DNA of 64,000 bases from Tenacibaculum sp. 190130A14a (lineage in GTDB: Bacteria > Bacteroidota > Bacteroidia > Flavobacteriales > Flavobacteriaceae). This document shows positions 1-64,000 of this stretch, one piece after another. Numbering within the stretch: position 1 is the first letter of the stretch; each line of letters begins with the position of its first letter. The stretch lies in NCBI RefSeq assembly GCF_964048965.1, contig NZ_OZ040189.1, positions 310,001-374,000 on the forward strand. The letters run 5' to 3'. The notes beneath the pieces are model-generated. The model saw only the letters and a list, made by a program, of their open reading frames with translations. It was not told where the DNA came from and did not search any database. Position numbers and translations under genes: made by a program.

Positions 1-327
1 TATAGTAAAACCATCTACAATGATAGGACTTGAAGAATTGCTAATTGTAGTATAGATGTTATAGTTATTGTCTATGGTTGTACTAAATAATCTCGCAGAA
101 GGAAAATTTCTTTCCCAAATTAGATTACAGTTAAAATCATATTTATGTATAGCCGCTTTCCAACCTTGTTCTAGGTCCATAGTTAATATGATTCCATCTT
201 TTGTCTTATCAAGATCTTTAATATAATCTTCAACATGTCCTCCTATAGATTTCCCACAATCAAAACATTGAGAATATGAAAAAGTAGTATAGATCAATAC
301 TAATATAAAAAGAGATTTCGTTTTCAT
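1..327 (-). CDS. Secreted protein, 5' part only (gene runs off the window)
   Basis: The first 109 codons of a minus-strand gene are visible; the frame stays open to the window edge. The N-terminus (MKTKSLFILVLIYTTFSYSQ) is a typical signal peptide ending at S-Q. Right after it comes CFDCG, then a region with D-K-T-K-D-G-I-I-L and alternating hydrophobic segments that look like beta-propeller or repeated beta-strand blades. I do not recognise the family. The ATG lies 47 bases from the downstream end of the neighbouring methyltransferase gene, on the same strand. Confidence 0.7.
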   Translation of the reverse strand, partial: MKTKSLFILVLIYTTFSYSQCFDCGKSIGGHVEDYIKDLDKTKDGIILTMDLEQGWKAAIHKYDFNCNLIWERNFPSARLFSTTIDNNYNIYTTISNSSSPIIVDGFTI

Positions 328-373
328 AGAGGGGAGATTTAAATAGCAAGTGCAAATATATGTTTTTTAGCTA

Positions 374-1180
374 TTACAATTTAGGGATACCGAGAATATA
401 ATACCCTTGCTTTTTCCCTTTTGAGTTTTTGGCGTGATCAATTGTCCAAGTATAAGAATTGTTTTTTAGGTTTTTCAATAGGTAGTTTTTAATGTCACTA
501 AAGGTGTACATTCTAACCAAAGAAGCTTGTCCATCCCAGGCATAAATAAAAGGAATTATAGGGATTAGATAGGTAAAAATGATTTGCTTTATGGTTACCC
601 CTTTTGTGAAAGGAGTCATAAATAGTACCATAAGTATCATGATTGCCATAGAAATTGGTAAAAGCAACCACCAAAGTAACGTAGGAATATTATTTTCTCC
701 CATTTCATAAATTAAAATAGGTTGTTTGTTTTCTTGAGCAGTTTGTAAGATTTTTTGAGCGTTTTTTGGTGGCATATGATGAAAGCTATTCATCATGGTT
801 TTTAATCCTTCTGGTGCATTTTTAAAATCAGTAGCATTTAAAGATTCTTGTTGATAGTGTATATACTCTTTGTTTGCATTATTAATGCGATTTATTACTG
901 CAATATTCGGATATAAGTCAGTGAGTAATAAGTTTACGGTAGTTGCTGAAGTTTTATTGATTCTTTCAATAACATCTAGCATAACGCCTCCAGATCCAGA
1001 TCCGAGATCAACTATTTGAGTAAAATTGTATTGCTCTTTTGCACTTAAAATAAGGGAGGTTACTACATCTTTGGTTTTAAGGAGTTTTAATAGTAAAGCA
1101 AGTAAATTTGTAATACTACTTCTAATAAAAGAAGGCAACCAATGAAAGTCTTCAAACTCAAAAAGTTGTATCCGTTTCAT
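374..1180 (-). CDS. Class I SAM-dependent methyltransferase with C-terminal membrane segments
   Basis: A 268-residue protein. The SAM-binding motif I is plain (IVDLGSGSGG, about residues 56-65), followed by a Rossmann-type acidic strand (LLLTDLYP). The C-terminal half has two or three hydrophobic segments (about residues 168-215), so the enzyme is probably membrane-attached. Similar proteins are common in Flavobacteriia, but the substrate is unknown. It is co-oriented with the arsenosugar operon upstream, but a terminator-like hairpin separates them, so a functional link is not shown. The start ATG is the only reasonable one. Confidence 0.75.
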   Translation of the reverse strand: MKRIQLFEFEDFHWLPSFIRSSITNLLALLLKLLKTKDVVTSLILSAKEQYNFTQIVDLGSGSGGVMLDVIERINKTSATTVNLLLTDLYPNIAVINRINNANKEYIHYQQESLNATDFKNAPEGLKTMMNSFHHMPPKNAQKILQTAQENKQPILIYEMGENNIPTLLWWLLLPISMAIMILMVLFMTPFTKGVTIKQIIFTYLIPIIPFIYAWDGQASLVRMYTFSDIKNYLLKNLKNNSYTWTIDHAKNSKGKKQGYYILGIPKL

Positions 1181-1212
1181 AAAAGATGCTTTTTTGATTT
1201 TAAAGATACAGA

Positions 1213-1239
1213 AAAACCCTTACTATTTATAAGGGTTTT
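1213..1239 (-). terminator. Terminator of the arsenosugar operon
   Basis: A 10-bp perfect inverted repeat (AAAACCCTTA / TAAGGGTTTT) lies downstream of arsM; on the minus strand it is followed by a U-rich tail. The rest of this 200-base gap holds no other convincing gene. Confidence 0.65.
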
Positions 1240-1379
1240 AATAGATACTTGTTTGAAGTAAGTATGAATATTTTTAAAAAAGGAAGATGTATCGAGAATA
1301 GATCGGTTGTTTGAAAAATTTAGTTCTCGACACAAACTGTCCTTAATTATTATTGTAATTTATATAAAGAGATGTATGT

Positions 1380-2348
1380 TTAACAACACCCGCCACCATC
1401 ATAATGATAAGTAGACTCACTAATAAAAATATCATCTCTACCTAAGTCAGCTAAAGCTTGTGCAGTTTTATCACAAATAGCAATAGGTTGATTCTTTAAT
1501 AAAGTATGCCCTTTTTTATCATCAAAATAATCTTCGTCACCAAAGTAAATTGCAGCTTTTCCTGTGAAAACACAAGGTCCATCTTCTGGCATTGGATCTT
1601 TAATAGCAGCTACTTCAATAGATTCGATGTAGATTAACTCATCTGTCGGGTAGTTCTTCGGGTCTAAGATTCGATAAGGTTTTCTTGCTCTAATTTCAAT
1701 CGTTCCAAAACCAGCATCCGTTAACATTTTCACATATTCTGCAATTGGTAAGCTTCCACTTAAACAAAGTGCACGTAGACGTTCATCGTTACGCAATGTT
1801 TCATTCATTGGTTGCTCACAGGTAGGGTCACTCATTACCAAACGCCCGTGTGGTTTTAAAACACGATACATCTCTGCAATCGCTTTTTTTAAGTCGTCTG
1901 TTTTAAAGATGTTAAATAAACAGTTTTGCGCTGCAACATCTACTGAATTGTCTTCTACAGGTAAGTTTAGCGCATCTCCTTTACGTAGATCTACAAACTC
2001 GCTTTTGAACCAGTCGTTTTCCTCTTCTGCTATTTTAAAGTTTTTGCGAGAAGCCTCCAGCATTTCATCTACAACATCTAATCCAATTACGCCTCCTTTG
2101 TTTCTGTTAAAGTAAGCAAATTGTAATAATTCCATTCCTCCACCAACACCGACATAAAGCATTTTAGGATTGTTGGTTAAATCACGAGCATGCACCGTTG
2201 AACCACATCCGTAATTCATTTCTTGCATGATTCTAGGTATTTTTAAACCTGGTAACTCCCAAATAGGATTGGTTGTGCAACATAAGCCAACATCAGGAGT
2301 TAAGGCAGCTTCTTTATATACATCTTTTGTAGTTTCTAAATAACTCAT
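1380..2348 (-). CDS. arsM: Arsenosugar biosynthesis arsenite methyltransferase ArsM
   Basis: A 322-residue SAM-dependent methyltransferase that methylates arsenite in the arsenosugar pathway. It begins with a Cys pair (LCCTTNP, about residues 22-28) and carries a GCGSTVHARDL segment, a glycine-rich motif I variant (YVGVGGGMELLQ) and an acidic motif (GLDVVDEML). It ends with GGGCC, which may help hold arsenic. Free-standing ArsM proteins of other bacteria use Cys residues spread along the chain; this variant is the one seen beside ArsS. It is the last gene of the operon, starting directly after the DoxX stop codon, so translation is probably coupled. Confidence 0.9.
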   Translation of the reverse strand: MSYLETTKDVYKEAALTPDVGLCCTTNPIWELPGLKIPRIMQEMNYGCGSTVHARDLTNNPKMLYVGVGGGMELLQFAYFNRNKGGVIGLDVVDEMLEASRKNFKIAEEENDWFKSEFVDLRKGDALNLPVEDNSVDVAAQNCLFNIFKTDDLKKAIAEMYRVLKPHGRLVMSDPTCEQPMNETLRNDERLRALCLSGSLPIAEYVKMLTDAGFGTIEIRARKPYRILDPKNYPTDELIYIESIEVAAIKDPMPEDGPCVFTGKAAIYFGDEDYFDDKKGHTLLKNQPIAICDKTAQALADLGRDDIFISESTYHYDGGGCC

Positions 2349-2765
2349 CTATTTGTCTTTTTTTATTAAAAAGTCTATTGAAAATTTATCTAAACTTTTA
2401 GGAAGTAATAGTAAACCTACTAAAAGTATTGTTCTGTACATTACATGAGACAAATCCCATATAGGGTCTTTCATTCCATGACCAATTGTAACAATTACTA
2501 ATACAGAAGCTAAAAAATACAGAGCAAGATCTCTTTTAAAACCTATAATTAGTAATAGTCCACCTATTAACTCTATGATAGAAGTATAATAAGCAGTGAA
2601 AAGTAACAAAAAATCAGGAAGTAGGTCGGTGTAACTTTTAAGAAAAAAGTTCTCATATACATTATTTAATCCAAATTTAAAGACTTTTCCAAATCCTTGG
2701 AAAAAGAAAACAAATCCCAGAATTAAACGCATGGTTGCTACCGCTATTTGCTGATTTCGAATCAC
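2349..2765 (-). CDS. DoxX family membrane protein
   Basis: A 138-residue protein with four predicted membrane helices and the DoxX hallmark near the start (RLILGFVFFFQGFGKVF). Two further helices follow at about residues 52-70 and 78-94. DoxX proteins are small quinone- or redox-linked membrane proteins of uncertain role. The gene overlaps the purine nucleoside phosphorylase by one base and abuts arsM, placing it in the arsenosugar operon. Its contribution to that pathway is not established. Confidence 0.85.
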   Translation of the reverse strand: MIRNQQIAVATMRLILGFVFFFQGFGKVFKFGLNNVYENFFLKSYTDLLPDFLLLFTAYYTSIIELIGGLLLIIGFKRDLALYFLASVLVIVTIGHGMKDPIWDLSHVMYRTILLVGLLLLPKSLDKFSIDFLIKKDK

Positions 2766-3586
2766 TATATTTCTTTAATTAATTCTTTGAAAAGTGTAAT
2801 CATTTTAGGTTCAGCCTTACCAGCTACTTCAATGATTTCTTCAATATTAACTGGTTGCAGGTTTTTTGGATCGCACTCATCAGTTAACACAGATACAGCA
2901 GCACATGGTAATTGTAAATGTTTTGCTACAATAACTTCAGGTACAGTGCTCATTCCAACGGCGTCAACCTCTAAAATCTGGAGCATTCTGTATTCGGCTC
3001 TTGTTTCTAATTGAGGACCTACAACACTTGCATATACACCTTCTTTCAAGTCTATGTCGTTAGCTTTCGCAATAGCTTTCATTTTTGTATTTAATTCTTT
3101 TGAATAAGGTTCTAACATGTCCGCAAAAAGGTCACCTAATTCTCCCGATCCTTTAAATGCTAAAGGAGAACTTCCTTGCAGGTTTAAATGGTCTTCTATT
3201 ACCATTAAATGACCTTTTTTAAAGTTTAAATTTACAGCACCAGCAGCATTTGAAATTAATAAGGTTTTAATACCTAAAGCGTGTAAAGTTCTAATTCCGT
3301 AAGTAACCTCCCATAAATTGTAACCTTCATAAACATGAAAGCGACCTGACATAACAAGTACTTTTTTTCCAGAGAGTGTACCGTAAATTAGTTTTCCTGA
3401 ATGAAACTCTACTGTAGCTTGAGGGAAATGTGGAATTTCTGAATATGGAATTTCATGCGCTATGTCTATTTCATTTACTAGTTTACCCAAACCAGTACCC
3501 AGTACAATTCCAATTTCTGGATTAGTAATTCCTTTATCTTGAAGAAACGTTTTTGTTTCTTGTAAGTCTAATTGTTTTTTTAGCAT
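2765..3586 (-). CDS. Purine nucleoside phosphorylase
   Basis: A 273-residue enzyme of the PNP/MTAP superfamily that splits purine nucleosides with phosphate to free base and ribose 1-phosphate. Visible motifs are GIVLGTGLG (about residues 26-34), FHSGKLIYG with the phosphate-site His, MSGRFHVYEGY, LLISNAAGAVN, and VGPQLETRAEYRM followed by VGMSTVPEV. Length matches the trimeric family. In the arsenosugar cluster a phosphorylase could remove adenine from the adenosyl-arsenic intermediate; that role is inference from position. Confidence 0.9.
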   Translation of the reverse strand: MLKKQLDLQETKTFLQDKGITNPEIGIVLGTGLGKLVNEIDIAHEIPYSEIPHFPQATVEFHSGKLIYGTLSGKKVLVMSGRFHVYEGYNLWEVTYGIRTLHALGIKTLLISNAAGAVNLNFKKGHLMVIEDHLNLQGSSPLAFKGSGELGDLFADMLEPYSKELNTKMKAIAKANDIDLKEGVYASVVGPQLETRAEYRMLQILEVDAVGMSTVPEVIVAKHLQLPCAAVSVLTDECDPKNLQPVNIEEIIEVAGKAEPKMITLFKELIKEI

Positions 3587-3657
3587 TTTTAGTTTTGTGT
3601 TTGACGTTGTATCACAAAGTTGTTGTTTTAGAAATGTAAACTTTGCTTGACTAAAGT

Positions 3658-4257
3658 TTATAAAAAACGATCGAATGCAGGGTTGCCTTTAATGTCATCA
3701 AAAACATCTACATCGTTTAAGGTTTCTAACAAATGTACTGAAACCTTTTGTAAGTCATTTAAACTATTGTGTAGTACTGTTGAGGTACCCCATTCTTTAT
3801 TTTTAAAAAGATTATCATGTAGTTTTTTCATTCCTAGTAAGTAATACCCTCCATCTTCTGCTGGACCAAAAACAACATCGTGCAAATTGAGCTTTTCGAA
3901 AGCTTCGTTGATGTGTTTTTCTTGTAAATCAAATAAGTCACTACCAATTATCAACACCTTGTCATACTGGTCGTCAAAAGCTTGTTGAAAAGCATTTTGC
4001 ATTCGTACTCCTAGGTCTTCTCCTGTTTGTGCATACTTATGATAAGCAGTAGTATCCCAAATGTCATTTTCTCTAATTTTTACAGAATAATAAACAGCTT
4101 TATCACAATTTAGTTTTTCTGTAACTTCTTTAGTATGATTTAATAAGAATTTATAAATGTTTAGTGCAGATTCATCGCCAATAGTTTTGGCTAAACGAGT
4201 TTTTACTTTTCCTAGTTCTGGATTTCTAGTAAATATTAACAATAGGTTCTTATTCAT
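3658..4257 (-). CDS. TIGR04282-family arsenosugar biosynthesis glycosyltransferase
   Basis: A 199-residue single-domain GT-A type transferase. It starts with LLLIFTRNPELGKVKTRLA, the nucleotide-sugar binding N-terminus shared with MobA-like proteins. It then has IIGSDLFDL (metal-binding DxD-like site) and FGPAEDGGYYLLGMK, the family signature. Family members accompany ArsS and ArsM, and the protein is expected to act on the sugar part of arsenosugars. It overlaps the rhodanese gene by eight bases. Confidence 0.88.
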   Translation of the reverse strand: MNKNLLLIFTRNPELGKVKTRLAKTIGDESALNIYKFLLNHTKEVTEKLNCDKAVYYSVKIRENDIWDTTAYHKYAQTGEDLGVRMQNAFQQAFDDQYDKVLIIGSDLFDLQEKHINEAFEKLNLHDVVFGPAEDGGYYLLGMKKLHDNLFKNKEWGTSTVLHNSLNDLQKVSVHLLETLNDVDVFDDIKGNPAFDRFL

Positions 4258-4741
4258 ATATCTTTTCTCCTTTGTATAACCACTTACTCCATTCTTTATT
4301 GAAGGTGTGGACTTTTTCAGTGGGTTTGTTTTCTTTGTTTACTAAAGTGTTGTTTTGGTTTTTCCACTCAAAAATACCACCGTACAAATTGAAAATATTT
4401 GTATATCCTTGTTTTTGAAGTTTTTCAGCAATGTCCTCAGAGCGAATGCCTAAAGAGCAGTATACCACAATTTTGGTGTTTTTATTTTGAGGGAGTTTTT
4501 TTAAGGTTTTCTCTAAGTTGAAAAAATCATAACCAACGCAAATAGCATTTTTAAGATGGCTTATTTCAAATTCTTTGGGTTCTCGAGCATCTAATAAAAT
4601 AACATTGTTTTCGTTCTGTAACTCTGTTATTGAAATATACGGAACACTTTCTGTGTTGTATTTTTTAAGCAACTGATTTAAATTCTTTTGAGAAAAAGAA
4701 TTTAAACTAATTAAGAGAAGAAAGAAAACAATATTTTTCAT
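4250..4741 (-). CDS. Rhodanese-like domain protein, exported
   Basis: A 163-residue protein with an N-terminal signal peptide (KNIVFFLLLISLNSFSQ) and one rhodanese domain (about residues 35-130). It has the domain's ILLDAREPKEFEISHL segment and the active-site loop YCSLGIRS, with the catalytic Cys. Such domains carry sulfur or bind thiol-reactive oxyanions. It lies between ArsS and the glycosyltransferase with almost no spacing, so it probably belongs to the arsenosugar operon. Its specific role is unknown. Confidence 0.85.
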   Translation of the reverse strand: MKNIVFFLLLISLNSFSQKNLNQLLKKYNTESVPYISITELQNENNVILLDAREPKEFEISHLKNAICVGYDFFNLEKTLKKLPQNKNTKIVVYCSLGIRSEDIAEKLQKQGYTNIFNLYGGIFEWKNQNNTLVNKENKPTEKVHTFNKEWSKWLYKGEKIYE

Positions 4742-4744
4742 GGT

Positions 4745-5797
4745 TTAAGCTACGGTTCCTTGACAGCTACTTCCTGCTCCTGCAGTACAGCCATAGCAGT
4801 GTTGGTTGATAATAATATTTCTGTTTTGTAACAACTCTTCATTATATTCAGATATATGCTTTGCTTTACTAGCTACTTTTAAGTTTAGCATTTGATTAAA
4901 ATCGCAATCATATAAGTAACCATCCCAACTTACAGATAATGTATTGGTACACATTACATTTTCAACGGCCATTGGATTGTAAGCTTCTACTAAAGCATAC
5001 ATATAATCTTCATAGTTTTCAGAAGCAATTAAATAGTCTAAAAATCTGCTAATAGGCAAATTCGTAATGGCAAATAAACTATTAAATGAGATGCTAAAAT
5101 CTTCATCTAAAGCCTTTTTGAAATCATTTTCTAATGCAGCTTGATCTCCAGGTAAGAAAGCCCCTGAAGGATTGTAAACCAAGTCTAGTTGTAATCCTGT
5201 TCCATCAACTCCATATCCAACTTCATTTAGCATTTGTAATGCTTTGATAGATTTATCGAAAACCCCATCACCACGTTGTTTATCTGTTTTTCCACGGGTC
5301 CAATGTGGCATTGATGAAACCACATGAACATTATGTTTCTTAAAGAATTCAGGTAAATCGTAATACTTTTTGTTGGCCCTAATTATGGTAAGGTTAGAGC
5401 GTACAATAAAATCTTTAATACCAGCTTTTGATGCTTCTTCAACGAACCAACGGAAATTTGGATTCATTTCGGGCGCTCCACCTGTTAAATCTAAAGTGTG
5501 AGCTCCTGTTTTTCGAATTACATCTAAACATTGTTCCATGGTTTCTCTGGTCATGATTTCTTTTCTGTCAGGACCGGCATCTACATGGCAATGTGCACAT
5601 ACTTGGTTGCACATATAACCAACATTTATTTGTAGTATTTCTAGTTTTTTAGGTTGTAAAGGAAACTGATTGGTTTCTTTTATTTTTTCAGCAAACGTGG
5701 GTAATTCACCATCAGCAAAAATTCCATTAGATAAAATTTCAAGCTGACGTTGGGTGTTTGCTAAGTCGTTATTTCTAGATTTTAAAGATTTTTTCAT
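4745..5797 (-). CDS. arsS: Arsenosugar biosynthesis radical SAM protein ArsS
   Basis: A radical SAM enzyme of about 350 residues that transfers the adenosyl group during arsenosugar formation. The iron-sulfur motif CNQVCAHC is present, followed by LDLTGGAPEMNPNFRW. The C-terminus has a Cys-rich HCYGCTAGAGSSCQG motif; in some bacteria one of these residues is selenocysteine, but here all are Cys. The frame extends 18 codons further upstream, but that extension runs into a palindromic repeat. The Met of MKKSLKSRNNDL is therefore taken as the start. Confidence 0.9.
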   Translation of the reverse strand: MKKSLKSRNNDLANTQRQLEILSNGIFADGELPTFAEKIKETNQFPLQPKKLEILQINVGYMCNQVCAHCHVDAGPDRKEIMTRETMEQCLDVIRKTGAHTLDLTGGAPEMNPNFRWFVEEASKAGIKDFIVRSNLTIIRANKKYYDLPEFFKKHNVHVVSSMPHWTRGKTDKQRGDGVFDKSIKALQMLNEVGYGVDGTGLQLDLVYNPSGAFLPGDQAALENDFKKALDEDFSISFNSLFAITNLPISRFLDYLIASENYEDYMYALVEAYNPMAVENVMCTNTLSVSWDGYLYDCDFNQMLNLKVASKAKHISEYNEELLQNRNIIINQHCYGCTAGAGSSCQGTVA

Positions 5798-5813
5798 CTT
5801 GTAAATTTGTGTC

Positions 5814-5863
5814 AGGTCGAGCGCAGTCGAGACCTTTATGCTATTTCTCAACTGCGCTTGAGA
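5814..5863. repeat. REP-like palindromic element
   Basis: Two adjacent imperfect palindromes sharing the core GAGCGCAGTCGAG, in both orientations: AGGTCGAGCGCAGTCGAGACC, then TCTCAA-CTGCGC-TTGAGA. Elements of this kind are scattered between genes in flavobacteria. Here it separates arsS from the peroxidase-like gene inside the operon, where it may form an RNA hairpin in the transcript. Confidence 0.7.
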
Positions 5864-5883
5864 AAACGTATTTAAGAGACGTT

Positions 5884-6219
5884 TTACATCTCCAGTTTAT
5901 TCACTTTGTTCATCATTTGAACTCCATGAACTAAGGTAGCACCACTTTTGATGGCTGCTCCAACATGAATGGCTTCCATCATTTCTTCTTTGGTAATTCC
6001 ACGTTGTAAGCCGTCTTTTGTATACGCGTCAATACAGTATGGGCATTGCTCGGTATGTGCTACTGCTAAAGCAATTAAACTTTTTTCACGAGCAGTTAAA
6101 GCACCTTCTTCGAAGACTTTTCCATAATAATCAAAGAACTTGTTACCAAGTTCTTCGCTCCATTCTGTTATTTTACCAAACTTACGTAAGTCTGCAGGGT
6201 CATAATATGTTTTAGACAT
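5884..6219 (-). CDS. Arsenosugar-associated peroxidase-like protein (carboxymuconolactone decarboxylase family)
   Basis: A 111-residue AhpD-like protein. The paired-Cys motif EQCPYCIDAY, followed by a downstream His within AIHVGAAI, is the redox centre of the AhpD/CMD family. Length and sequence fit the small peroxidase-like protein found in arsenosugar clusters. It lies one repeat element upstream of arsS and is transcribed with it. The substrate is not known; thiol-dependent reduction of arsenic intermediates is a guess. Confidence 0.85.
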   Translation of the reverse strand: MSKTYYDPADLRKFGKITEWSEELGNKFFDYYGKVFEEGALTAREKSLIALAVAHTEQCPYCIDAYTKDGLQRGITKEEMMEAIHVGAAIKSGATLVHGVQMMNKVNKLEM

Positions 6220-6300
6220 GTTTCTTTGTTTCTATATGAAAAGTAAAAGTACCAAATAGTTTTTACAATTATTAGTGAGTCCCGTTGATGAACATGGGGG

Positions 6301-7008
6301 TTACTTTCCGTTTAAACTCCAGTCATATTCTAAATAACTAACTTTAGGGTTGTTATTAACCTTAGTTTTTGAGTATTTATTAATAAAGTCTATAAGGCTT
6401 CCTTTTTTAGTAAAATCTCCTTTGAACCATTCGAATATTTTAGATAATTGAACTTTGTTTTGTGAAATCTTATTTCTCTTAGTGTCATTGATAAACTTTC
6501 TCATTAATAAATCTGTTTTTGACTCGTAATTACTTTCTGTAAAAGCATAGTTTGGTAATTTCGGACAAGATCCTGAGGCACAGTTTACCGCAACATGAAT
6601 TTTAGGGTCATTGTACTTTTTACGTAAAATCTCATGTTCAATTTGATTTAAAGTGTAAATTTTTCCTCCAACTTTGGCAAAAGGTATTTCCCAAGCATTT
6701 TTCCCTTTCTTTTTAATCTTCATAATGCTTTTAAGTGGGTAGTTATCTAAAATTAATTTGATAGTGTATGCGTTATAAGCGTTTGCCCAAAAAGCTTTTG
6801 CTTTTGCAGGAGACCAAGATTTCTGAGGTTTTGTTTCTGCCAAATAATTTAAATAAGTCTGAAGCTTGGCTTCATCCGCTTTAAAATTCTTATAGTTTAC
6901 ATTTCCTTTTGGATCTACGTGCTTTTTTAACAATGCGCTATAAGCACTTGTTTGTGCATTTGTATTTAAGAAAAAAGTTAAACTTAAAAGTAAAAATATC
7001 TTTTGCAT
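6301..7008 (-). CDS. DUF547 domain protein, exported
   Basis: A protein of about 235 residues when started at the Met of MQKIFLLLSLTFFLNTNAQ, a clear signal peptide; the longer frame adds 14 unlikely residues. The DUF547 core is recognisable by FWANAYNAYTIKLILDNYP, IHVAVNCASGSCPKL with a Cys pair, and LSKIFEWFKGDF. DUF547 proteins are papain-fold-like, but catalysis is unproven. It is the first gene of the arsenosugar transcription unit and is commonly its neighbour in Flavobacteriia. Confidence 0.85.
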   Translation of the reverse strand: MQKIFLLLSLTFFLNTNAQTSAYSALLKKHVDPKGNVNYKNFKADEAKLQTYLNYLAETKPQKSWSPAKAKAFWANAYNAYTIKLILDNYPLKSIMKIKKKGKNAWEIPFAKVGGKIYTLNQIEHEILRKKYNDPKIHVAVNCASGSCPKLPNYAFTESNYESKTDLLMRKFINDTKRNKISQNKVQLSKIFEWFKGDFTKKGSLIDFINKYSKTKVNNNPKVSYLEYDWSLNGK

Positions 7009-7082
7009 GATTTCGATTTTGAGTTTTAGACGTGAGTATAAGGTATACATTACAAAGAATATTCCAAAAAAAATCTTAAAAC

Positions 7083-7117
7083 AAAAAAAGCCTTAACAAA
7101 TAAATGTTAAGGCTTTT
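7083..7117 (-). terminator. Terminator of the Gly-Leu-Leu tRNA operon
   Basis: A 13-bp stem (AAAAGCCTTAACA / TGTTAAGGCTTTT) with a six-base loop lies two bases after the last tRNA-Leu on the minus strand and ends in a U run. Confidence 0.85.
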
Positions 7118-7118
7118 G

Positions 7119-7204
7119 TACTGAAGGCGGGACTTGAACCCGCACGGGCATTACGGCCCATTGGATTTTAAGTCCAACGTGTCTACCAATTCCACCACTT
7201 CAGC
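7119..7204 (-). tRNA. tRNA-Leu(UAA), host copy 1
   Basis: An 86-base class II tRNA. Acceptor stem GCTGAAG / CTTCAGT, anticodon loop CTTAAAA (UAA), and the expected long variable arm (GGGCC / GGCCC type). Discriminator A, no encoded CCA. It is nearly identical to the next tRNA. It is a useful reference for the unusual short Leu(UAA) tRNA in the island at 47.4 kb. Confidence 0.96.
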
Positions 7205-7243
7205 GTTTATACTGTTATATGACTACTTTTTAAAGTTAAAATT

Positions 7244-7271
7244 AAGCCTCACTCGTTTAAAAGTGAGGCTT
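7244..7271 (-). other. Hairpin between the two tRNA-Leu genes
   Basis: A 10-bp inverted repeat (AAGCCTCACT / AGTGAGGCTT) without a strong U tail. It could be a leaky terminator or a processing hairpin inside the tRNA operon. Confidence 0.5.
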
Positions 7272-7273
7272 AG

Positions 7274-7359
7274 TACTGAAGGCGGGACTTGAACCCGCAC
7301 GAGCATTACGGCTCATTGGATTTTAAGTCCAACGTGTCTACCAATTCCACCACTTCAGC
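7274..7359 (-). tRNA. tRNA-Leu(UAA), host copy 2
   Basis: An 86-base class II tRNA with the same body and UAA anticodon as copy 1. The visible differences are paired changes in the variable arm (GGGC/GCCC in one copy, GAGC/GCTC in the other), so the arm's pairing is conserved. Confidence 0.96.
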
Positions 7360-7380
7360 ATAATCTCTTTAAAAGGATTG

Positions 7381-7452
7381 AGCGAAAGACGGGATTTGAA
7401 CCCGCGACCCTCACCTTGGCAAGGTGATGCTCTACCCCTGAGCTACTTTCGC
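7381..7452 (-). tRNA. tRNA-Gly(GCC)
   Basis: A 72-base tRNA. Acceptor GCGAAAG / CTTTCGC, anticodon loop TTGCCAA (GCC), TTCAAAT T loop, discriminator T. It is the first gene of the three-tRNA operon. Confidence 0.96.
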
Positions 7453-7501
7453 GTAGTCATTTTTATTTTTAAGAACTTGTGCATTACTGCGAATGCGGGT
7501 G

Positions 7502-7531
7502 CAAATATAACACCATTTTTTTAATTACAAA
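7502..7531 (-). promoter_or_regulatory. Promoter of the Gly-Leu-Leu tRNA operon
   Basis: On the minus strand a TTTG -33 box, an 18-base spacer and the -7 box TATATTTG fit the Bacteroidota consensus TTTG/TAnnTTTG. It lies about 50 bases ahead of tRNA-Gly. Confidence 0.7.
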
Positions 7532-7692
7532 GCAGTTTTTTAATTTTTTATTATTTATTTCAATGTGGTTTGGAGTAAAAATAAGAAGGTGAGGTTTTTA
7601 GCTGTATTACTATGTTGAAATTTAAAAATGAACCGTAAAGATTTTAATACTATATAATGTAGTAAAGCTATGGTTATTCAGATGGAATCAAA

Positions 7693-7700
7693 TATCTTTG
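7693..7700 (+). promoter_or_regulatory. -7 box ahead of the heme O synthase gene
   Basis: TATCTTTG matches TAnnTTTG exactly and lies 26 bases before the GTG start, giving a very short leader. No convincing -33 box is seen. The rest of the gap back to the tRNA promoter shows nothing else. Confidence 0.5.
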
Positions 7701-7725
7701 CAAAAATTTTTTAGAACAATATAGA

Positions 7726-8628
7726 GTGGAATCGGTTTCAACTTTAAAAAATAAAACTACAATTAAAGAATTGTTCTCTGATTTTAAGCAGCTTACAAAA
7801 GTTGGTTTGTCGGTAAGTGTTGTTTTTACATCTGTAACTGGATATTTGTTAGGTGCAGAAGAAATAAATTCAACAATCATTTTACTATTGGCAATTGGTG
7901 GATATTTAATGGTTGGTGCATCAAATGCATTTAATCAGGTGATAGAAAAAGATATTGATGCTGTAATGCAACGTACAAAAAATCGTCCATTGCCATCGGG
8001 AAGAATGTCTACAACTACTGCTTTAATAATCGCAACGGTATTTACAATTGCAGGTATTGCAATATTATATTCGATCAATGCAAAATGTGCATTATTTGGT
8101 GCAATTTCTATATTTCTTTATACAAGTGCTTATACTCCTTTAAAAGCGGTAACTCCGTTAGCGGTGTTTGTTGGAGCTATTCCAGGAGCCATTCCTTTTA
8201 TGTTAGGCTGGGTAGCTGCTACTGGTAAATTCGGAGTAGAAGCTGGGTTTCTATTTATGATTCAGTTTTTTTGGCAGTTTCCCCATTTTTGGGCGATTGG
8301 TTGGTTGCAATATGAAGAATATAAAAAAGCAGGATTACACATGCTTCCTATGGATAAAAAAGACAAAGGAGCTGTGGCGCAAATTATATTTTATACCTGT
8401 GTAATGATAATGATGTCTGTAGCCCCAGTTTTAAAAGTAACAGGAGCTTTTTATATTCATCCAATTACGGCTGTTATTGTGTTCTTGTTAGGAACGTTGA
8501 TGCTTTACTATGCATTCATCTTATACAAGACAGAGAAGAATACAGATGCAAGAAAATTAATGTTGGCAAGTGTTTTTTATATAACCATAGTGCCAATTAT
8601 ATATGTAGTAGATAAATTTTTACATTAA
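7726..8628 (+). CDS. cyoE: Protoheme IX farnesyltransferase (heme O synthase)
   Basis: A 300-residue UbiA-family membrane prenyltransferase that adds a farnesyl group to heme B for the oxidase (also called ctaB). The allylic diphosphate-binding motif NQVIEKDIDAVMQRTKNRPLP is present at about residues 69-89. The second conserved loop (WLQYEEYKKAGLHMLP) lies near residue 195, and about eight helices are predicted. The start is a GTG; no ATG is available upstream. It is the first gene of the oxidase operon, and its stop overlaps the next ATG. Confidence 0.95.
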   Translation: MESVSTLKNKTTIKELFSDFKQLTKVGLSVSVVFTSVTGYLLGAEEINSTIILLLAIGGYLMVGASNAFNQVIEKDIDAVMQRTKNRPLPSGRMSTTTALIIATVFTIAGIAILYSINAKCALFGAISIFLYTSAYTPLKAVTPLAVFVGAIPGAIPFMLGWVAATGKFGVEAGFLFMIQFFWQFPHFWAIGWLQYEEYKKAGLHMLPMDKKDKGAVAQIIFYTCVMIMMSVAPVLKVTGAFYIHPITAVIVFLLGTLMLYYAFILYKTEKNTDARKLMLASVFYITIVPIIYVVDKFLH

Positions 8629-9212
8629 TGAGTGAGCAAACTTTACAAGAAGAGTTAAAAGTTGGTAAAAGAAAGTCGGCAAAGCCAATGTTATGGATTT
8701 CCATGATTAGTATGGTGATGTTTTTTGCAGGATTAACAAGTGCATACATTGTTAGTCAAAAGAGAGAAGATTGGGTGTCTTTTGATTTGCCAGACGCATT
8801 TTACATTAGTACAGTGTTAATTGTATTAAGTAGTCTTACCTTATATCTGTCTCAAAACTTTTTAAAGAAGAACAATTGGAACCTTTCTTTCATGTTATTA
8901 ATTACGACATTAGTATTAGGATTAGGTTTTGTTTGGTATCAATACGTAGGATTTAATGAATTAAGAGCAGCTGGGTTATATTTTACAGGACCAGAAAGTA
9001 CCGTGTCTACATCCTTTATTATCGGTATTACTTTTATGCACGTTTTACACCTGTTAGGAGGAGTGATTGTGTTATTGGTTGTTATTTATAATCATTTTAA
9101 AAAGAAATATTCATCTACTGATATGCTTGGTTTTGAGTTGGGTGCAATCTTCTGGCATTTCGTAGATTTACTATGGATACTGTTATTTTTATTCTTTAAG
9201 TTTTACAAATAA
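8628..9212 (+). CDS. Cytochrome c oxidase subunit III (short form)
   Basis: A 194-residue heme-copper oxidase subunit III with five predicted membrane helices. Conserved features include FAGLTSAYIVSQ in helix I, TFMHVLHLLGG, and the closing FWHFVDLLWILLFLFFKF. The ATG overlaps the cyoE stop by one base, so translation is coupled. Bacteroidota commonly have two adjacent subunit III genes; this is the shorter one. Confidence 0.92.
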   Translation: MSEQTLQEELKVGKRKSAKPMLWISMISMVMFFAGLTSAYIVSQKREDWVSFDLPDAFYISTVLIVLSSLTLYLSQNFLKKNNWNLSFMLLITTLVLGLGFVWYQYVGFNELRAAGLYFTGPESTVSTSFIIGITFMHVLHLLGGVIVLLVVIYNHFKKKYSSTDMLGFELGAIFWHFVDLLWILLFLFFKFYK

Positions 9213-9268
9213 TATAAAATGCGTAATTTTGGCGCACTGTTTTAACAAAAATTAACAAAAAGAGATTT

Positions 9269-10249
9269 ATGGGAGCAAATATTGCTGTAAATTCTGACAA
9301 AAAAGAGACCTGGGGCGGAGGTGGTGTGAAACCATTTGGCGCTAGTTATGGTAAAATGATGATGTGGTTTTTCATCTTATCAGATGCGTTAACCTTTTCT
9401 GGGTTTTTAGCAGCGTATGGTTTAACACGTTTTAAATTTATTGACTCATGGCCAATCGCTGATGAGGTATTTACGCACATTCCGTTTTTTCACGGTAATT
9501 ATCCAATGATTTACGTTGCCTTTATGACGTTTATCTTAATTGTATCTTCGGTAACAATGGTGTTAGCAGTAGATGCAGGTCATAAAATGCAACAAAAGAA
9601 GGTAGCAACATATATGTTTATTACCATTATTTTTGGTATTATCTTCGTTGGATCTCAGGCTTGGGAATGGAAAACATTTATTAATGGTTCTTATGGAGCT
9701 GTTAAAACTTCTGATAATCATATTTTACAATTTGTCAAAGACGGTCATCAAGTGGCTTTAGCTGATTTTGTTCACGGTGATAGAAAAGATGGAAGAGTTG
9801 AGCACACAGCTAAAAATGGATTATGGTTTAACGATGAGGCTACAATTTCTCAATACTCTGTAGCACAAGTTCAAGAAGCATTTAAAGCAGATCCTTCTTT
9901 ATTAATTAGAACTGAAAGAATCAATCCAGAGACAAAACAAAAAATTATTTTGTCTAGAGAAGAGAGTTTGGTTCAATTATCAAAAGCAACAGGAGTTGTA
10001 GAAGGAGCTAACTTAATACAAAACGAATATGGTAACCCAATTTTTGCAGATTTCTTCTTCTTTATTACAGGTTTCCACGGTTTCCACGTATTCTCTGGTA
10101 TTGTATTAAACATTATCATTTTCTTCAATGTTGTGTTAGGAACATATGAGCGAAGAGGACATTATGAAATGGTAGAAAAAGTAGGTTTATATTGGCACTT
10201 TGTAGATTTAGTTTGGGTATTCGTATTCACATTCTTCTACTTAGTATAA
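9269..10249 (+). CDS. Cytochrome c oxidase subunit III (long form)
   Basis: A 326-residue subunit III protein. It has FFILSDALTFSGFLAAYGLTRF near the start and ends with YWHFVDLVWVFVFTFFYLV, both family hallmarks. Between the helix ending near residue 130 and GNPIFADFFFFITGFHGFHVF there is a hydrophilic insert of about 120 residues that the short form lacks. The insert is rich in charged residues and probably extends to one side of the membrane. The gene follows the short form by 56 bases. Confidence 0.92.
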   Translation: MGANIAVNSDKKETWGGGGVKPFGASYGKMMMWFFILSDALTFSGFLAAYGLTRFKFIDSWPIADEVFTHIPFFHGNYPMIYVAFMTFILIVSSVTMVLAVDAGHKMQQKKVATYMFITIIFGIIFVGSQAWEWKTFINGSYGAVKTSDNHILQFVKDGHQVALADFVHGDRKDGRVEHTAKNGLWFNDEATISQYSVAQVQEAFKADPSLLIRTERINPETKQKIILSREESLVQLSKATGVVEGANLIQNEYGNPIFADFFFFITGFHGFHVFSGIVLNIIIFFNVVLGTYERRGHYEMVEKVGLYWHFVDLVWVFVFTFFYLV

Positions 10250-10267
10250 TCATAAAAATATTGTAAA

Positions 10268-10609
10268 ATGGGTCACGCACACGAATCAAATACAAAAAGA
10301 ATTTGGATTGTTTTAGCAATCTTATCTATTATAACAGCAGTAGAAGTAGTGTTAGGTATCTATAAGCCTAAAGGATTGTACTTAGGAGGCTTTTTAGGAA
10401 CTAGCTGGTTAAACTGGATATTCATCATTTTAACAATTGCAAAAGCTTATTATATTGCTTGGGCATTCATGCACTTAGAAGGTGAAAAAAAATGGTTTAG
10501 ACGTTCAGTTGTTTGGACAGCGGTTTTCTTAATTTGCTACTTAGTTACTTTAGTATTAATAGAAGGAAGCTATTTACATGAAACATTAGCACCACTTGTA
10601 AAATGGTAA
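10268..10609 (+). CDS. Cytochrome c oxidase subunit IV family protein
   Basis: A 113-residue protein with three membrane helices. The segment ITAVEVVLGIY in helix I and AYYIAWAFMHLEGEKKWFR match the subunit IV family (CyoD/CtaF type). It lies 18 bases after the subunit III gene and before a terminator, so it closes the structural part of the operon. Confidence 0.9.
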   Translation: MGHAHESNTKRIWIVLAILSIITAVEVVLGIYKPKGLYLGGFLGTSWLNWIFIILTIAKAYYIAWAFMHLEGEKKWFRRSVVWTAVFLICYLVTLVLIEGSYLHETLAPLVKW

Positions 10610-10629
10610 GGTGTATATGAAATGATATA

Positions 10630-10656
10630 AGGTGGTGTTAAACCACCTTTTTTTTG
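10630..10656 (+). terminator. Terminator after the oxidase subunit genes
   Basis: Stem AGGTGGT / ACCACCT with a short loop followed by eight T residues. Confidence 0.85.
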
Positions 10657-10679
10657 CATATTACTAAACTTAAATTGAG

Positions 10680-11357
10680 ATGAGTAAAAAACAAAAGTAT
10701 ATAGTACTATTCGCTTTATTTATTGTTCCGTTATTGTTTTATATTTTCTTACAATTAGGAACACATAATTTCGGAAAGCTTCCAATAGTTACAAAAGATG
10801 TGTTGGATGTTTCATTATTAGAAAAGAAACATACATTTAAAGGTAAAGTATCGGTAGTTGTGTTTGCTGGAAATGATGTTGCATTGGCAGAAGGTGAATT
10901 GTTTAACCTAAACGAAAAGGTGTACAAAAAGTTTTATGGGTATACCGATTTTCAAATGATTTGTTTGGTAACAAAGGAACAGGAAGAAGCAGTAGATAAA
11001 TTCATAAAAAAGGTAAGTATTAACACGAATTTGGTTAAATGGAATTTTGTTTTTGCCTCTAAAGAAGAATTAAACGCGATATACGACAGCTTTAAAACAG
11101 GAGAACAATTGGATGCCAACGCACATGTTACAAAAGCTTATATTGTAGATAAGGAGAACAATTTACGCAGAGGAAAAACTACTATTAAGACAAATAAGGC
11201 ACCAAGTACTTTTGGGTATAATATGAAGTCGGTAGCAGAACTTAAAAATGATATGCATGATGATGTAAAAGTAGTTTTGGCTGAATACAGTTTTGCTTTA
11301 AAAAAGAATAGGAGTGAGGACAGAAGAAAACTAAATATTTCAAATGAAAAAAAATAA
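10680..11357 (+). CDS. Membrane-anchored protein of unknown function beside SCO
   Basis: A 225-residue protein with a single N-terminal helix (IVLFALFIVPLLFYIFLQLG). The soluble domain has strands KVSVVVFAGND and YTDFQMICLVT that suggest a thioredoxin-like fold but without a CxxC. It overlaps the SCO gene by 14 bases and is found at this place in related genomes. It probably helps oxidase assembly, but that is inference from position only. Confidence 0.75.
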   Translation: MSKKQKYIVLFALFIVPLLFYIFLQLGTHNFGKLPIVTKDVLDVSLLEKKHTFKGKVSVVVFAGNDVALAEGELFNLNEKVYKKFYGYTDFQMICLVTKEQEEAVDKFIKKVSINTNLVKWNFVFASKEELNAIYDSFKTGEQLDANAHVTKAYIVDKENNLRRGKTTIKTNKAPSTFGYNMKSVAELKNDMHDDVKVVLAEYSFALKKNRSEDRRKLNISNEKK

Positions 11358-11991
11358 ATATTCATACGTAGGTATTTCCTTTATCGTATTGTTGTTTGGA
11401 ATTTATTCAATCCCAAAAATTGTAAAGCACTTTCAAACTGCAGATTTATATAAGTTAAGTAAGGTGCCAGATTTTGAGTTTATCAATCAAAATGAAAAAA
11501 CAATTACAAACAAAGATTTTGAAGGCAAAGTATATGTGGTAGAGTTTTTCTTTACAACTTGTCCTACGATTTGTCCAATAATGAATACCAAAATGGTCAA
11601 TATTCAGAATGAGTTTATGGGGAATCCTAACTTTGGAATAGCCTCTTTTTCAATAACTCCTGAAATAGACACTCCGCAAGTTCTTAGAAATTATGCTAAG
11701 AGATATGGGATTAATCATGTTAATTGGCACTTGCTTACGGGAAAACCGGATGACGCGGTATTTGACTTGTCAAATGAAGGATTTAAACTACCTGTTGGTG
11801 TGGGAAGCCAGGATCATGGAGGTTTTTACCATTCAGGATTATTTGCTTTAGTTGATAAAGATGGTTATTTAAGATCTAGATATGACGAACATGGTAATCC
11901 TATTGGTTTTTACAGAGCTTTAGAAGAACACGGATTGTCAGATCAAATACAAGAGTTAAAAGAGGATATAAAACTTTTATTAAATGAGTAA
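11344..11991 (+). CDS. SCO family copper chaperone
   Basis: A 215-residue protein with an N-terminal membrane anchor and a thioredoxin fold. The copper-binding motif CPTICP (about residues 77-82), following VVEFFFTTC, and the distal His in GGFYHSGLFALVDK are present. SCO proteins deliver copper to the CuA site of cytochrome c oxidase subunit II, which fits the operon. It overlaps both neighbours. Confidence 0.93.
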   Translation: MKKNKYSYVGISFIVLLFGIYSIPKIVKHFQTADLYKLSKVPDFEFINQNEKTITNKDFEGKVYVVEFFFTTCPTICPIMNTKMVNIQNEFMGNPNFGIASFSITPEIDTPQVLRNYAKRYGINHVNWHLLTGKPDDAVFDLSNEGFKLPVGVGSQDHGGFYHSGLFALVDKDGYLRSRYDEHGNPIGFYRALEEHGLSDQIQELKEDIKLLLNE

Positions 11992-12526
11992 TAATTCAGT
12001 AGAAGAGAAAAAATACAAAAAGTTTATCTCAATTGTTTCAATTATAATTCCAGTAGCAGTGGCTGGGTTGTTTATGATTAATTTGAAAAGGTTAGGTTTT
12101 GATGTAGAGCCTTTACGCTTTTTACCACCAATTTATGCTTCAATAAATGGGTTAACAGCGGTTTTATTAGTGGCTGCTGTGGTGGCAATAAAGAAAGGAA
12201 ATAGAAAATTGCACGAGCAATTAAATATGTTTGCTATTGTTTGTTCGGTGCTCTTTTTAGTGATGTATGTTGCCTATCATATGACCTCAGACTCGACTAA
12301 GTTTGGAGGAGAAGGAGTAATAAGATATGTGTACTACTTTATTTTGATTACCCATATTTTACTTTCTATAGTAGTGATCCCTTTTGTTTTATATACGTTT
12401 ATGAGAGCACGCTTAGGTCAGTTTCCAGCTCATAAAAAAATAGCAAAAATCACATTTCCATTATGGTTGTATGTAGCCGTTACTGGTGTAATAGTGTATG
12501 TAATGATATCTCCGTATTATGTGTAA
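11984..12526 (+). CDS. DUF420 domain membrane protein
   Basis: A 180-residue protein with five predicted helices. The conserved DUF420 features are LPPIYASINGLTAVLL, HEQLNMFAIVCSVLFLVMYVAYH and ITHILLSIVVIPFVLYTF, with His residues at helix ends. These proteins (CtaG-like in Bacillus) accompany cytochrome c oxidase genes and are thought to help assembly. It overlaps SCO by eight bases and the next small gene by eight bases. Confidence 0.88.
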   Translation: MSNNSVEEKKYKKFISIVSIIIPVAVAGLFMINLKRLGFDVEPLRFLPPIYASINGLTAVLLVAAVVAIKKGNRKLHEQLNMFAIVCSVLFLVMYVAYHMTSDSTKFGGEGVIRYVYYFILITHILLSIVVIPFVLYTFMRARLGQFPAHKKIAKITFPLWLYVAVTGVIVYVMISPYYV

Positions 12527-12731
12527 GAAACTTTTATTTGGGGTACTGTTATTTTGGTCGTTAAATATCTCATCTCAATGTGCTATGTGTAAGGCTGTAG
12601 TTGAGGGAGGGAATGAAACCATGGCAGAAGGAGTGAATGAAGGGATAACTTATTTAATGATATTTCCTTACATCCTTGTAGGGATTTTGTTTTACTTCAT
12701 TTATAGGCATAATAAGAAGGCGAAAAATTAA
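12519..12731 (+). CDS. Small membrane protein with CAMC motif
   Basis: A 70-residue protein: signal-like helix, then QCAMCKAVVEGG with two Cys, then a C-terminal helix (LMIFPYILVGILFYFIYR). It closes the oxidase assembly operon with overlapping translation. The Cys pair could bind metal or be redox active; no function is known to me. Confidence 0.75.
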   Translation: MCKKLLFGVLLFWSLNISSQCAMCKAVVEGGNETMAEGVNEGITYLMIFPYILVGILFYFIYRHNKKAKN

Positions 12732-12930
12732 TTTACAAATTCTAGTAAATTAATTGTAACATATTGTAATTTTAGTCGTCATATAAAAACAAAATAAAAA
12801 AAAGATGTTCGATTGTGGACTGTAAAGTGTTCATAATCAAACATTTTTTAAGTTGATTTTTCTGTAATTGTTTTGTTTTTAAAGAATTACAGAGCGTTTC
12901 TTTTTTTGGAACGGCAATTGACAGACTTAA

Positions 12931-14283
12931 ATGAACAAAAAAATATACGTCTTGAAAACAAAAATTGTACTACTAGCCACTTTATTTGCTTCATTAGCAG
13001 GGTTTTCTCAAAAACAATGGACTCTTAAAGAATGTGTGGATCATGCATTAAAAAACAACATAACTATTAAACAGAATAGATTAAGTGTTGATATTGCTAA
13101 ATCAGATGTGAAGAATGCAAAAGGAAACTTTTTACCAACTTTAAATGCATCTACAGGAGGTAATTTAAACTTCGGTTCTACATTTGATCCTGTAACGAAC
13201 GATAGGGTTTCTACCAGTACCTTTGGGGGATCTGCAAATTTAAGAGCAGGAATTACTGTTTTTAATGGTTACAGAAACTTAAATACATACAAACAAGCTA
13301 AGTTAGGAGTTGAATCAAGTAAACTTGATCTTGAAATTATTGAGAATGATATTTCATTAAGGGTTGTAAATACCTATTTAAGTGTATTATTTGCTAAAGA
13401 AAACCTAGAAGTAGCAAGAGTTCAGGCAGAAAATAGTAAAAAACAAATAGAAAGATCTCAAGCTCAGTTTGAAGCTGGAGCAATTCCTAAAGGAGATTTA
13501 CTAAATGTACAATCTACTGCAGTAACAGACGCACAAAATTTAGTGACTCAAGAAAACAATTTAAACTTTACCTTATTACAATTGGCACAATTGCTACAGG
13601 TAGATTCGGAAGGTTTTGATGTTCAAAAGTTAGAAATAGACAAACCCTCGGTTGCTATTTTATATGATAACGCCGGAGTGGTTTACAAAAAAGCATTAGG
13701 AAATCGTCCTGAAATTGAAAAAGCAAAATTAGATATAAAGAATTCTGAATATGGAATCAATATAGCAAAGTCTGGTTACTTACCTACAGTATCTTTTTCT
13801 GGTAGTATTGGAAGTAATTATGGTTTTAATTTAGATTTACCAGCTGGTTTTTCTAATACGTCTCTTTTTACTCAGTTAGATAATAACTTGGGTTATGGTG
13901 TAGGATTTAGCGTTAATGTTCCAATTTTTAATGGGTTTAAAAATGACGCTAATGTGCAACGCTCAAAAATTAGCAAGTTAGTTTCTGAAACGAGGTTGGA
14001 AAATCAAAAATTACAACTGCGTCAAACAATTGAACAAGCATATTTAGACGCTAAAGCAGCGGCAAAGGCTTATGAGGCAGCTTCAATCTCTTTAGAAGCA
14101 CAGAACGAAGCATTTAAAAATGCACAAGAAAGCTATAACTATGGAGCTATGACTCAGTTTGACTATGATCAAGTACGAAATAGATTAGTAAATGCAGAAG
14201 GAGCTGCAATTAGAGCAAAATATGATTACGTCTTTAAAACGAAAGTATTGAAGTTTTACTTCGGAGAATCTATTTTAGATTAA
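12931..14283 (+). CDS. TolC family outer membrane protein
   Basis: A 450-residue outer membrane efflux protein with a signal peptide (about residues 1-27, ending AGFSQ) and two TolC-like repeats rich in heptad-type coiled coil (about 30-225 and 245-440). It starts WTLKECVDHALKNNITIKQNRLSVDIA, the usual family opening. TolC proteins form the exit channel of tripartite efflux or secretion systems, but no pump genes are nearby. The 199-base upstream gap has an 8-bp inverted repeat (CTGTAATT / AATTACAG, about 12862-12892) but no clear promoter. Confidence 0.92.
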   Translation: MNKKIYVLKTKIVLLATLFASLAGFSQKQWTLKECVDHALKNNITIKQNRLSVDIAKSDVKNAKGNFLPTLNASTGGNLNFGSTFDPVTNDRVSTSTFGGSANLRAGITVFNGYRNLNTYKQAKLGVESSKLDLEIIENDISLRVVNTYLSVLFAKENLEVARVQAENSKKQIERSQAQFEAGAIPKGDLLNVQSTAVTDAQNLVTQENNLNFTLLQLAQLLQVDSEGFDVQKLEIDKPSVAILYDNAGVVYKKALGNRPEIEKAKLDIKNSEYGINIAKSGYLPTVSFSGSIGSNYGFNLDLPAGFSNTSLFTQLDNNLGYGVGFSVNVPIFNGFKNDANVQRSKISKLVSETRLENQKLQLRQTIEQAYLDAKAAAKAYEAASISLEAQNEAFKNAQESYNYGAMTQFDYDQVRNRLVNAEGAAIRAKYDYVFKTKVLKFYFGESILD

Positions 14284-14310
14284 TTTTAAAGCATAAAGTA
14301 CAAATTTTAA

Positions 14311-14336
14311 CCTCACCAATTTGGTGAGGTTTTTCT
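14311..14336 (+). terminator. Terminator after the tolC-like gene
   Basis: Perfect 8-bp stem CCTCACCA / TGGTGAGG with a T-rich tail. Confidence 0.85.
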
Positions 14337-14366
14337 TTGTGTATCTTTGTCAAAAAAATAAGATAG

Positions 14367-15044
14367 GTGGCAACAATTCTTAATATTGAAACAGCAACAA
14401 AAAATTGTTCAGTGAGTATTGCTAAAGACGGAAATGTTTTGGCGTTAAAAGAACTTAATGATGGGAATTATTCGCATGCGGAGAAATTACATCCTTTTAT
14501 TCAGGGTATCATTAAAGAAGCTTCTTTAAGTATGAAAGATATCGATGCAGTTGCTGTTAGCAAAGGGCCAGGGTCTTATACTGGACTAAGAATTGGTGTT
14601 TCGGCAGCAAAGGGCTTGTGTTTTGCTTTTGATAAGCCGTTAATTTCAATTGATACATTAACTTCCTTAGCGTACTCTATTGACGTTAAAGACGCTTTAA
14701 TAGTACCTATGTTAGATGCACGTAGAATGGAGGTTTATGCAGCAGTTTATAATGAGAATTATCGTCAAATAAGAGAAATAAAAGCAGAGGTCATAGATGA
14801 AAATTCCTTTGCTGAATATTTAAAAGATCGGAAAGTGTATTTTCTTGGTGATGGTGCAGCAAAGTGCAAAGAAACAATAATACATAACAATGCTATTTTT
14901 ATTGAAGGAAAATTTCCTTCAGCAAAAGAGATGGCGGCATTAAGTTATGACAAGTACAAAAAAAACGACATCGAAGATGTCGCTTATTTTGAACCTTTTT
15001 ATTTAAAAGATTTTGTGGTTACTCCAGAGAAAAAGAAAGTTTAA
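14367..15044 (+). CDS. tsaB: tRNA threonylcarbamoyladenosine biosynthesis protein TsaB
   Basis: A 225-residue ASKHA-fold protein. It opens ILNIETATKNCSVSIAKDG and has the conserved VSKGPGSYTGLRIGVSAAKGL segment (about residues 64-84). TsaB is the dimerisation partner of TsaD in making t6A37 on tRNAs that read ANN codons. The start is a GTG placed right after a short leader. It converges tail-to-tail with the MscS gene, overlapping by four bases. Confidence 0.95.
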   Translation: MATILNIETATKNCSVSIAKDGNVLALKELNDGNYSHAEKLHPFIQGIIKEASLSMKDIDAVAVSKGPGSYTGLRIGVSAAKGLCFAFDKPLISIDTLTSLAYSIDVKDALIVPMLDARRMEVYAAVYNENYRQIREIKAEVIDENSFAEYLKDRKVYFLGDGAAKCKETIIHNNAIFIEGKFPSAKEMAALSYDKYKKNDIEDVAYFEPFYLKDFVVTPEKKKV

Positions 15045-15847
15045 CCTTCTTTTTGTATCTCCACCGAATGTGGATAAGGAATTTCAATTCCTGCCTTATC
15101 TAGAGCTATTTTTACATTTTCAGTAGTACCAAAGTATACATCCCAGTAATCAGCTGTGTTTACCCAAGGACGTACGGCAAAATTAACCGAGCTATCTGCC
15201 AATTCAGATACATTAACAGAAGGAGCAGGGTCTTGTAATACTTTTGAGTTAGAAGTTAAAACTTCCATTAAAATTTCTTTGGTTTGTTTAATGTCCGCGT
15301 CATAAGATACTCCGAAAGTTAAATCAACACGTAGCTTACCTTCAGCGGTATAATTAATAATATTCCCATTAGATAAAGCTCCGTTAGGAATAATAGCTAA
15401 TTTGTTTCCAGGAGTATTTAAATGGGTCGTAAAAATTTGAATTTCTTTAACAGCCCCGGTAATTCCTTGAGCTTCGATTAAATCGCCAACTTTAAAAGGT
15501 TTAAAAATCATAATTAGTGCTCCTCCTGCAAAATTAGATAACGAACCCTGTAAAGCTAAACCAATAGCTAAACCAGCAGCACCAATAATCGCAGCAAAAG
15601 AAGTTGTGGCAACACCAAGCTTAGAAACTACAGTAACAAATAATAAAGCCTTTAAAGCCCAGCTTAATAAATCTGCTAAAAACTTTTGTAACGTAATATC
15701 TACGTTTTGCCTTTTCATTATTCTTTTAGCTGCTTTAACAATAAATTTAATTATAAATAAACCTACAATTAAAATAGCCAAAGCGGTTAGCACTTTAGGT
15801 GTGTACTCTACTAATAAGTCTTGAATTTTATTCCAATACTTTTCCAT
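15041..15847 (-). CDS. Small-conductance mechanosensitive ion channel (MscS family)
   Basis: A 268-residue protein with three N-terminal helices. The pore helix TM3 has the Gly/Ala pattern AAIIGAAGLAIGLALQGSLSNFAGGALIMIFKPF (in two pieces, about residues 85-118). A beta domain (VGDLIEAQGITGAVKEI) and an alpha/beta domain follow. It is the minimal MscS length and acts as a pressure-relief channel in the inner membrane. Confidence 0.93.
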   Translation of the reverse strand: MEKYWNKIQDLLVEYTPKVLTALAILIVGLFIIKFIVKAAKRIMKRQNVDITLQKFLADLLSWALKALLFVTVVSKLGVATTSFAAIIGAAGLAIGLALQGSLSNFAGGALIMIFKPFKVGDLIEAQGITGAVKEIQIFTTHLNTPGNKLAIIPNGALSNGNIINYTAEGKLRVDLTFGVSYDADIKQTKEILMEVLTSNSKVLQDPAPSVNVSELADSSVNFAVRPWVNTADYWDVYFGTTENVKIALDKAGIEIPYPHSVEIQKEG

Positions 15848-15914
15848 GTTTAAAATTTAAAAAATTAATAATTGATTATTTGAGTTAATGGTAGTAGTGG
15901 TTTTTAGTTAAAGT

Positions 15915-16268
15915 TTAGAAAAGCAAAAATACTAAACCTAGTAATGCAGGTATCGATTGTACAAAGAAAATTCTTGGTTTTTTTGTAGAATAGGCTCCGT
16001 AGATACCAGCTACAAACACACAGCATAGGAAAAAGATAGCTACGTCAGTTTTTTGACTTATCATAGCCCAAATTAACCCAGCGGCTAGAAAACCATTATA
16101 CAATCCTTGATTGGCTGCCAAAGTTTTAGTTTCTTCCGCAAATTCCTTACTTTTTAAACCGAAAGTTTTAATTCCTTTGGGTTTGGTCCAAAGAACCATT
16201 TCTAAAATAACGATGTAAATATGAATTAGAGCAACTAATCCAATTAAAATGTATTGTAATGTATTCAT
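15915..16268 (-). CDS. DUF1304 domain membrane protein
   Basis: A 117-residue protein with four helices. Its start (IHIYIVILEMVLWTKP), then NQGLYNGFLAAGLIWA, match the DUF1304 family of small integral membrane proteins. Function is unknown. It is a single gene between MscS and dodecin, all on the minus strand. Confidence 0.85.
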   Translation of the reverse strand: MNTLQYILIGLVALIHIYIVILEMVLWTKPKGIKTFGLKSKEFAEETKTLAANQGLYNGFLAAGLIWAMISQKTDVAIFFLCCVFVAGIYGAYSTKKPRIFFVQSIPALLGLVFLLF

Positions 16269-16339
16269 GCTTTCAAAGATAAAAAAAGCAGTTTTGAGAA
16301 TCCAAAACTGCCAGTAGTATAGTTTTTATATTTAGTTTA

Positions 16340-16540
16340 TTACTTTACTTCAAAAGTAACCTTAAGGTTTACTCTGAATTCGCTTACCTCATCATCGTTA
16401 ACTACAACACTCTGCGATTGTACAAAAGCAGATTTGATGTTTTTAACCGACTTCGAAGCTTGCTTAATAGCTTTTTTAGTTGCGTCTTCCCAACTTTTTT
16501 CTGAGTTTGCTAAAATCTCAATAACTTTCATTACTGCCAT
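16340..16540 (-). CDS. Dodecin family flavin-binding protein
   Basis: A 66-residue protein with the dodecin pattern: KVIEILANSEKSWEDATKKA, then SVKNIKSAFVQSQSVVVNDDEV and a closing strand FRVNLKVTFEV. Dodecins form dodecamers that store or buffer flavins. Length is the family norm. Confidence 0.9.
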   Translation of the reverse strand: MAVMKVIEILANSEKSWEDATKKAIKQASKSVKNIKSAFVQSQSVVVNDDEVSEFRVNLKVTFEVK

Positions 16541-16651
16541 AATAATTTTTTTTAGTTAAAAATGAGTTTGAATATACTAATTTTTTGGGAGCTAGAGGAG
16601 TAGCAAAAATAGGGGTATTTATCTCTATGTTAACTTAATGTTATGTAAATG

Positions 16652-16682
16652 TTTGTTTTTTGTAAAAAAATACATATATTTG
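16652..16682 (+). promoter_or_regulatory. Promoter of the MORN-like repeat gene
   Basis: TTTG, a 19-base spacer, then TATATTTG, a full match to the Bacteroidota consensus. Its position makes the ATG 33 bases downstream, not the earlier in-frame ATG, the true start of the next gene. Confidence 0.75.
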
Positions 16683-16714
16683 TAATGTTAGTGTTAATAA
16701 TTAAAGTGTTGAAT

Positions 16715-17062
16715 ATGAAAAAAATAGTTGTAATAGCATGTATGTTGTCGGCTGCTTTAATGCAAGCTCAAGAAATAACGCCTAAATATGAAAAGGCAGG
16801 AGATATGGTAAAAGTAACTTCTTACTATGAAAATGGTAAAGTTAAAGAACAAGGTTTCTTTAAGAATAAGAAGTTAGAAGGTACTTGGGTTACTTACGAT
16901 AACGAAGGAAACAAAACGGCTATTGCACACTATGATCAAGGTAAGAAAGTAGGAAAATGGTTCTTATGGCATAAAGATGGTTTGAAAGAAGTGAATTATG
17001 AAAATAATGCCGTAGCCAGCGTTCAACACTGGAAAGAGTCTACTAATATTGCAATAAAATAA
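16715..17062 (+). CDS. YwqK-type MORN-like repeat protein, exported
   Basis: A protein of about 115 residues beginning MKKIVVIACMLSAALMQAQ, a signal peptide. The body holds the repeats SYYENGKVKEQGFFKNKKLEGTW and AHYDQGKKVGKWFLWHKDG of the YwqK/MORN-2 type. Databases often label such proteins 'antitoxin', but nothing here supports a toxin-antitoxin role. The in-frame extension upstream lies in the promoter and is excluded. Confidence 0.85.
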   Translation: MKKIVVIACMLSAALMQAQEITPKYEKAGDMVKVTSYYENGKVKEQGFFKNKKLEGTWVTYDNEGNKTAIAHYDQGKKVGKWFLWHKDGLKEVNYENNAVASVQHWKESTNIAIK

Positions 17063-17093
17063 TTGTTCAACCAAATATTCTTGGTTATATAAA

Positions 17094-17121
17094 AAAGGTC
17101 AGGTTTTTACCTGACCTTTTT
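17094..17121. terminator. Bidirectional terminator
   Basis: Stem AAAAGGTCAGG / CCTGACCTTTT between convergent genes, with A and T runs on both sides. Confidence 0.85.
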
Positions 17122-17758
17122 ATTTTCTTCCAAAATCTGCGGGAATCTCTCCCCAAGCTTTGGTTTCCCATTTTATAAGAGGATTCTTATAAGTATTGTT
17201 TTGAAGCCAAGTTTCGGCTCTTTTTATTAAATCTAGTATTTCTTTATTTGAGCTATCGAAAACAATATTAGTTCTGCATTGCTTTTTTTTAACCCAACTC
17301 ATTGCAATTTTAGAATCTGAATAGATAGGAGTAGTTTCCATTTTTTTACTCTTTAACAAAGCAATTCCGTGCACTAAAGCTAAAAATTCTCCAATATTAT
17401 TGGTGCCATTTTTAAAAGGGCCCATTTTAAAGATTTCTTTTTTAGATTTAGTAAATACACCTCTGTACTCCATAAGTCCAGGGTTTCCTGAGCATGCAGC
17501 GTCAACAGAAATGGTATCTAATAGAGGAGTGCCATATTTGGCTTTTTCAGAAGCAGAAAGTGTGGGCTTTTTAGTATCCTTTCCTTTATAGTCTTCATAT
17601 TTTTTTTTCAAAGCAATCTCTGCTTCATCTTTACTAGAAAAAGCTTTGTATTGTGCTCCTTGAAAGCCGTCAATTTGTTTTTTGCAAGTTTCCCAAGTAG
17701 AAAAAACACCGGTTTTTTTTCCTTTCCAAACTACATAGTATTTCTTTTTTTTAGCCAT
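17120..17758 (-). CDS. Ribonuclease HI with N-terminal viroplasmin domain
   Basis: A 212-residue enzyme. The N-terminal 45 residues (YYVVWKGKKTGVFSTWETCK) are the viroplasmin / hybrid-binding domain. The RNase H domain follows from about residue 80: ISVDAACSGNPG (first Asp), NIGEFLALVHG (Glu) and IYSDSKIAMSWV (Asp). A late Asp in the C-terminal segment may complete the site. It degrades the RNA of RNA-DNA hybrids. It overlaps purN by eight bases. Confidence 0.92.
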   Translation of the reverse strand: MAKKKKYYVVWKGKKTGVFSTWETCKKQIDGFQGAQYKAFSSKDEAEIALKKKYEDYKGKDTKKPTLSASEKAKYGTPLLDTISVDAACSGNPGLMEYRGVFTKSKKEIFKMGPFKNGTNNIGEFLALVHGIALLKSKKMETTPIYSDSKIAMSWVKKKQCRTNIVFDSSNKEILDLIKRAETWLQNNTYKNPLIKWETKAWGEIPADFGRK

Positions 17759-18320
17759 GCTTAATAATTACTTCTTCAATTACTTTAGGAAAATGCTTGT
17801 ATTCTAACTCATGAACTTTTGCTGCAATGGTTTCTGGAGTGTCATTTTCTGAAAGAGTAGTAGAAGCTTGAAAAATGATGGCTCCTTCATCATAATTTTC
17901 ATTTACATAATGAATAGTAATCCCAGTTTCAGGCTCGTTTTGTTCTTTTACAGCTTTATGAACATGCATACCGTACATGCCTTTTCCTCCAAATTTTGGC
18001 AGTAAGGCAGGATGAATATTGATTATTTTGTCAGGGAACGCCTCAACAATTTTTGAAGGAATTCTCCATAAAAAGCCTGCCAAAACAATAAAATCGGCCT
18101 CAACATGTAAGAAATTTAATACAGTATCTTCTTTGGTAAAGTTCTCTTTATCAAAAAGTGAAGCCTCTATATTTAAGCGTTCACATCGCTCAAAAACTTT
18201 GGCATGCTCATTGTTAGACAGCACATGAGTAACAGTAGCAATCTTAGAAGAATTGAAATAATTGATGATATTTTCGGCATTGCTTCCGGATCCAGAAGCA
18301 AAAATTACAATGCGTTTCAT
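17751..18320 (-). CDS. purN: Phosphoribosylglycinamide formyltransferase PurN
   Basis: A 189-residue enzyme of purine synthesis that formylates GAR using 10-formyl-THF. Motifs: RIVIFASGSGSNAENI (phosphate binding, residues 3-18), FIVLAGFLWRIPS, IINIHPALLPKFGGKGMYG with the catalytic Asn-x-His, and GITIHYVNENYDEG with the Asp. The frame is open 22 codons upstream, but that part is a hydrophobic run unlike the family, so MKRIVIFASG is used as the start. Confidence 0.95.
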   Translation of the reverse strand: MKRIVIFASGSGSNAENIINYFNSSKIATVTHVLSNNEHAKVFERCERLNIEASLFDKENFTKEDTVLNFLHVEADFIVLAGFLWRIPSKIVEAFPDKIINIHPALLPKFGGKGMYGMHVHKAVKEQNEPETGITIHYVNENYDEGAIIFQASTTLSENDTPETIAAKVHELEYKHFPKVIEEVIIKHG

Positions 18321-18458
18321 GGTTTTTTGTTGTATTGTTACTGCAAAAAAAAGAATAATTATTAACAACAAGGGCAACAATAACAAAAGATTAAAGGATT
18401 TTTTTTATTTTAGACATCACATTTTTTAGCAAAAATTAGAATTAAAAATTAAGATTTG

Positions 18459-18466
18459 TATTTTTG
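18459..18466 (+). promoter_or_regulatory. -7 box of the acpP-fabF-rnc operon
   Basis: TATTTTTG fits TAnnTTTG and lies 33 bases before the acpP ATG. A -33 box is not obvious. Confidence 0.5.
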
Positions 18467-18498
18467 CCCCGATTTTAAATTTTAAAACTTATAAAATT

Positions 18499-18735
18499 AT
18501 GTCAGACATTGCATCAAGAGTAAAGGCAATTATCGTAGACAAATTAGGAGTAGACGATAACGAAGTAACTACAGAAGCTAGCTTCACAAACGATTTAGGA
18601 GCAGATTCTTTAGATACTGTTGAGTTAATCATGGAGTTCGAAAAAGAATTTGATATTCAAATTCCAGATGATCAAGCTGAAAATATCGCTACTGTAGGTC
18701 AAGCGGTAAATTATATTGAAGAAGCAAAAAAATAA
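18499..18735 (+). CDS. acpP: Acyl carrier protein
   Basis: A 78-residue acidic protein with the phosphopantetheine attachment motif [13 protein letters not shown] (Ser near residue 38). It carries acyl chains for fatty acid synthesis. It is followed at once by fabF and rnc, the usual order. Confidence 0.97.
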
Positions 18736-18740
18736 TTTAT

Positions 18741-19994
18741 ATGCAATTAAAGCGAGTTGTAGTAACTGGACTTGGCGCATTAACGCCAATAGGAAACAAT
18801 AAAGAACAATATTGGAACGGCTTAGTTAACGGAGTTAGCGGAGCAGCACCTATAACGTATTTTGATGCTGCCAAGTTCAAAACTCGTTTTGCATGTGAGT
18901 TGAAAGACTTTAACGTGAATGATTTCATACATAGGAAAGAATCACGTAGAATGGATAAGTTTACACAATATGCAATGGTGGCTTCAGATGAAGCGATTGC
19001 AGATTCGAAGTTAAACTTAGACGAAGTAAACAAATTACGCGTAGGTGTAATTTGGGGAGCAGGAATTGGAGGTTTAGAAACTTTCCAAGAAGAGGTATTG
19101 AATTATTCAAAAGGAGATGGAACTCCTAAATTCAATCCTTTCTTTATCCCAAAAATGATTGCAGATATTGCTCCAGGAAACATTTCTATTAAAAATGGAT
19201 TTATGGGGCCAAATTATACAACAGTATCTGCATGTGCATCATCTGCTAATGCAATGATTGATGCATTGAACTACATTCGCTTAGGACACTGTGATGTAGT
19301 TGTAACTGGTGGTTCTGAAGCTGCGGTTACAATTGCAGGTATGGGAGGTTTTAATGCAATGCACGCGTTATCTACTAATAACGAAAACCCAGAAAAAGCG
19401 TCAAGACCTTTTGATGCTACAAGAGATGGTTTTGTTTTAGGAGAAGGAGCTGGAGCTATTGTATTAGAAGAATACGAACATGCCAAAGCACGTGGAGCTA
19501 AGATTTATGCAGAAGTTGTTGGTGGAGGATTATCTTCTGATGCTCACCATATGACTGCACCACATCCAGAAGGAATCGGTGTAATTGCAGTAATGAAGAA
19601 CTGTTTAGAAAATGCAGGTTTACAACCAGAAGATGTAGATCATATTAATACACATGGTACATCAACTCCATTAGGTGATGTTGCTGAATTAAAAGCGATT
19701 TCAGAGGTTTTTGGAGATCATGCGAAGAATATTAATATCAACTCTACAAAATCAATGACAGGGCACTTATTAGGAGCTGCTGGAGCTATTGAAGCTATTG
19801 CTACCATTTTAGCAATGGAACATGGAGAAGTTCCTCCTACAATTAACCATGCTACAGTTGATGAGAATATCAATCCAGAGTTAAACTTAACGCTTAATAA
19901 ATCTCAAAAAAGAGAAATTAAAGTAGCTATCAGTAATACATTTGGTTTTGGAGGGCACAATGCTTGTGTTGCATTTAAAAAATTAGCGGAATAA
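18741..19994 (+). CDS. fabF: 3-oxoacyl-ACP synthase II FabF
   Basis: A 417-residue condensing enzyme with the Cys-His-His triad. The nucleophile is in TVSACASSANAM (about residue 163), then NTHGTSTPLGD (about 303) and KSMTGHLLGAAG (about 340). It begins KRVVVTGLGALTPIG as usual. It elongates acyl-ACP in fatty acid synthesis. Confidence 0.97.
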   Translation: MQLKRVVVTGLGALTPIGNNKEQYWNGLVNGVSGAAPITYFDAAKFKTRFACELKDFNVNDFIHRKESRRMDKFTQYAMVASDEAIADSKLNLDEVNKLRVGVIWGAGIGGLETFQEEVLNYSKGDGTPKFNPFFIPKMIADIAPGNISIKNGFMGPNYTTVSACASSANAMIDALNYIRLGHCDVVVTGGSEAAVTIAGMGGFNAMHALSTNNENPEKASRPFDATRDGFVLGEGAGAIVLEEYEHAKARGAKIYAEVVGGGLSSDAHHMTAPHPEGIGVIAVMKNCLENAGLQPEDVDHINTHGTSTPLGDVAELKAISEVFGDHAKNININSTKSMTGHLLGAAGAIEAIATILAMEHGEVPPTINHATVDENINPELNLTLNKSQKREIKVAISNTFGFGGHNACVAFKKLAE

Positions 19995-19997
19995 TAT

Positions 19998-20735
19998 ATG
20001 AATTTCCTTCGTAGAATAGTAAGACCACAATCAACAGACGATGAGGATTTTTACTATGAACTAAAGGAATTGCTAAATTTTAAGCCCATAAAGCTTTCTT
20101 ATTATAAAAAGGCTTTTATACATCGATCAATGAAAATGGTTGATGGTAAAGGGAATCCTATAAATTACGAACGATTAGAGTTTTTAGGAGACGCCATTTT
20201 AGGATCTGTGGTATCTTCATATCTCTATAAACAATCACCAGATGGTAATGAAGGGTATTTAACCCAAATGAGATCTAAGATTGTTAGCAGAGAACACTTG
20301 AATACTTTAGGGAAAGATTTAGAGCTGATACGCTTTGTAAAAAGTAATATTGCTAAAGAACATATTAGTGATAATATACATGGTAATATATTTGAAGCTT
20401 TTATAGGAGCTATTTATTTAGATAGAGGATATAATTATTGTCATCAATTCATTTATGAACAGGTAATTTTACGCTATGTAGATATAGAACGCTTAGAAGG
20501 TAAAATTTCGAGTTATAAGGGGTATATCATTGAGTGGTGTCAAAAAAACAAGAAGAAGTATAATTTTCAGTCCTACGAAGATACTGGGAATCAAAATAAA
20601 AAGCACTTTAGTGTTCGAATTAGTATAGACGGTACCGTTATGGCAAAAGGAAGAGCAACTTCTAAAAAGAAAGCAGAGGAAATTGCAGCCAAAAGAGTAT
20701 ACTATGCTATGCAAAATCAAATGAAAAATTCCTAA
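19998..20735 (+). CDS. rnc: Ribonuclease III
   Basis: A 245-residue double-strand RNA endonuclease. The RNase III signature NYERLEFLGDAILGSVVS lies at about residues 54-71 and a second acidic site in NIFEAFIGAIYLDRG near 130. A double-stranded RNA binding domain with the GRATSKKKAEEIAAKR end occupies about residues 170-240. It could also process the hairpins of the island transcripts in this genome. It follows fabF by three bases. Confidence 0.95.
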   Translation: MNFLRRIVRPQSTDDEDFYYELKELLNFKPIKLSYYKKAFIHRSMKMVDGKGNPINYERLEFLGDAILGSVVSSYLYKQSPDGNEGYLTQMRSKIVSREHLNTLGKDLELIRFVKSNIAKEHISDNIHGNIFEAFIGAIYLDRGYNYCHQFIYEQVILRYVDIERLEGKISSYKGYIIEWCQKNKKKYNFQSYEDTGNQNKKHFSVRISIDGTVMAKGRATSKKKAEEIAAKRVYYAMQNQMKNS

Positions 20736-20818
20736 CTTCTTAAGAAAACGTTTTCGTTAATTTCACAAATTCTTTTCATTTCATTCCTTAACTTAGCAAA
20801 AAACAAATTGTTGTTTTT

Positions 20819-21289
20819 ATGCAAGCTTATTCGTTAGAAATCAATGATTTTTGGTGTGCTGAATATACATTAATCGGTATTCACACGCCCTTAAATGACT
20901 ATAAACTTGCCTATAAGTTAAATCAAATCTTAGATATAAGATTGATTAAAGCCAGTTATGAATTAGACTTCGAAGATAATTTTAATAAGTCTTCGTATCC
21001 AATTTTTGATTATTTAGATAAAGAATTAGATAATAGCTGGTTTTTAATAACAAATGTTTTTAAAGAAAAAAGAAAAACAGATGGTATCGGGTTATTTGAA
21101 GAAAGTTACTTTAAAACCTTTCTAATACCAGAAAAGAAGAAAGTAGATTACTTTTTAAAAATTGAAGGAGATTTAGATTATGAGTTTATCATAAAAATGG
21201 TTGATAAGATTAATCAAATTCCACAAATTTTAACCTCATATACTATAGATTCTGAAACACTAAAATCTAAAGAGAACTTAATTTTTTAA
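20819..21289 (+). CDS. IPExxxVDY family protein
   Basis: A 156-residue protein of a Bacteroidota-specific family, named for the motif seen here as IPEKKKVDY near residue 107. The position between rnc and pyk is conserved in flavobacteria. Function is unknown. The start is directly after an A/T-rich leader with no Shine-Dalgarno sequence. Confidence 0.88.
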   Translation: MQAYSLEINDFWCAEYTLIGIHTPLNDYKLAYKLNQILDIRLIKASYELDFEDNFNKSSYPIFDYLDKELDNSWFLITNVFKEKRKTDGIGLFEESYFKTFLIPEKKKVDYFLKIEGDLDYEFIIKMVDKINQIPQILTSYTIDSETLKSKENLIF

Positions 21290-21292
21290 GAT

Positions 21293-22720
21293 ATGCCACA
21301 TAACAAAAAGACGAAAATAGTAGCAACATTAGGACCCGCAACAAACACGAAGGAGATTTTAGCTGAAATGGGAGCAGCAGGGGTTAATGTTTTTCGTATT
21401 AACTTTTCACATGCAGATTATGATGTTGTAAAGGAACGCGTTCGTCAGATTCGTGAGATAAATGAAGAACGAGGATATAATGTAGCAATTTTAGCTGATT
21501 TGCAAGGGCCTAAACTTCGTGTAGGAGTTATGGAAGACGATGTAATATTGAAGGATAATGATACTTTTATATTTACAACTGAAGAGTGCACTGGTACGGC
21601 AGAAAAAGCATATATGACCTATCAACGTTTTCCTAAAGATGTAAAGGTAGGAGAGAAAATTTTAGTTGATGATGGAAAACTGATGTTTGAAGTTGTATCA
21701 ACGGATAAATCAAAAGAAGTAATTACTAAAGTATTAGTAGGAGGGCCGTTAAAATCTAAAAAAGGAGTTAACTTACCAAATACCAATATTTCATTGCCAG
21801 CTTTAACTGAAAAGGATAAAAAAGATGTAGTTTTTGCACTAGAACAAGAAGTAGATTGGATTGCTTTATCGTTTGTAAGAACCCCTGAGGATTTACGTAT
21901 GTTACGTGATCTAATCAAGCAGAAATCACGTTATAGAGTACCGGTAATAGCAAAAATAGAAAAACCAGAAGCAGTTGAGAATATTGACGCACTAATACCA
22001 TATTGCGACGGTTTAATGGTGGCTCGTGGTGATTTAGGAGTAGAGGTGCCTATGCAAGATGTACCATTGATACAAAAGAGTTTAGTTCAAAGAGCAAAAC
22101 AAGCAAGACTTCCTGTAATTATTGCTACACAAATGATGGAAACTATGATTGAAAATCCTGTACCTACAAGAGCAGAGGTTAACGATGTAGCGAATTCAAT
22201 AATGGACGGTGCAGATGCTGTAATGTTATCTGGAGAAACTTCTGTAGGAAAGCATCCAGTGAAGGTAATCAAGAAAATGACTGAGATCATTGGAAGTGTT
22301 GAGTTTTCACCATTGATTAAAGTACCGCATAACCCTCCTCACATCAGAACGAATCGATTTATTACAAAATCTGTTTGTCATCATGCAGCTCAAATGGCAG
22401 ATGATATTAAAGCTGCAGCTATTTCTACATTAACAAATAGTGGATATACAGCGTTTCAAATTTCAGCCTGGAGACCAAAATCGCATGTAATAGCTTTTAC
22501 CTCTGAAAAAAGAATCTTAGGAAAGTTAAATTTACTTTGGGGAGTAAGAGCATACTTTTATGACCGAGATTTAAGTACAGATGATACTATTGATGATATT
22601 AACGAAATTATTAGAGAAAAAGGTTTTGTGAAGTCAGGAGATTTTATAATTAATTTATCTTCTATGCCAGTAGAAGCAAAAGGAATGGTAAACACTTTAC
22701 GTGTATCTAGTATAGATTAG
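21293..22720 (+). CDS. pyk: Pyruvate kinase
   Basis: A 475-residue enzyme making pyruvate and ATP from phosphoenolpyruvate. It opens KKTKIVATLGPATN and has NFSHADYDVV, the active-site stretch VIAKIEKPEAVENID (residues 217-231) and MVARGDLGVEVP. Then come IATQMMETMIENPVPTRAEVNDVANS and MLSGETSVGKHP. The C-terminal domain is complete. Confidence 0.97.
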   Translation: MPHNKKTKIVATLGPATNTKEILAEMGAAGVNVFRINFSHADYDVVKERVRQIREINEERGYNVAILADLQGPKLRVGVMEDDVILKDNDTFIFTTEECTGTAEKAYMTYQRFPKDVKVGEKILVDDGKLMFEVVSTDKSKEVITKVLVGGPLKSKKGVNLPNTNISLPALTEKDKKDVVFALEQEVDWIALSFVRTPEDLRMLRDLIKQKSRYRVPVIAKIEKPEAVENIDALIPYCDGLMVARGDLGVEVPMQDVPLIQKSLVQRAKQARLPVIIATQMMETMIENPVPTRAEVNDVANSIMDGADAVMLSGETSVGKHPVKVIKKMTEIIGSVEFSPLIKVPHNPPHIRTNRFITKSVCHHAAQMADDIKAAAISTLTNSGYTAFQISAWRPKSHVIAFTSEKRILGKLNLLWGVRAYFYDRDLSTDDTIDDINEIIREKGFVKSGDFIINLSSMPVEAKGMVNTLRVSSID

Positions 22721-22741
22721 AAATAAACATATTTTAAATAA

Positions 22742-22775
22742 AAGAGGCGTTACTTTATCAGTAGCGCCTCTTTTT
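22742..22775. terminator. Bidirectional terminator after pyk
   Basis: Stem AAGAGGCG-TTAC / GTAG-CGCCTCTT with T run on the plus strand and A run on the other; it separates the convergent pyk and M28 genes. Confidence 0.85.
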
Positions 22776-22778
22776 GTT

Positions 22779-25076
22779 TTATAGTTTTATCTTTCTAGAA
22801 GATATAATGGCATCATTGGTAACAAACGGCATTGGCATCATTACTTCTGTTCTGGGTTGTATATTCAATGATGGGTTCGATAATAAGTCATAAGAAATTT
22901 CATTCAATGTAAGATTAGGTGTTTCATTTTTATCTAATACGAATGAAAGATTTAGGCTGGTATCTGTATTACCCATTTGATATATTAAAAGGGTACCCTT
23001 ATTGGTAAAAGGTTGTCCTTTATTAACTAAAGCATTGTTGGCAGTTAATTTCTGTATGCTTAAAGGAGTGGTGTTTACTAATTCATACTTATTTATTGCT
23101 CTCTGTGGAAGAATATTAATATCAATATGTCTTAGGTTTTCTATTATGGTATCTTTAGCAATGGTAACAATTGAGTTTTTAAGTTCAACATGCTTTGCTT
23201 TTTTATGATAGTTAAATAGGGTATTATATTTACTTTTTCCTTCTGCGAAAGAAATACTTCCTTCTTTATAATCTTTATCAAATACTTGTTTTGTATAATT
23301 ATCTAAGTTTTTATTGTAAGTTCCCCAATAGGCTTCTTTAGAGTCTTGATTTTGTATATATACTAGACTATTCGGAAACTTTTTATCTACAGAAAACCCA
23401 CTATGGTAAAAAGCAAGAATGAATACAATAATCGTAGCAAATCCAGTTATAGATTGAAGTCTATTTTTCTGTTTTTGTTCATGAAAAATTGGTAATAAAA
23501 AAACAATAATCAAAATGGTTAAAATAGAAGCTACGAATAGAATTTTTAATCCTAACGCTATAGGAAATAATTCAACCATTGGACTAAAAATATATACTGT
23601 AGGAATACCAATAATGGCAAAAAGTAAGGACTTATTCGCTTTTTTAATGTCCATAAAAATTAGGATAGACAAAATTAAAAGAGATGAATATATTGGGATA
23701 ATCAAAAATCCAGCTCCTTGTAAATATTGATACACCAATGTATTGATAAGTAGCCCTAGAAGAATAGGAGCAATAAATAAATCGGTAGTTTTTTCTTTAC
23801 TAAAATGATTGTAAATTTTAAAAGTAATCCAAAGGCTTAAAAAAACTGTGGCAAGAATATAGTAATGACCATTGTAGGTAAAACCATGTAAAATATCATT
23901 ATATTTAGGATGAATTACCAATATTAATTTCCAAAGCAGGTAAGAAATACCACCTCCTATAAATAATGAAGCTAATAAAGGAAGAAACCCTTTAAACATG
24001 CCTTGTAGTGTAATTCTTCCTCTTTTCAATCCAATAAGAATTAAAAGTACAAGAGCCGCAAAACCTACAACCAGCATTGGCAAAATCCAACTGAAAGGAT
24101 AGCTTAACAGTTTTAAAAAGGGAAAGTTTAAATAAATATAATCTTCATTACTATGAAAGTCATTTAAATTGGCTTCAGAAAAGTACTTCAATGTGGTTAC
24201 CAAATAATCTGCTTGGTGCAATAAAGATTCTTTATTCATTCTATCATAAGAGTCTTGTGCGGTATGATAGTCAAAATGATCATCAATAAAAGCAAAATTG
24301 AATCCGTTGATATTTGCATTTTCTCTAAAAATAGTTAAATCTGTGTCGTTTGGTAGCTTTTTGTATACACTATACATTAAAGAACTGGCGGCAGGATAAT
24401 TTGGAGATGCATTTAAAAATTTAGATAATAATTTTTGATTTTTACCATTGGTTTCCATCAACATAAAACTAGAACCTCCACTACCTCGAGCTTCAAAATT
24501 TAATACTAGCCCTATGTCTTTGGCTAAAGGATGGCATTCTACAAATGCTTGAGCTCCCAATAAACCAAGCTCTTCTGCATCAGAAAAAAGAACAATGATA
24601 TCATTTTTAGGTTTTATACCTTTATCTAAAAAAGCTCTAACGCCTTCAAGAATGGTAACAATTCCAGATCCAGCATCACTAGCGCCAAGAGAAGAATGTG
24701 GGTTTGAATCGTAATGACTTAAAAGTAATAGCGATTTTCCTTCTTGTGTTCCTTCAATTTTAGCAATGATGTTTTCTACGGTAGTACCAGCACGCCATTT
24801 GTTATTTACTACAGATTGAATTTGGACTTCAGGGGTAAGACCGATTTTTTTTAATTCATTCACTAAATATTTTTGAACTTCTTTATGTTCTTTAGTACCT
24901 ACATGATGAGATTTTTTAGAAATGTTTCTAAGATGGTATAAAGCATTGTCTACTAAAAATCCAGATTCTTTAAGGTTTTCTGAGGTTTGTTTTTCTGAAG
25001 GAATAATGTCTTTAAAACTCCAATAAACGGTAAAAAGGATAACGAGAATTGAAGCAAATTTGGTGGTTGATTTCAT
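22779..25076 (-). CDS. M28 family membrane metallopeptidase
   Basis: A 765-residue protein. An N-terminal helix (about residues 8-20) is followed by a zinc aminopeptidase domain. Its metal ligands are seen in LLLLSHYDSNPH (residues 115-126), GASDAGSGIV (131-140), LFSDAEELGLLG and NFEARGSGGSS. DDHFDYHTAQDSYD supplies the last His. From about residue 335 there are eight or nine membrane helices and then a C-terminal beta-rich domain. The layout resembles Fxna-type peptidases. It faces the periplasm by prediction. Confidence 0.9.
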   Translation of the reverse strand: MKSTTKFASILVILFTVYWSFKDIIPSEKQTSENLKESGFLVDNALYHLRNISKKSHHVGTKEHKEVQKYLVNELKKIGLTPEVQIQSVVNNKWRAGTTVENIIAKIEGTQEGKSLLLLSHYDSNPHSSLGASDAGSGIVTILEGVRAFLDKGIKPKNDIIVLFSDAEELGLLGAQAFVECHPLAKDIGLVLNFEARGSGGSSFMLMETNGKNQKLLSKFLNASPNYPAASSLMYSVYKKLPNDTDLTIFRENANINGFNFAFIDDHFDYHTAQDSYDRMNKESLLHQADYLVTTLKYFSEANLNDFHSNEDYIYLNFPFLKLLSYPFSWILPMLVVGFAALVLLILIGLKRGRITLQGMFKGFLPLLASLFIGGGISYLLWKLILVIHPKYNDILHGFTYNGHYYILATVFLSLWITFKIYNHFSKEKTTDLFIAPILLGLLINTLVYQYLQGAGFLIIPIYSSLLILSILIFMDIKKANKSLLFAIIGIPTVYIFSPMVELFPIALGLKILFVASILTILIIVFLLPIFHEQKQKNRLQSITGFATIIVFILAFYHSGFSVDKKFPNSLVYIQNQDSKEAYWGTYNKNLDNYTKQVFDKDYKEGSISFAEGKSKYNTLFNYHKKAKHVELKNSIVTIAKDTIIENLRHIDINILPQRAINKYELVNTTPLSIQKLTANNALVNKGQPFTNKGTLLIYQMGNTDTSLNLSFVLDKNETPNLTLNEISYDLLSNPSLNIQPRTEVMMPMPFVTNDAIISSRKIKL

Positions 25077-25182
25077 TAAATTTTCTCTTTTGATAAAAGT
25101 AGTAAATTAATTCCTATAGTTGTGATAGATGTTAAGTTGTTAAAAATCAGTATATTTAAGTCTAACTAAAAAACTAATCATT

Positions 25183-25650
25183 ATGGGGATAATAAACTTT
25201 CAAGGGAAAAGAACAAATCAACCTGAGAAAAAAAGTGAACCAATTTTAGTTTCTGACTACATGAGTAAGAACCTAATAACTTTTAAAGAGAATCAGCCGA
25301 TAGAAGATGTGATAGATACCTTGATTCAAAATAAAATATCTGGTGGTCCTGTGGTAAATGAAAAGAATGAGTTGATTGGAATTATTTCTGAAGGAGATTG
25401 TATGAAACAAATATCTGAAAGTAGGTACTATAATTTACCGATTGATCAAAATAATACCGTTGGAAAAGCAATGATAAAAGAGGTAGAAACTATTGATGGG
25501 AATATGAATATTTTTGATGCTGCCAATAAATTTTTAACGTCTAGAAGAAGGAGATTTCCAATTGTAGAAAATGGAAAATTGGTTGGTTTAATTAGTCAAA
25601 AGGATGTTTTAAAAGCGGCAATGAAATTAAAAGGAAATACTTGGAAATAA
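25183..25650 (+). CDS. CBS-domain pair protein
   Basis: A 155-residue protein made of two CBS domains (about residues 25-80 and 93-150). Signatures are LIQNKISGGPVVNEKNELIGIISEGD and a second FPIVENGKLVGLISQKDVL. CBS pairs usually bind adenine nucleotides. No attached catalytic domain is present. Confidence 0.9.
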   Translation: MGIINFQGKRTNQPEKKSEPILVSDYMSKNLITFKENQPIEDVIDTLIQNKISGGPVVNEKNELIGIISEGDCMKQISESRYYNLPIDQNNTVGKAMIKEVETIDGNMNIFDAANKFLTSRRRRFPIVENGKLVGLISQKDVLKAAMKLKGNTWK

Positions 25651-26001
25651 CTAATCTTGTTTTACCAATAAATACATTTCATTTTCAAGTTCCAAATAGC
25701 CTTGGTCATATACATAAAAGTAGGTGTTACCTGCTTTTGTTGTATATATAGAGGTAATAAACTTGAAGTCAAAACCTTTATCAAACAATTTTCTACGAGT
25801 TACTTTGGTTTTACCTAAAGTATTTAATTCTGAAAGAACTTTGTAGTTTTTTCGCAATCTATTGTTCGTATTTCTAATCAGATTTTTACTTTCCTTATTT
25901 ACTTTGTTATTGAAAGCATTTCTGCAATAATCGGAACAAAACTTTTTGTCTATTCTACCAATTACTTTATCACCACATTCTAGGCATTTTTTATCGCTCA
26001 T
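25651..26001 (-). CDS. Small zinc-ribbon protein of unknown function
   Basis: A 116-residue protein. The N-terminus has CLECGDKVIGRIDKKFCSDYC, a four-Cys zinc ribbon resembling those of cytoplasmic nucleic-acid binders. The rest is basic and then strand-rich with YTTKAGNTYFYVYDQGY. The family is common in Bacteroidota but I know no function. It overlaps the acetyltransferase gene by 11 bases. Confidence 0.8.
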   Translation of the reverse strand: MSDKKCLECGDKVIGRIDKKFCSDYCRNAFNNKVNKESKNLIRNTNNRLRKNYKVLSELNTLGKTKVTRRKLFDKGFDFKFITSIYTTKAGNTYFYVYDQGYLELENEMYLLVKQD

Positions 26002-26533
26002 AGTCTGTTTTTTTTAGTTCATACCATTTTGCGTTATGTCCTTCGAAAATAAAGTCGTTGACATATTGCAGACCGATTTTTTGCAAGATTTTATTCGATC
26101 CAATATTGTCGGTTTCAGCGGCTCCATAAATGATGTCGTAGTTCATTTCTTTAAAGCCAAAATCTAAACAAGCAAAGGCCGACTCTGAGGCATATCCTTT
26201 TCCCCAGAATCTAGGAATTAAACGATAGCCTATATCAATAAACTCAGTAAAGCCATTTAGTTCTTCTCGTTCTCCAGTATTGAATTTTAATCCAGACCAA
26301 CCTATAAATTCGCCAGAGGCTTTTTCAAAGGCAGCAAATCTTCCAATACCATTTTCTCGGTATTGTTTTTCAAAAAAGGTAATAATGTCTTCTGCTTGTT
26401 TATATGTTGTAATAGGGCGGTTTCCAAGATATTTATGAACTTCAGGGTTTGAGTCTAATTCAAAAATTCCTGCTGTATCTTGTTTTTGAAATTCACGTAA
26501 AATTAACCGTTCTGTTTCTAGATAAAATGTCAT
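25991..26533 (-). CDS. GNAT family N-acetyltransferase (RimJ/RimL type)
   Basis: A 180-residue protein with ETERLILREFQKQD at the start, FIGWSGLKFN, and the acetyl-CoA loop GYRLIPRFWGKGYASESAFACLDFGF (in two parts, near residue 100). It is then followed by AAETDNIGSNKILQKIGLQYV. The substrate cannot be told from sequence. It overlaps the DinB gene by four bases. Confidence 0.9.
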   Translation of the reverse strand: MTFYLETERLILREFQKQDTAGIFELDSNPEVHKYLGNRPITTYKQAEDIITFFEKQYRENGIGRFAAFEKASGEFIGWSGLKFNTGEREELNGFTEFIDIGYRLIPRFWGKGYASESAFACLDFGFKEMNYDIIYGAAETDNIGSNKILQKIGLQYVNDFIFEGHNAKWYELKKTDYER

Positions 26534-27051
26534 TTGTTTAAGATAGTTAAATATTTAGGCCAGGGACCTGTTGCTTCTTTATATTGTTTAGCCATAGTTC
26601 TTGAAACTTGAGCTATATGTCCCAAATCATGCACAACCCAGGCAGCCAATAATTCACTTGCGGTAACCGTTCCAAACTCGGGATGAATACCGGTAAGTTG
26701 AAGTTGATTTACTGATAGGTTTAAAGAATGCAAATAACGGATGTTTTCTTTCCGAAGTTTTTTAAACTCTATAAGTAAATCGGTTAAACTTTTTCCTTGA
26801 GAGAGCTCAAATTGTGCGAAACGATCAAAAGGAACAAAATGTTTATGATCTTCAAATAAGATGATTTTTAAACGAGGAATCCAATCTGTTTTTTCACCGT
26901 GAATTAAGTGCCCCAAAACATCAAAAGGTGACCATGTGTTTTCACCTTCATTGGCATAAATCCATTCATCAGAAAGATTTTCTAATAAATTTATTAATGT
27001 ATTTGGAGTTTTTTCTAAAACCTCTAAGCCCTTATCAATACTGAATTTCAT
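26530..27051 (-). CDS. DinB family protein
   Basis: A 173-residue four-helix bundle protein. Three His residues fit the DinB metal site: one in SPFDVLGHLIHGEKTDW, one in the middle, and HDLGHIAQVSR near residue 145. Family members are thiol-dependent metalloenzymes or of unknown role. Confidence 0.85.
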   Translation of the reverse strand: MKFSIDKGLEVLEKTPNTLINLLENLSDEWIYANEGENTWSPFDVLGHLIHGEKTDWIPRLKIILFEDHKHFVPFDRFAQFELSQGKSLTDLLIEFKKLRKENIRYLHSLNLSVNQLQLTGIHPEFGTVTASELLAAWVVHDLGHIAQVSRTMAKQYKEATGPWPKYLTILNK

Positions 27052-27203
27052 GAGGTAAATATACTAAAAATATCCGATTACATTCATTTACAAACGAAAA
27101 CAAATGATTACAAACCAATTATAGCTTGCATGATGTTGGATATTTGCAGTGTCGATTTATTGAAACGGCAATGTCTTAACTGTTTAACGAAAAAATAATA
27201 ATT

Positions 27204-27539
27204 ATGAATGCACTTAAAAACAGAGTACAGTTAATAGGAAACCTAGGTAACACACCAGAAGTAATCACTTTAGATAGTGGTAAAAAACTAGCTAAATTTT
27301 CTTTAGCAACAAACGAGACTTATAAAAATAGTCAGGGACAAAAAGTAACAGATACACAATGGCATTATATTGTTGCTTGGAACAAAACTGCAGAAATTAT
27401 TGAGCAATATCTACAAAAGGGTAGCGAAGTAATCATTGAAGGAAAACTAACTTCAAGATCATTTGAAGATAGCGAAGGACATAAACGATATGTAACAGAG
27501 GTTGTTTGTAATGAATTACTAATGTTAGGAAACAAGTAG
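27204..27539 (+). CDS. ssb: Single-stranded DNA-binding protein
   Basis: A 111-residue OB-fold protein beginning NALKNRVQLIGNLGNTPEV, with FSLATNETYKNSQGQKVTDTQWHYIVAW (two parts) and GSEVIIEGKLTSRSFED. It ends at the OB fold and lacks the long tail with the acidic DDxPF end of replicative SSB proteins, so it is probably a secondary SSB. A -7 box (GATATTTG) lies 58 bases upstream. Confidence 0.92.
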   Translation: MNALKNRVQLIGNLGNTPEVITLDSGKKLAKFSLATNETYKNSQGQKVTDTQWHYIVAWNKTAEIIEQYLQKGSEVIIEGKLTSRSFEDSEGHKRYVTEVVCNELLMLGNK

Positions 27540-27591
27540 AGGGGAGAATTGCTACATCACCGCTAGAAAAGAAATTGAAAAATAAAGAATA

Positions 27592-27621
27592 AAACGGGCT
27601 AAATTGTTTAGCTCGTTTTTT
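27592..27621. terminator. Terminator between ssb and the TonB receptor gene
   Basis: Stem AAACGGGCTAAA / TTTAGCTCGTTT (one wobble) with T run; works for both converging genes. Confidence 0.8.
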
Positions 27622-30124
27622 AGTTAAAATAAAAACGTACTAAAACGTTTGTGGTAAGTCCTAATGATAATCGAGTAAACTTATCTACTTCGTTTGCACT
27701 TTGATTAATGCGATAATAGTTGTTAATAGCATTTTCACTACCTGTAACATTCCAAACAGCAACTCCAAAATCAGCTCCTACTTCTTCAGAGATTTTATAT
27801 CGATAGGTAGCGGAAGCATCCATTCTAAAATAGTTTGATAATCTGCTGTTATTTGCATTTCCAAAGTTGATACTATTGTTAACTATTTCTTGGTTTTCTA
27901 CAGGTTGAGAAGTAGGTTTTCCAGTTTGGTAGTTAATTCCTGCCGAAATTTTGAAAGCCTTGTAAGTATAGGTGTTACCAAGTGTAATTGAATGTGTAAA
28001 ATCAAAATTACTTGGAAAATTGCGATCTTCTAGATTTTTAAAGGTGTACTTGTTTTTTAAGAAGGAATAACTTAACCAAGTGTTGAGATTTTTAAGTTTT
28101 TTTCGTGCTAAAAACTCTGCACCCCAAACATTGTAACTTCCTTTTGCTTTCTCAAACTCATATTTTGTAGTAAAACTTTGACTTTGCGTGGTAATTCCGT
28201 TTACTGTTTTATAATAACCTTTAGCATCAAGTAACAATGATTTGTTTTTATAACTGATTCCAAATGATAATTGTTTGCTTGTTATTACAGGGATTTCATC
28301 GTCATCAGACAATTGCCAACGCCTTTTTTCAATTCCTAAAAAATCATTTTGAAAGTTGATAATTTGTGAAACATTTTGATGTTTAAACTCTCCTAATACT
28401 TCTGTAGTAATCTTAGATGATATTTTCTTATGTACACTAATTCGAGGCTCAATAATGGTTTTATTAAACTTTTCAATATAGTTGAATCTAATCCCGGGTT
28501 TTATGATAAAATCATTTTCTAGGTTTTGGAACTGGATTTGAGCAAAAAGAGCATGTTCTCTAATTACGTCAGAACGTAGCCTAAGGAATCTGGGATTATC
28601 AACATCATTTAAATTAGTCACTTTAGATTCTGTGAAATTATACCCCAAATTATACTTCCAGTTATATTTATGATAACTTGCTTGTAACTTAGCCCCAGAT
28701 TCAGACACAATGTTTTCCTGTAAAAAACGTTGATTGTCAAAAATATTTACATTAATAGCTTGCAGTTTGTAATCAGTTTCATACAGATTTAACTGTGTAG
28801 AAAAATCATCTGTCCAGTTTCTTTTATAACTAATTCCTCCTGCGATAGTATTTTGAGATAAACTACTTTGTTTCGTCTCTACATTCGTGTTTATTGTAGC
28901 GGTTTCATCAAAAGTTAAGTCGTTATTAATAGTGATGAAATTAATGCGAATTTCATCTTTTTTACTAGGCTTGTATAGCCAACGAAGTGAAGTGTCGTAA
29001 AATTTAAACTCTTGATTAGAGTTCGTCACATTGATACTGTTGTTTTGTACTTCTGTATTCTGTGTAACACGTTCAAAATACTCTTCATAAGTAGGTGTTC
29101 TTACCCATTCATCAATTGATCTTCTTGCTGCAATTTGTAAGGATGATTTTTTCCCTAAAGGGAGATCCAAAAACGCGTTGGCATTGATAAAATTTAAACT
29201 AGCACTTCCTTTCAACTCTTTTTGAATCTTATCATCAGTTTTCATGTGGATTGTTCCTGAAACTCCATTAGAAAAAGAAGCATCTGTTCCGTTAGTGATA
29301 ACAATTGCTTTTTGTGTAATTTGTGGATTAAAACTAGAAATAAGTCCAAAGAAATGACCAGATTGATACATTTTAATATCATCCCAAAGAATAAGGTTTT
29401 GATCGTGAGATCCACCTCTTATATTAATATTAGAAACTGTTTCATCTGCACTTTGTATACCAGGTAATGCCTGTATCGAGTGAAGTACATCTGTTTCAAT
29501 TAAACCTGGAAGTAATGAAAATTCAGAAAAGTTAATAGCAATACTTCCGTCAGCCACCTTATCTATTCCTTTTACCAAATATCCAGTTAGTGAAACATGA
29601 CTTAGTTTTTCTTCCTGTTCTTGTAGGTAAATAGTTTTACATTCATTTTTTGAAAAAGATGCCAACGTAAGTGTAACGGGTTGATGTCCTAAAAATCGAA
29701 TGGTTATTTTCTCAGATGGAAAACGAACTTTGGTTTCAAAATACCCTTGTTGATTGCTAACCGTATTGCTAAAGTTTGTATGAATGGTAGCTCCTTCTAA
29801 AATTGACTGATCCACAAAGCTTTTTAAAAATCCACAAACCTTATATACTTTAGAAATACTATAATGATTTGCATCTATTTTTGTGAAAATTAGCGAGGTT
29901 TGAGACTCAATGTTTTTAAATTTATGAACTAAAGAGGTTTCTTTCGAAATTGGGCGTATGCTGATATTTTCAATTAAATCACTGTTGTAATTAAACCGAA
30001 TAGTATGTTGGTTAGAGATCTCTTCGAGTATGTTTTTTAAGGGTAGTTTACTTTGCGCAGTAAGTATGAAATTGCTTAAAAAAAATATCCAAAAAGTAAT
30101 GTAATTCCTTTTAGTTTGGGTCAT
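27620..30124 (-). CDS. TonB-dependent receptor with STN domain
   Basis: An 834-residue outer membrane protein: signal peptide (ending LTAQ), then a Secretin/TonB short N-terminal domain (LKNILEEISNQHTIRFNYN, residues 29-90) that talks to FecR. A carboxypeptidase-like strand domain follows, then a plug domain (about 200-310, with NINIRGGSHDQNL) and a 22-strand barrel ending RFYFN. With the overlapping FecR gene and the sigma factor it forms a trans-envelope signalling set. The ligand is unknown. Confidence 0.93.
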   Translation of the reverse strand: MTQTKRNYITFWIFFLSNFILTAQSKLPLKNILEEISNQHTIRFNYNSDLIENISIRPISKETSLVHKFKNIESQTSLIFTKIDANHYSISKVYKVCGFLKSFVDQSILEGATIHTNFSNTVSNQQGYFETKVRFPSEKITIRFLGHQPVTLTLASFSKNECKTIYLQEQEEKLSHVSLTGYLVKGIDKVADGSIAINFSEFSLLPGLIETDVLHSIQALPGIQSADETVSNINIRGGSHDQNLILWDDIKMYQSGHFFGLISSFNPQITQKAIVITNGTDASFSNGVSGTIHMKTDDKIQKELKGSASLNFINANAFLDLPLGKKSSLQIAARRSIDEWVRTPTYEEYFERVTQNTEVQNNSINVTNSNQEFKFYDTSLRWLYKPSKKDEIRINFITINNDLTFDETATINTNVETKQSSLSQNTIAGGISYKRNWTDDFSTQLNLYETDYKLQAINVNIFDNQRFLQENIVSESGAKLQASYHKYNWKYNLGYNFTESKVTNLNDVDNPRFLRLRSDVIREHALFAQIQFQNLENDFIIKPGIRFNYIEKFNKTIIEPRISVHKKISSKITTEVLGEFKHQNVSQIINFQNDFLGIEKRRWQLSDDDEIPVITSKQLSFGISYKNKSLLLDAKGYYKTVNGITTQSQSFTTKYEFEKAKGSYNVWGAEFLARKKLKNLNTWLSYSFLKNKYTFKNLEDRNFPSNFDFTHSITLGNTYTYKAFKISAGINYQTGKPTSQPVENQEIVNNSINFGNANNSRLSNYFRMDASATYRYKISEEVGADFGVAVWNVTGSENAINNYYRINQSANEVDKFTRLSLGLTTNVLVRFYFN

Positions 30125-31010
30125 CAGAAATAATAATTTCTGTTTTATTCTTAATATTATACGTTAGATTAAAGGGATGAGTGATTGCTTTAATTGCACT
30201 TTCTAAGTTAGTGTGTGTAAATGCCCCTGTAAAATAAATCTCTTTGTTTTGTATGTTAGAAATCACAGTAACCTTATACTGTTTCTCTAATTCTGTTATA
30301 ACGTCTTTTAACAATACACGCTCAAAAATACTTTGGTTATGTAACCATTGCGGTGTAGCAATAACAATGTTTCTTTTTTCTTCTGAGGTATTTGTTAAAA
30401 CGAATTCAGAACCAGCAGGGAGTTTTACTGTTTTTTCATTATAACGTACTTCTACCAAACCTTCATAACAAGAAACCCTGAAAAGACCATCTCTAGAAAC
30501 AACGTTAAATTCGGTACCTAAAACACTAACAGTTCCGTAAGAAGTATTTACATCAAAACGACTTCCTTTTTCTACATCAAAAAAGGCTTCACCCTTTAGG
30601 TCAAGATTTCTATTTTCTTCCCAGTTTTTTGATTGGTATTCTAATTTAGAAAGTTCATTTAACTGAACAACAGAATGATCTGGAAGTGTTATGGTTTTAC
30701 TTTCGGAATATTGCGTGTCAAATTCTTTTATTGAAGGATTGTTCACAAAATAGAATAGTGAAAAACCAATAATTAGAGCTGCCGCAATTCTTGGAATTAT
30801 TTTCTTCCAATTGGTGTTGTTTTTAGCAGATAAACGATTCTCTAAAGTTTCAAATGAAGTAACTTGAGCGTGTTTTTTAGCATTAAACCGTTGTCCTTCT
30901 TCAATAATTTCATTAAAAAAAGGAGCATCCTCTAAAGCATCAAAAGCAACTTGCTCATCAGGCGTTAGTTCATTTTTTAACCATTTTTCTATTAACTCAT
31001 TTTTCTCCAT
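30111..31010 (-). CDS. FecR family anti-sigma regulator
   Basis: A 299-residue protein: cytoplasmic N-terminal part (about residues 1-70), one helix (PRIAAALIIGFSLFYFV, about 76-92), then a periplasmic FecR domain. The domain has the LPDHSVVQLNELSKLEYQ, LKGEAFFDVEK and VLGTEFNVVSR motifs and a C-terminal STN-like domain (about 225-299). It controls the sigma factor in response to the receptor. The stop overlaps the receptor start. Confidence 0.93.
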   Translation of the reverse strand: MEKNELIEKWLKNELTPDEQVAFDALEDAPFFNEIIEEGQRFNAKKHAQVTSFETLENRLSAKNNTNWKKIIPRIAAALIIGFSLFYFVNNPSIKEFDTQYSESKTITLPDHSVVQLNELSKLEYQSKNWEENRNLDLKGEAFFDVEKGSRFDVNTSYGTVSVLGTEFNVVSRDGLFRVSCYEGLVEVRYNEKTVKLPAGSEFVLTNTSEEKRNIVIATPQWLHNQSIFERVLLKDVITELEKQYKVTVISNIQNKEIYFTGAFTHTNLESAIKAITHPFNLTYNIKNKTEIIISDDPN

Positions 31011-31056
31011 TATTCCTCTTTATATATATAAAACAACTTGCTTACTTATTGTCCCA

Positions 31057-31632
31057 TTATTTTTTATTCAATTCTTCTAATTGCTCTTTTAGCTTTTTAA
31101 AAGCTGCATAAATTTTATGCTCAGCAACTTTTTTAGTGATTCCCATAACTTCAGCAACTTCTTTGTGGGTTTTTCCATCAATTTTACTCAGCATAAAAGC
31201 AACACGTTCTTCTTCTTTTAAACTAGCTAAAGCTTTTTCATATCGTTGTAAAAACTCTTTTTTTCGCAGAACAAATTCAGGAGACTCATTGGTATAGTCG
31301 TTTGGTTTTACTTCCTGATATTTGAGAACTACCTTTTGATGTTTCACTGCATTTAACATTAAATTATTAGCAACAGTATATAGAAATGATTTTGCTTTTT
31401 CTGGAGTTACTTTAGCACAGTTTTCCCAAAGTTTAATAAAAGCATCTTGTGCTTTGTCACTTGGGTTTAACATATCACCATACTTATAATATAAAAAGTT
31501 ACTAAGCCCTTGCGCATATTTTTCATAAATCGCGGCGAAGTGCTTTTTGTCACATATATTTTCAAATAAAGACTTTGACAAACTTAAGGAGGGTTTAAAA
31601 ACTTTAGAAAGATAGAAATTTTTTTGGGACAT
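31057..31632 (-). CDS. ECF-type RNA polymerase sigma factor
   Basis: A 191-residue sigma-70 family protein. Region 2 is seen in YKYGDMLNPSDKAQDAFIKLWENCAKV and region 4 in LKEEERVAFMLSKIDGKTHKEVAEVMGITKKVAEHKIY (described in parts; about residues 130-180). It is first in a sigma-FecR-receptor operon, the usual Bacteroidota order. Confidence 0.93.
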   Translation of the reverse strand: MSQKNFYLSKVFKPSLSLSKSLFENICDKKHFAAIYEKYAQGLSNFLYYKYGDMLNPSDKAQDAFIKLWENCAKVTPEKAKSFLYTVANNLMLNAVKHQKVVLKYQEVKPNDYTNESPEFVLRKKEFLQRYEKALASLKEEERVAFMLSKIDGKTHKEVAEVMGITKKVAEHKIYAAFKKLKEQLEELNKK

Positions 31633-31680
31633 TTAAAAATGAAGTTGTTTTAGAATAAAGACGAATTAAAAAACAGATTT

Positions 31681-33102
31681 ATGAGAACTTTAAAATCCAC
31701 CTTGTTATTACTAAGTACAATTCTGATTCTTTTTTCATGTAGAACAGAAGAACTTAAAATTATAGATCCACCTGTACAAAAAGCTCTTGTAGAAGACTCG
31801 CCTGTTGTGAAATTAATGAACAGAGCAGTTTTAAGAGATGGATCAAAAGATAATATTATAGATAAAGCTAGTTGCTTAAGTATTAAATTACCAGTTACGG
31901 TAGTGGTTAATTCTAAGGAAATTACTATTGATAGTGAAGACGGTTATGAAGAAATAGAAGCTATTTTTGATTTATTTGATGATGATGTAGATACTTTAGA
32001 AATTAAATATCCGATAGAAGTTATTTTAAGTGATCACACTATAGTTACCGTAAATTCAGACGATGAATTGGAAAACTTAACTAAAGACTGTAAGGGAGAA
32101 AATGAAGAAGATGACGATATCGAATGTTTAGATTTTGAATATCCTTTTACGGCCTCTGTGTTTAATGAAAACAATGATTTAATCTTAACCATAACCCTTG
32201 AAGATGATGAGCAGTTGTATGAATTATTACATGATTTGAAAAAATATGCTGCCGTTACAATCAATTTTCCTATCAACGTTAAATTATCGAGCGGAACCGT
32301 TCTTACAATTAACAGTTTAGAAGAGTTGGAAGAAGCTATTAGTAGCGCAGTTAATAGTTGCGATGAAGATGATGATAATGACTATGAAGATGATGATTGC
32401 GATGATTGTACCACCGATATCCTTAAAGAATTTTTTGAAAAGTGTGATGAGTGGAAAGTAGATAAGTTAAAAGTTAACGACGTAGATTATACAGATGATT
32501 ATGAAAAGGCTACTTTTTACTTTAGAGAAGATGGGTCTATTAAAGTAACTAAAAATGGAAACATATATGAAGGAGAATGGGAAGCATCAGGAGACGCAAA
32601 TGATATTATGATTACGATTAATGTAGATGGTTTAGATAAGTTTAATAAAACATGGACCCTACATGAATTAGATGATGAAGATGATGAAGTTCAAGTTAGT
32701 CTGTACTCTGGAGATGATAAAGTACGTTTTGAAAGTTTCTGTAACCAAGGGAGTAATAGTGGAGATAACTTAAGCGAAGTATTAATAGCTGTAAATAGTG
32801 TTTGGGTAGTAGAGAAGTATTTAGAAAATGGAGAAAATAAAACGGAAGATTTTGAACCATATGAGTTTTATTTTGAGTCTTCAGGTGAAGTAAAAGCAAA
32901 AACTGCTACTACTGTAGATAACGGAGAATGGAAATCATTTAATGATGGAACAGTGTTATTTATGGAGTTCCCTTCTCATGATATTTTAGAAAGGCTTAAT
33001 GAAGATTGGAAGGTTATAGAGATTTCAGATACTCAAATAATGTTAAAGACCTACGATAGTAGTGGAGCAATTGAAAACATGTTGGTTTTCAATAAAAAAT
33101 AG
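31681..33102 (+). CDS. Acidic lipoprotein with two duplicated domain types
   Basis: A 473-residue protein with a lipobox (ILILFSC, Cys 20) and many Asp/Glu residues. Two copies of a roughly 130-residue unit follow, each alternating a strand pattern 'hydrophobic-YP/FP-hydrophobic' with 'TVNSDDELE' or 'TINSLEELE' and ending in a Cys. Then come two lipocalin-like beta modules with YFREDGSIKV and YFESSGEVKA. It is divergently transcribed, 48 bases from the sigma factor gene, and so may be a target of that sigma factor. Family not recognised. Confidence 0.8.
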   Translation: MRTLKSTLLLLSTILILFSCRTEELKIIDPPVQKALVEDSPVVKLMNRAVLRDGSKDNIIDKASCLSIKLPVTVVVNSKEITIDSEDGYEEIEAIFDLFDDDVDTLEIKYPIEVILSDHTIVTVNSDDELENLTKDCKGENEEDDDIECLDFEYPFTASVFNENNDLILTITLEDDEQLYELLHDLKKYAAVTINFPINVKLSSGTVLTINSLEELEEAISSAVNSCDEDDDNDYEDDDCDDCTTDILKEFFEKCDEWKVDKLKVNDVDYTDDYEKATFYFREDGSIKVTKNGNIYEGEWEASGDANDIMITINVDGLDKFNKTWTLHELDDEDDEVQVSLYSGDDKVRFESFCNQGSNSGDNLSEVLIAVNSVWVVEKYLENGENKTEDFEPYEFYFESSGEVKAKTATTVDNGEWKSFNDGTVLFMEFPSHDILERLNEDWKVIEISDTQIMLKTYDSSGAIENMLVFNKK

Positions 33103-33138
33103 TTACTCCCAATTAATTCCTTTTATTTATTCTTGATG

Positions 33139-33175
33139 AACCAGCCAGTTAGTTAGTTACTCGGCTGGTTTTTTT
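33139..33175. terminator. Terminator after the lipoprotein gene
   Basis: Stem AACCAGCC / GGCTGGTT (one extra pair) with a 15-base loop and a T run; it overlaps the last codons of the convergent WYL gene. Confidence 0.75.
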
Positions 33176-34185
33176 GAGTCTTCTTTTAAGGTGTACCTGT
33201 GATGTGCTCGATGTAATTTTTTCTGAATACGTTCTCGTAGTCTTTGAGGTTTTAGTACTTCAATACTATCTCCAAAACCAAGAATTAAACGTTCTAATTC
33301 AAAATTTGGGATAACCAAAATATTAAAAATTGATCCTTCTTCAGTTTGTTTTATTAATCGTTGTGATTTATGAAAGGGCTTAGTAATTACATACGGAGCA
33401 TTTGCTTTATCAACCCAAAAAGAGATGCGTTGAGGTCGAGCGTTTGAAACTGTCACACCAACCACATCTTTATAATAAAGATCTCCTTCAATCATTTTAT
33501 CAATATAGGTTACATCTTTTAAAACTTTAATGGAACTAATACGATCTAAAGCAAAGGTGGTTTCTGTATTTTTTACCAAAGCCAATAAGAACCACCGGTT
33601 GTTGAATTCCTTCAATAATTGTGGGTGTAATGTAATGGTATTGGGTTTATCTGCTTTAAAAGATTGATATACGATTTCAATGACTGTTTTCTGTTGAATA
33701 GCATTATACAAAGGGTCGATAAATTCTAACCCCTTTAACTGTTCATTTTTATCTAAATGAATAATAGCTCTGTTCTCTTTTTGAGAAGAATACACAGAAT
33801 CTTCGAGTCTCTGTAAAACACCATCCATCTCTTTAAATAAGGAAAAATCTTTGAATTGACGTAACACCTGAATGGCATCATTCATTACTTTTACATCATT
33901 CTCCGTTACAGGAATGTTCATAATAGAATACCCTTCTTCGGCATATCGATAATACTTACGTTGGTATACTTCAATAGGAGCATTATATCCTAATTTATCA
34001 CTACGCATCATTTGTATATCTAGCTGAACAGTTCGTTTGCTTACGTATACATCTTTTCCTTCATATTCATATAAAGCATCAGAACAAGCATCAATTAAAT
34101 CATCTAAGGTCCATCGACGCAAGGTATTTCGTAAACACTGATCAATTGTTTTATATCGGATTAAAGCGTTTTTATTAGAGGCCAT
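33157..34185 (-). CDS. WYL domain transcriptional regulator
   Basis: A 342-residue regulator. The N-terminal 70 residues form a winged-helix-like DNA-binding part, although the opening DQCLRNTLRRWTLDDLIDAC is unusual. A linker follows, then the WYL domain (about residues 160-250, with LKEFNNRWFLLALVKN and FALDRISSI) and a C-terminal WCX extension. WYL proteins sense ligands or nucleic acids, and such regulators often sit beside RtcB or defence genes. It is divergent from the rtcB island and one base from the HD gene. Confidence 0.9.
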   Translation of the reverse strand: MASNKNALIRYKTIDQCLRNTLRRWTLDDLIDACSDALYEYEGKDVYVSKRTVQLDIQMMRSDKLGYNAPIEVYQRKYYRYAEEGYSIMNIPVTENDVKVMNDAIQVLRQFKDFSLFKEMDGVLQRLEDSVYSSQKENRAIIHLDKNEQLKGLEFIDPLYNAIQQKTVIEIVYQSFKADKPNTITLHPQLLKEFNNRWFLLALVKNTETTFALDRISSIKVLKDVTYIDKMIEGDLYYKDVVGVTVSNARPQRISFWVDKANAPYVITKPFHKSQRLIKQTEEGSIFNILVIPNFELERLILGFGDSIEVLKPQRLRERIQKKLHRAHHRYTLKEDSKKPAE

Positions 34186-34797
34186 TTATAAATTGTTTAG
34201 TTCATTAGTTAAATTGATACGCGCTTGCTTTTCAAATAAATCATTAAAAGTTTTAGAACCATAAATAGCTTCTTTATCTAAAAAATGTTGCAGTACTTTT
34301 TTACGACCTTTTTTATACATAAACCTTGGAACTAACTGATATTCTTTACGAATCAACTTTGTATAATTAGTATAAACCGCCGAAGACTTTCCTAATATGG
34401 TAAGATCGAAATCAACTAAAAATTGTGTGTCATTATCGGAAGCTTGGTGAGTTTTTGTAGCGATAATTTGCCGGTAAATACTTTCTAAAGAAGACTTTGA
34501 TAAAATACGTTCTAATTCAAGTAAAGCAAAATCTGCACTCTTTTCTTCGTTGTCTTTGTTCCAGATATTGTAAATCACATCATGATAAAAAATAGAAAAA
34601 GCAACGATATCTGAATTTTCTAAATGCTCTTGGTATTCATCAAAATAAGAAAATAGTTCTTTTAAATGTGTTAAGTTATGATAAGCTCTATGTGACTCTG
34701 AATATTTTTGATGAAGGTTGGTCCAAAGCTTCTGAATATGTGCTTTGTTAGTGGTATATTTCTCTAAAAGACGAAAGAACCTATTTTCTAAATCCAT
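34186..34797 (-). CDS. HD-superfamily metal-dependent phosphohydrolase
   Basis: A 203-residue predicted hydrolase. His and Asp residues of the HD site are in AYHNLTHLKELFSYF, AFSIFYHDVIYN (about residues 79-90) and KTHQASDNDTQFLVDFDLTILG. Such proteins are usually annotated only as 'predicted HD phosphohydrolase' and recur next to RtcB, which suggests action on nucleotides or RNA ends. It precedes the WYL gene in a two-gene operon. Confidence 0.85.
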   Translation of the reverse strand: MDLENRFFRLLEKYTTNKAHIQKLWTNLHQKYSESHRAYHNLTHLKELFSYFDEYQEHLENSDIVAFSIFYHDVIYNIWNKDNEEKSADFALLELERILSKSSLESIYRQIIATKTHQASDNDTQFLVDFDLTILGKSSAVYTNYTKLIRKEYQLVPRFMYKKGRKKVLQHFLDKEAIYGSKTFNDLFEKQARINLTNELNNL

Positions 34798-34833
34798 ATT
34801 GTTTTTTTGTAAAAATCATAAAATAATTTTTAG

Positions 34834-34852
34834 TACGCAAAAACATTGCGTA
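34834..34852. promoter_or_regulatory. Inverted repeat between the divergent HD-WYL and rtcB genes (candidate operator)
   Basis: TACGCAA-AAACA-TTGCGTA is a perfect 7-bp inverted repeat. It lies just upstream of a -7 box (AATATTTG, ending at 34869) for the plus-strand rtcB gene and 37 bases from the HD start. Its symmetry and place suit an operator for the WYL regulator; binding is inference. Confidence 0.55.
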
Positions 34853-34900
34853 ATAGTGTTAAATATTTGCAGTGTGATTAAGAAAAAGTCTTCGTTTTAG

Positions 34901-36343
<1,443 letters not shown>

Positions 36344-36401
36344 ATCATAGAAATCTAAGAAACACGTTTTATAATCAACATACCTAAAAAGAGAAGCTAT
36401 A

Positions 36402-37112
36402 ATGGCAATAAGTTCTTTAGAAAAATCAATTGAGTATCTGTACGAGGTATTTTCTCCATATAAAGTTTCTGGAAATTTAAGAGAAAGAAGTTGTGAGTGT
36501 TGTGTTACAAATGAAGATATTACAAGATTATTATCTAAGTCATTACATGAGTTAGAAGTTAATGATATTAATAAATTTACTAGTAAGGCTGTTACAACCT
36601 TTGGAGATGAACAAGATTACAAACATTTTTTACCAAGGATACTTGAATTGGTTGCTATCTCTGAAGATTCACTTATAGATGATTTTTTAACTTTTGAAAA
36701 ATTAAATTATCTAGAATGGGAAACATGGAATAACAAGGAAATAATAGCTGTTGATTTATTCTTTTATTACCAATTTGAAAACTCTTTGAAAAACGAAAAT
36801 GTATCAATTGAATATTTTAATTCTTCTCTAGAATTGATTTGTAAGTATAAGAGTATAGATACAGTGATTAAAATATGGGAGTATAATTTTTCTATACTCT
36901 CTGTGAAATTTATTGTTAATTATGTTTTATTAGGTTCAATGATAGACCTATCTCAACATCAAAAAGAAATATTGGAAGAATGGTTTCATAGCGAGTACAT
37001 TTTAAATCAGTTATCTAAACAGTTCTTTAAAGAGCATTTTAACGAAGAGTTTAAAGAAAGAATCTCCATAGTTTATACCATTTTGGAAAATAATAATAAA
37101 CTTAATTCGTAA
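36402..37112 (+). CDS. Hypothetical protein, RtcB island (236 aa)
   Basis: An acidic, mostly alpha-helical protein without signal peptide or membrane segments. A CECC cluster lies near residue 31 (RERSCECCVTNED) and the segment DEQDYKHFLPRILELVAIS near residue 68. I cannot name the family. It begins 58 bases after rtcB and is co-directional with the following genes, so it is probably part of the same transcript. Confidence 0.8.
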   Translation: MAISSLEKSIEYLYEVFSPYKVSGNLRERSCECCVTNEDITRLLSKSLHELEVNDINKFTSKAVTTFGDEQDYKHFLPRILELVAISEDSLIDDFLTFEKLNYLEWETWNNKEIIAVDLFFYYQFENSLKNENVSIEYFNSSLELICKYKSIDTVIKIWEYNFSILSVKFIVNYVLLGSMIDLSQHQKEILEEWFHSEYILNQLSKQFFKEHFNEEFKERISIVYTILENNNKLNS

Positions 37113-37117
37113 GTAGA

Positions 37118-37951
37118 GTGGTTGTTAGTAGTAAAAAAAATGAAAAAGAAATCGAGTATTTGGATACTATAGATTTTAAAGACGTTATCTATATAACAGA
37201 AGACAATGAAATCTATAGAAAGGAGCGTTTAGTTAAAGTGATAGGATTACCAGTATTAGTAGCTCCTATAGTTAAAATAGTTTCAAAAGAATTATTCATT
37301 TTAATAAATAAAAATGAAAGTAGAGAAAATAATTGCTGGCTTATCGATAATTACGGTAACATTGAAAAATCATTTTTTATTGATTGTCCTTTAGAACTTA
37401 TTACTACTCAAAAATATATAATAGCCTCTTATAGTGATTCTATGATGGATATAGGGTCTGAGTTTGGAGATGCACAATTAGTTGTTTTTGATTACCAAGG
37501 AAATATTGTTTTTAAATACAATTCTGATAAAAATAAAAGTAGGATAGAATTTTTGGAGATTAAGTGTTTTTTAAAAAAAGACGAGTCTACTATTTTATTT
37601 ATGTCCTATGGAAAAACAAAGTCAAAAAATGATTTTTCAATAGTATCGTTTAGCTTGATTGATTTTTCATCAAGAGAATTGTTTGAACTCTCTGATCTTA
37701 AAATAAAAAATGAAAAGCTTTATTTTACAGCTTTTATAGTAAAACATGATCAATGGTTTTTTCTTTGTCAACAAGATAGATATCATATTGTTGTTTACAG
37801 CCTAGGTCCTGGCGATAATTTGGAATTATACAAAAAAATAAGAGGTGTTGTTATAAAACCAATAATAGGATTGATTAATCAAGGGGTTCAAATCAAAGTT
37901 TGTACAGATATTAATATGAAAAAATCAGAATTGATCTCTATAAATATTTAG
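37118..37951 (+). CDS. Hypothetical beta-propeller-like protein (277 aa)
   Basis: The protein has repeated patterns of strand-turn-strand such as CWLIDNYGNIEKSF and LVVFDYQGNIVFKY, suggesting a beta-propeller. A GTG is used as start; the nearby ATG is in another frame. No signal peptide is seen, so it is cytoplasmic. The gene follows its neighbour after five bases. No function can be assigned; a scaffold in RNA repair is only a guess. Confidence 0.72.
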   Translation: MVVSSKKNEKEIEYLDTIDFKDVIYITEDNEIYRKERLVKVIGLPVLVAPIVKIVSKELFILINKNESRENNCWLIDNYGNIEKSFFIDCPLELITTQKYIIASYSDSMMDIGSEFGDAQLVVFDYQGNIVFKYNSDKNKSRIEFLEIKCFLKKDESTILFMSYGKTKSKNDFSIVSFSLIDFSSRELFELSDLKIKNEKLYFTAFIVKHDQWFFLCQQDRYHIVVYSLGPGDNLELYKKIRGVVIKPIIGLINQGVQIKVCTDINMKKSELISINI

Positions 37952-37956
37952 CTTTT

Positions 37957-38658
37957 ATGCCTAAAAACAGAGGAAAAGAAGGAAAAGACAATAAGTTATT
38001 CGGACAAGCATTTATGCAGCGAAAAATGAAAGAAGCGGTAAATGATATGTCGTTTTTATTAGAAAGAGGTTATGGAGAATCGTCTTCTTGTGAGTTGGTA
38101 GGGAATCGATATAAGTTAAGCAAACGCCAACAACAAGCCATTAAAGGAATGGCAGCTGGAAATACTGCTGTTAAAAATAGAGAAGAGAAGCTACTTTTTA
38201 AGGAGAATCTTAAAAATAAGGAAATCATTATTGATGGATTTAATCAGGTTATTTTGCTAGAAAGTATGTTGTCGAGTGCGTATTTGTTTAAAGGAAAAGA
38301 TACTGCATATAGAGATTTATCTTCTTTGCATGGAACCTATAAAAGTGTGAGTCAAACAAGCAAAGCTGTTGAAATGATAGGTGACTTACTACATCGTTTT
38401 GAAGTAGCTAAGGTAATTTGGTGTTTTGATAAACCGGTTTCTAATAGTGGGCGTATGAAAACAAAATTGTTAGCACTGGCTGAAGAAAAGCAATACAATT
38501 GGGAGGTTATTTTAGAGAATAATCCCGATAAAGTAATTGCTAATAGTAATTATGTAGCTATTACTTCTGATGCATGGATTTTAGATCGAGTTACAAACTG
38601 GTATAATTTAATGGATGATGTGATTCCGGAAGAATACCAGTTTTTAATTAGTTGTTAG
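37957..38658 (+). CDS. DUF434 domain protein
   Basis: A 233-residue protein. The N-terminal 60 residues (MKEAVNDMSFLLERGYGESSS) fit DUF434. The C-terminal half has EIIIDGFNQVILLE, VIWCFDKPVSNSGRMK and VAITSDAWILDR, with acidic residues at strand ends as in PIN/NYN-type nuclease folds. I therefore suspect RNA cleavage or binding. DUF434 genes are often seen beside RtcB. It is tightly packed with its neighbours. Confidence 0.8.
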   Translation: MPKNRGKEGKDNKLFGQAFMQRKMKEAVNDMSFLLERGYGESSSCELVGNRYKLSKRQQQAIKGMAAGNTAVKNREEKLLFKENLKNKEIIIDGFNQVILLESMLSSAYLFKGKDTAYRDLSSLHGTYKSVSQTSKAVEMIGDLLHRFEVAKVIWCFDKPVSNSGRMKTKLLALAEEKQYNWEVILENNPDKVIANSNYVAITSDAWILDRVTNWYNLMDDVIPEEYQFLISC

Positions 38659-38673
38659 GGAAGAAATTAAAAA

Positions 38674-39342
38674 ATGGAAAAGGAAATTTTGTTTCATAAA
38701 CTAGTTGAGGTACAAAACTATTTCAAACAGGAAAAAGAAAAGCATTATCTAGTTGCATGTAAAGAAGAACATTTAGAATGTTTTGCTGAAAGTTTAGTCA
38801 ATAAAAGCAGTATTGTAGAATTAAATGCTCCTTATTTTGAAGAAGAAATAATTATTGATAGAAGCATATGTGTTGATTCGTTTTCTTTTTTAAACGAGAA
38901 AATGGAACTTTTGAAAACAGTTAAGCACTTTGAAAAAACAATGATCAATGATTTTTTGATTGTACTAGGACAAAGATTAACTTCTGCTACCATAAGAACA
39001 GAAGAAGGATTACCTCCTTTAGACCAAGAAGTGTTTAAGGTGAGTTTTAATTCCTATAACACTCAAATTAGTAAAGCCGTGAGAGCATTTGAAAAACATT
39101 CAGAAAGAACAAAAAATAGTTTTTGGGGAGTTATAAAGGGGAATCCTTGTGAAAAAGAAGAAAAAGTAAAGGAATTATTATGGCATATACTTCAACATAA
39201 AACTTGGTGGAATGTTTTTTATCATTACAAACATGAATTGATTTATGAAGTACGAATCTCGTCTGGACATGGAGCGAGATGGAAGAAAAATAATTTAGAA
39301 TTTATTGGGTTTGTAGAGCCTTTTCTCAACTCTAAAACTTAA
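38674..39342 (+). CDS. Hypothetical protein with C-terminal HGARW motif (222 aa)
   Basis: The last 30 residues hold a conserved-looking signature, EVRISSGHGARWK followed by LEFIGFVEPF. The N-terminal part starts with a helical region and has HYLVACKEEHLECFAESL. I do not recognise the family. It ends the first gene run of the island, 15 bases after the DUF434 gene. Confidence 0.72.
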   Translation: MEKEILFHKLVEVQNYFKQEKEKHYLVACKEEHLECFAESLVNKSSIVELNAPYFEEEIIIDRSICVDSFSFLNEKMELLKTVKHFEKTMINDFLIVLGQRLTSATIRTEEGLPPLDQEVFKVSFNSYNTQISKAVRAFEKHSERTKNSFWGVIKGNPCEKEEKVKELLWHILQHKTWWNVFYHYKHELIYEVRISSGHGARWKKNNLEFIGFVEPFLNSKT

Positions 39343-39381
39343 TTTAAAATCAATCTAATAGAAAAAATCAAATAAAAATAT

Positions 39382-39389
39382 CATATTTG
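39382..39389 (+). promoter_or_regulatory. -7 box ahead of the S24/S26-like gene
   Basis: CATATTTG followed by CAAT is the same box-and-start context seen in the two island leader promoters. A -33 TTTG is not evident. Confidence 0.45.
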
Positions 39390-39472
39390 CAATAGTTCAT
39401 TGAAATGGCTTTCTAATTTTATGAGATATGTAAGACAATAGTGTTTTACATAATTTATAAAATGTAATTATT

Positions 39473-39769
39473 GTGAATTGGAAAATTCAAAAATTAAATA
39501 ATGGAGAAATCATTATTTCAAAAGAGCCAGGTAATTCTATGTTACCTATTTTAAAATCAAAACAACCGGTAAAGTTAAAACCAATTAGTTGGGAAGAATG
39601 TGAGGTTGGAGATATTGTTTATTGTAAAGTTCGTGGAAACTGCTTTACACATCTTGTAAAAGGAAAAAACAATAAAAGAGGTTTGTTAATAGGAAATAAC
39701 CATGGAAGAATTAATGGATGGACTAAAAATGTATATGGAATTGTAGTAGAAATATTACCAATGCCATAG
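39473..39769 (+). CDS. S24/S26 peptidase-fold-like small protein
   Basis: A 98-residue protein. GNSMLPIL near residue 20 matches the catalytic-Ser motif of S24 (LexA) and S26 (signal peptidase) proteins, followed by VGDIVYCKVRGNCFTHLVKG. The usual Lys of the dyad is not visible at the expected place; THLV stands there. LLIGNNHGRINGWT and VYGIVVE complete the small fold. It could be an inactive sensor or a minimal peptidase. The start is a GTG. It precedes the first leader-terminator module of the island. Confidence 0.65.
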   Translation: MNWKIQKLNNGEIIISKEPGNSMLPILKSKQPVKLKPISWEECEVGDIVYCKVRGNCFTHLVKGKNNKRGLLIGNNHGRINGWTKNVYGIVVEILPMP

Positions 39770-39848
39770 GCATTTCAGAAAAGAAAGATAATAGAGAATA
39801 TAGCTTCTCACACATTTTATAAATTATAATAAAAACAAAATATAACCT

Positions 39849-39911
39849 ATGCGCATGCAATTAATACACATATCGGACGCTGAGAAGCGATTTTTATGTC
39901 GTTACCAATAG
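39849..39911 (+). CDS. Leader ORF 1 (20 aa) of the pcfJ-rtcB-prfH block
   Basis: A 20-codon ORF directly before an intrinsic terminator. Its sense codons include those for eight of the ten tRNAs encoded in the array at 46.9-48.1 kb: CAA (4, 20), TTA (5, 16), CAC (7), TCG (9), GAC (10), AAG (13), TGT (17) and TAC (19). Only CCN and CUN codons are missing. GGACGCT at codons 9-11 is perfectly complementary to AGCGTCC in the terminator arm. It shares the string IHIS with leader ORF 3. A second in-frame ATG is at codon 3. Interpreted as an attenuator leader peptide. Confidence 0.6.
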   Translation: MRMQLIHISDAEKRFLCRYQ

Positions 39912-39936
39912 GTTATTGTAGTATAAAATCACTAAA

Positions 39937-39970
39937 AAGCGTCCAAGTTTAAAATTTGGACGTTTTTTTT
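39937..39970 (+). terminator. Attenuator-type terminator 1
   Basis: Stem CGTCCAAGT / ATTTGGACG (one wobble) followed by eight T and ATG. The 5' arm can alternatively pair with a segment in leader ORF 1 (39875-39881, seven perfect base pairs), which would break the terminator. Confidence 0.75.
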
Positions 39971-40121
39971 ATGAAAAATTTTCAGGCTGTTGAAAAAAGA
40001 GTTGCCCGTACTACATAACTAACTACCAGTAGGTTACTAATCTGAAGAAATTCGGACAGGAATTGTATACTTTAAATACAAGGTAAGTAACTGAAAATCA
40101 GAAAAATAAATTCAAAAAATA

Positions 40122-40153
40122 TTTGTGTAGTTCAAAAATCCCTTTCATATTTG
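40122..40153 (+). promoter_or_regulatory. Promoter PA of leader ORF 2
   Basis: TTTG, 20-base spacer, CATATTTG. The box, the spacing and about 60 bases upstream (with ACAGGAA and AATCAG.AAAATAAATT strings) recur ahead of leader ORF 4 near 46.6 kb, so the two are paralogous control regions. Confidence 0.7.
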
Positions 40154-40275
40154 CATCGCAATTCAAGCAAAACAAGAGTACAGTTTTAACTACTATGTTT
40201 ATAATTATCAGGGGAGTCTGGTTTTTATATAAGAAAAATAGAAAGTAAAGCTTAACACATTAAAACGAAGTAAAC

Positions 40276-40359
40276 ATGTTAAAATATCAATTAAACATTA
40301 GTACAGTAATAGAACCAGGTTCTTTTGTACACATGCTTCGCGATTTTCTTCATAAATAG
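40276..40359 (+). CDS. Leader ORF 2 (27 aa) of the pcfJ-rtcB-prfH block
   Basis: A 27-codon ORF between promoter PA and a terminator. It holds codons for nine of the ten array tRNAs: TTA (2, 6), AAA (3, 27), TAT (4), CAA (5), CCA (14), TCT (16), CAC/CAT (19, 26), CTT (21, 25) and GAT (23). Cys is missing. Bases 40335-40346 can pair with the 5' arm of the following terminator over 11 base pairs with a single bulged C. Interpreted as an attenuator leader. Confidence 0.62.
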   Translation: MLKYQLNISTVIEPGSFVHMLRDFLHK

Positions 40360-40383
40360 AAATTACTATAACTTATATATGAG

Positions 40384-40418
40384 AAATCCGAAGCCTAATT
40401 AAAGTTTCGGATTTTTTT
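40384..40418 (+). terminator. Attenuator-type terminator 2, ahead of pcfJ
   Basis: Stem AAATCCGAA / TTCGGATTT followed by a T run and ATG. The 5' arm is also complementary to leader ORF 2 (GCTTCG-C-GATTT against AAATC-CGAAGC), giving mutually exclusive structures. Confidence 0.8.
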
Positions 40419-40491
40419 ATGCCTTTTTAAATAGCCTAGTTTAAAATTCGAAACAATCATTCGACCTTAACCTTTATTGATAAGGTGTTTT

Positions 40492-40587
40492 ATGTATGGG
40501 AAATTCCAATTGCTATATGCGATTGAATTTTACCAGTGGGAAAATAGTAGCCTAAATGAAAAAGTAATAAGTAGTAATAGTTGCTAA
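40492..40587 (+). CDS. Possible small ORF (31 aa) before pcfJ
   Basis: An ATG-started ORF between terminator 2 and pcfJ. It contains codons for only six classes of the array tRNAs and no terminator follows, so it does not fit the leader pattern. A U-G containing hairpin (CAATTGC / GCGATTG) lies inside. It may be spurious or a translational leader. Confidence 0.3.
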   Translation: MYGKFQLLYAIEFYQWENSSLNEKVISSNSC

Positions 40588-40637
40588 ACATTAAGAGGCT
40601 TTACAAGAAAAAATAATCTAGTAAAGAACTTTTAAAA

Positions 40638-41996
40638 ATGAAAAAGAATTGGAATATAAACAAGGTACAAAAAGAGGAAAGAAGTTTTTTAAACCTGGTA
40701 GATAAAAAATACCAAGAGTTTAATATGCCAACACGATACAAAGGAACAATTGACTCAATGCTTCAAGAGTTTTTTTCGAAAACTAGTAGAAAAAGACATG
40801 TATGGAAAAGAGAAGTTTTCAAAAGACTTTTGGTTCACTTGTATAATCAAAAATGTTATGGATTACTTAGAAACTATAATAGTGTAGAAGTTTTACATAA
40901 TATAAGTTCTTTTGGTAATAGAATAGCAAGAACGATAGAAGATTGGGAGCGTAAAAGTTTACATAAAGAAGAGCAATTAAGATCATTAATAAGACACTGT
41001 TTTACCATATATGAAACACCTCGTTTTCTTGAAAGTTCATTTTTTGGAGCTGAGAAAAAATACATGCTTTGGTATGTGCAGTTAGGAAAAGGGAAAAGTG
41101 TTAAAGAGCTGAGTCAAATGCCAGTAAACTTAACGAGTAAAATGGCACATGAGTTTAGAAATGCTCCAGCATATTTTTTGGTAGATGAAGCTTTGAGATA
41201 TGCACAAGCCATAGGTTATGGAGCATCAAGAGAAAAGGCAAAGATGATTTCATCTTCGAGGCTTTCAATTATTAGAGCAAATGAAGAAGTGTTTTGGGCT
41301 TCAGTAGTTCATTTTTTTGTTAGACAGGAAAATCTAAAAAAAGACGAGTTGGATCTTGTGATTGATTATATCACATTTAAATATAGAGAAGACAAATCAT
41401 TTTCTATGAAAAATAGAACCTTAGATGCTCTTGTAAATAGTACTAGAGAATGGCATAGAACTGTTTATGAAAATGAAAAAGAAGAGGTTTTGTATTGGAA
41501 GTCATCTGGAATAAAGCCTTTATACGTTGAAGAAATTGAAAATGGTAAGAAGGTTATTTATAAAACAATCGAGTTATTAAATTCAATGCAATTATATGAT
41601 GAAGGATTTGAAATGCAACATTGTGTTGGTGAATATGATCATGATTGTAAAGTTAAAAATTGCACCATTTTTTCATTGCAAAAAATAGTAGAAGGAGCAT
41701 CAATAGAACGTTTGGCAACAATTGAAGTAAGGTTACCAGAATATGAAATAGCTCAAGCAAAAGCTAAGTTTAATGATGTGCCAGATAAAAAGTCTTTTGA
41801 ATTGATTGATACATGGATTGATAATTCACAAGTCAAAGCAAGAAAAAAGATGGACTATGAAAGGCAGTACTATGTAAATGATGGAGTTGTAGAGAATATA
41901 CAATCAAATTCAGAGAATCAAGGAGCAATAATAGCAGCTGTAAAAATCATCTTGTGGCTGTTATATATCCTAATGAAGATGGCTGCGACAAGTTAA
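40638..41996 (+). CDS. PcfJ-like protein
   Basis: A 452-residue protein. The C-terminal half has the PcfJ signature ELLNSMQLYDEGFEMQHCVGEYDHDC (about residues 312-337) and FSLQKI, plus LATIEVRLPEYEIAQAKAKFND. PcfJ was named on conjugative plasmids, and homologues recur in RNA-repair islands with RtcB; their activity is unknown to me. It ends with a hydrophobic tail (IIAAVKIILWLLYILMKMAA). It is the first gene behind the tandem leader-terminator modules. Confidence 0.82.
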   Translation: MKKNWNINKVQKEERSFLNLVDKKYQEFNMPTRYKGTIDSMLQEFFSKTSRKRHVWKREVFKRLLVHLYNQKCYGLLRNYNSVEVLHNISSFGNRIARTIEDWERKSLHKEEQLRSLIRHCFTIYETPRFLESSFFGAEKKYMLWYVQLGKGKSVKELSQMPVNLTSKMAHEFRNAPAYFLVDEALRYAQAIGYGASREKAKMISSSRLSIIRANEEVFWASVVHFFVRQENLKKDELDLVIDYITFKYREDKSFSMKNRTLDALVNSTREWHRTVYENEKEEVLYWKSSGIKPLYVEEIENGKKVIYKTIELLNSMQLYDEGFEMQHCVGEYDHDCKVKNCTIFSLQKIVEGASIERLATIEVRLPEYEIAQAKAKFNDVPDKKSFELIDTWIDNSQVKARKKMDYERQYYVNDGVVENIQSNSENQGAIIAAVKIILWLLYILMKMAATS

Positions 41997-42001
41997 AAAA
42001 G

Positions 42002-42034
42002 AGAGATGATAATGTAATTTATGTTATCATCTCT
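42002..42034 (+). other. Strong RNA hairpin between pcfJ and rtcB
   Basis: AGAGATGATAA and TTATCATCTCT form a perfect 11-bp stem with an 11-base loop. No T run follows, so it is more likely an RNA-stability or processing element than a terminator. An in-frame upstream ATG for rtcB falls in its loop, which is one reason to prefer the ATG at 42054. Confidence 0.65.
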
Positions 42035-42053
42035 TCAAAAGAAAAATAAAAAG

Positions 42054-43445
42054 ATGGGAAAGAAATTAAAAGGAAAAGACCTAATCAATTTAGGCTTTCC
42101 AAAGAATAATAGCATAAACATCGCCTTAGGGCAAATTAACCGATATAGAAAAAAGGAAAAGAAAGAACGCATTTTAGAAGAAGCAAAAGACGTATTGCTT
42201 CATCCAGAAAAATATCAAGGAAATGCGATTTGGGGGAAAGTTGCAGAAGGTTTAACCAAACCAGTAGAAGTTAAAAAGCATCAATTGCGAAATACAAGAG
42301 CTCCATTTTCAATTTATGGAGAAAACGAAATTGATGAACAAGCAAAGTATCAGTTATACGATGCTTTAAAATTACCCATAGCCGTGCAAGGAGCTTTAAT
42401 GCCCGATGCACATTCAGGGTACGGTTTGCCTATAGGCGGTGTATTAGCTACCGAAAATGCTGTAATTCCATACGGAGTGGGATTAGACATTGGTTGTAGA
42501 ATGGCATTAAGCATATTTCCGATGAAGGCCTCTTATTTAAAAGGGAAGCAACATCAAATGGAAAACATATTAAAAGAGCACACCAAATTTGGAATGTATG
42601 AAACCCATGCTAAAAAACAAGATCATGAAATATTCGAGCGTAGAGAGTTTCAAGACATTCCTTTGGTGAAGAAGTTAAAGATGAAAGCATATAATCAACT
42701 AGGAACTTCGGGTGGTGGAAATCATTTTGTAGAATTCGGAATTGTAAACATCTCTGATGAAAACAATGAATTCAATGTTCCAGTTGGTGAATATGTTGGA
42801 CTATTAACGCACAGTGGCTCGAGAGCTTTGGGAGCAAACATTGCTAAACACTATACTTATTTAGCAAGTAAGCAATGTCCGCTTCCCAAAAATGTACAAC
42901 ATTTAGCATGGTTGGATATGGATACACATGACGGACAAGAGTATTGGCTAGCTATGAACTTAGCTGGAGATTATGCAAAGGCATGTCATGATAATATTCA
43001 TAAACGAATTGCAAAATTGTTAGGTATAAAACCATTAACAATGATTGAGAATCACCACAATTTTGCATGGAAAGAGAAGGTAAATGGAGAGGAACGTATT
43101 GTACACAGAAAGGGAGCAACACCTGCTAATAAAGGAGCATTAGGAATTATTCCAGGATCTATGACTGCGCCAGGATATATTGTTCGTGGTTTAGGAAATC
43201 AAGAAAGTTTACAATCAGCGTCACATGGAGCAGGGAGAAAACATTCTCGAAGAAAATGTAAAGAGAAATTTACCAAAAGCGATATCAAACATCAATTAAA
43301 GATGAATGGAGTAAGCTTAATTGGAGGAGGAGTAGACGAAGCACCTATGGCCTATAAGAACATTAAAAAAGTAATGGGAAATCAGCAAGAGTTGGTTGAG
43401 GTAGTAGGAACTTTTACTCCAAAGATTGTAAGAATGGATAAGTAG
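42054..43445 (+). CDS. rtcB: RtcB RNA ligase, PrfH-associated
   Basis: A 463-residue RNA ligase when started at MGKKLKGKDL. The canonical loop MPDAHSGYGLPIGGV is present. GLDIGCRM supplies the Mn-binding Asp and Cys, and GGGNHFVEFG, LLTHSGSRALG and ENHHNFAW supply Asn/His ligands. ASHGAGR holds the guanylylated His (about residue 391). RtcB joins 2',3'-cyclic phosphate to 5'-OH ends, the ends left by anticodon nucleases and colicin E3-type enzymes. Together with prfH two genes on, it matches the known RtcB-PrfH repair pair. Confidence 0.95.
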   Translation: MGKKLKGKDLINLGFPKNNSINIALGQINRYRKKEKKERILEEAKDVLLHPEKYQGNAIWGKVAEGLTKPVEVKKHQLRNTRAPFSIYGENEIDEQAKYQLYDALKLPIAVQGALMPDAHSGYGLPIGGVLATENAVIPYGVGLDIGCRMALSIFPMKASYLKGKQHQMENILKEHTKFGMYETHAKKQDHEIFERREFQDIPLVKKLKMKAYNQLGTSGGGNHFVEFGIVNISDENNEFNVPVGEYVGLLTHSGSRALGANIAKHYTYLASKQCPLPKNVQHLAWLDMDTHDGQEYWLAMNLAGDYAKACHDNIHKRIAKLLGIKPLTMIENHHNFAWKEKVNGEERIVHRKGATPANKGALGIIPGSMTAPGYIVRGLGNQESLQSASHGAGRKHSRRKCKEKFTKSDIKHQLKMNGVSLIGGGVDEAPMAYKNIKKVMGNQQELVEVVGTFTPKIVRMDK

Positions 43446-43474
43446 TATTCAAAGATTAAATGTGAATTAGAAAT

Positions 43475-43562
43475 CGTCATTACGATGAGCAAAACTTTGT
43501 GAAGCGAAGAAGTAACCTGTTTATCAAATAGGGGATTACTTCCTTCCACTCACAATGATAAC
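43475..43562. repeat. MITE/REP-like element between rtcB and the nucleotidyltransferase-like gene
   Basis: Imperfect inverted ends (CGTCATTACGATGAG ... CTCACAATGATA) with AGCGAAGAAGTAAC / GGGGATTACTTCC in the middle. Related sequences occur at 44848-44870 (half only) and 47257-47331. They carry no coding capacity. Confidence 0.65.
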
Positions 43563-43582
43563 AGTAAAAAAAAGAAAAAGTT

Positions 43583-44140
43583 ATGGGAGCAAATCATAAT
43601 ATAAAAAGATATGGAGAGGTATGGCCAGATTATAAAATAGAGTTTGGTCTTAAAATTTTAGAAAAATTAAAACAATGGATTGTAGTTTCAGGAGGTTGGG
43701 CCTGGCATTTTATGTCAGAAATGAACCACAAAGAGTTCAAACATGCACATGACCATAAGGACATAGACATTTTTGTGAATCCGAAAAATGTAGGAATTGT
43801 AATGCAAATTTTACTGGAGGATGGATTCGAAAAAGTTTGGACTAGATATGACCATATGCCGAGCAACGAAAATTTTAGACGCTATGAAAAAAAAGAATGG
43901 TTACCAACAGGAAAAGAAGTCAGAGTAACGATTGATTTTTTCGAATCCAAAACAATCGAAAGTGTTGAGGTAAATGGTTGGAATGTGGTTGAACCAAAGA
44001 CCTTGTTAGGTTTTTATGCAAACATTCATACAAGTGATAAATGTTGGGCAGTAAAATCGGCTATTAAGCTTTTAGAAAAGGGAGAAAACCTGATTGGAAA
44101 TCCATTGTTGTCAAAAATCCCGTTGATGGGAATAACATAA
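43583..44140 (+). CDS. Nucleotidyltransferase-like protein
   Basis: A 185-residue protein. WIVVSGGWAWHFMSE and HDHKDIDIFVNPKN resemble the GG...DxD pattern of minimal nucleotidyltransferases (MNT/LinB type), with metal-binding Asp residues in DIDIF. VRVTIDFFESK could supply the third Asp. A role in adding nucleotides to RNA ends, or modifying tRNA, is inferred from its neighbours rtcB and prfH. The gene ends three bases before prfH. Confidence 0.7.
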   Translation: MGANHNIKRYGEVWPDYKIEFGLKILEKLKQWIVVSGGWAWHFMSEMNHKEFKHAHDHKDIDIFVNPKNVGIVMQILLEDGFEKVWTRYDHMPSNENFRRYEKKEWLPTGKEVRVTIDFFESKTIESVEVNGWNVVEPKTLLGFYANIHTSDKCWAVKSAIKLLEKGENLIGNPLLSKIPLMGIT

Positions 44141-44143
44141 AAA

Positions 44144-44839
44144 ATGGAAACAAAAGTAATTCAGTTTACCGCAGGTCGTGGTCCTGCTGAATGTACTTGG
44201 GTAGTAGCAAAAGTTTTAAAGGTTTTTATAAAAAATGCTATAGAGAATAAAATTAGCTATGAAGTTCTTTACAAAGAACAAGGAGTTGAAAATGGAACGG
44301 TGCAATCCGTTTCCATTCAACTCAAGGGAAAAGAATTATCGGCATTTTTAAAAAACTGGTTAGGCACTATTCAATGGATTGGAAAATCGACATTTAGAAA
44401 ATACCACAAACGTAAAAATTGGTTTATAGGCTGTTTTGAATTGGAATGCACAAGTGAATTAACACTTGCTGAAAAAGACATCGAATTTCAAGCGATTAGA
44501 AGTTCAGGTCCAGGCGGACAACATGCAAACAAGGTAAGTTCTGCAATTAGAGCAAAACATCGTTTAACAGGAGTTCAAGTATTGGTTTCAGAAAGTCGTT
44601 CGCAACATCAAAACAAAAAAATAGCCATTCAACGTTTAAAGAATTTGGTTGTTGTATATCATATTGAACAATTAAAAAATGCGGTTAGGCAAGAGTGGGA
44701 AAACCATTTGAATTTAGAAAGAGGAAACCCAATTCAAGTATTTAAAGGAACCGATTTTAAACATCAGAAAAAGAAAAAAATACCCTATAAATCTAAACGA
44801 AATCAATTGAAGAAAGATTTACGTAAAGAATTAGAATAA
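44144..44839 (+). CDS. prfH: Peptide chain release factor H (PrfH)
   Basis: A 231-residue class I release-factor homologue. The peptidyl-hydrolysis motif GGQ is at residues 124-126 within RSSGPGGQHANKVSSAIRA. It opens VIQFTAGRGPAECTWVVAKV, typical of PrfH, and lacks the stop-codon-recognition domain. PrfH frees ribosomes whose decoding centre has been cut; RtcB then rejoins the 16S rRNA. It is longer at the N-terminus than rescue factor ArfB. It is followed by half of a REP-like element. Confidence 0.93.
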   Translation: METKVIQFTAGRGPAECTWVVAKVLKVFIKNAIENKISYEVLYKEQGVENGTVQSVSIQLKGKELSAFLKNWLGTIQWIGKSTFRKYHKRKNWFIGCFELECTSELTLAEKDIEFQAIRSSGPGGQHANKVSSAIRAKHRLTGVQVLVSESRSQHQNKKIAIQRLKNLVVVYHIEQLKNAVRQEWENHLNLERGNPIQVFKGTDFKHQKKKKIPYKSKRNQLKKDLRKELE

Positions 44840-44847
44840 CAAAGAAC

Positions 44848-44870
44848 TCGTCATTACGATGAACGAAACA
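44848..44870. repeat. Half copy of the island REP-like element
   Basis: CTCGTCATTACGATGAACGAA matches the left end of the element at 43475. It lies right before the TPR gene, whose start codon is ten bases on. Confidence 0.5.
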
Positions 44871-44877
44871 AAGAAAG

Positions 44878-45408
44878 ATGAAAACATTAGCAAACAATTA
44901 CATATTTAAAGCATTAGATGCTTTTCCATATGATTTAGAAGAAGCTATGGAAGCTTTGACGTATGCATTGGCATATGAAGAAAAAAATGTGATGGCTTTG
45001 TGTTTAATGGGACGCATATATGCAGAACATTTATGTGATTTTGAACAAGCGAAACAATATTATACGGAAGCCTTAGCCGAAAACATCAATGCGTTTCATG
45101 TATATCCAAATTATATCAATGTCTTATTATGGAATGAAGATCACAATGAAGCAGAGCGATTAATCGATTTTGCATTGACCTTAAAAGGAGCCGATAAAGG
45201 AGTGTTGCATGTTGCAAAGGCACAATTGTATGAGCAAAAAGAAAGCTATAAAAAAGCATTAAAGTTTTTAAAGGAAGCAAAGAAGTATACCTATAATGAA
45301 AGTTATATGTATACGATTAAAGAGCATATTTCAAGAGTAGAAGACAAGATTCCTAAGAAAAAGAAGCAAAAAAGTAAAAAAAAGGAGAACAAGAAATGCT
45401 ATGGCTAG
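44878..45408 (+). CDS. TPR-repeat protein
   Basis: A 176-residue helical protein with about three tetratricopeptide-like repeats (for example EAMEALTYALAYEEKNVMAL, QAKQYYTEALAENINAFHVY and KALKFLKEAKKYT). It ends with a Lys-rich tail that may bind RNA. Known TPR proteins act as scaffolds, and no catalytic residues are seen. The stop overlaps the ATG of the next small gene. Confidence 0.82.
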   Translation: MKTLANNYIFKALDAFPYDLEEAMEALTYALAYEEKNVMALCLMGRIYAEHLCDFEQAKQYYTEALAENINAFHVYPNYINVLLWNEDHNEAERLIDFALTLKGADKGVLHVAKAQLYEQKESYKKALKFLKEAKKYTYNESYMYTIKEHISRVEDKIPKKKKQKSKKKENKKCYG

Positions 45409-45550
45409 AAATAATAAATTGGGTAGTGAATATACCAAGATGAAAAGGAGAGAATTTCGAGTAAAATGTAAAAGAATCTTAAGGTTAAGAAAGAAGGGGA
45501 TTTTTATAGAATTTCCTTTGTATAGGAAAACAATGAATTGGGATTGGTAA
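45401..45550 (+). CDS. Small basic protein (49 aa)
   Basis: An ATG overlapping the TPR gene's stop (ATGGCTAG) opens a 49-codon ORF. The product is strongly basic (KMKRREFRVKCKRILRLRKK) and ends with MNWDW. The overlap and the charge suggest a real, coupled, RNA-binding peptide. I do not know the family. Confidence 0.5.
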   Translation: MARNNKLGSEYTKMKRREFRVKCKRILRLRKKGIFIEFPLYRKTMNWDW

Positions 45551-45590
45551 TTCTATACAAAAACTCCAAGAGGGAAAATTGCTAAAAAAA

Positions 45591-45620
45591 GCCTCATTAT
45601 AACAAGGCGTATAATGAGGC
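45591..45620 (+). other. Strong RNA hairpin before the exonuclease gene
   Basis: GCCTCATTATA and TATAATGAGGC form a perfect 11-bp stem with an eight-base loop and no T run. It resembles the intergenic hairpin at 42002 and may protect or process the mRNA. Confidence 0.6.
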
Positions 45621-45658
45621 ATTCATAAAAGCTCTTTGAATAGAAAAAATGAAAAAAA

Positions 45659-46222
45659 ATGAATAAGAATAAAATAATTGTAATAGATATAGAAGCTACT
45701 TGTTGGGATGGAAAAATTCCACCAGGGCAAGTAAGTGAAATTATAGAATTTGGTATTTGTGTTTTAGATACTGAATCTGGAGAAATAGAAAAGAATAAAG
45801 GAATTTTAGTAAAACCAGAACGCTCTGAAGTAAGTTCATTTTGTACAGAGCTTACTACAATAACTCAAGACTTACTAGATAAAGAAGGTGTTTCATTTGA
45901 AGAAGCCTGTAATCAATTACGAAAAACATACAATTCAAAAGAATATGTTTGGGCGAGCTATGGTTTATATGATTTGAAAATGATTAAAAACCAATGTAAC
46001 ATCAGAAACATTGAGTACCCTTTATCACAAGAACATATAAATGTAAAAGAGTTGTTTAGAGAAGTAAAAGGAATGTCTAGAAAAGTAGGAATGAAAGGGG
46101 CTTTAGCTATACTAAATATACCTTTAGAAGGAACACACCATAGAGGTGTAGATGATGCAAAAAATATTGCAAAGGTTTTGCATTGGAGCTTAAAAAACAA
46201 AAAGGAAGCTGAACGTATTTAA
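45659..46222 (+). CDS. DEDDh 3'-5' exonuclease (ERI-1/KapD-like)
   Basis: A 187-residue exonuclease. Exo I: IVIDIEATCWDGK (residues 6-18), with Asp and Glu. Exo II: YVWASYGLYDLKMIKNQ (Asp near 105). Exo III: HHRGVDDAKNIAKVL, with the His and Asp that complete DEDDh. ERI-1-type enzymes trim structured RNA 3' ends. Here it may trim damaged tRNA or rRNA ends, which is inference. It is the last gene before the tRNA leader region. Confidence 0.88.
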   Translation: MNKNKIIVIDIEATCWDGKIPPGQVSEIIEFGICVLDTESGEIEKNKGILVKPERSEVSSFCTELTTITQDLLDKEGVSFEEACNQLRKTYNSKEYVWASYGLYDLKMIKNQCNIRNIEYPLSQEHINVKELFREVKGMSRKVGMKGALAILNIPLEGTHHRGVDDAKNIAKVLHWSLKNKKEAERI

Positions 46223-46247
46223 AAATTGATTACTATTGTACTCACAA

Positions 46248-46364
46248 ATGAAATTAGATTTTATACATATCAGTAAACAATTAGAACTTTGTTCGTATGG
46301 AACTTGCCCGGATATTGGCAAGACGGATGCTATGTATACTAATTTCAAGAATTATAATCGGTAG
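46248..46364 (+). CDS. Leader ORF 3 (38 aa) of the tRNA array
   Basis: A 38-codon ORF 25 bases after the exonuclease gene and just before a terminator. Codons 2-21 include a cognate codon for every one of the ten array tRNAs: AAA (2, 10), TTA (3, 12), GAT (4), CAT (7), CAA (11), CTT (14), TGT (15), TCG (16), TAT (17) and CCG (21). TCG and CCG should be rare in such AT-rich DNA. GGATGCT near codons 26-28 can pair with the terminator 5' arm (seven pairs, one G-U). Interpreted as a multi-tRNA sensing leader peptide. Confidence 0.7.
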   Translation: MKLDFIHISKQLELCSYGTCPDIGKTDAMYTNFKNYNR

Positions 46365-46390
46365 AAATTGATAAAAAGAGATACAAATAC

Positions 46391-46421
46391 AAGCGTCCAA
46401 TGTAAATTGGACGCTTTTTTT
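46391..46421 (+). terminator. Attenuator-type terminator 3
   Basis: Perfect 10-bp stem AAGCGTCCAA / TTGGACGCTT, seven T, then ATG. AGCGTCC in the 5' arm can pair instead with GGATGCT at 46325-46331 inside leader ORF 3. The stem sequence is close to that of terminator 1. Confidence 0.85.
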
Positions 46422-46605
46422 ATGAAAAAAATTAAAAGGAAAAATGTTAGACTAATAAGATTTAAAATAAAGAGCTAAAACTGAAAACAATTGAGAGACA
46501 GACATTTGTAAATAGGAACTAAATTCGTTTAAATACGAACAGGAAATCTATTGTTTTAAAACAAATATAACTAATTGATAATCAGTAAAATAAATTAAAT
46601 TTTTC

Positions 46606-46637
46606 CTTGTGTAATTAAAAAATAGCATTCATATTTG
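46606..46637 (+). promoter_or_regulatory. Promoter PB of leader ORF 4 and the tRNA array
   Basis: CTTG, 20-base spacer, CATATTTG, the same geometry as promoter PA at 40122. About 60 bases upstream are also alike in both places. It drives a leader, a terminator and then the tRNA genes. Confidence 0.7.
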
Positions 46638-46680
46638 CAACGTCAAAACGAATTAAAAAGAATCGTATAAACAATATAAA

Positions 46681-46812
46681 ATGAAACAGTATTTACAACA
46701 TAGTATAACCTATCATAGTCAATTTCGTTCGCCGAAAAATGATCTACTATTATGTGGAGGAGACGCTGGGTTCATTTATAAAAAGGAGATAGATGATGGA
46801 AATATAAATTAA
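46681..46812 (+). CDS. Leader ORF 4 (43 aa) of the tRNA array
   Basis: A 43-codon ORF after promoter PB and before the last terminator. Codons 2-25 again cover all ten array tRNAs: AAA (2, 19), CAG/CAA (3, 6, 14), TAT (4, 11), TTA (5, 24), CAT (7, 12), TCG (17), CCG (18), GAT (21), CTA (22, 23) and TGT (25). Seventeen of these 24 codons are read by the array set. AAGGAGAT at codons 35-37 is complementary to ATCTCCTT in the terminator 5' arm and loop. Interpreted as the main sensing leader of the array. Confidence 0.72.
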   Translation: MKQYLQHSITYHSQFRSPKNDLLLCGGDAGFIYKKEIDDGNIN

Positions 46813-46837
46813 GTATTTCTTCATTTAAAAAGCATTA

Positions 46838-46869
46838 AAGCATCTCCTTGTACGAGATGCTTTTTTTAT
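46838..46869 (+). terminator. Attenuator-type terminator 4, directly before the tRNA array
   Basis: Perfect stem AAGCATCTC / GAGATGCTT, seven-base loop, seven T, then ATG. The first tRNA begins 13 bases after. ATCTCCTT (46842-46849) can pair alternatively with AAGGAGAT (46783-46790) in leader ORF 4, so transcription of the array probably depends on read-through. Confidence 0.85.
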
Positions 46870-46881
46870 GCGATAAAACTA

Positions 46882-46969
46882 GGATGGACAAGCCAATTTG
46901 GTGGTGGCCACAGTTTTGAAAACTGTTCGGAGTTAACGACTCGTGTGGGTTCGAATCCCACTCCTTCCG
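46882..46969 (+). tRNA. tRNA-Ser(UGA), island array 1
   Basis: An 88-base class II tRNA. Acceptor GGATGGA / TCCTTCC with one T-T mismatch, anticodon loop TTTGAAA (UGA at 46917-46919), a long variable arm and TTCGAAT T loop. Discriminator G, as expected for Ser. No encoded CCA. Confidence 0.92.
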
Positions 46970-46977
46970 CAAAAAAA

Positions 46978-47050
46978 GACAAGGTGGCTGAAAGGTTAAG
47001 GCAGCGGACTGCAACTCCGTTTTTTATGAGTTCGAATCTCATCCTTGTCT
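46978..47050 (+). tRNA. tRNA-Cys(GCA), island array 2
   Basis: A 73-base tRNA. Acceptor GACAAGG / CCTTGTC, anticodon loop CTGCAAC (GCA at 47011-47013), T stem ATGAG / CTCAT, discriminator T as expected for Cys. Its 3' 13 bases recur twice downstream in the tandem repeat. Confidence 0.93.
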
Positions 47051-47236
47051 CAATGATTGAAGTAATTCAAACTTGTTTGAGAATTACGGAAATCCACTTT
47101 GTGGCTAGATGAGAACGCGCAGCACTCTCATCCTTGTCTCAATGATTGAAGCAATTCAAACTTGTTTGAGAATTGCGGAAATCCACTTTGTGGCTAGATG
47201 AGAACGCGCAGCAATCTCATCCTTGTCTCAATGATC
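47038..47236 (+). repeat. Tandem 89-base pseudo-tRNA-Cys repeat
   Basis: Two full 89-base units and a partial third, each starting with the last 13 bases of tRNA-Cys (CTCATCCTTGTCT at 47038, 47127 and 47216). Each unit contains a long hairpin (GYAATTC-AAAC-TT-GTTT-GA-GAATTRC), a small CCAC-TTT-GTGG hairpin, and a T-arm-like GATGAG / CTCATC stem whose loop is 13 bases instead of seven. The units differ at three positions. Two of these form one base pair (T-A in unit 1, C-G in unit 2), which supports a conserved RNA structure. Confidence 0.8.
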
Positions 47237-47256
47237 TTTGAAATAAAAAAATATAT

Positions 47257-47331
47257 CGTCATTCCGAAGGAGGAACGACTGAAGGAATCTCCTAACAGTA
47301 AAAGAGATCACTTCATTTCATTCGTAATGAC
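47257..47331. repeat. REP-like element in the tRNA array
   Basis: CGTCATTCCGAAGGAGGAACGA at the left end and TTCATTCGTAATGAC at the right form imperfect inverted ends. It is related to the element at 43475. It separates the Cys block from tRNA-Tyr. Confidence 0.65.
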
Positions 47332-47338
47332 ATAATAA

Positions 47339-47421
47339 GGAAGTGTTGAGCAATTGGTTGGCTCGCTAGACTGTAAATCTAGTCTTTTTTAAGCGTGTAG
47401 GTTCGAGTCCTACCACTTCCA
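47339..47421 (+). tRNA. tRNA-Tyr(GUA), island array 3
   Basis: An 83-base class II tRNA. Acceptor GGAAGTG / CACTTCC, anticodon loop CTGTAAA (GUA at 47373-47375), long variable arm, discriminator A. The anticodon belongs to the queuosine GUN group. Confidence 0.94.
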
Positions 47422-47428
47422 CAAAAAT

Positions 47429-47502
47429 GCTCCGCTGGCCAAAATGGTAAAGGCATCACGTTTAAGCCGTGTGATTTCTTGGTTCGAATCCAAGGTGGAG
47501 TA
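47429..47502 (+). tRNA. tRNA with Leu anticodon UAA and short variable loop, island array 4
   Basis: A 74-base tRNA. Acceptor GCTCCGC / GTGGAGT (two G-U pairs), anticodon arm TCACG-TTTAAGC-CGTGT (UAA at 47463-47465), T arm CTTGG-TTCGAAT-CCAAG, discriminator A. The variable region is five bases, so this is a class I body with a Leu anticodon. Base 37 is G, not A. The host tRNA-Leu(UAA) copies at 7.1-7.4 kb are normal class II. Confidence 0.85.
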
Positions 47503-47508
47503 CAAAAT

Positions 47509-47580
47509 GGTTCATTGGGGTAATGGCTAGCCTTCCCGACTGTCTCTCGGGAGATACGAGTTCGATTCTCGTATGAACCG
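47509..47580 (+). tRNA. tRNA-Asp(GUC), island array 5
   Basis: A 72-base tRNA. Acceptor GGTTCAT / ATGAACC, anticodon loop CTGTCTC (GUC at 47542-47544), discriminator G, and a G10-U25 pair typical of Asp. Queuosine-type GUN anticodon. The minus-strand ORF across it is an artefact. Confidence 0.93.
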
Positions 47581-47586
47581 CTTTTA

Positions 47587-47659
47587 CTGGGAAGATAACG
47601 ATTGGTTGTTTACCTGCTTTGGATGCAGGAGGTTGTAGGTTCGAGTCCTGCTTCCCAGA
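47587..47659 (+). tRNA. tRNA-Pro(UGG), island array 6
   Basis: A 73-base tRNA. Acceptor CTGGGAA / TTCCCAG, anticodon loop TTTGGAT (UGG at 47620-47622), T arm GTAGG-TTCGAGT-CCTGC, discriminator A. The usual U8 is replaced by G and the D stem is weak, so it is divergent. Confidence 0.87.
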
Positions 47660-47685
47660 CAAAACCTAGAAAGGTGTGTGTTCAC

Positions 47686-47749
47686 GGTGACTAAGGGGCA
47701 TACGAATAGTTCATAGTTGTAAAAAGAAAAAGTAACCCCTAAAGTCACC
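47686..47749 (+). ncRNA. tRNA-like hairpin without tRNA arms
   Basis: GGTGACT and AGTCACC form a perfect seven-pair acceptor-like stem, continued by AGGGG / CCCCT across a small internal loop. The interior has no anticodon or T arm. The 3' strand AAGTCACC equals that of tRNA-His at the end of the array, so this may be a tRNA-His relic or a specialised hairpin RNA. Confidence 0.5.
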
Positions 47750-47754
47750 AAAAT

Positions 47755-47827
47755 TGAGGTATAACTCAGCTGGTAGAGTACCGTGCTTTTAACACGGGAG
47801 TCTTGGGTTCAAATCCCAATGCCTCAA
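47755..47827 (+). tRNA. tRNA-Lys(UUU), island array 7
   Basis: A 73-base tRNA. Acceptor TGAGGTA / TGCCTCA, anticodon loop CTTTTAA (UUU at 47788-47790), T arm TTGGG-TTCAAAT-CCCAA, discriminator A. The first pair is T-A rather than the usual G-C. Lys(UUU) is the classic target of the PrrC anticodon nuclease. Confidence 0.93.
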
Positions 47828-47833
47828 CAAATA

Positions 47834-47906
47834 GCAGGAATGACGGAACGGTATACGTGTCTGATTTAGAATCAGAATTTTGAGAGTTCGAATCTCTCTT
47901 CCTGTA
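47834..47906 (+). tRNA. tRNA with Leu anticodon UAG and short variable loop, island array 8
   Basis: A 73-base tRNA. Acceptor GCAGGAA / TTCCTGT (one G-U), anticodon arm TCTGA-TTTAGAA-TCAGA (UAG at 47867-47869, reading CUN), T arm GAGAG-TTCGAAT-CTCTC, discriminator A. The variable region is about five bases, so like the UAA gene it is class I, contrary to normal Leu tRNAs. Confidence 0.85.
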
Positions 47907-47911
47907 CAAAG

Positions 47912-47983
47912 AAACCCGTGATGTAATGGTTAGCATACAAGACTTTGACTCTTGTTGTATAGGTTCGACTCCTATCGGGTTTA
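47912..47983 (+). tRNA. tRNA-Gln(UUG), island array 9
   Basis: A 72-base tRNA. Acceptor AAACCCG / CGGGTTT, anticodon loop CTTTGAC (UUG at 47945-47947), T arm ATAGG-TTCGACT-CCTAT, discriminator A. The first acceptor pair is A-T. Confidence 0.91.
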
Positions 47984-47988
47984 CAAAT

Positions 47989-48060
47989 GGTGGCTTTAGT
48001 TTATTTGGTAAAACATTTCGTTGTGGTTGAAAAGAACAGGGTTCGATTCCCGAAGTCACC
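47989..48060 (+). tRNA. tRNA-His(GUG), island array 10
   Basis: A G(-1) opposite C73 is encoded, as required for His. Acceptor GTGGCTT / AAGTCAC, T8 and A9 in place, D stem GTTT / AAAC, anticodon arm TTTCG-TTGTGGT-TGAAA (GUG at 48023-48025). The T stem has only four bases on its 3' side. Queuosine-type GUN anticodon. Confidence 0.85.
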
Positions 48061-48097
48061 CTAAAAAGTAGTAATAAAAATAGAAAAAGAAGAAATA

Positions 48098-48574
48098 GTG
48101 GAACAAAAATGGAGAAATTTTAGTGGAAAAGTATTTGATGAATCTATTCTAAACGTGCTTGAAAAAGCAATTGTAAAGGAAAAGAAAGAAGGATATCGTT
48201 TAAAGGTTTGTGTTGGGTCAGATTCTCAAGCTTATAAATCGCATATTGAATATGCAACAGCAATTGTTGTATTGAGAGAAGGTAAAGGAGGCTTTATGTT
48301 TGTTAGAAACACAAAGGGAACCAAACAAATATCTATCAAAGAACGAATGCTTAAAGAGGTAACAATGTCTGTAAACATTGCCTATGCAATTTGCGATATG
48401 TTAGACAAGCATAATGTTGCCCTAGAGGTTCATGCAGATATTAATACAGATCCGAAGTTTCAATCGAGTGTTGCCTTGAAAGATGCTATGGGTTACATTT
48501 TAGGAATGGGGTTTGAATTTAAAGCGAAACCTTACGCATTTGCAAGTTCATCTTGTGCCGATAGAGTAGTATAA
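48098..48574 (+). CDS. YkuK/DUF458 RNase H-like protein
   Basis: A 158-residue protein of the DUF458 (YkuK) family, predicted to have an RNase H-like fold. VCVGSDSQAYKSHIEYATAIVV supplies the first Asp, LEVHADINTDPKFQSS an Asp pair, and AYAFASSSCADRVV-like ends are typical. The start is a GTG 37 bases after tRNA-His, so it probably shares the array transcript. It may act on tRNA or other RNA, which is inference. Confidence 0.88.
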   Translation: MEQKWRNFSGKVFDESILNVLEKAIVKEKKEGYRLKVCVGSDSQAYKSHIEYATAIVVLREGKGGFMFVRNTKGTKQISIKERMLKEVTMSVNIAYAICDMLDKHNVALEVHADINTDPKFQSSVALKDAMGYILGMGFEFKAKPYAFASSSCADRVV

Positions 48575-48682
48575 TCGTAAATTTTTAAAATAAAATTGCA
48601 CTACGCAAAAAGGCTACGTTAGACCTTCTAGAAATGAAATTTTGATTCTAATTATGCTTACTATTGGTTTAATGAAGAAAAA

Positions 48683-48722
48683 GAAAAGCCTTTTTATTTG
48701 TTAATTATGAAAAGGCTTTTTT
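48683..48722 (+). terminator. Terminator at the end of the island
   Basis: Stem AAAAGCCTTTT / AAAAGGCTTTT followed by T run; it closes the array-DUF458 unit. The surrounding 48575-48811 gap holds nothing else that I recognise. Confidence 0.75.
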
Positions 48723-48811
48723 TAGAGTTAAATAGTTGTTTTGTGCCAACCGAAAGGTTTGAAAGGTTCATCGACAAGTGTTGTAGTTATTTATAGTTTT
48801 TATACGTTGGT

Positions 48812-49570
48812 CTAATCATTGAGAGTGTTTTTTACTTCTACCTGAATAAATACATTATCCTTAACAAAAAAGTACTTGCATTTAGTTCCGAAATTCTTCC
48901 TTAAATAATTTTCAAACATAGCATCGTGTAGATTATGATTTTTATAAGCTTTGGATTCTGTAAGTAATTTCTTAAGACTTTGAGGTTTTAATTTAGCTTT
49001 TAAATCCTTAAACACCGCCTTTTGCTTAAAATACATATAATTTAAAGGTTTCTTTTTTTCTGAAACACAATAACGAATATCTGCATCGTTTTGTAATTGC
49101 TTTTTAATTAATAACTTTTCATTATACTTAATAAGCAATGTATCAACGTTACCGTTAATATATGGTACTTCTTCTGAAAAACATATTATTGAATCAACTA
49201 CAGCCATTTCAATAAACTCATTACCTTTTACGAGGAAATAAGTACTGTATTTATGTTCATCAAAATACCTAAATAGTTTAGCCGCAATATAATCGTTATT
49301 AATTTTAGCCTCTTTATATATTTCTTCAAAAGTTTTTATAGTTGATGAGGTAGTTAAATCCCTAAATGTTTTTCTTTTTTCAAAGTGAATTGATCGTTCT
49401 TTGCTTCTTTGATTTACAAAGACATAATTATAAATAGTTTTATTATCGGGGTCAATGCGTCCTTTTAAAAGCGTTTCATCATACTTAATAAATAAAGTAT
49501 CGTTTTTTCTTTCTTGGCTTTGTACCTTAACAAAGAGTAATACTAATAATATAAATAAGATTTTTTTCAT
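48812..49570 (-). CDS. Exported protein with two tandem repeats (252 aa)
   Basis: A signal peptide (KKILFILLVLLFVKVQSQ) is followed by two copies of a roughly 110-residue unit. Copy 1 runs from DTLFIKYDETLLKGRI to FLVKGNEFIEMAVVDS and copy 2 from DTLLIKYNEKLLIKKQ to FFVKDNVFIQVEVKNT. The family is not known to me. It is a single gene outside the island. Confidence 0.75.
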   Translation of the reverse strand: MKKILFILLVLLFVKVQSQERKNDTLFIKYDETLLKGRIDPDNKTIYNYVFVNQRSKERSIHFEKRKTFRDLTTSSTIKTFEEIYKEAKINNDYIAAKLFRYFDEHKYSTYFLVKGNEFIEMAVVDSIICFSEEVPYINGNVDTLLIKYNEKLLIKKQLQNDADIRYCVSEKKKPLNYMYFKQKAVFKDLKAKLKPQSLKKLLTESKAYKNHNLHDAMFENYLRKNFGTKCKYFFVKDNVFIQVEVKNTLND

Positions 49571-49665
49571 ATTCGTTCAATTTTTAAATACAAGTTTACA
49601 CCATTTAAACTTTAAATTGGCAGGTGATTCACTTATATAAAGTAATCGAAACACTTACTTTTATG

Positions 49666-51789
49666 TTAATAGTTCATACTTAATTGTATACGTTTTCGAG
49701 CTAAATCTACTTCTAAAACTTTTACTTGTACATGCTGATGCAAGCTTACATGCTCATTGACATCTTTTACAAAAGTATCAGCCAAATTAGACACATGTAC
49801 CAGTCCACTTTCTTTGATTCCTATATCTACAAAACAACCAAAGTTGGTAATGTTGTTTACAATTCCAGGAAGAATCATTCCTGTTCTTACATCATCAATA
49901 GTTTTTATATGCTCATTAAAGCTAAAAGCTTTTGCTTTTTCTCTAGGGTCTAATCCTGGCTTTTCTAATTCCTTAACAATGTCTTGTAAGGTTGGTAAAC
50001 CATAAGAATCGGTTACATATTGTTGTAGCTTGATTTGATTTAAAACAGCTGAATTTCCGATTAACCCATCAACCTTAGTATTTAAGTCTTTGGCAATTTG
50101 TTTTACCAAGCTATAACGTTCTGGGTGTACTGCAGAGTCATCTAATATATTATCTCCGTTTTTTATACGTAAAAAACCAGCCGATTGTTCAAAAGCTTTT
50201 CCTCCTAATCGAGGTACTTTTTTAATAGCAGTTCTATTGGTAAATGCACCATTTTCATTTCGATAGTTTACAATATTCTCTGCTAGTTTTGGCCCAATAC
50301 CCGATACATAACTCAATAAAGAAGCACTAGCGGTATTGATGTTAACCCCCACTTTGTTTACACAATGTGCTACAACAGTATCTAATGATTTCTTTAAGCT
50401 AGATTGCTCTACATCGTGTTGGTATTGTCCAACTCCAATCGATTTTGCATCTATTTTCACCAATTCTGCCAAAGGATCTGCTAATCTACGTCCGATAGAT
50501 ACCGCTCCACGAACCGTTACATCGTAATTAGGAAATTCGTCACGAGCAATTTTAGAGGCAGAATAAATGGAAGCACCTGCTTCACTCACGACAAAAACTT
50601 CTATTGCATTTTTAAAATGAATTCGTTTGATTAGTTGTTCGGTTTCTCTAGAAGCTGTTCCATTTCCGATAGCAATGGCTTCAATTTTATAAGCATCTGC
50701 TAAAGAACTAATTTTCTTTATAGCTTCTGTAGATTGATGTTGAGGTGCGTGCGGAAAGATTGTTTCGTTGTGCAATAAATCTCCTTGTTCATTTAAACAT
50801 ACTACTTTACATCCCGTTCTAAATCCAGGGTCAATAGCTAGAACTCGTTTTTCACCTAATGGAGCACCTAACAATAACTGCTGTAAATTTTTAGCAAATA
50901 CTTTAATAGCACTTTCATCTGCTTTTTCTTTAGCAATATTAAGTGCCTCTGTACTTAAAGAAGGTAATAACAAACGTTTATAAGCATCGGCAATGGCTAA
51001 TTCAATTTGATCGGCACATTCGTTATGAGAGCGGATAATTCGATCTTCCATTTTTTGCAAGGCACGTTCGTTATCGATTTCAATTTTTACACGAATAAAC
51101 CCTTCTTTTTCGGCACGTAAAATGGCTAATAAGCGATGTGATGGAATGCGACTTAAGTTCTCTTCCCAATCGAAATAATCTTTGAATTTTTGAGCTTCAT
51201 GCTCGTCTTTTTTTGTTTTAACCACTTTGGTAGCAATGGTTGCAAAACGTTCTAATTGATAACGAATATTATTTCTAATATCAGTTCGTTCATTAATCCA
51301 TTCAGCAATAATATGTCGTGCACCTTCCAAGGCTTTTTCTTCAGACTCAACTTCGTTGTTCATGTATTTAGAGGCAGTGTATTCTAAATCATTTACACGT
51401 TGACTCATAATCATTTTAGCCAAAGGTTCTAATCCATTTTTACGAGCAGTTTCTGCTTTGGTTTTACGTTTCTTCTTATAAGGAAGGTAAATGTCTTCTA
51501 GGGTGGTAAGGTCTTCTACTTTTTCTATTTTTTCTTTTAATTCTTTGGTTAAAAGACCTTGTTCTTCGATGGTTTTTAAAATAGCAACTTTTCTTTTTTC
51601 AAGTGCTTCAAATTGCTCTTTTAATTGTACAATTTGACCAATTTCTACTTCGTCTAAATTTCCTGTTTTTTCTTTACGATAACGGGCAATAAAAGGAACC
51701 GTACAATCTTCATTTAATAATTCAATGGTATTTTGAATTGATTTTTGAGTGATTTGTGTACGGGAAGTGATATAGGATATTAGTTGCAT
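49666..51789 (-). CDS. Tex family RNA-binding transcription accessory protein
   Basis: A 707-residue protein. The N-terminal Tex domain (CTVPFIARYRKEKTGNLDE, about residues 29-47) is followed by a YqgF-like RNase H fold (VLAIDPGFRTGCKVVCLNEQG, about 318-338) and HhH motifs (LLSYVSGIGPKLAENIVNYR, about 492-511). A C-terminal S1 RNA-binding domain (GMILPGIVNNITNFGCFVDIG, about 637-657) completes it. Length is typical. It acts in transcription or RNA handling. Confidence 0.95.
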   Translation of the reverse strand: MQLISYITSRTQITQKSIQNTIELLNEDCTVPFIARYRKEKTGNLDEVEIGQIVQLKEQFEALEKRKVAILKTIEEQGLLTKELKEKIEKVEDLTTLEDIYLPYKKKRKTKAETARKNGLEPLAKMIMSQRVNDLEYTASKYMNNEVESEEKALEGARHIIAEWINERTDIRNNIRYQLERFATIATKVVKTKKDEHEAQKFKDYFDWEENLSRIPSHRLLAILRAEKEGFIRVKIEIDNERALQKMEDRIIRSHNECADQIELAIADAYKRLLLPSLSTEALNIAKEKADESAIKVFAKNLQQLLLGAPLGEKRVLAIDPGFRTGCKVVCLNEQGDLLHNETIFPHAPQHQSTEAIKKISSLADAYKIEAIAIGNGTASRETEQLIKRIHFKNAIEVFVVSEAGASIYSASKIARDEFPNYDVTVRGAVSIGRRLADPLAELVKIDAKSIGVGQYQHDVEQSSLKKSLDTVVAHCVNKVGVNINTASASLLSYVSGIGPKLAENIVNYRNENGAFTNRTAIKKVPRLGGKAFEQSAGFLRIKNGDNILDDSAVHPERYSLVKQIAKDLNTKVDGLIGNSAVLNQIKLQQYVTDSYGLPTLQDIVKELEKPGLDPREKAKAFSFNEHIKTIDDVRTGMILPGIVNNITNFGCFVDIGIKESGLVHVSNLADTFVKDVNEHVSLHQHVQVKVLEVDLARKRIQLSMNY

Positions 51790-51805
51790 TTTAGATTATT
51801 ATAAT

Positions 51806-53401
51806 TTAGTCAAATTTATAAAAAGTATATTTTTTCGTTTTTGGTAAATAAGCTCCTAAAACAGTTTTGTTCTCTATTTTAAATATGTTTATAGCCTTAG
51901 GTTTTTTAAAATCATTATCATAGTTATGGTAAATTCCATCAGTATTTTTGTCTTTAGTTGACTTTACAAAATCAGCTATTTCATCATAAACATTTCTTTT
52001 AACGACTCCTTCTTTATGATTAAAATTCTCATCAAATAAACAGTGTATCTTAATTGATTTGGTAGTTAAGTAATTAAAAAAAGAAGTTGAGTTTGGAGAA
52101 GAAAAACTTTCTATATTTAGTATGTTTGGAGAAAAGCCCATAAGTCCCATTTGAAAGAATATTAAGGCGGTCGAAGATCCTTTCATTGCTTGTTTTTGAG
52201 CTCCAATAACTACCTCATAAGTGTTATGATGTTTTATCACTCCAATACCTATATTGCTTTCAGAAATTTTTCTCAAAAATTTATTCGTTTCTTCAAAGTT
52301 TCTGTTGTTTTTAAAAGCGCCTCCTTCTTGAACTATTGAGGAGTTTTTAAAATTAATAGGCTCATTTATATTCGCTTCAATTCGTTTGATTTTTTGTTTA
52401 TTCTTTAAATTATGAATAGCGCAAATTAATTTATTTTTTGAAGCGGTTACAAGAAATAGATTATTGTTATAAATAAAAGAGTTTGATCGTTTATACATAT
52501 GCTGCTCTTCGAACAAAGGCTTTTTAACTTTTTCAAAAGTATAAGACCCATTAGCTAGATTTAAGGTTAAAATCTGAGTGTAAAAACGATTTTTGTCTAG
52601 TGTAAGGATAACATCATTATTTTTTATATATAATTTGTTAAACCTTGATGTTAACTCCATTGAAGTGGGGGATAGCTGAGTTCTTTCAGTTGAGTATGCT
52701 GCACCTTCGAAAAAGGTATTCTCTACAATTTGAGTTTTATATGGGTTTTCATTGATTTTGGTAAGCTCATATTCTATGTTTTTTACTTCTCTATGATTGG
52801 CTTTTTTATAATCGGCTAGTAATTTTTTTAACGAGATTTTTCTTTCAGCATTTATTAAAAATTCCTCTTTTTCTAAATGGAAGACTGTAGTTGTTGTTTT
52901 ATTAGTAAACGTAAAGTTTTTAGAGATAATATTGGATGTTTTTTCATCTAAAAAAAGTAAATGTGAAGTATCTCCTTTATTAACACTTTGAAGAAAAATT
53001 AGTTTTTTAACCTTAAGGACATCTTCAATAAACTCAACTTTGTTTGACTTAAAGTCAAACTTAACCATCGCAAACTTGTCCTTTTCTTTATTGGAAAGAA
53101 TTAAAGTATAATTGTTTTGTTTATTGTATAATTTACTAACAAGCACACTATACTTTTTCTTTATGTCTTGTAAAGCTAAGTCTTTTTGATAGTCAAAATT
53201 TTTGTTTAAAAGATGAGCGTGAATGGTCTTTTTTTCTAACAAAAAAGTAGCAATACTATTGTTGTAATTATTGAAAATAGAAAAGGATTTTTTAATGTGA
53301 TATTTAGAACCATTTTCTTCAAGGTAAAATTCCCCAATTTTTTCTTGAGAATTTGCACAGCTAAGCCAAAAGAAAATTAGGGTTACGACAATTTTTTTCA
53401 T
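51806..53401 (-). CDS. Exported protein of unknown function (531 aa)
   Basis: It begins with a signal peptide ending near a Cys (KKIVVTLIFFWLSCANSQEK), so it may be a lipoprotein. Strand-rich repeats such as YTLILSNKEKDKFAMVKFDF suggest a beta-propeller. I recognise no family. It is 16 bases from Tex, on the same strand. Confidence 0.72.
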   Translation of the reverse strand: MKKIVVTLIFFWLSCANSQEKIGEFYLEENGSKYHIKKSFSIFNNYNNSIATFLLEKKTIHAHLLNKNFDYQKDLALQDIKKKYSVLVSKLYNKQNNYTLILSNKEKDKFAMVKFDFKSNKVEFIEDVLKVKKLIFLQSVNKGDTSHLLFLDEKTSNIISKNFTFTNKTTTTVFHLEKEEFLINAERKISLKKLLADYKKANHREVKNIEYELTKINENPYKTQIVENTFFEGAAYSTERTQLSPTSMELTSRFNKLYIKNNDVILTLDKNRFYTQILTLNLANGSYTFEKVKKPLFEEQHMYKRSNSFIYNNNLFLVTASKNKLICAIHNLKNKQKIKRIEANINEPINFKNSSIVQEGGAFKNNRNFEETNKFLRKISESNIGIGVIKHHNTYEVVIGAQKQAMKGSSTALIFFQMGLMGFSPNILNIESFSSPNSTSFFNYLTTKSIKIHCLFDENFNHKEGVVKRNVYDEIADFVKSTKDKNTDGIYHNYDNDFKKPKAINIFKIENKTVLGAYLPKTKKYTFYKFD

Positions 53402-53415
53402 AGAAATTTTAATTA

Positions 53416-53443
53416 AAAAACCTCACTAAAAAAGTGAGGTTTC
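53416..53443 (-). terminator. Terminator after metG
   Basis: AACCTCACT and AGTGAGGTT form a nine-pair stem with a short A-rich loop; on the minus strand it is followed by a T run. Confidence 0.75.
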
Positions 53444-53465
53444 AAATATAATAAAATGTTGTTTT

Positions 53466-55520
53466 TTAAGCGATAAACTCACCATTGTTTACCTTTTCAG
53501 AAGGTTGTACAAAAGCTAGTTTTCCATCAGGAGTATCTGTCATTAAAATCATACCTTGACTTTCTACACCTCTAATTTTTCTTGGAGCTAAATTGCAAAG
53601 TACTGTTACTTGTTGACCAACAATATCTTCGGGCTTAAAGCTTTCAGCAATACCAGAAACAATAGTACGAACATCGATACCAACATCAACTTTTAATTTT
53701 AAAAGCTTTTTAGCTTTGGCTACTTTTTCAGCTTCTAAAATAGTTCCTACTCTCATGTCCATTTTAGTAAAATCATCAAACTCAATAGTCTCTTTTTGTG
53801 GTTCAACAACTTTATTAGCAGCTTCATTTGCTTTTTTAGTAGCTTCTAATTTTTCTAATTGCGCTTCAATAGTTTTATCTTCTATCTTAGAGAATAATAA
53901 CTCGCCTTTATTAACTTGATGATTTGCTGACAACAATATTTCTTTTTCAGAAATATCATTCCATGTTAAGCTATTATCAATATTTAAGATTGATTTTAAT
54001 TTTGAAGATGTAAATGGTAAAAATGGCTCAGCTAATACAGCTAAACCTGTAGCAATTTGCAATGCTATATTCATAATAGTTTTTACACGTTCTTCATCCT
54101 CTTTAATTACTTTCCAAGGTTCTTCATCTGCTAAATACTTGTTTCCTAAACGTGCTAAATTCATTAATTCTTGAGAAGCTTCTCTAAATCGGTAGCGCTC
54201 TACAGATTTACCAATTACATCTGGGAATTGTTGTAATTGATCTAAAGCATCTTTATCCGCTTCCGTTAACTCTCCAGCTGTTGGAACAACTCCATTGTAA
54301 TATTTGTTTGTTAAAACAACAACACGGTTAATAAAGTTACCAAAAATAGCTACCAATTCATTGTTGTTTTTAGCCTGAAAATCTTTCCAAGTAAAATCAT
54401 TATCCTTACTTTCTGGTGCATTTGCAGTTAAAGTATAACGCAGCACATCTTGCTGATTAGGAAACTCTTCTAAATATTCATGTAACCAAACAGCCCAATT
54501 TTTAGAAGTAGATAATTTGTTTCCTTCTAAGTTTAAGAATTCGTTAGCAGGAACATTTTCTGGTAAAATATAATCACCATGAGCTTTTAACATTGATGGG
54601 AAAATCAAACAGTGAAATACAATATTATCTTTACCAATAAAGTGTACTAATTTAGTATCCTCTTTTTTCCAATAATCTTCCCAGTTTTTACCTTCTCTTG
54701 CCGCCCATTCTTTAGTAGCAGAAATGTATCCAATAGGAGCATCAAACCAAACATATAGTACTTTACCTTCTGCTCCTTCAACTGGAACAGGAATTCCCCA
54801 GTCTAAATCACGAGTTACTGCACGAGGTCTTAAACCATCATCAATCCAAGATTTACATTGTCCTAATACATTAGGTTTCCAATCGTTTTTATGGCTTTCT
54901 AAAATCCATTCACGTAAAAAAGCTTCGTGCTTATCTAATGGTAAAAACCAATGTTTTGTTTCTTTTAATGTAGGAACATTTCCTGTAATTGCCGATTTAG
55001 GATTAATTAAATCAGTAGCATTATGACTCGTTCCACATTTTTCACACTGATCACCATAACTTTCTTCATTTCCACATTTCGGGCAAGTACCAATTACAAA
55101 ACGATCTGCTAAATATTGATCTGCTTCTGCATCGTATAACTGTTCCGTAACTTCTTCAATAAACTCTCCGTCATTGTACAATTTTGTAAAAAAATCAGAA
55201 GCTGTTTTATGATGGATTTCTGCTGAAGTACGCGAGTAATTGTCAAAAGAAATACCAAAATCTTGAAAAGATTTTTTGATAATTCCGTGGTATTTATCAA
55301 TAATATCTTGCGGAGTAACACCTTCTTTTTTAGCACGCATTGGAATAGCTACTCCGTGCTCATCTGAACCACAAATGTAAGCTACATCTTTTCCTTTTTG
55401 GCGTAAATAACGTGCATAAATATCTCCAGGCACATATACCCCTGCTAAATGTCCTATATGAATAGGTCCGTTTGTATAGGGTAATGCAGCTGTAATTGTA
55501 TATCTTTTTGGTGTACTCAT
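53466..55520 (-). CDS. metG: Methionyl-tRNA synthetase
   Basis: A 684-residue class I synthetase. HIGH motif: [15 protein letters not shown] (residues 13-27). Zinc knuckles: [24 protein letters not shown] equivalent: [12 protein letters not shown] (about 335). A C-terminal tRNA-binding OB domain begins near residue 580 ([20 protein letters not shown]), giving the dimeric long form. Confidence 0.97.
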
Positions 55521-55634
55521 TTTCTTCTACTAAAATTAAACCGCAAAAGTACAAAAAAGCAATTTTTAAAACTGTTATAAAATAGGTACATTTGATAGAT
55601 TTTATAGTTTAGAATCAAGAAATAAAGCTTGATT

Positions 55635-56618
55635 ATGAAAAAAAGAATATTCTTATTGTTTTTTATACTGGTAATACCTTCAGTATTTTGTCAAACTGAA
55701 AAAATGAATTTAAAAACACCGCCTTATTTAGCAAAAGGAGACACTATTGCTATTGTAGCTCCTGCAGGAATCTTAAAGAATCGAAAACATGTTATTGATA
55801 AGGCCAAAGAATTGGCTGAAAGTTGGGGACTAAAAGTGGTGTATGGAGAACATATGTTTAATCAAAATCATCACTTTGCAGGAACTGATGAAGAGCGATG
55901 TGAAGATTTTCAAAAAGCTTTAGATAATCCCAATATTAAGGCTATTTGGTCGGCACGAGGAGGTTATGGTTCTGTACGAATTTTAGATAGATTAGATTTT
56001 ACAAAGTTCTTAGAACGTCCTAAATGGATTATTGGTTATTCTGATATTACTGCTTTTCATAATCATATCCATAATTTGGGAGTGGAAACATTACATGCAA
56101 TGATGGGAACTAGCATGCAAGACCAGGTAACTGATATTGAGCATACAATTACAACCTTTAAAAAAGCCTTGTTTGGAGAAGGTTTAAGTTATAAGATTCC
56201 TTCATCAAAGTATAATAGAAAAGGAAATGTACAAGGTGAATTGGTAGGAGGGAATATTGCTATTTTGGCTTCAATGTTGGGGTCAAATAGTCAAATTTCT
56301 ACGAAAGGAAAGATTTTGTTTATCGAAGAAATTGGAGAATACAAGTATTCTATAGATAGAATGTTGCAGAGTTTAAAAAGAGCTGGATACTTTAATGGAG
56401 TAAAAGGAATTGTAGTAGGAGATATGACAAAAATTAAAAAGAATACAACTCCTTGGGGGAGCTCTATAGAACAATTAGTTTTAGATGTGGTTCCTGAAGA
56501 TATTCCTGTTTTGTTTGATTTTCCTGCAGGTCATGAACCTGATAATAGGGCATTAATTATGGGAAGAGGAGTAATACTAGATATTAATGAAACTACCTCC
56601 AATGTAATTTTTAAATAG
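55635..56618 (+). CDS. Muramoyltetrapeptide LD-carboxypeptidase (S66 family)
   Basis: A protein of about 327 residues with a signal peptide (KKRIFLLFFILVIPSVFCQ). S66 motifs: TIAIVAPAGIL, WSARGGYGSVRILDRL with the catalytic Ser region (WIIGYSDITAFHNHI), FIEEIGEYKYSIDRML with the Glu, and FPAGHEPDNRAL with the His. It trims the terminal D-Ala from murein tetrapeptides. The ATG is preferred to a TTG two codons upstream. Confidence 0.92.
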   Translation: MKKRIFLLFFILVIPSVFCQTEKMNLKTPPYLAKGDTIAIVAPAGILKNRKHVIDKAKELAESWGLKVVYGEHMFNQNHHFAGTDEERCEDFQKALDNPNIKAIWSARGGYGSVRILDRLDFTKFLERPKWIIGYSDITAFHNHIHNLGVETLHAMMGTSMQDQVTDIEHTITTFKKALFGEGLSYKIPSSKYNRKGNVQGELVGGNIAILASMLGSNSQISTKGKILFIEEIGEYKYSIDRMLQSLKRAGYFNGVKGIVVGDMTKIKKNTTPWGSSIEQLVLDVVPEDIPVLFDFPAGHEPDNRALIMGRGVILDINETTSNVIFK

Positions 56619-56977
56619 TGGCTATACATAATGAATTAGGAAAAAAAGGAGAACAAATTGCGGTTGATTTTTTAGTAGAGAAAGGGTTTACTATTGTAGA
56701 AAGAAATTATAGATTTCAAAAAGCAGAGGTTGATATTATAGCTCGAAAGGATGAGTTATTATTAGCAGTTGAAGTAAAAACGAGATCTTCAATAGATTTT
56801 GGAGATCCGCAAGATTTTATAAATTCCAAAAAGATAAAACTACTACTTTCAGCAATAGATTATTATGTAGTAGAAAAGAACTTAGATATTGAAGTAAGGT
56901 TTGATGTTATTGCAGTGGTTATAGATAAATCCAAAACAGTAATAGAGCATATTGAAGACGCTTTTTTATATTTTTAA
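56618..56977 (+). CDS. YraN family endonuclease-like protein
   Basis: A 119-residue protein of the UPF0102/YraN family. GKKGEQIAVDFLVEKGFTIVERNYR at the start is followed by AEVDIIARKDELLLAVEVKTRSS, with the Asp and Glu-x-Lys of a restriction-endonuclease-like fold. Function is unknown. The GTG start overlaps the previous stop. Confidence 0.9.
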   Translation: MAIHNELGKKGEQIAVDFLVEKGFTIVERNYRFQKAEVDIIARKDELLLAVEVKTRSSIDFGDPQDFINSKKIKLLLSAIDYYVVEKNLDIEVRFDVIAVVIDKSKTVIEHIEDAFLYF

Positions 56978-56978
56978 A

Positions 56979-57016
56979 AAAGAAAACCCAACTTATATAA
57001 GTTGGGTTTTCTTTTT
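56979..57016. terminator. Bidirectional terminator
   Basis: Stem AAAACCCAACTTAT / ATAAGTTGGGTTTT between convergent genes, A and T runs on the flanks. Confidence 0.9.
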
Positions 57017-57032
57017 ATGAAGTCAGTTTTAA

Positions 57033-58421
57033 TTAGTGACTTTCAAAATATTTTTTTACATCTTCGAACTGATCAGGCATTGCAATGATCTTCTTATCTT
57101 TATCTAAAACGAAATAAGAAGGAGTACCTAATAAGTTATATTTTTGAACAGTTTCATTACTCCATTTATGTTCTGGGTGCGTTCCTATTGCATTATGCCA
57201 ATTCGGAAGTTTATTTGTAGTAAATGATACCCAAGCATCTTTATCACTTTCATTTTCAATACCAAATGAAATTACTGAAATGTTTTTGTGACTTTGCATA
57301 AAGCTATGTAATTCAGGTACATCTTTTACACAGTGAGGACAACTAGTACTCCAAAAAACAAGTAAATAGTTATCACCATCATTTAATGAAGATAATTGAT
57401 AATCTGTTTCTCCTTCTTTCCAAGAAAAGTCTGGAGCAACTCTACCCACGGTAGCATTTAAAATTTGTAATTTTTCTTTTTTAAACTCTTCGTCTTGATC
57501 TTCTGATGGTAAGTCTTCGTAATATTCAGCAAATAACCAATCCACCATTTCTCCGTCTCTCTTATCAGTAAAAGAAGTGATTAAAAAGTGTACAAGGTCC
57601 TTTTTTAATTTACCTTTTGATACTTTAGATAAAACCGTTTTTATAGACTCTTTATAAATCTCTTTTTGAGCTTCTGGGTCTTCAGCAGTATTTAAATAGA
57701 AAATATAGTCATTTACCTTGTCAATAATGAAAGATGAATTGTATAGTTGCTTACTATCAAACTCTACAAACCTAAAGAAGTTTTCAATGGTGAACTCAGA
57801 AAATTCTTCAACACTTTCAAAAAGACTTGAAGGGTTGTATCGTTGAGAAGCTTTAATGAAGTGATGTACTAACATTCCTTCAGATTTAGTCTCAAACCCA
57901 TCTTGTAATTCTTTTAAAGACTTAAGATCTTTTTTATAGGCTTTTTTCGTGTCTTTGTTAGGGTTTTTAATATACTCTAGCAAATATTGGTCTAATTTGT
58001 TTTGCTTTTTAGCATATGCTTGTAAATAATCTGCGTATAACTTATTCTCTCTTGAAGAAGTAAATACAACCGATTGGTCAGGGAATTTAGGATTAAAGAT
58101 AAACTCAATATTTTCTTTATTAAATAAAAAATCTATAAATCCTGAACCTTGATTTCTATAAGTTGCTCTATATGCTCCTGGTGCAGCGTTCTTAGGTAAT
58201 TGAATTGTAAATCTACCTAGAGCTTGCTTTTCCCCATTTACATTTACAGTGTCATACTTTATCGTAGTATGTCCTATAAATTTAGGTTTTACACCTTCTA
58301 ATTTATGTAACATTAAAAAGTCACTTTTCTCTGGCGGGGTCATGGTACCTTTTATGGTATACTGAGCATTCGCTACTGATGTTGCAAATATTAATAAAGC
58401 AAGTAATTTTCTCATCATCAT
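57033..58421 (-). CDS. TlpA-like thioredoxin-fold protein, exported
   Basis: A 462-residue protein with a signal peptide, a long N-terminal DUF4369-like and helical part (residues 20-320), and a C-terminal thioredoxin domain. The active site is FWSTSCPHCVKDVPEL (CPHC, about residue 361), with LGTPSYFVLDKDK carrying the cis-Pro. It probably acts in periplasmic disulfide chemistry. Three consecutive Met codons make the exact start uncertain by up to six bases. Confidence 0.88.
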   Translation of the reverse strand: MMMRKLLALLIFATSVANAQYTIKGTMTPPEKSDFLMLHKLEGVKPKFIGHTTIKYDTVNVNGEKQALGRFTIQLPKNAAPGAYRATYRNQGSGFIDFLFNKENIEFIFNPKFPDQSVVFTSSRENKLYADYLQAYAKKQNKLDQYLLEYIKNPNKDTKKAYKKDLKSLKELQDGFETKSEGMLVHHFIKASQRYNPSSLFESVEEFSEFTIENFFRFVEFDSKQLYNSSFIIDKVNDYIFYLNTAEDPEAQKEIYKESIKTVLSKVSKGKLKKDLVHFLITSFTDKRDGEMVDWLFAEYYEDLPSEDQDEEFKKEKLQILNATVGRVAPDFSWKEGETDYQLSSLNDGDNYLLVFWSTSCPHCVKDVPELHSFMQSHKNISVISFGIENESDKDAWVSFTTNKLPNWHNAIGTHPEHKWSNETVQKYNLLGTPSYFVLDKDKKIIAMPDQFEDVKKYFESH

Positions 58422-58543
58422 GATATAAAAGGGTTATTTTAAAGGTTTAAAACTAGTTATTTACCTACTAGTATCCAAGAAGTATGCCGAATTTATTTTT
58501 TCTTCATTATTTTAGTCTCCTTGTAATTTGTTAAAGGTTGAAA

Positions 58544-59338
58544 ATGAGCTTTCAAAATAAAGTAGTATGGATAACTGGTGCTTCTTCTGGAATAGGAAAA
58601 TCACTGGCAATTGAGGTTTCTAAACAAAATGTATTTCTGATTCTTTCTTCTAGAAGAAAAGAAGCATTAGAAGATGTAGTTAAAGAGTGTAGTTTTCCGG
58701 AAAACATTAAAGTGCTTCCTATAGATCTAGAAGCTTACGACACCCTTAATTTAAAAGTAGAAGAAGCAATTTCTCTGTTTGGTAGAATTGATGTTTTGGT
58801 AAACAATGGAGGTGTTAGTCAACGCTCTTTGGTGAAAGATACTAAAATTGAAGTGGATAAGCGTTTAATGGATATCAATTATCTTGGTACCGTAGCTTTA
58901 ACAAAAGCCTTGTTACCTCACTTTGTTCAAAATAAATCGGGTCATTTTGTTGTAACAACCAGTATTGTTGGGAAAATAGGAACTCCTTTACGATCTAGTT
59001 ATGCCGCCACAAAACACGCATTACATGGTTTTTTTGATAGTCTTCGTGCAGAACATCATAAAGATAATATTAGTGTTACGCTGGTATGCCCTGGTTTTGT
59101 AACAACTAATGTTTCAAAGAATGCATTAACAGGAGATGGAAGTCCGCAAAATTTGATGGATACGGCTACTGCGAATGGAATTGCTCCTGATCGATTTGCT
59201 AAATTAATGCTTAAGGCAATTAAAAATAAACGAGAAGAAGTTTATATAGCGGGCGCCAAAGAAAAACTTGGAGTATACGCAAAGAGGTTTTTTCCGAAGT
59301 TATTATCCAAAATGATTCGCAAATTGAGTGTTACTTAA
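58544..59338 (+). CDS. Short-chain dehydrogenase/reductase
   Basis: A protein of about 264 residues. The NAD(P)-binding motif VWITGASSGIGKS is near residue 10. NNGG follows near 85, the catalytic Ser is in TTSIVGKIG, and Tyr-x3-Lys is in SYAATKHALHGF (about 150-161). The substrate is unknown. The ATG is preferred to a TTG two codons upstream. It overlaps the converging gene by four bases. Confidence 0.92.
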   Translation: MSFQNKVVWITGASSGIGKSLAIEVSKQNVFLILSSRRKEALEDVVKECSFPENIKVLPIDLEAYDTLNLKVEEAISLFGRIDVLVNNGGVSQRSLVKDTKIEVDKRLMDINYLGTVALTKALLPHFVQNKSGHFVVTTSIVGKIGTPLRSSYAATKHALHGFFDSLRAEHHKDNISVTLVCPGFVTTNVSKNALTGDGSPQNLMDTATANGIAPDRFAKLMLKAIKNKREEVYIAGAKEKLGVYAKRFFPKLLSKMIRKLSVT

Positions 59339-59691
59339 TCAAAAAAATTAATAGAATCAAAATAATTAATAATAGCTTCTTTCATCAATACAGTTTGCTC
59401 TCCTGGTTTTAAACTAGGCAGTTCTGTCAATGTTTTGTAGTGTGGCCAACCGTCATTGTCAAAAAAGTCGAATTCATAATACCCATAAGGTTCAAGTAAT
59501 TTACATATAGCTATATGCATTAAGTTTACTTTTTCGTCTTTTTTAAATTTTCGTTGTCCTTGTCCTAATTCTTGAACACCAATTAAATAGATGATGGCAT
59601 CAATGGTAAGCTCATCTCCTTCTGCAAATTGTTGTGATAATTTCTGATTCACAACATCCCACTTTTCCTTTAAGTTATTTGAAGTACTCAT
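59335..59691 (-). CDS. Conserved flavobacterial protein of unknown function (118 aa)
   Basis: A soluble acidic protein with the segments IIYLIGVQELGQGQRKFKKDEK and DFFDNDGWPHYKTL. Homologues seem to be common in Flavobacteriia, but no function is known to me. No signal peptide is present. Confidence 0.75.
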   Translation of the reverse strand: MSTSNNLKEKWDVVNQKLSQQFAEGDELTIDAIIYLIGVQELGQGQRKFKKDEKVNLMHIAICKLLEPYGYYEFDFFDNDGWPHYKTLTELPSLKPGEQTVLMKEAIINYFDSINFFD

Positions 59692-59751
59692 TTAAATTTT
59701 TGAGAAGCAAAGATACGAATGAGTTGTGTATATTTACATTGAAATATTTAA

Positions 59752-60288
59752 ATGCCTATGAATACTTTTGATATAATTATTGCCGCTTTATTACTTTTTG
59801 GATTTGTACGTGGATTAATGAAAGGTTTGTTTGTTGAGGTTGCATCATTGGTAGCCTTAGTAGCTGGAGTTTATGGAGCTATTCATTTTTCATATTTTAT
59901 TGGAGATTGGTTAAAAGGGAGTGTAGATTGGGAAGAAAAATATATTTCATTAGCAGCCTTTGCAGCAACATTTGTGGTAATCATTGTGGTCATTGCTTTG
60001 TTGGGGAAAATTTTAACAAAAATTGCTGACTTTGCTTCATTAGGAATTTTAAATAAAATATTAGGAGGGGTGTTTGGAGCGTTAAAAATAGGACTAATTT
60101 TAAGCGTGATTTTTATCTTTTTTGGAAAAATGAATGATACGATTCCATTTGTCTCACAAGAAAGTTTGAATGAATCTATTTTATATAAACCGGTAAAAAA
60201 GATTGCTCCAACAATATTTCCATCGATCATAAAAGATGAAGATGATGCTGAAGAAGAGAAGTCCACAACTAATGAGGAAAGTGTCTAA
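59752..60288 (+). CDS. CvpA family membrane protein
   Basis: A 178-residue protein with four helices. It opens FDIIIAALLLFGFVRGLMKG and continues GVYGAIHFSYFIGDWL, the CvpA layout, with a hydrophilic acidic tail. CvpA was first linked to colicin V export in E. coli; in most bacteria its role is unclear. The stop overlaps the ATG of the regulator. Confidence 0.88.
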   Translation: MPMNTFDIIIAALLLFGFVRGLMKGLFVEVASLVALVAGVYGAIHFSYFIGDWLKGSVDWEEKYISLAAFAATFVVIIVVIALLGKILTKIADFASLGILNKILGGVFGALKIGLILSVIFIFFGKMNDTIPFVSQESLNESILYKPVKKIAPTIFPSIIKDEDDAEEEKSTTNEESV

Positions 60289-61424
60289 TGGATAGTGCGT
60301 CAATTCGTGGTTTTATTACCTTGATCCTGATTTCAATTGCGTTATTATTGTCTGTTTTTTTATTAACCGTAAAAACAAAGAATAAGACGGGCAATAGGTT
60401 AATGGCTATATATTTTATAACGTTCGCAATTCATATTAGTGTCTTTTTTTATGCAAATTATGTAGAGGTTCCTATTGTCTTAGATAGGCTTCGAGATCAA
60501 ATAGCTTTTTTTGCAAGTCCATTATTGTATTTATACGTTTTGTCTTGTATTTATTCTGATTTTAAACTTCAACCAAAACATCTCTTACATTTTATTCCTT
60601 TTGCCATTGAGTTATTCATGTATTTTCCTAATTTTTACTTGGCTTCAAATGAGCAACGAATACTATTTTATGAGAATTATTACTCGTACCCTGAAGTGAA
60701 AATATCTTTAGTTTATGGTGTTTCAGTGGCTTTGTTTTATTTGGTGTTGATATTTATCGAATTAAGAAAATATAGAAAACTCTTATTAGAAAATTATTCA
60801 TCCACAAAAAATTACAATTATAAATGGTTGTTTCAACTAGCGGTTATTAGTGTGGTATTACTACTATTTTCTGCGATAAAAAGTATTTATAAATTGTTTG
60901 ATAGTGATGATGCTACATTAGATATCATGCGTATCATAACAACACTTTTATTACTTGGTTTTTTATGTTGGATTGTGTTAAAAAGTATGTTGCAACCAGA
61001 GTTGTTTAGAGGTATCGACACTAAACATCAATTGGTGCGAACAATGTTAGAAAATGAAGGGAATGAAGTGGATGAGGAAGATGAAATTTCTACACAAATA
61101 AATACATTAAAAACTTATATGGATAAAGAAGAGCCTTTTTTAGATTCTTCACTTACAATCCATAATCTCGCAAATCAAATGAATATTTCTTACAGAGATT
61201 TATCGGTGCTAATTAACCATCACTTGAAACAACATTTCTTTGATTTTGTAAATGGTTATCGAATAGAAAAAGCCAAAGAAATACTTCAAAATCCATCAAA
61301 TAAAAAGCGAACCGTATTAGAGATTCTGTATGAAGTTGGGTTTAATTCCAAATCTTCTTTTAATACGGAGTTTAAAAAGCAAACGGGTTTAACACCTACT
61401 CAATACAGGAGAAACTATTGGTAG
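60288..61424 (+). CDS. AraC family regulator with membrane sensor
   Basis: A 378-residue protein: about seven N-terminal membrane helices (residues 10-235), a short linker, then a C-terminal AraC-type HTH domain (residues 275-378). The domain has LANQMNISYRDLSVLINHH and EVGFNSKSSFNTEFKKQTGLTP. Bacteroidota have many such membrane-bound AraC regulators. It may control the receptor gene that follows. Confidence 0.92.
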   Translation: MDSASIRGFITLILISIALLLSVFLLTVKTKNKTGNRLMAIYFITFAIHISVFFYANYVEVPIVLDRLRDQIAFFASPLLYLYVLSCIYSDFKLQPKHLLHFIPFAIELFMYFPNFYLASNEQRILFYENYYSYPEVKISLVYGVSVALFYLVLIFIELRKYRKLLLENYSSTKNYNYKWLFQLAVISVVLLLFSAIKSIYKLFDSDDATLDIMRIITTLLLLGFLCWIVLKSMLQPELFRGIDTKHQLVRTMLENEGNEVDEEDEISTQINTLKTYMDKEEPFLDSSLTIHNLANQMNISYRDLSVLINHHLKQHFFDFVNGYRIEKAKEILQNPSNKKRTVLEILYEVGFNSKSSFNTEFKKQTGLTPTQYRRNYW

Positions 61425-61564
61425 TCAGTTTTTTGTAATAAAGTCGAACGTTTGCTGTAGATACTCAAACGCATTTGTTTTGTAAAAAAGAGTTCGACTT
61501 TAAGCAGTCAGTCGCCTACCTTAAAGAAGTGCCGCACTTTTGTTCTCGAATTAAAATTTTATTT

Positions 61565-63949
61565 ATGAGAACTCAAAAAATCTTGATGCTAATTACATTG
61601 TTATGTACAACCTTACTTTCTGCTCAAGTAACAATTTCAGGAAAAATTAAAGATAAAAATGAAGTCATTTCTTTTGCAAATGTGGTGCTTAAAACCAGCG
61701 AAGGGAAAATTATTGCAGGTACTACTTCTGACGATCAAGGATATTTTAGCTTAAATTGTAAAGAAGGAAACTATCGTTTATTGGTTAGTTTTATTGGTTA
61801 TAAAAATTTAGAAAGAGAGTTGTCAATAAAGGAATCAATTCACCTTGGAGTTATAGAAATTGAGGAAGAGGAAAATGTATTGAATGAAGTAGTTGTTAAT
61901 TCTGAGAAAAAATTAATAGAACAAAAGAATGATCGTTTGGTTTTTAATGTTGCTAATAGTGTCTCTGTAAGTGGAGGAGATGTTGTCGATGTTCTTAAAG
62001 TAGCCCCTGGAATTTCAGTGCAAAATAATGCCATAAGTATGGTTGGTGGAGAAGCTACTAGAATTATGATTGAAGGAAGAATGGTACAACTTTCAGGTGA
62101 AGACCTCATAAATTTTTTAAACTCGATTGCAGCCGATGATATTAAATCTGTAGAAATTATTACTAATCCACCAGCACAATACGATGCAGTTGGGAACGGT
62201 GGGATTATCAATATTATATATAAGAAAGGAAGGAGAAACTCATGGAAGAATACAACTTCTTTAGCGTATAATGCGAATAAATATGGGTTTTTAACACTTC
62301 GAAACAATTTTTCTTTTAATAAAAATAAACTGCAATTAAATGCTTCTGTGAGTACTGTTAGAGGAGCGTTGCCAAATCAAGAGAATAGTTTAACTTATTT
62401 TCCAACAAGTGTCTGGAAAGTCGCTATTGAAACTAAAGAAAGGCGTAAAAATAATGCTGCTAGATTGTCTTTGAATTATGAATTGTCAAAAAATATTGAA
62501 ATAGGAGGGCAGTACCTTGGTAATTTCAATACACCAAGTGATGATGCTCCTGGAAGAACAGAGTTTTATAATGTAGGAAATCAACTAGATAGTGTATTAG
62601 TTAAAACAGAACCGAGAAAAACGCGAGTGTTTAGTCATGTACTTAATTCATATGTTGTTTTAAAATTAGATACATTAGGTAGAAAACTGTCAGTTGATTT
62701 TGACTATTTTGATTACGAAAACACACTAGATGCAAAGGCTGTGGTAAATACATTTTCTCCACAAAATGAATTGATAAATGTAAACCAATCGGTTAGAAAT
62801 TATAGCAAACAAAAAATTAATAACTATAATATAAAGTTAGATATGTATCATCCGTTAAAAGGGATGGATTTATCTTATGGAGTGAAGTTTAGTTTTGTGA
62901 CTACTAAAAATAAATTAGAAAACTATAATACGATTACTGGAACGCCAGTTTTTGATACTAATTTATCTAATGAATTTGAATACGAAGAGAATGTGCAAGC
63001 TTTTTATGTTAATGCTTCAAAATCTATTAGTGATAAATGGAGCGTTCAAGCTGGCTTGCGTTTAGAGAATACAGCAACCAAAGGAGTTTCAAAAACGTTG
63101 AATCAGACCAATAAAAATAGTTATGCAAAACTGTTTCCATCGGTTTATGTGAGGTATCAAAAGGACGAGAATAATACGTTTAGTTTTAATTATGGAAGAG
63201 GGATAAACCGTCCTATTTTTAGAGATTTAAATCCGTTTAGAAATTATTTAAACAGTAATGTATATTCTGAAGGAAATCCGTTTATGCAACCTTCTTTTGT
63301 AGATCGTTTTAACTTAATTCATAACTACAAAGGTAAATTGGTTACAACACTTTATTTTCATCATATGCAAGACGGATTTGGAACGTTGTTTTCAGCAGAG
63401 CCAGAGAATAATATTCAAGCGGTAATAAGAAGAAATTATTATAAGGGAGTGTATTGGCAACTTTCTGAGTTGTATACCGTAAAACCATTTTCTTGGTGGA
63501 GAAGTCAGAATTATGCTCATATTTCAGGGAACTCTTCTACGGTTTTTAATGAGTTTGATGTTCCTGTTAAAAATGGTATACAGTTTAGTTTTTCAACGAA
63601 TAATACGTTTAAAGTATCGGAGGATACAAGTTTACAGGTCGATTTCTTTTACCAACCGACATCATCTGCTAATATCTATACGCTGGGTACAATGTATGGT
63701 CTAAACTTAGGGGTTAAAAGAAGTTTTTTTAAGAAAAAGATTCAAGCAGCTGTTTTGTTTAATGATGTTTTTAATACGGCTAGTTTAAATAATTTAACAT
63801 CCGAAATTAATGGAGTAAGGAATGTATATAGTCAAAACTATAATAGTAGACATGTTCGTTTTTCTCTTTCTTATAGTTTCGGAAATAAGAAAATAAAAGT
63901 AAAAGATAGAGGATTTGGAAATAGTGATGAGCAAAATAGAGCAAATTAA
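61565..63949 (+). CDS. Outer membrane beta-barrel receptor (TonB-dependent receptor-like)
   Basis: A protein of about 794 residues beginning MRTQKILMLITLLCTTLLSAQ, a signal peptide; the frame extends 30 codons upstream without one. Next are a carboxypeptidase-regulatory-like domain (ISGKIKDKNEVISFANVVLK, about residues 22-105), a plug domain with VDVLKVAPGISVQNNAISM, and a barrel. Family members import or sense large substrates. A TonB box is not obvious. Confidence 0.88.
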   Translation: MRTQKILMLITLLCTTLLSAQVTISGKIKDKNEVISFANVVLKTSEGKIIAGTTSDDQGYFSLNCKEGNYRLLVSFIGYKNLERELSIKESIHLGVIEIEEEENVLNEVVVNSEKKLIEQKNDRLVFNVANSVSVSGGDVVDVLKVAPGISVQNNAISMVGGEATRIMIEGRMVQLSGEDLINFLNSIAADDIKSVEIITNPPAQYDAVGNGGIINIIYKKGRRNSWKNTTSLAYNANKYGFLTLRNNFSFNKNKLQLNASVSTVRGALPNQENSLTYFPTSVWKVAIETKERRKNNAARLSLNYELSKNIEIGGQYLGNFNTPSDDAPGRTEFYNVGNQLDSVLVKTEPRKTRVFSHVLNSYVVLKLDTLGRKLSVDFDYFDYENTLDAKAVVNTFSPQNELINVNQSVRNYSKQKINNYNIKLDMYHPLKGMDLSYGVKFSFVTTKNKLENYNTITGTPVFDTNLSNEFEYEENVQAFYVNASKSISDKWSVQAGLRLENTATKGVSKTLNQTNKNSYAKLFPSVYVRYQKDENNTFSFNYGRGINRPIFRDLNPFRNYLNSNVYSEGNPFMQPSFVDRFNLIHNYKGKLVTTLYFHHMQDGFGTLFSAEPENNIQAVIRRNYYKGVYWQLSELYTVKPFSWWRSQNYAHISGNSSTVFNEFDVPVKNGIQFSFSTNNTFKVSEDTSLQVDFFYQPTSSANIYTLGTMYGLNLGVKRSFFKKKIQAAVLFNDVFNTASLNNLTSEINGVRNVYSQNYNSRHVRFSLSYSFGNKKIKVKDRGFGNSDEQNRAN

Positions 63950-63955
63950 ACAGTA

Positions 63956-63987
63956 TAAAAAAACCGAAGCAAATCGCTTCGGTTTTT
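63956..63987 (+). terminator. Terminator after the receptor gene
   Basis: Stem AAAACCGAAGC / GCTTCGGTTTT with T run. Confidence 0.9.
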
Positions 63988-64000
63988 CATTTATAAGGTT

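Follow-up and report, generated by a model that had tools for sequence, protein, structure and literature searches.

Behind an RNA-repair operon of Tenacibaculum sp. 190130A14a lies an array of ten tRNA genes, and directly ahead of the array stands a short open reading frame (ORF) followed by a terminator. Does this ORF sense the very tRNAs that the array would supply? An earlier note, made by a model from the sequence, had proposed as much: the ORF was seen to hold a codon for each array tRNA, as would be needed if shortage or cleavage of any one of them were to switch the array on. Here we analyse the whole stretch of DNA to which that note referred ("the window", 64,000 nucleotides of contig NZ_OZ040189.1; all positions are those of the window) together with related loci. 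The codon match and its co-variation with the array were computed directly, as were ORF conservation, terminators and antiterminator complementarity; together they suggest that tandem ribosome-mediated attenuators sense the tRNAs supplied by the array, a reading to which we give a probability of roughly 0.8. The genes of the locus are as follows.

42021..43445, + strand: RtcB RNA ligase gene
44144..44839, + strand: gene for a release-factor homologue with an RF-1 domain, read as PrfH
44878..45408, + strand: TPR protein gene
45659..46222, + strand: RNase_T family exonuclease gene, immediately 5' of leader L1
46882..48061, + strand: array of 10 tRNA genes (Ser-tga, Cys, Tyr, Leu-taa, Asp, Pro, Lys, Leu-tag, Gln, His)
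48098..48574, + strand: RNase H-like protein gene (PF04308), 3' of the array

The order is thus RtcB, PrfH, TPR protein, RNase_T exonuclease, array and RNase H-like protein, and it includes an RtcB-PrfH RNA repair module, that is, an RtcB-family ligase beside an RF-1-domain release-factor homologue. The name PrfH is our assumption, and it agrees with the position of the gene behind RtcB; the protein is 97% identical to PrfH of a Tenacibaculum contig. Between RtcB and PrfH, positions 43583-44140 hold a protein gene for which Pfam gave nothing at E 0.001. Further upstream (34913-36343) lies a second, divergent RtcB-family gene, behind which come a DUF434/DUF5616 protein and others. There are 67 tRNA matches in the host genome, 10 of these in the array, and all ten array isoacceptors are present elsewhere in the genome too. 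Behind tRNA-Cys (47052-47234), two tandem repeats of ~90 nt each end in a copy of the tRNA-Cys 3' end.

Two leaders ahead of the tRNA array

The region between the exonuclease gene and the array contains these features.

46248..46364, + strand: leader ORF L1, 38 codons
46391..46416, + strand: intrinsic terminator T1
46484..46555, + strand: conserved non-coding element between T1 and P2, from an alignment of loci
46607..46637, + strand: promoter-like sequence P2 (TTG ... TATTTG) 5' of L2, found in 17/19 aligned loci
46681..46812, + strand: leader ORF L2, 43 codons, with sensing codons 2-25 at 46684-46755
46837..46863, + strand: intrinsic terminator T2, a hairpin and then a T run

L2 is the 43-codon ORF of the earlier note, and it, its terminator and the array lie where they had been placed. 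Its codons 2-25 read K Q Y L(TTA) Q H S I T Y H S Q F R S(TCG) P(CCG) K N D L(CTA) L(CTA) L(TTA) C. A recount bears out both counts that had been given for them: all ten array classes occur (10/10), and 17/24 codons belong to the array set. L1, which had been missed, begins a second module that starts ~430 nt 5' of L2, and its codons 2-22 likewise include 10/10 array classes. The L1 ATG stands ~10 nt 3' of a TAnnTTTG-like box that is also found in aligned relatives. P2 is called promoter-like from what we take to be the Bacteroidetes consensus; among the 19 loci aligned, it is missing in L162 and L164. The element between the modules has the form AACAATTGRGAGACAG ... CCG-loop-CGGACAGG. When folded, it shows a 4-bp stem kept in 54-55/55 sequences with little covariation, and it is possibly an operator or an RNA element. 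A GGACAGG stretch resembling it occurs 5' of L3, the leader of the rtcB-prfH operon described below.

A match of this kind is rarely produced by chance. The probability that the earlier note had proposed to compute, that of full ten-class coverage in 24 codons, is P = 9.0e-4 with codons drawn from local gene usage, and the same model gives P = 3.2e-4 for 21 codons, the L1 case; both use codon limits that are post hoc, since 2-25 was set by the earlier note on seeing the sequence and 2-22 in this analysis. Real 24-codon gene windows contain all ten classes in 15/15693 cases. The ORF-wide scan is independent of these limits, as are the results from related loci: among the window's short ATG ORFs (25-149 codons), only 2/208 contain all ten classes, and these two are L1 and L2.

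Leader codons and array content in related loci

Related loci were collected in several ways. A PrfH search of genome contigs gave 401 loci, of which the best 80 were used; a cluster of at least 3 tRNAs, as called by a script scanner, was present in 20 of these best 80. A tRNA-Cys probe matched in 26/397 genomes of the family and 13/116 of the genus, in 30/66 of the genus of G177 (Aquimarina) and in 1/8 of a further genus. Order-wide it matched in 9/296 genomes and phylum-wide in 48/345, and matches outside the family were mostly partial. The RNaseH_like protein was tried as a marker and rejected: 32/397 family genomes match, only 6 of them strongly (E below 1e-70). Arrays are present in all six strongly matching genomes, the window's own genome being one. 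Extended stretches were taken in sets of 5, 20 and 40, with some probe matches left out (for example, G769 and G523). A covariance model, R1 (15 pairs), was set aside for the script scanner, which recovers 715/732 ARAGORN calls, 708 with the same anticodon, and at a score of 26 retains 99.6% of recovered calls with 0.019 hits per kb upstream.

The 67 loci kept (window included, most duplicates removed) were selected for having at least one leader; given this selection, L1 with T1 is present in 64/67, L2 with T2 in 64/67 and both in 61/67. The gap from leader stop to hairpin has a median of 24 nt (19-29) for T2 and 33 nt (21-45) for T1, and arrays range from 1 to 21 called tRNAs. Leaders were hand-picked among ORFs close to a terminator, and composition played no part. 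The start of well over a dozen leaders was placed at an internal ATG of a longer in-frame ORF (for example, L041, L115, L149, L158, L165, L209, L212 and L230). No terminator was found for the L2 of L116. L161 has no L1 in the table, and the "L1" of L162 and of L164 are weak assignments. L079 and L226 are one contig, both with <8 tRNAs. L150, L152 and L153, which lack L1 and L2, were tested separately, and L083, L156, L166, L167, L238 and L245, which have no clear leader or array, were omitted. Odd tRNA calls were removed in L041, L066, L097, L115, L163, L211 and L227, and two anticodon-tta calls (L035, L155) were counted as Leu.

The short upstream ORF is under coding constraint, clearly in Aquimarina and weakly elsewhere. 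Synonymous changes in Aquimarina number 1036 versus 592 expected for L2 and 322 versus 192 for L1, in pairs that are not independent; the excess is weak in Tenacibaculum L2 (26 versus 21 expected) and in L2 of the Maribacter group (36 versus 27). Leaders that look intact persist beside some decayed arrays. A synonymous excess, together with recurring residues such as QH and SP, is what would be seen if the ORFs encoded small functional peptides, with the terminators acting as insulators and the place before the array a coincidence. However, the leader sequences differ widely, yet their layout and codon classes persist; two different ORFs show the same codon match; and the 3' part of the leader is complementary to a terminator arm. 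We consider a functional peptide quite improbable.

Co-variation between leader and array was measured in loci with at least 8 tRNAs, 49 of the 67 with L2 and 48 with both leaders. In the 49 loci, L2 covers 567/593 array classes versus 359 expected from random codons, and in the 48 loci L1 covers 549/580 versus 319. The +1 and +2 frames are chance-like (L2 361 and 339 of 593; L1 362 and 324). Jointly the two leaders cover 585/593 classes and are complete in 42/49 loci. When leaders were permuted among the 48 loci, the observed on-minus-off score was reached in 0/20000 permutations for L1 and for L2, either freely or within clades. Thus, the homologous loci, which the earlier note had named as the place to look, do show leader codons that co-vary with array content. 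At the amino-acid level the observed match in the 48 loci was again reached in 0/20000 permutations. In a reduced set of 18 loci (a single representative of each large clade together with 15 others, part of the set being related to each other), 0-1/20000 permutations reached it, and the two leaders together cover 199/199 amino acids. Within single groups, the number of permutations of 20000 reaching the observed match was 63 for L2 and 0 for L1 in other genera, 77 and 3 in Tenacibaculum, 162 and 1193 in Aquimarina, and 1146 and 719 in the Maribacter group.

Related loci have leaders and arrays in common, and permuted leaders still cover ~90% of classes, as might be expected if the leaders were passive relics whose correlation with the array is purely phylogenetic. 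The within-clade permutations and the 18-locus set, however, argue against common ancestry as the whole cause, and so does the lack of any signal in L3 of the same loci (see below). This explanation is therefore highly improbable.

Rare classes show the tracking best in L2. An internal Met codon is present in 6/7 L2 leaders with an array tRNA-Met versus 4/42 without, and the same comparison gives 8/8 versus 19/41 for Gly, 3/3 versus 12/46 for Ala and 5/5 versus 19/44 for Val. For L1 the values are 6/7 versus 9/41 (Met), 8/8 versus 10/40 (Gly), 3/3 versus 19/45 (Ala) and 4/5 versus 16/43 (Val). A sensing UGG is found in 9 L2 and 6 L1 leaders of the 14 arrays with tRNA-Trp, versus 14/35 L2 and 16/34 L1 leaders where the array lacks it; thus, tracking of Trp is weak in L2 and absent in L1. 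In four Tenacibaculum loci (L041, L115, L209, L213) the array has tRNA-Trp and both leaders lack a sensing UGG; the L1 tail of L213 contains one UGG. L218 has one UGG in L1, and its tRNA-Trp is a scanner-only call. Conversely, a leader UGG without an intact array tRNA-Trp occurs in L067, L154 and several Aquimarina loci.

Uncovered classes include Asp in L157, Cys and Asp in L161 (no L1 known) and Glu in L219. Extra codon classes are present in every one of the 49 L2 leaders, and thus the match is one of inclusion, not identity. When the choice of Ser, Leu and Arg isoacceptors was compared with the array across loci, no tracking was seen. The leader-array match therefore holds for amino acids, and isoacceptor tuning is unsupported for Ser, Leu and Arg. 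As a whole, the sensing-leader proposal of the earlier note is favoured by the co-variation and by the complementary terminator arm and L3 control described next, and it is not borne out in the matching of Trp or of isoacceptors.

Antiterminators, a proposed switch and a control leader

Near the 3' end of each leader is a strand that can pair with the 5' arm of the terminator behind it.

46325..46331, + strand: L1 antiterminator strand GGATGCT, pairing with the T1 5' arm; relatives pair alike
46783..46790, + strand: L2 antiterminator strand AAGGAGAT, pairing with 46842-46849 (ATCTCCTT), from folding

Folding of 46781-46853, a stretch without the 3' arm of the terminator, gives the predicted L2 antiterminator as the minimum-energy structure (-18.8 kcal/mol). 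An alternative upstream L2 strand (~46757-46767) has the best duplex score and is preferred when a longer stretch is folded. Pairing of the AAGGAGAT/ATCTCCTT type recurs in several other Tenacibaculum loci, and across clades the L2 strand, AAGGAGAT, GGTGTCT or GGGAG, is complementary to that clade's T2 arm. For L1, a GGACGCT-like strand faces AGCGTCC in T1 across loci. The L2 end pairs with its own arm at a mean of -10.9 kcal/mol versus -7.8 with arms from other clades and -6.8 when the end is shuffled (0/5000 permutations); the L1 end pairs with its own arm at -11.7 versus -11.1 kcal/mol for other clades' arms (0/5000 permutations). The leader end also pairs with the arm better than the preceding 54 nt do in 52/58 L2 and 61/62 L1 leaders, and it beats all 20 of its own shuffles in only 25/58 and 39/62, respectively. 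On sequence and energy, antiterminator and terminator are mutually exclusive.

The position of array-type codons relative to this strand was profiled in leaders whose best duplex lies 12-42 nt before the stop, a set that leaves out the window's own L2. In L2 their density peaks at 0.87 at 7-9 codons before the antiterminator and is 0.39 on the strand; the L1 values are 0.78-0.81 at 10-15 codons ahead of the strand (0.81 at 10-12) and 0.48 on it. Early L1 is unenriched (0.46-0.47 at 19-27 codons before the strand). A protector hairpin of the trp 1:2 type shows no excess over shuffles in either leader (L1 -8.18 versus -8.17, L2 -7.32 versus -7.34). Therefore a two-state switch is expected, and a leader that is not translated should be ON.

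In the mechanism that we propose, two tandem ribosome-mediated transcription attenuators would control the array, each with its own promoter-like sequence and each consisting of a translated short ORF with array-type codons, an antiterminator strand near the ORF 3' end and an intrinsic terminator positioned 19-45 nt past the leader stop. With all array-type tRNAs charged and intact, a ribosome would reach the stop and block antiterminator pairing, and transcription would end. Were any one of these tRNAs missing, whether cleaved, depleted or uncharged, the ribosome would halt upstream; the antiterminator could then pair with the terminator 5' arm, and the array would be transcribed. The array tRNAs would in turn restore leader translation and shut the system off by feedback. 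Only a ribosome that reaches the leader end would thus silence the array. Leader translation, stalling, read-through and feedback are each predicted here from the arrangement of the elements, and the trigger may be damage by tRNA-cutting toxins or defence nucleases.

A similar set of elements precedes the rtcB-prfH operon.

39849..39911, + strand: short L1-like ORF MRMQLIHISDAEKRFLCRYQ, 20 codons, 5' of L3, read from the sequence
39937..39965, + strand: terminator T1', 3' of the L1-like ORF
40276..40359, + strand: operon leader L3, 27 codons, 5' of rtcB-prfH
40384..40414, + strand: terminator T3, 3' of L3

The stretch 39849-40414 resembles the pair L1-T1/L2-T2. The earlier reading of one leader thus needs extension, to two tandem attenuators at the array plus a similar pair 5' of the RNA-repair operon. 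L3-T3 is present in 70/146 scanned sequences (61 distinct leaders), many of these stretches ending short of the operon. Among the best 80 of 401 PrfH loci, with and without arrays, 51 have it. Nor are T1-like terminators confined to array loci: they occur in 23/60 array-less PrfH loci, upstream of prfH in 20 of the 23.

L3 serves as a control for the codon match. In 23 loci where the array is attenuated separately, L3 covers 187/274 array classes, a value reached in 3715/5000 permutations, and thus it does not track the array; the whole L2 and L1 leaders of the same loci cover 268/274 and 257/274 (0/5000 permutations). Three loci have an L3-type leader at the head of the unit to which the array belongs; taken whole, this leader covers 11/14 classes in L150, 10/11 in L152 and 11/11 in L153. 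Since L3 does not track separately attenuated arrays and has high coverage where it heads an array unit, in only three loci, the codon match appears to follow the regulated product.

L3 itself looks like a general sensor of translation stress, and L1 and L2 might be the same: attenuators that sense any ribosome stall, caused by an antibiotic or a damaged ribosome, in which codon variety is incidental or maximises diversity. Trp codons, which do not track, would agree with this, as would a proposed antibiotic-responsive case in Pseudomonas, the RtcB-like armZ beside prfH, from the accessible part of a review (PMC12057347). However, whole L1 and L2 leaders do track array content, and Met, Ala, Gly and Val codons of L2 are commoner when the array has that tRNA. 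General stress attenuators are therefore unlikely here, and sensing of the array tRNAs is the reading that we retain.

Known systems, phage-like tRNAs and a tRNA reserve

Leader-peptide attenuation is an established class of mechanism. The trp, his, ilv and pheST attenuators contain a short ORF with regulatory codons, an intrinsic terminator and an alternative antiterminator, and they share all of these with the array leaders. Unlike them, the array leaders span 6-20 codon classes (in the loci tested), stand in tandem and precede tRNA genes, and unlike attenuators of the trp type they have no detected protector hairpin. The T-box riboswitch senses tRNA charging 5' of translation genes, a likeness to the array leaders; however, no T-box was matched by Rfam at gathering in the window or in a loose scan of 46180-46900. 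Rfam matches at gathering, in the window and in 46180-46900, are to tRNAs only. Phe_leader appeared at both terminators in the loose scan at sub-threshold scores, 27.0 and 19.8 bits versus a cut-off of 55, and was not used. Whereas the rtcBA operon is controlled by RtcR, a protein activator, the sensor proposed here is a translated leader.

The nearest published case that we found, as judged from the accessible part of a review, is the leader PA5471.1 of P. aeruginosa, which by proposed attenuation regulates the RtcB-like armZ beside prfH after ribosome inhibition (PMC12057347). It is comparable to L3-T3 5' of rtcB; that part of the review mentions no tRNA array or product-matched codon set. 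A term search of the 2006 paper on the rtcB-prfH operon found leaders and attenuation absent from its text (PMC1586002). In the literature searched, which is thin in subscription journals, we found no publication in which a leader is matched to a tRNA set or array and nothing on PrfH with tRNA genes in Bacteroidetes. The novelty that the earlier note had claimed for a leader matched to a whole tRNA set stands within that same literature, which includes few subscription journals.

What the array supplies resembles phage tRNAs. In the window, position 37 of the array tRNAs differs from that of the host in 5/10 (Asp, Pro, Leu-tag, Gln, Leu-taa), and across loci U37 is present in 50/50 Asp and 43/43 Glu array genes with a parsed loop. 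Array DNA matches 24 phage records, those listed spanning tRNA-sized stretches, and has no match in the plasmid records searched. With tRNAs of Vibrio, Aeromonas, Acinetobacter and Cellulophaga phages, stretches of the array share 76-90% identity. A tRNA-Asp of an Aeromonas phage has the same loop type with U37; the second tRNA-Asp of that phage lacks U37, as do one tRNA-Asp and one tRNA-Glu of a Vibrio phage. The array tRNA-Leu genes are 74-75 nt and have no long variable arm, while those of the host are 85-87 nt; one array tRNA-Leu matches a phage tRNA-Leu. One array slot switches between tRNA-Lys and tRNA-Asn (L061 12613-12686, L060 12652-12725), with few changes elsewhere in the gene, which suggests a change of identity in place.

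It has been proposed, in the accessible part of the source, that phage tRNAs resist host anticodon nucleases through loop changes (PMC10264068). Phage tRNA arrays share such anticodon-loop changes with the arrays described here; in contrast, the latter are chromosomal and lie behind attenuators and RNA-repair genes. In E. coli, RtcB2-PrfH protected against colicin E3 and not against the tRNA-cutting colicins E5 and D, according to the available portion of that report (PMC9223846). A division of labour would fit, in which the array answers tRNA loss and RtcB-PrfH answers ribosome damage. We lean, with some reserve, towards the wider picture of a closed-loop reserve, in which silent phage-type tRNAs, probably nuclease-resistant, are kept behind two tandem leaders re-tuned in evolution and are co-induced with rtcB-prfH through its own attenuators, allowing recovery from weapons that cut tRNAs or ribosomes.

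To our knowledge, the attenuators described so far each respond to a single amino acid or to a few. The array leaders would read a whole tRNA set and would thus form an OR gate for tRNA damage, with predictions that are testable codon by codon. Such leaders would provide a regulatory logic for chromosomal tRNA arrays and tie them to RtcB-PrfH repair, and arrays and leaders together could reveal which tRNAs a lineage is pressed to protect.
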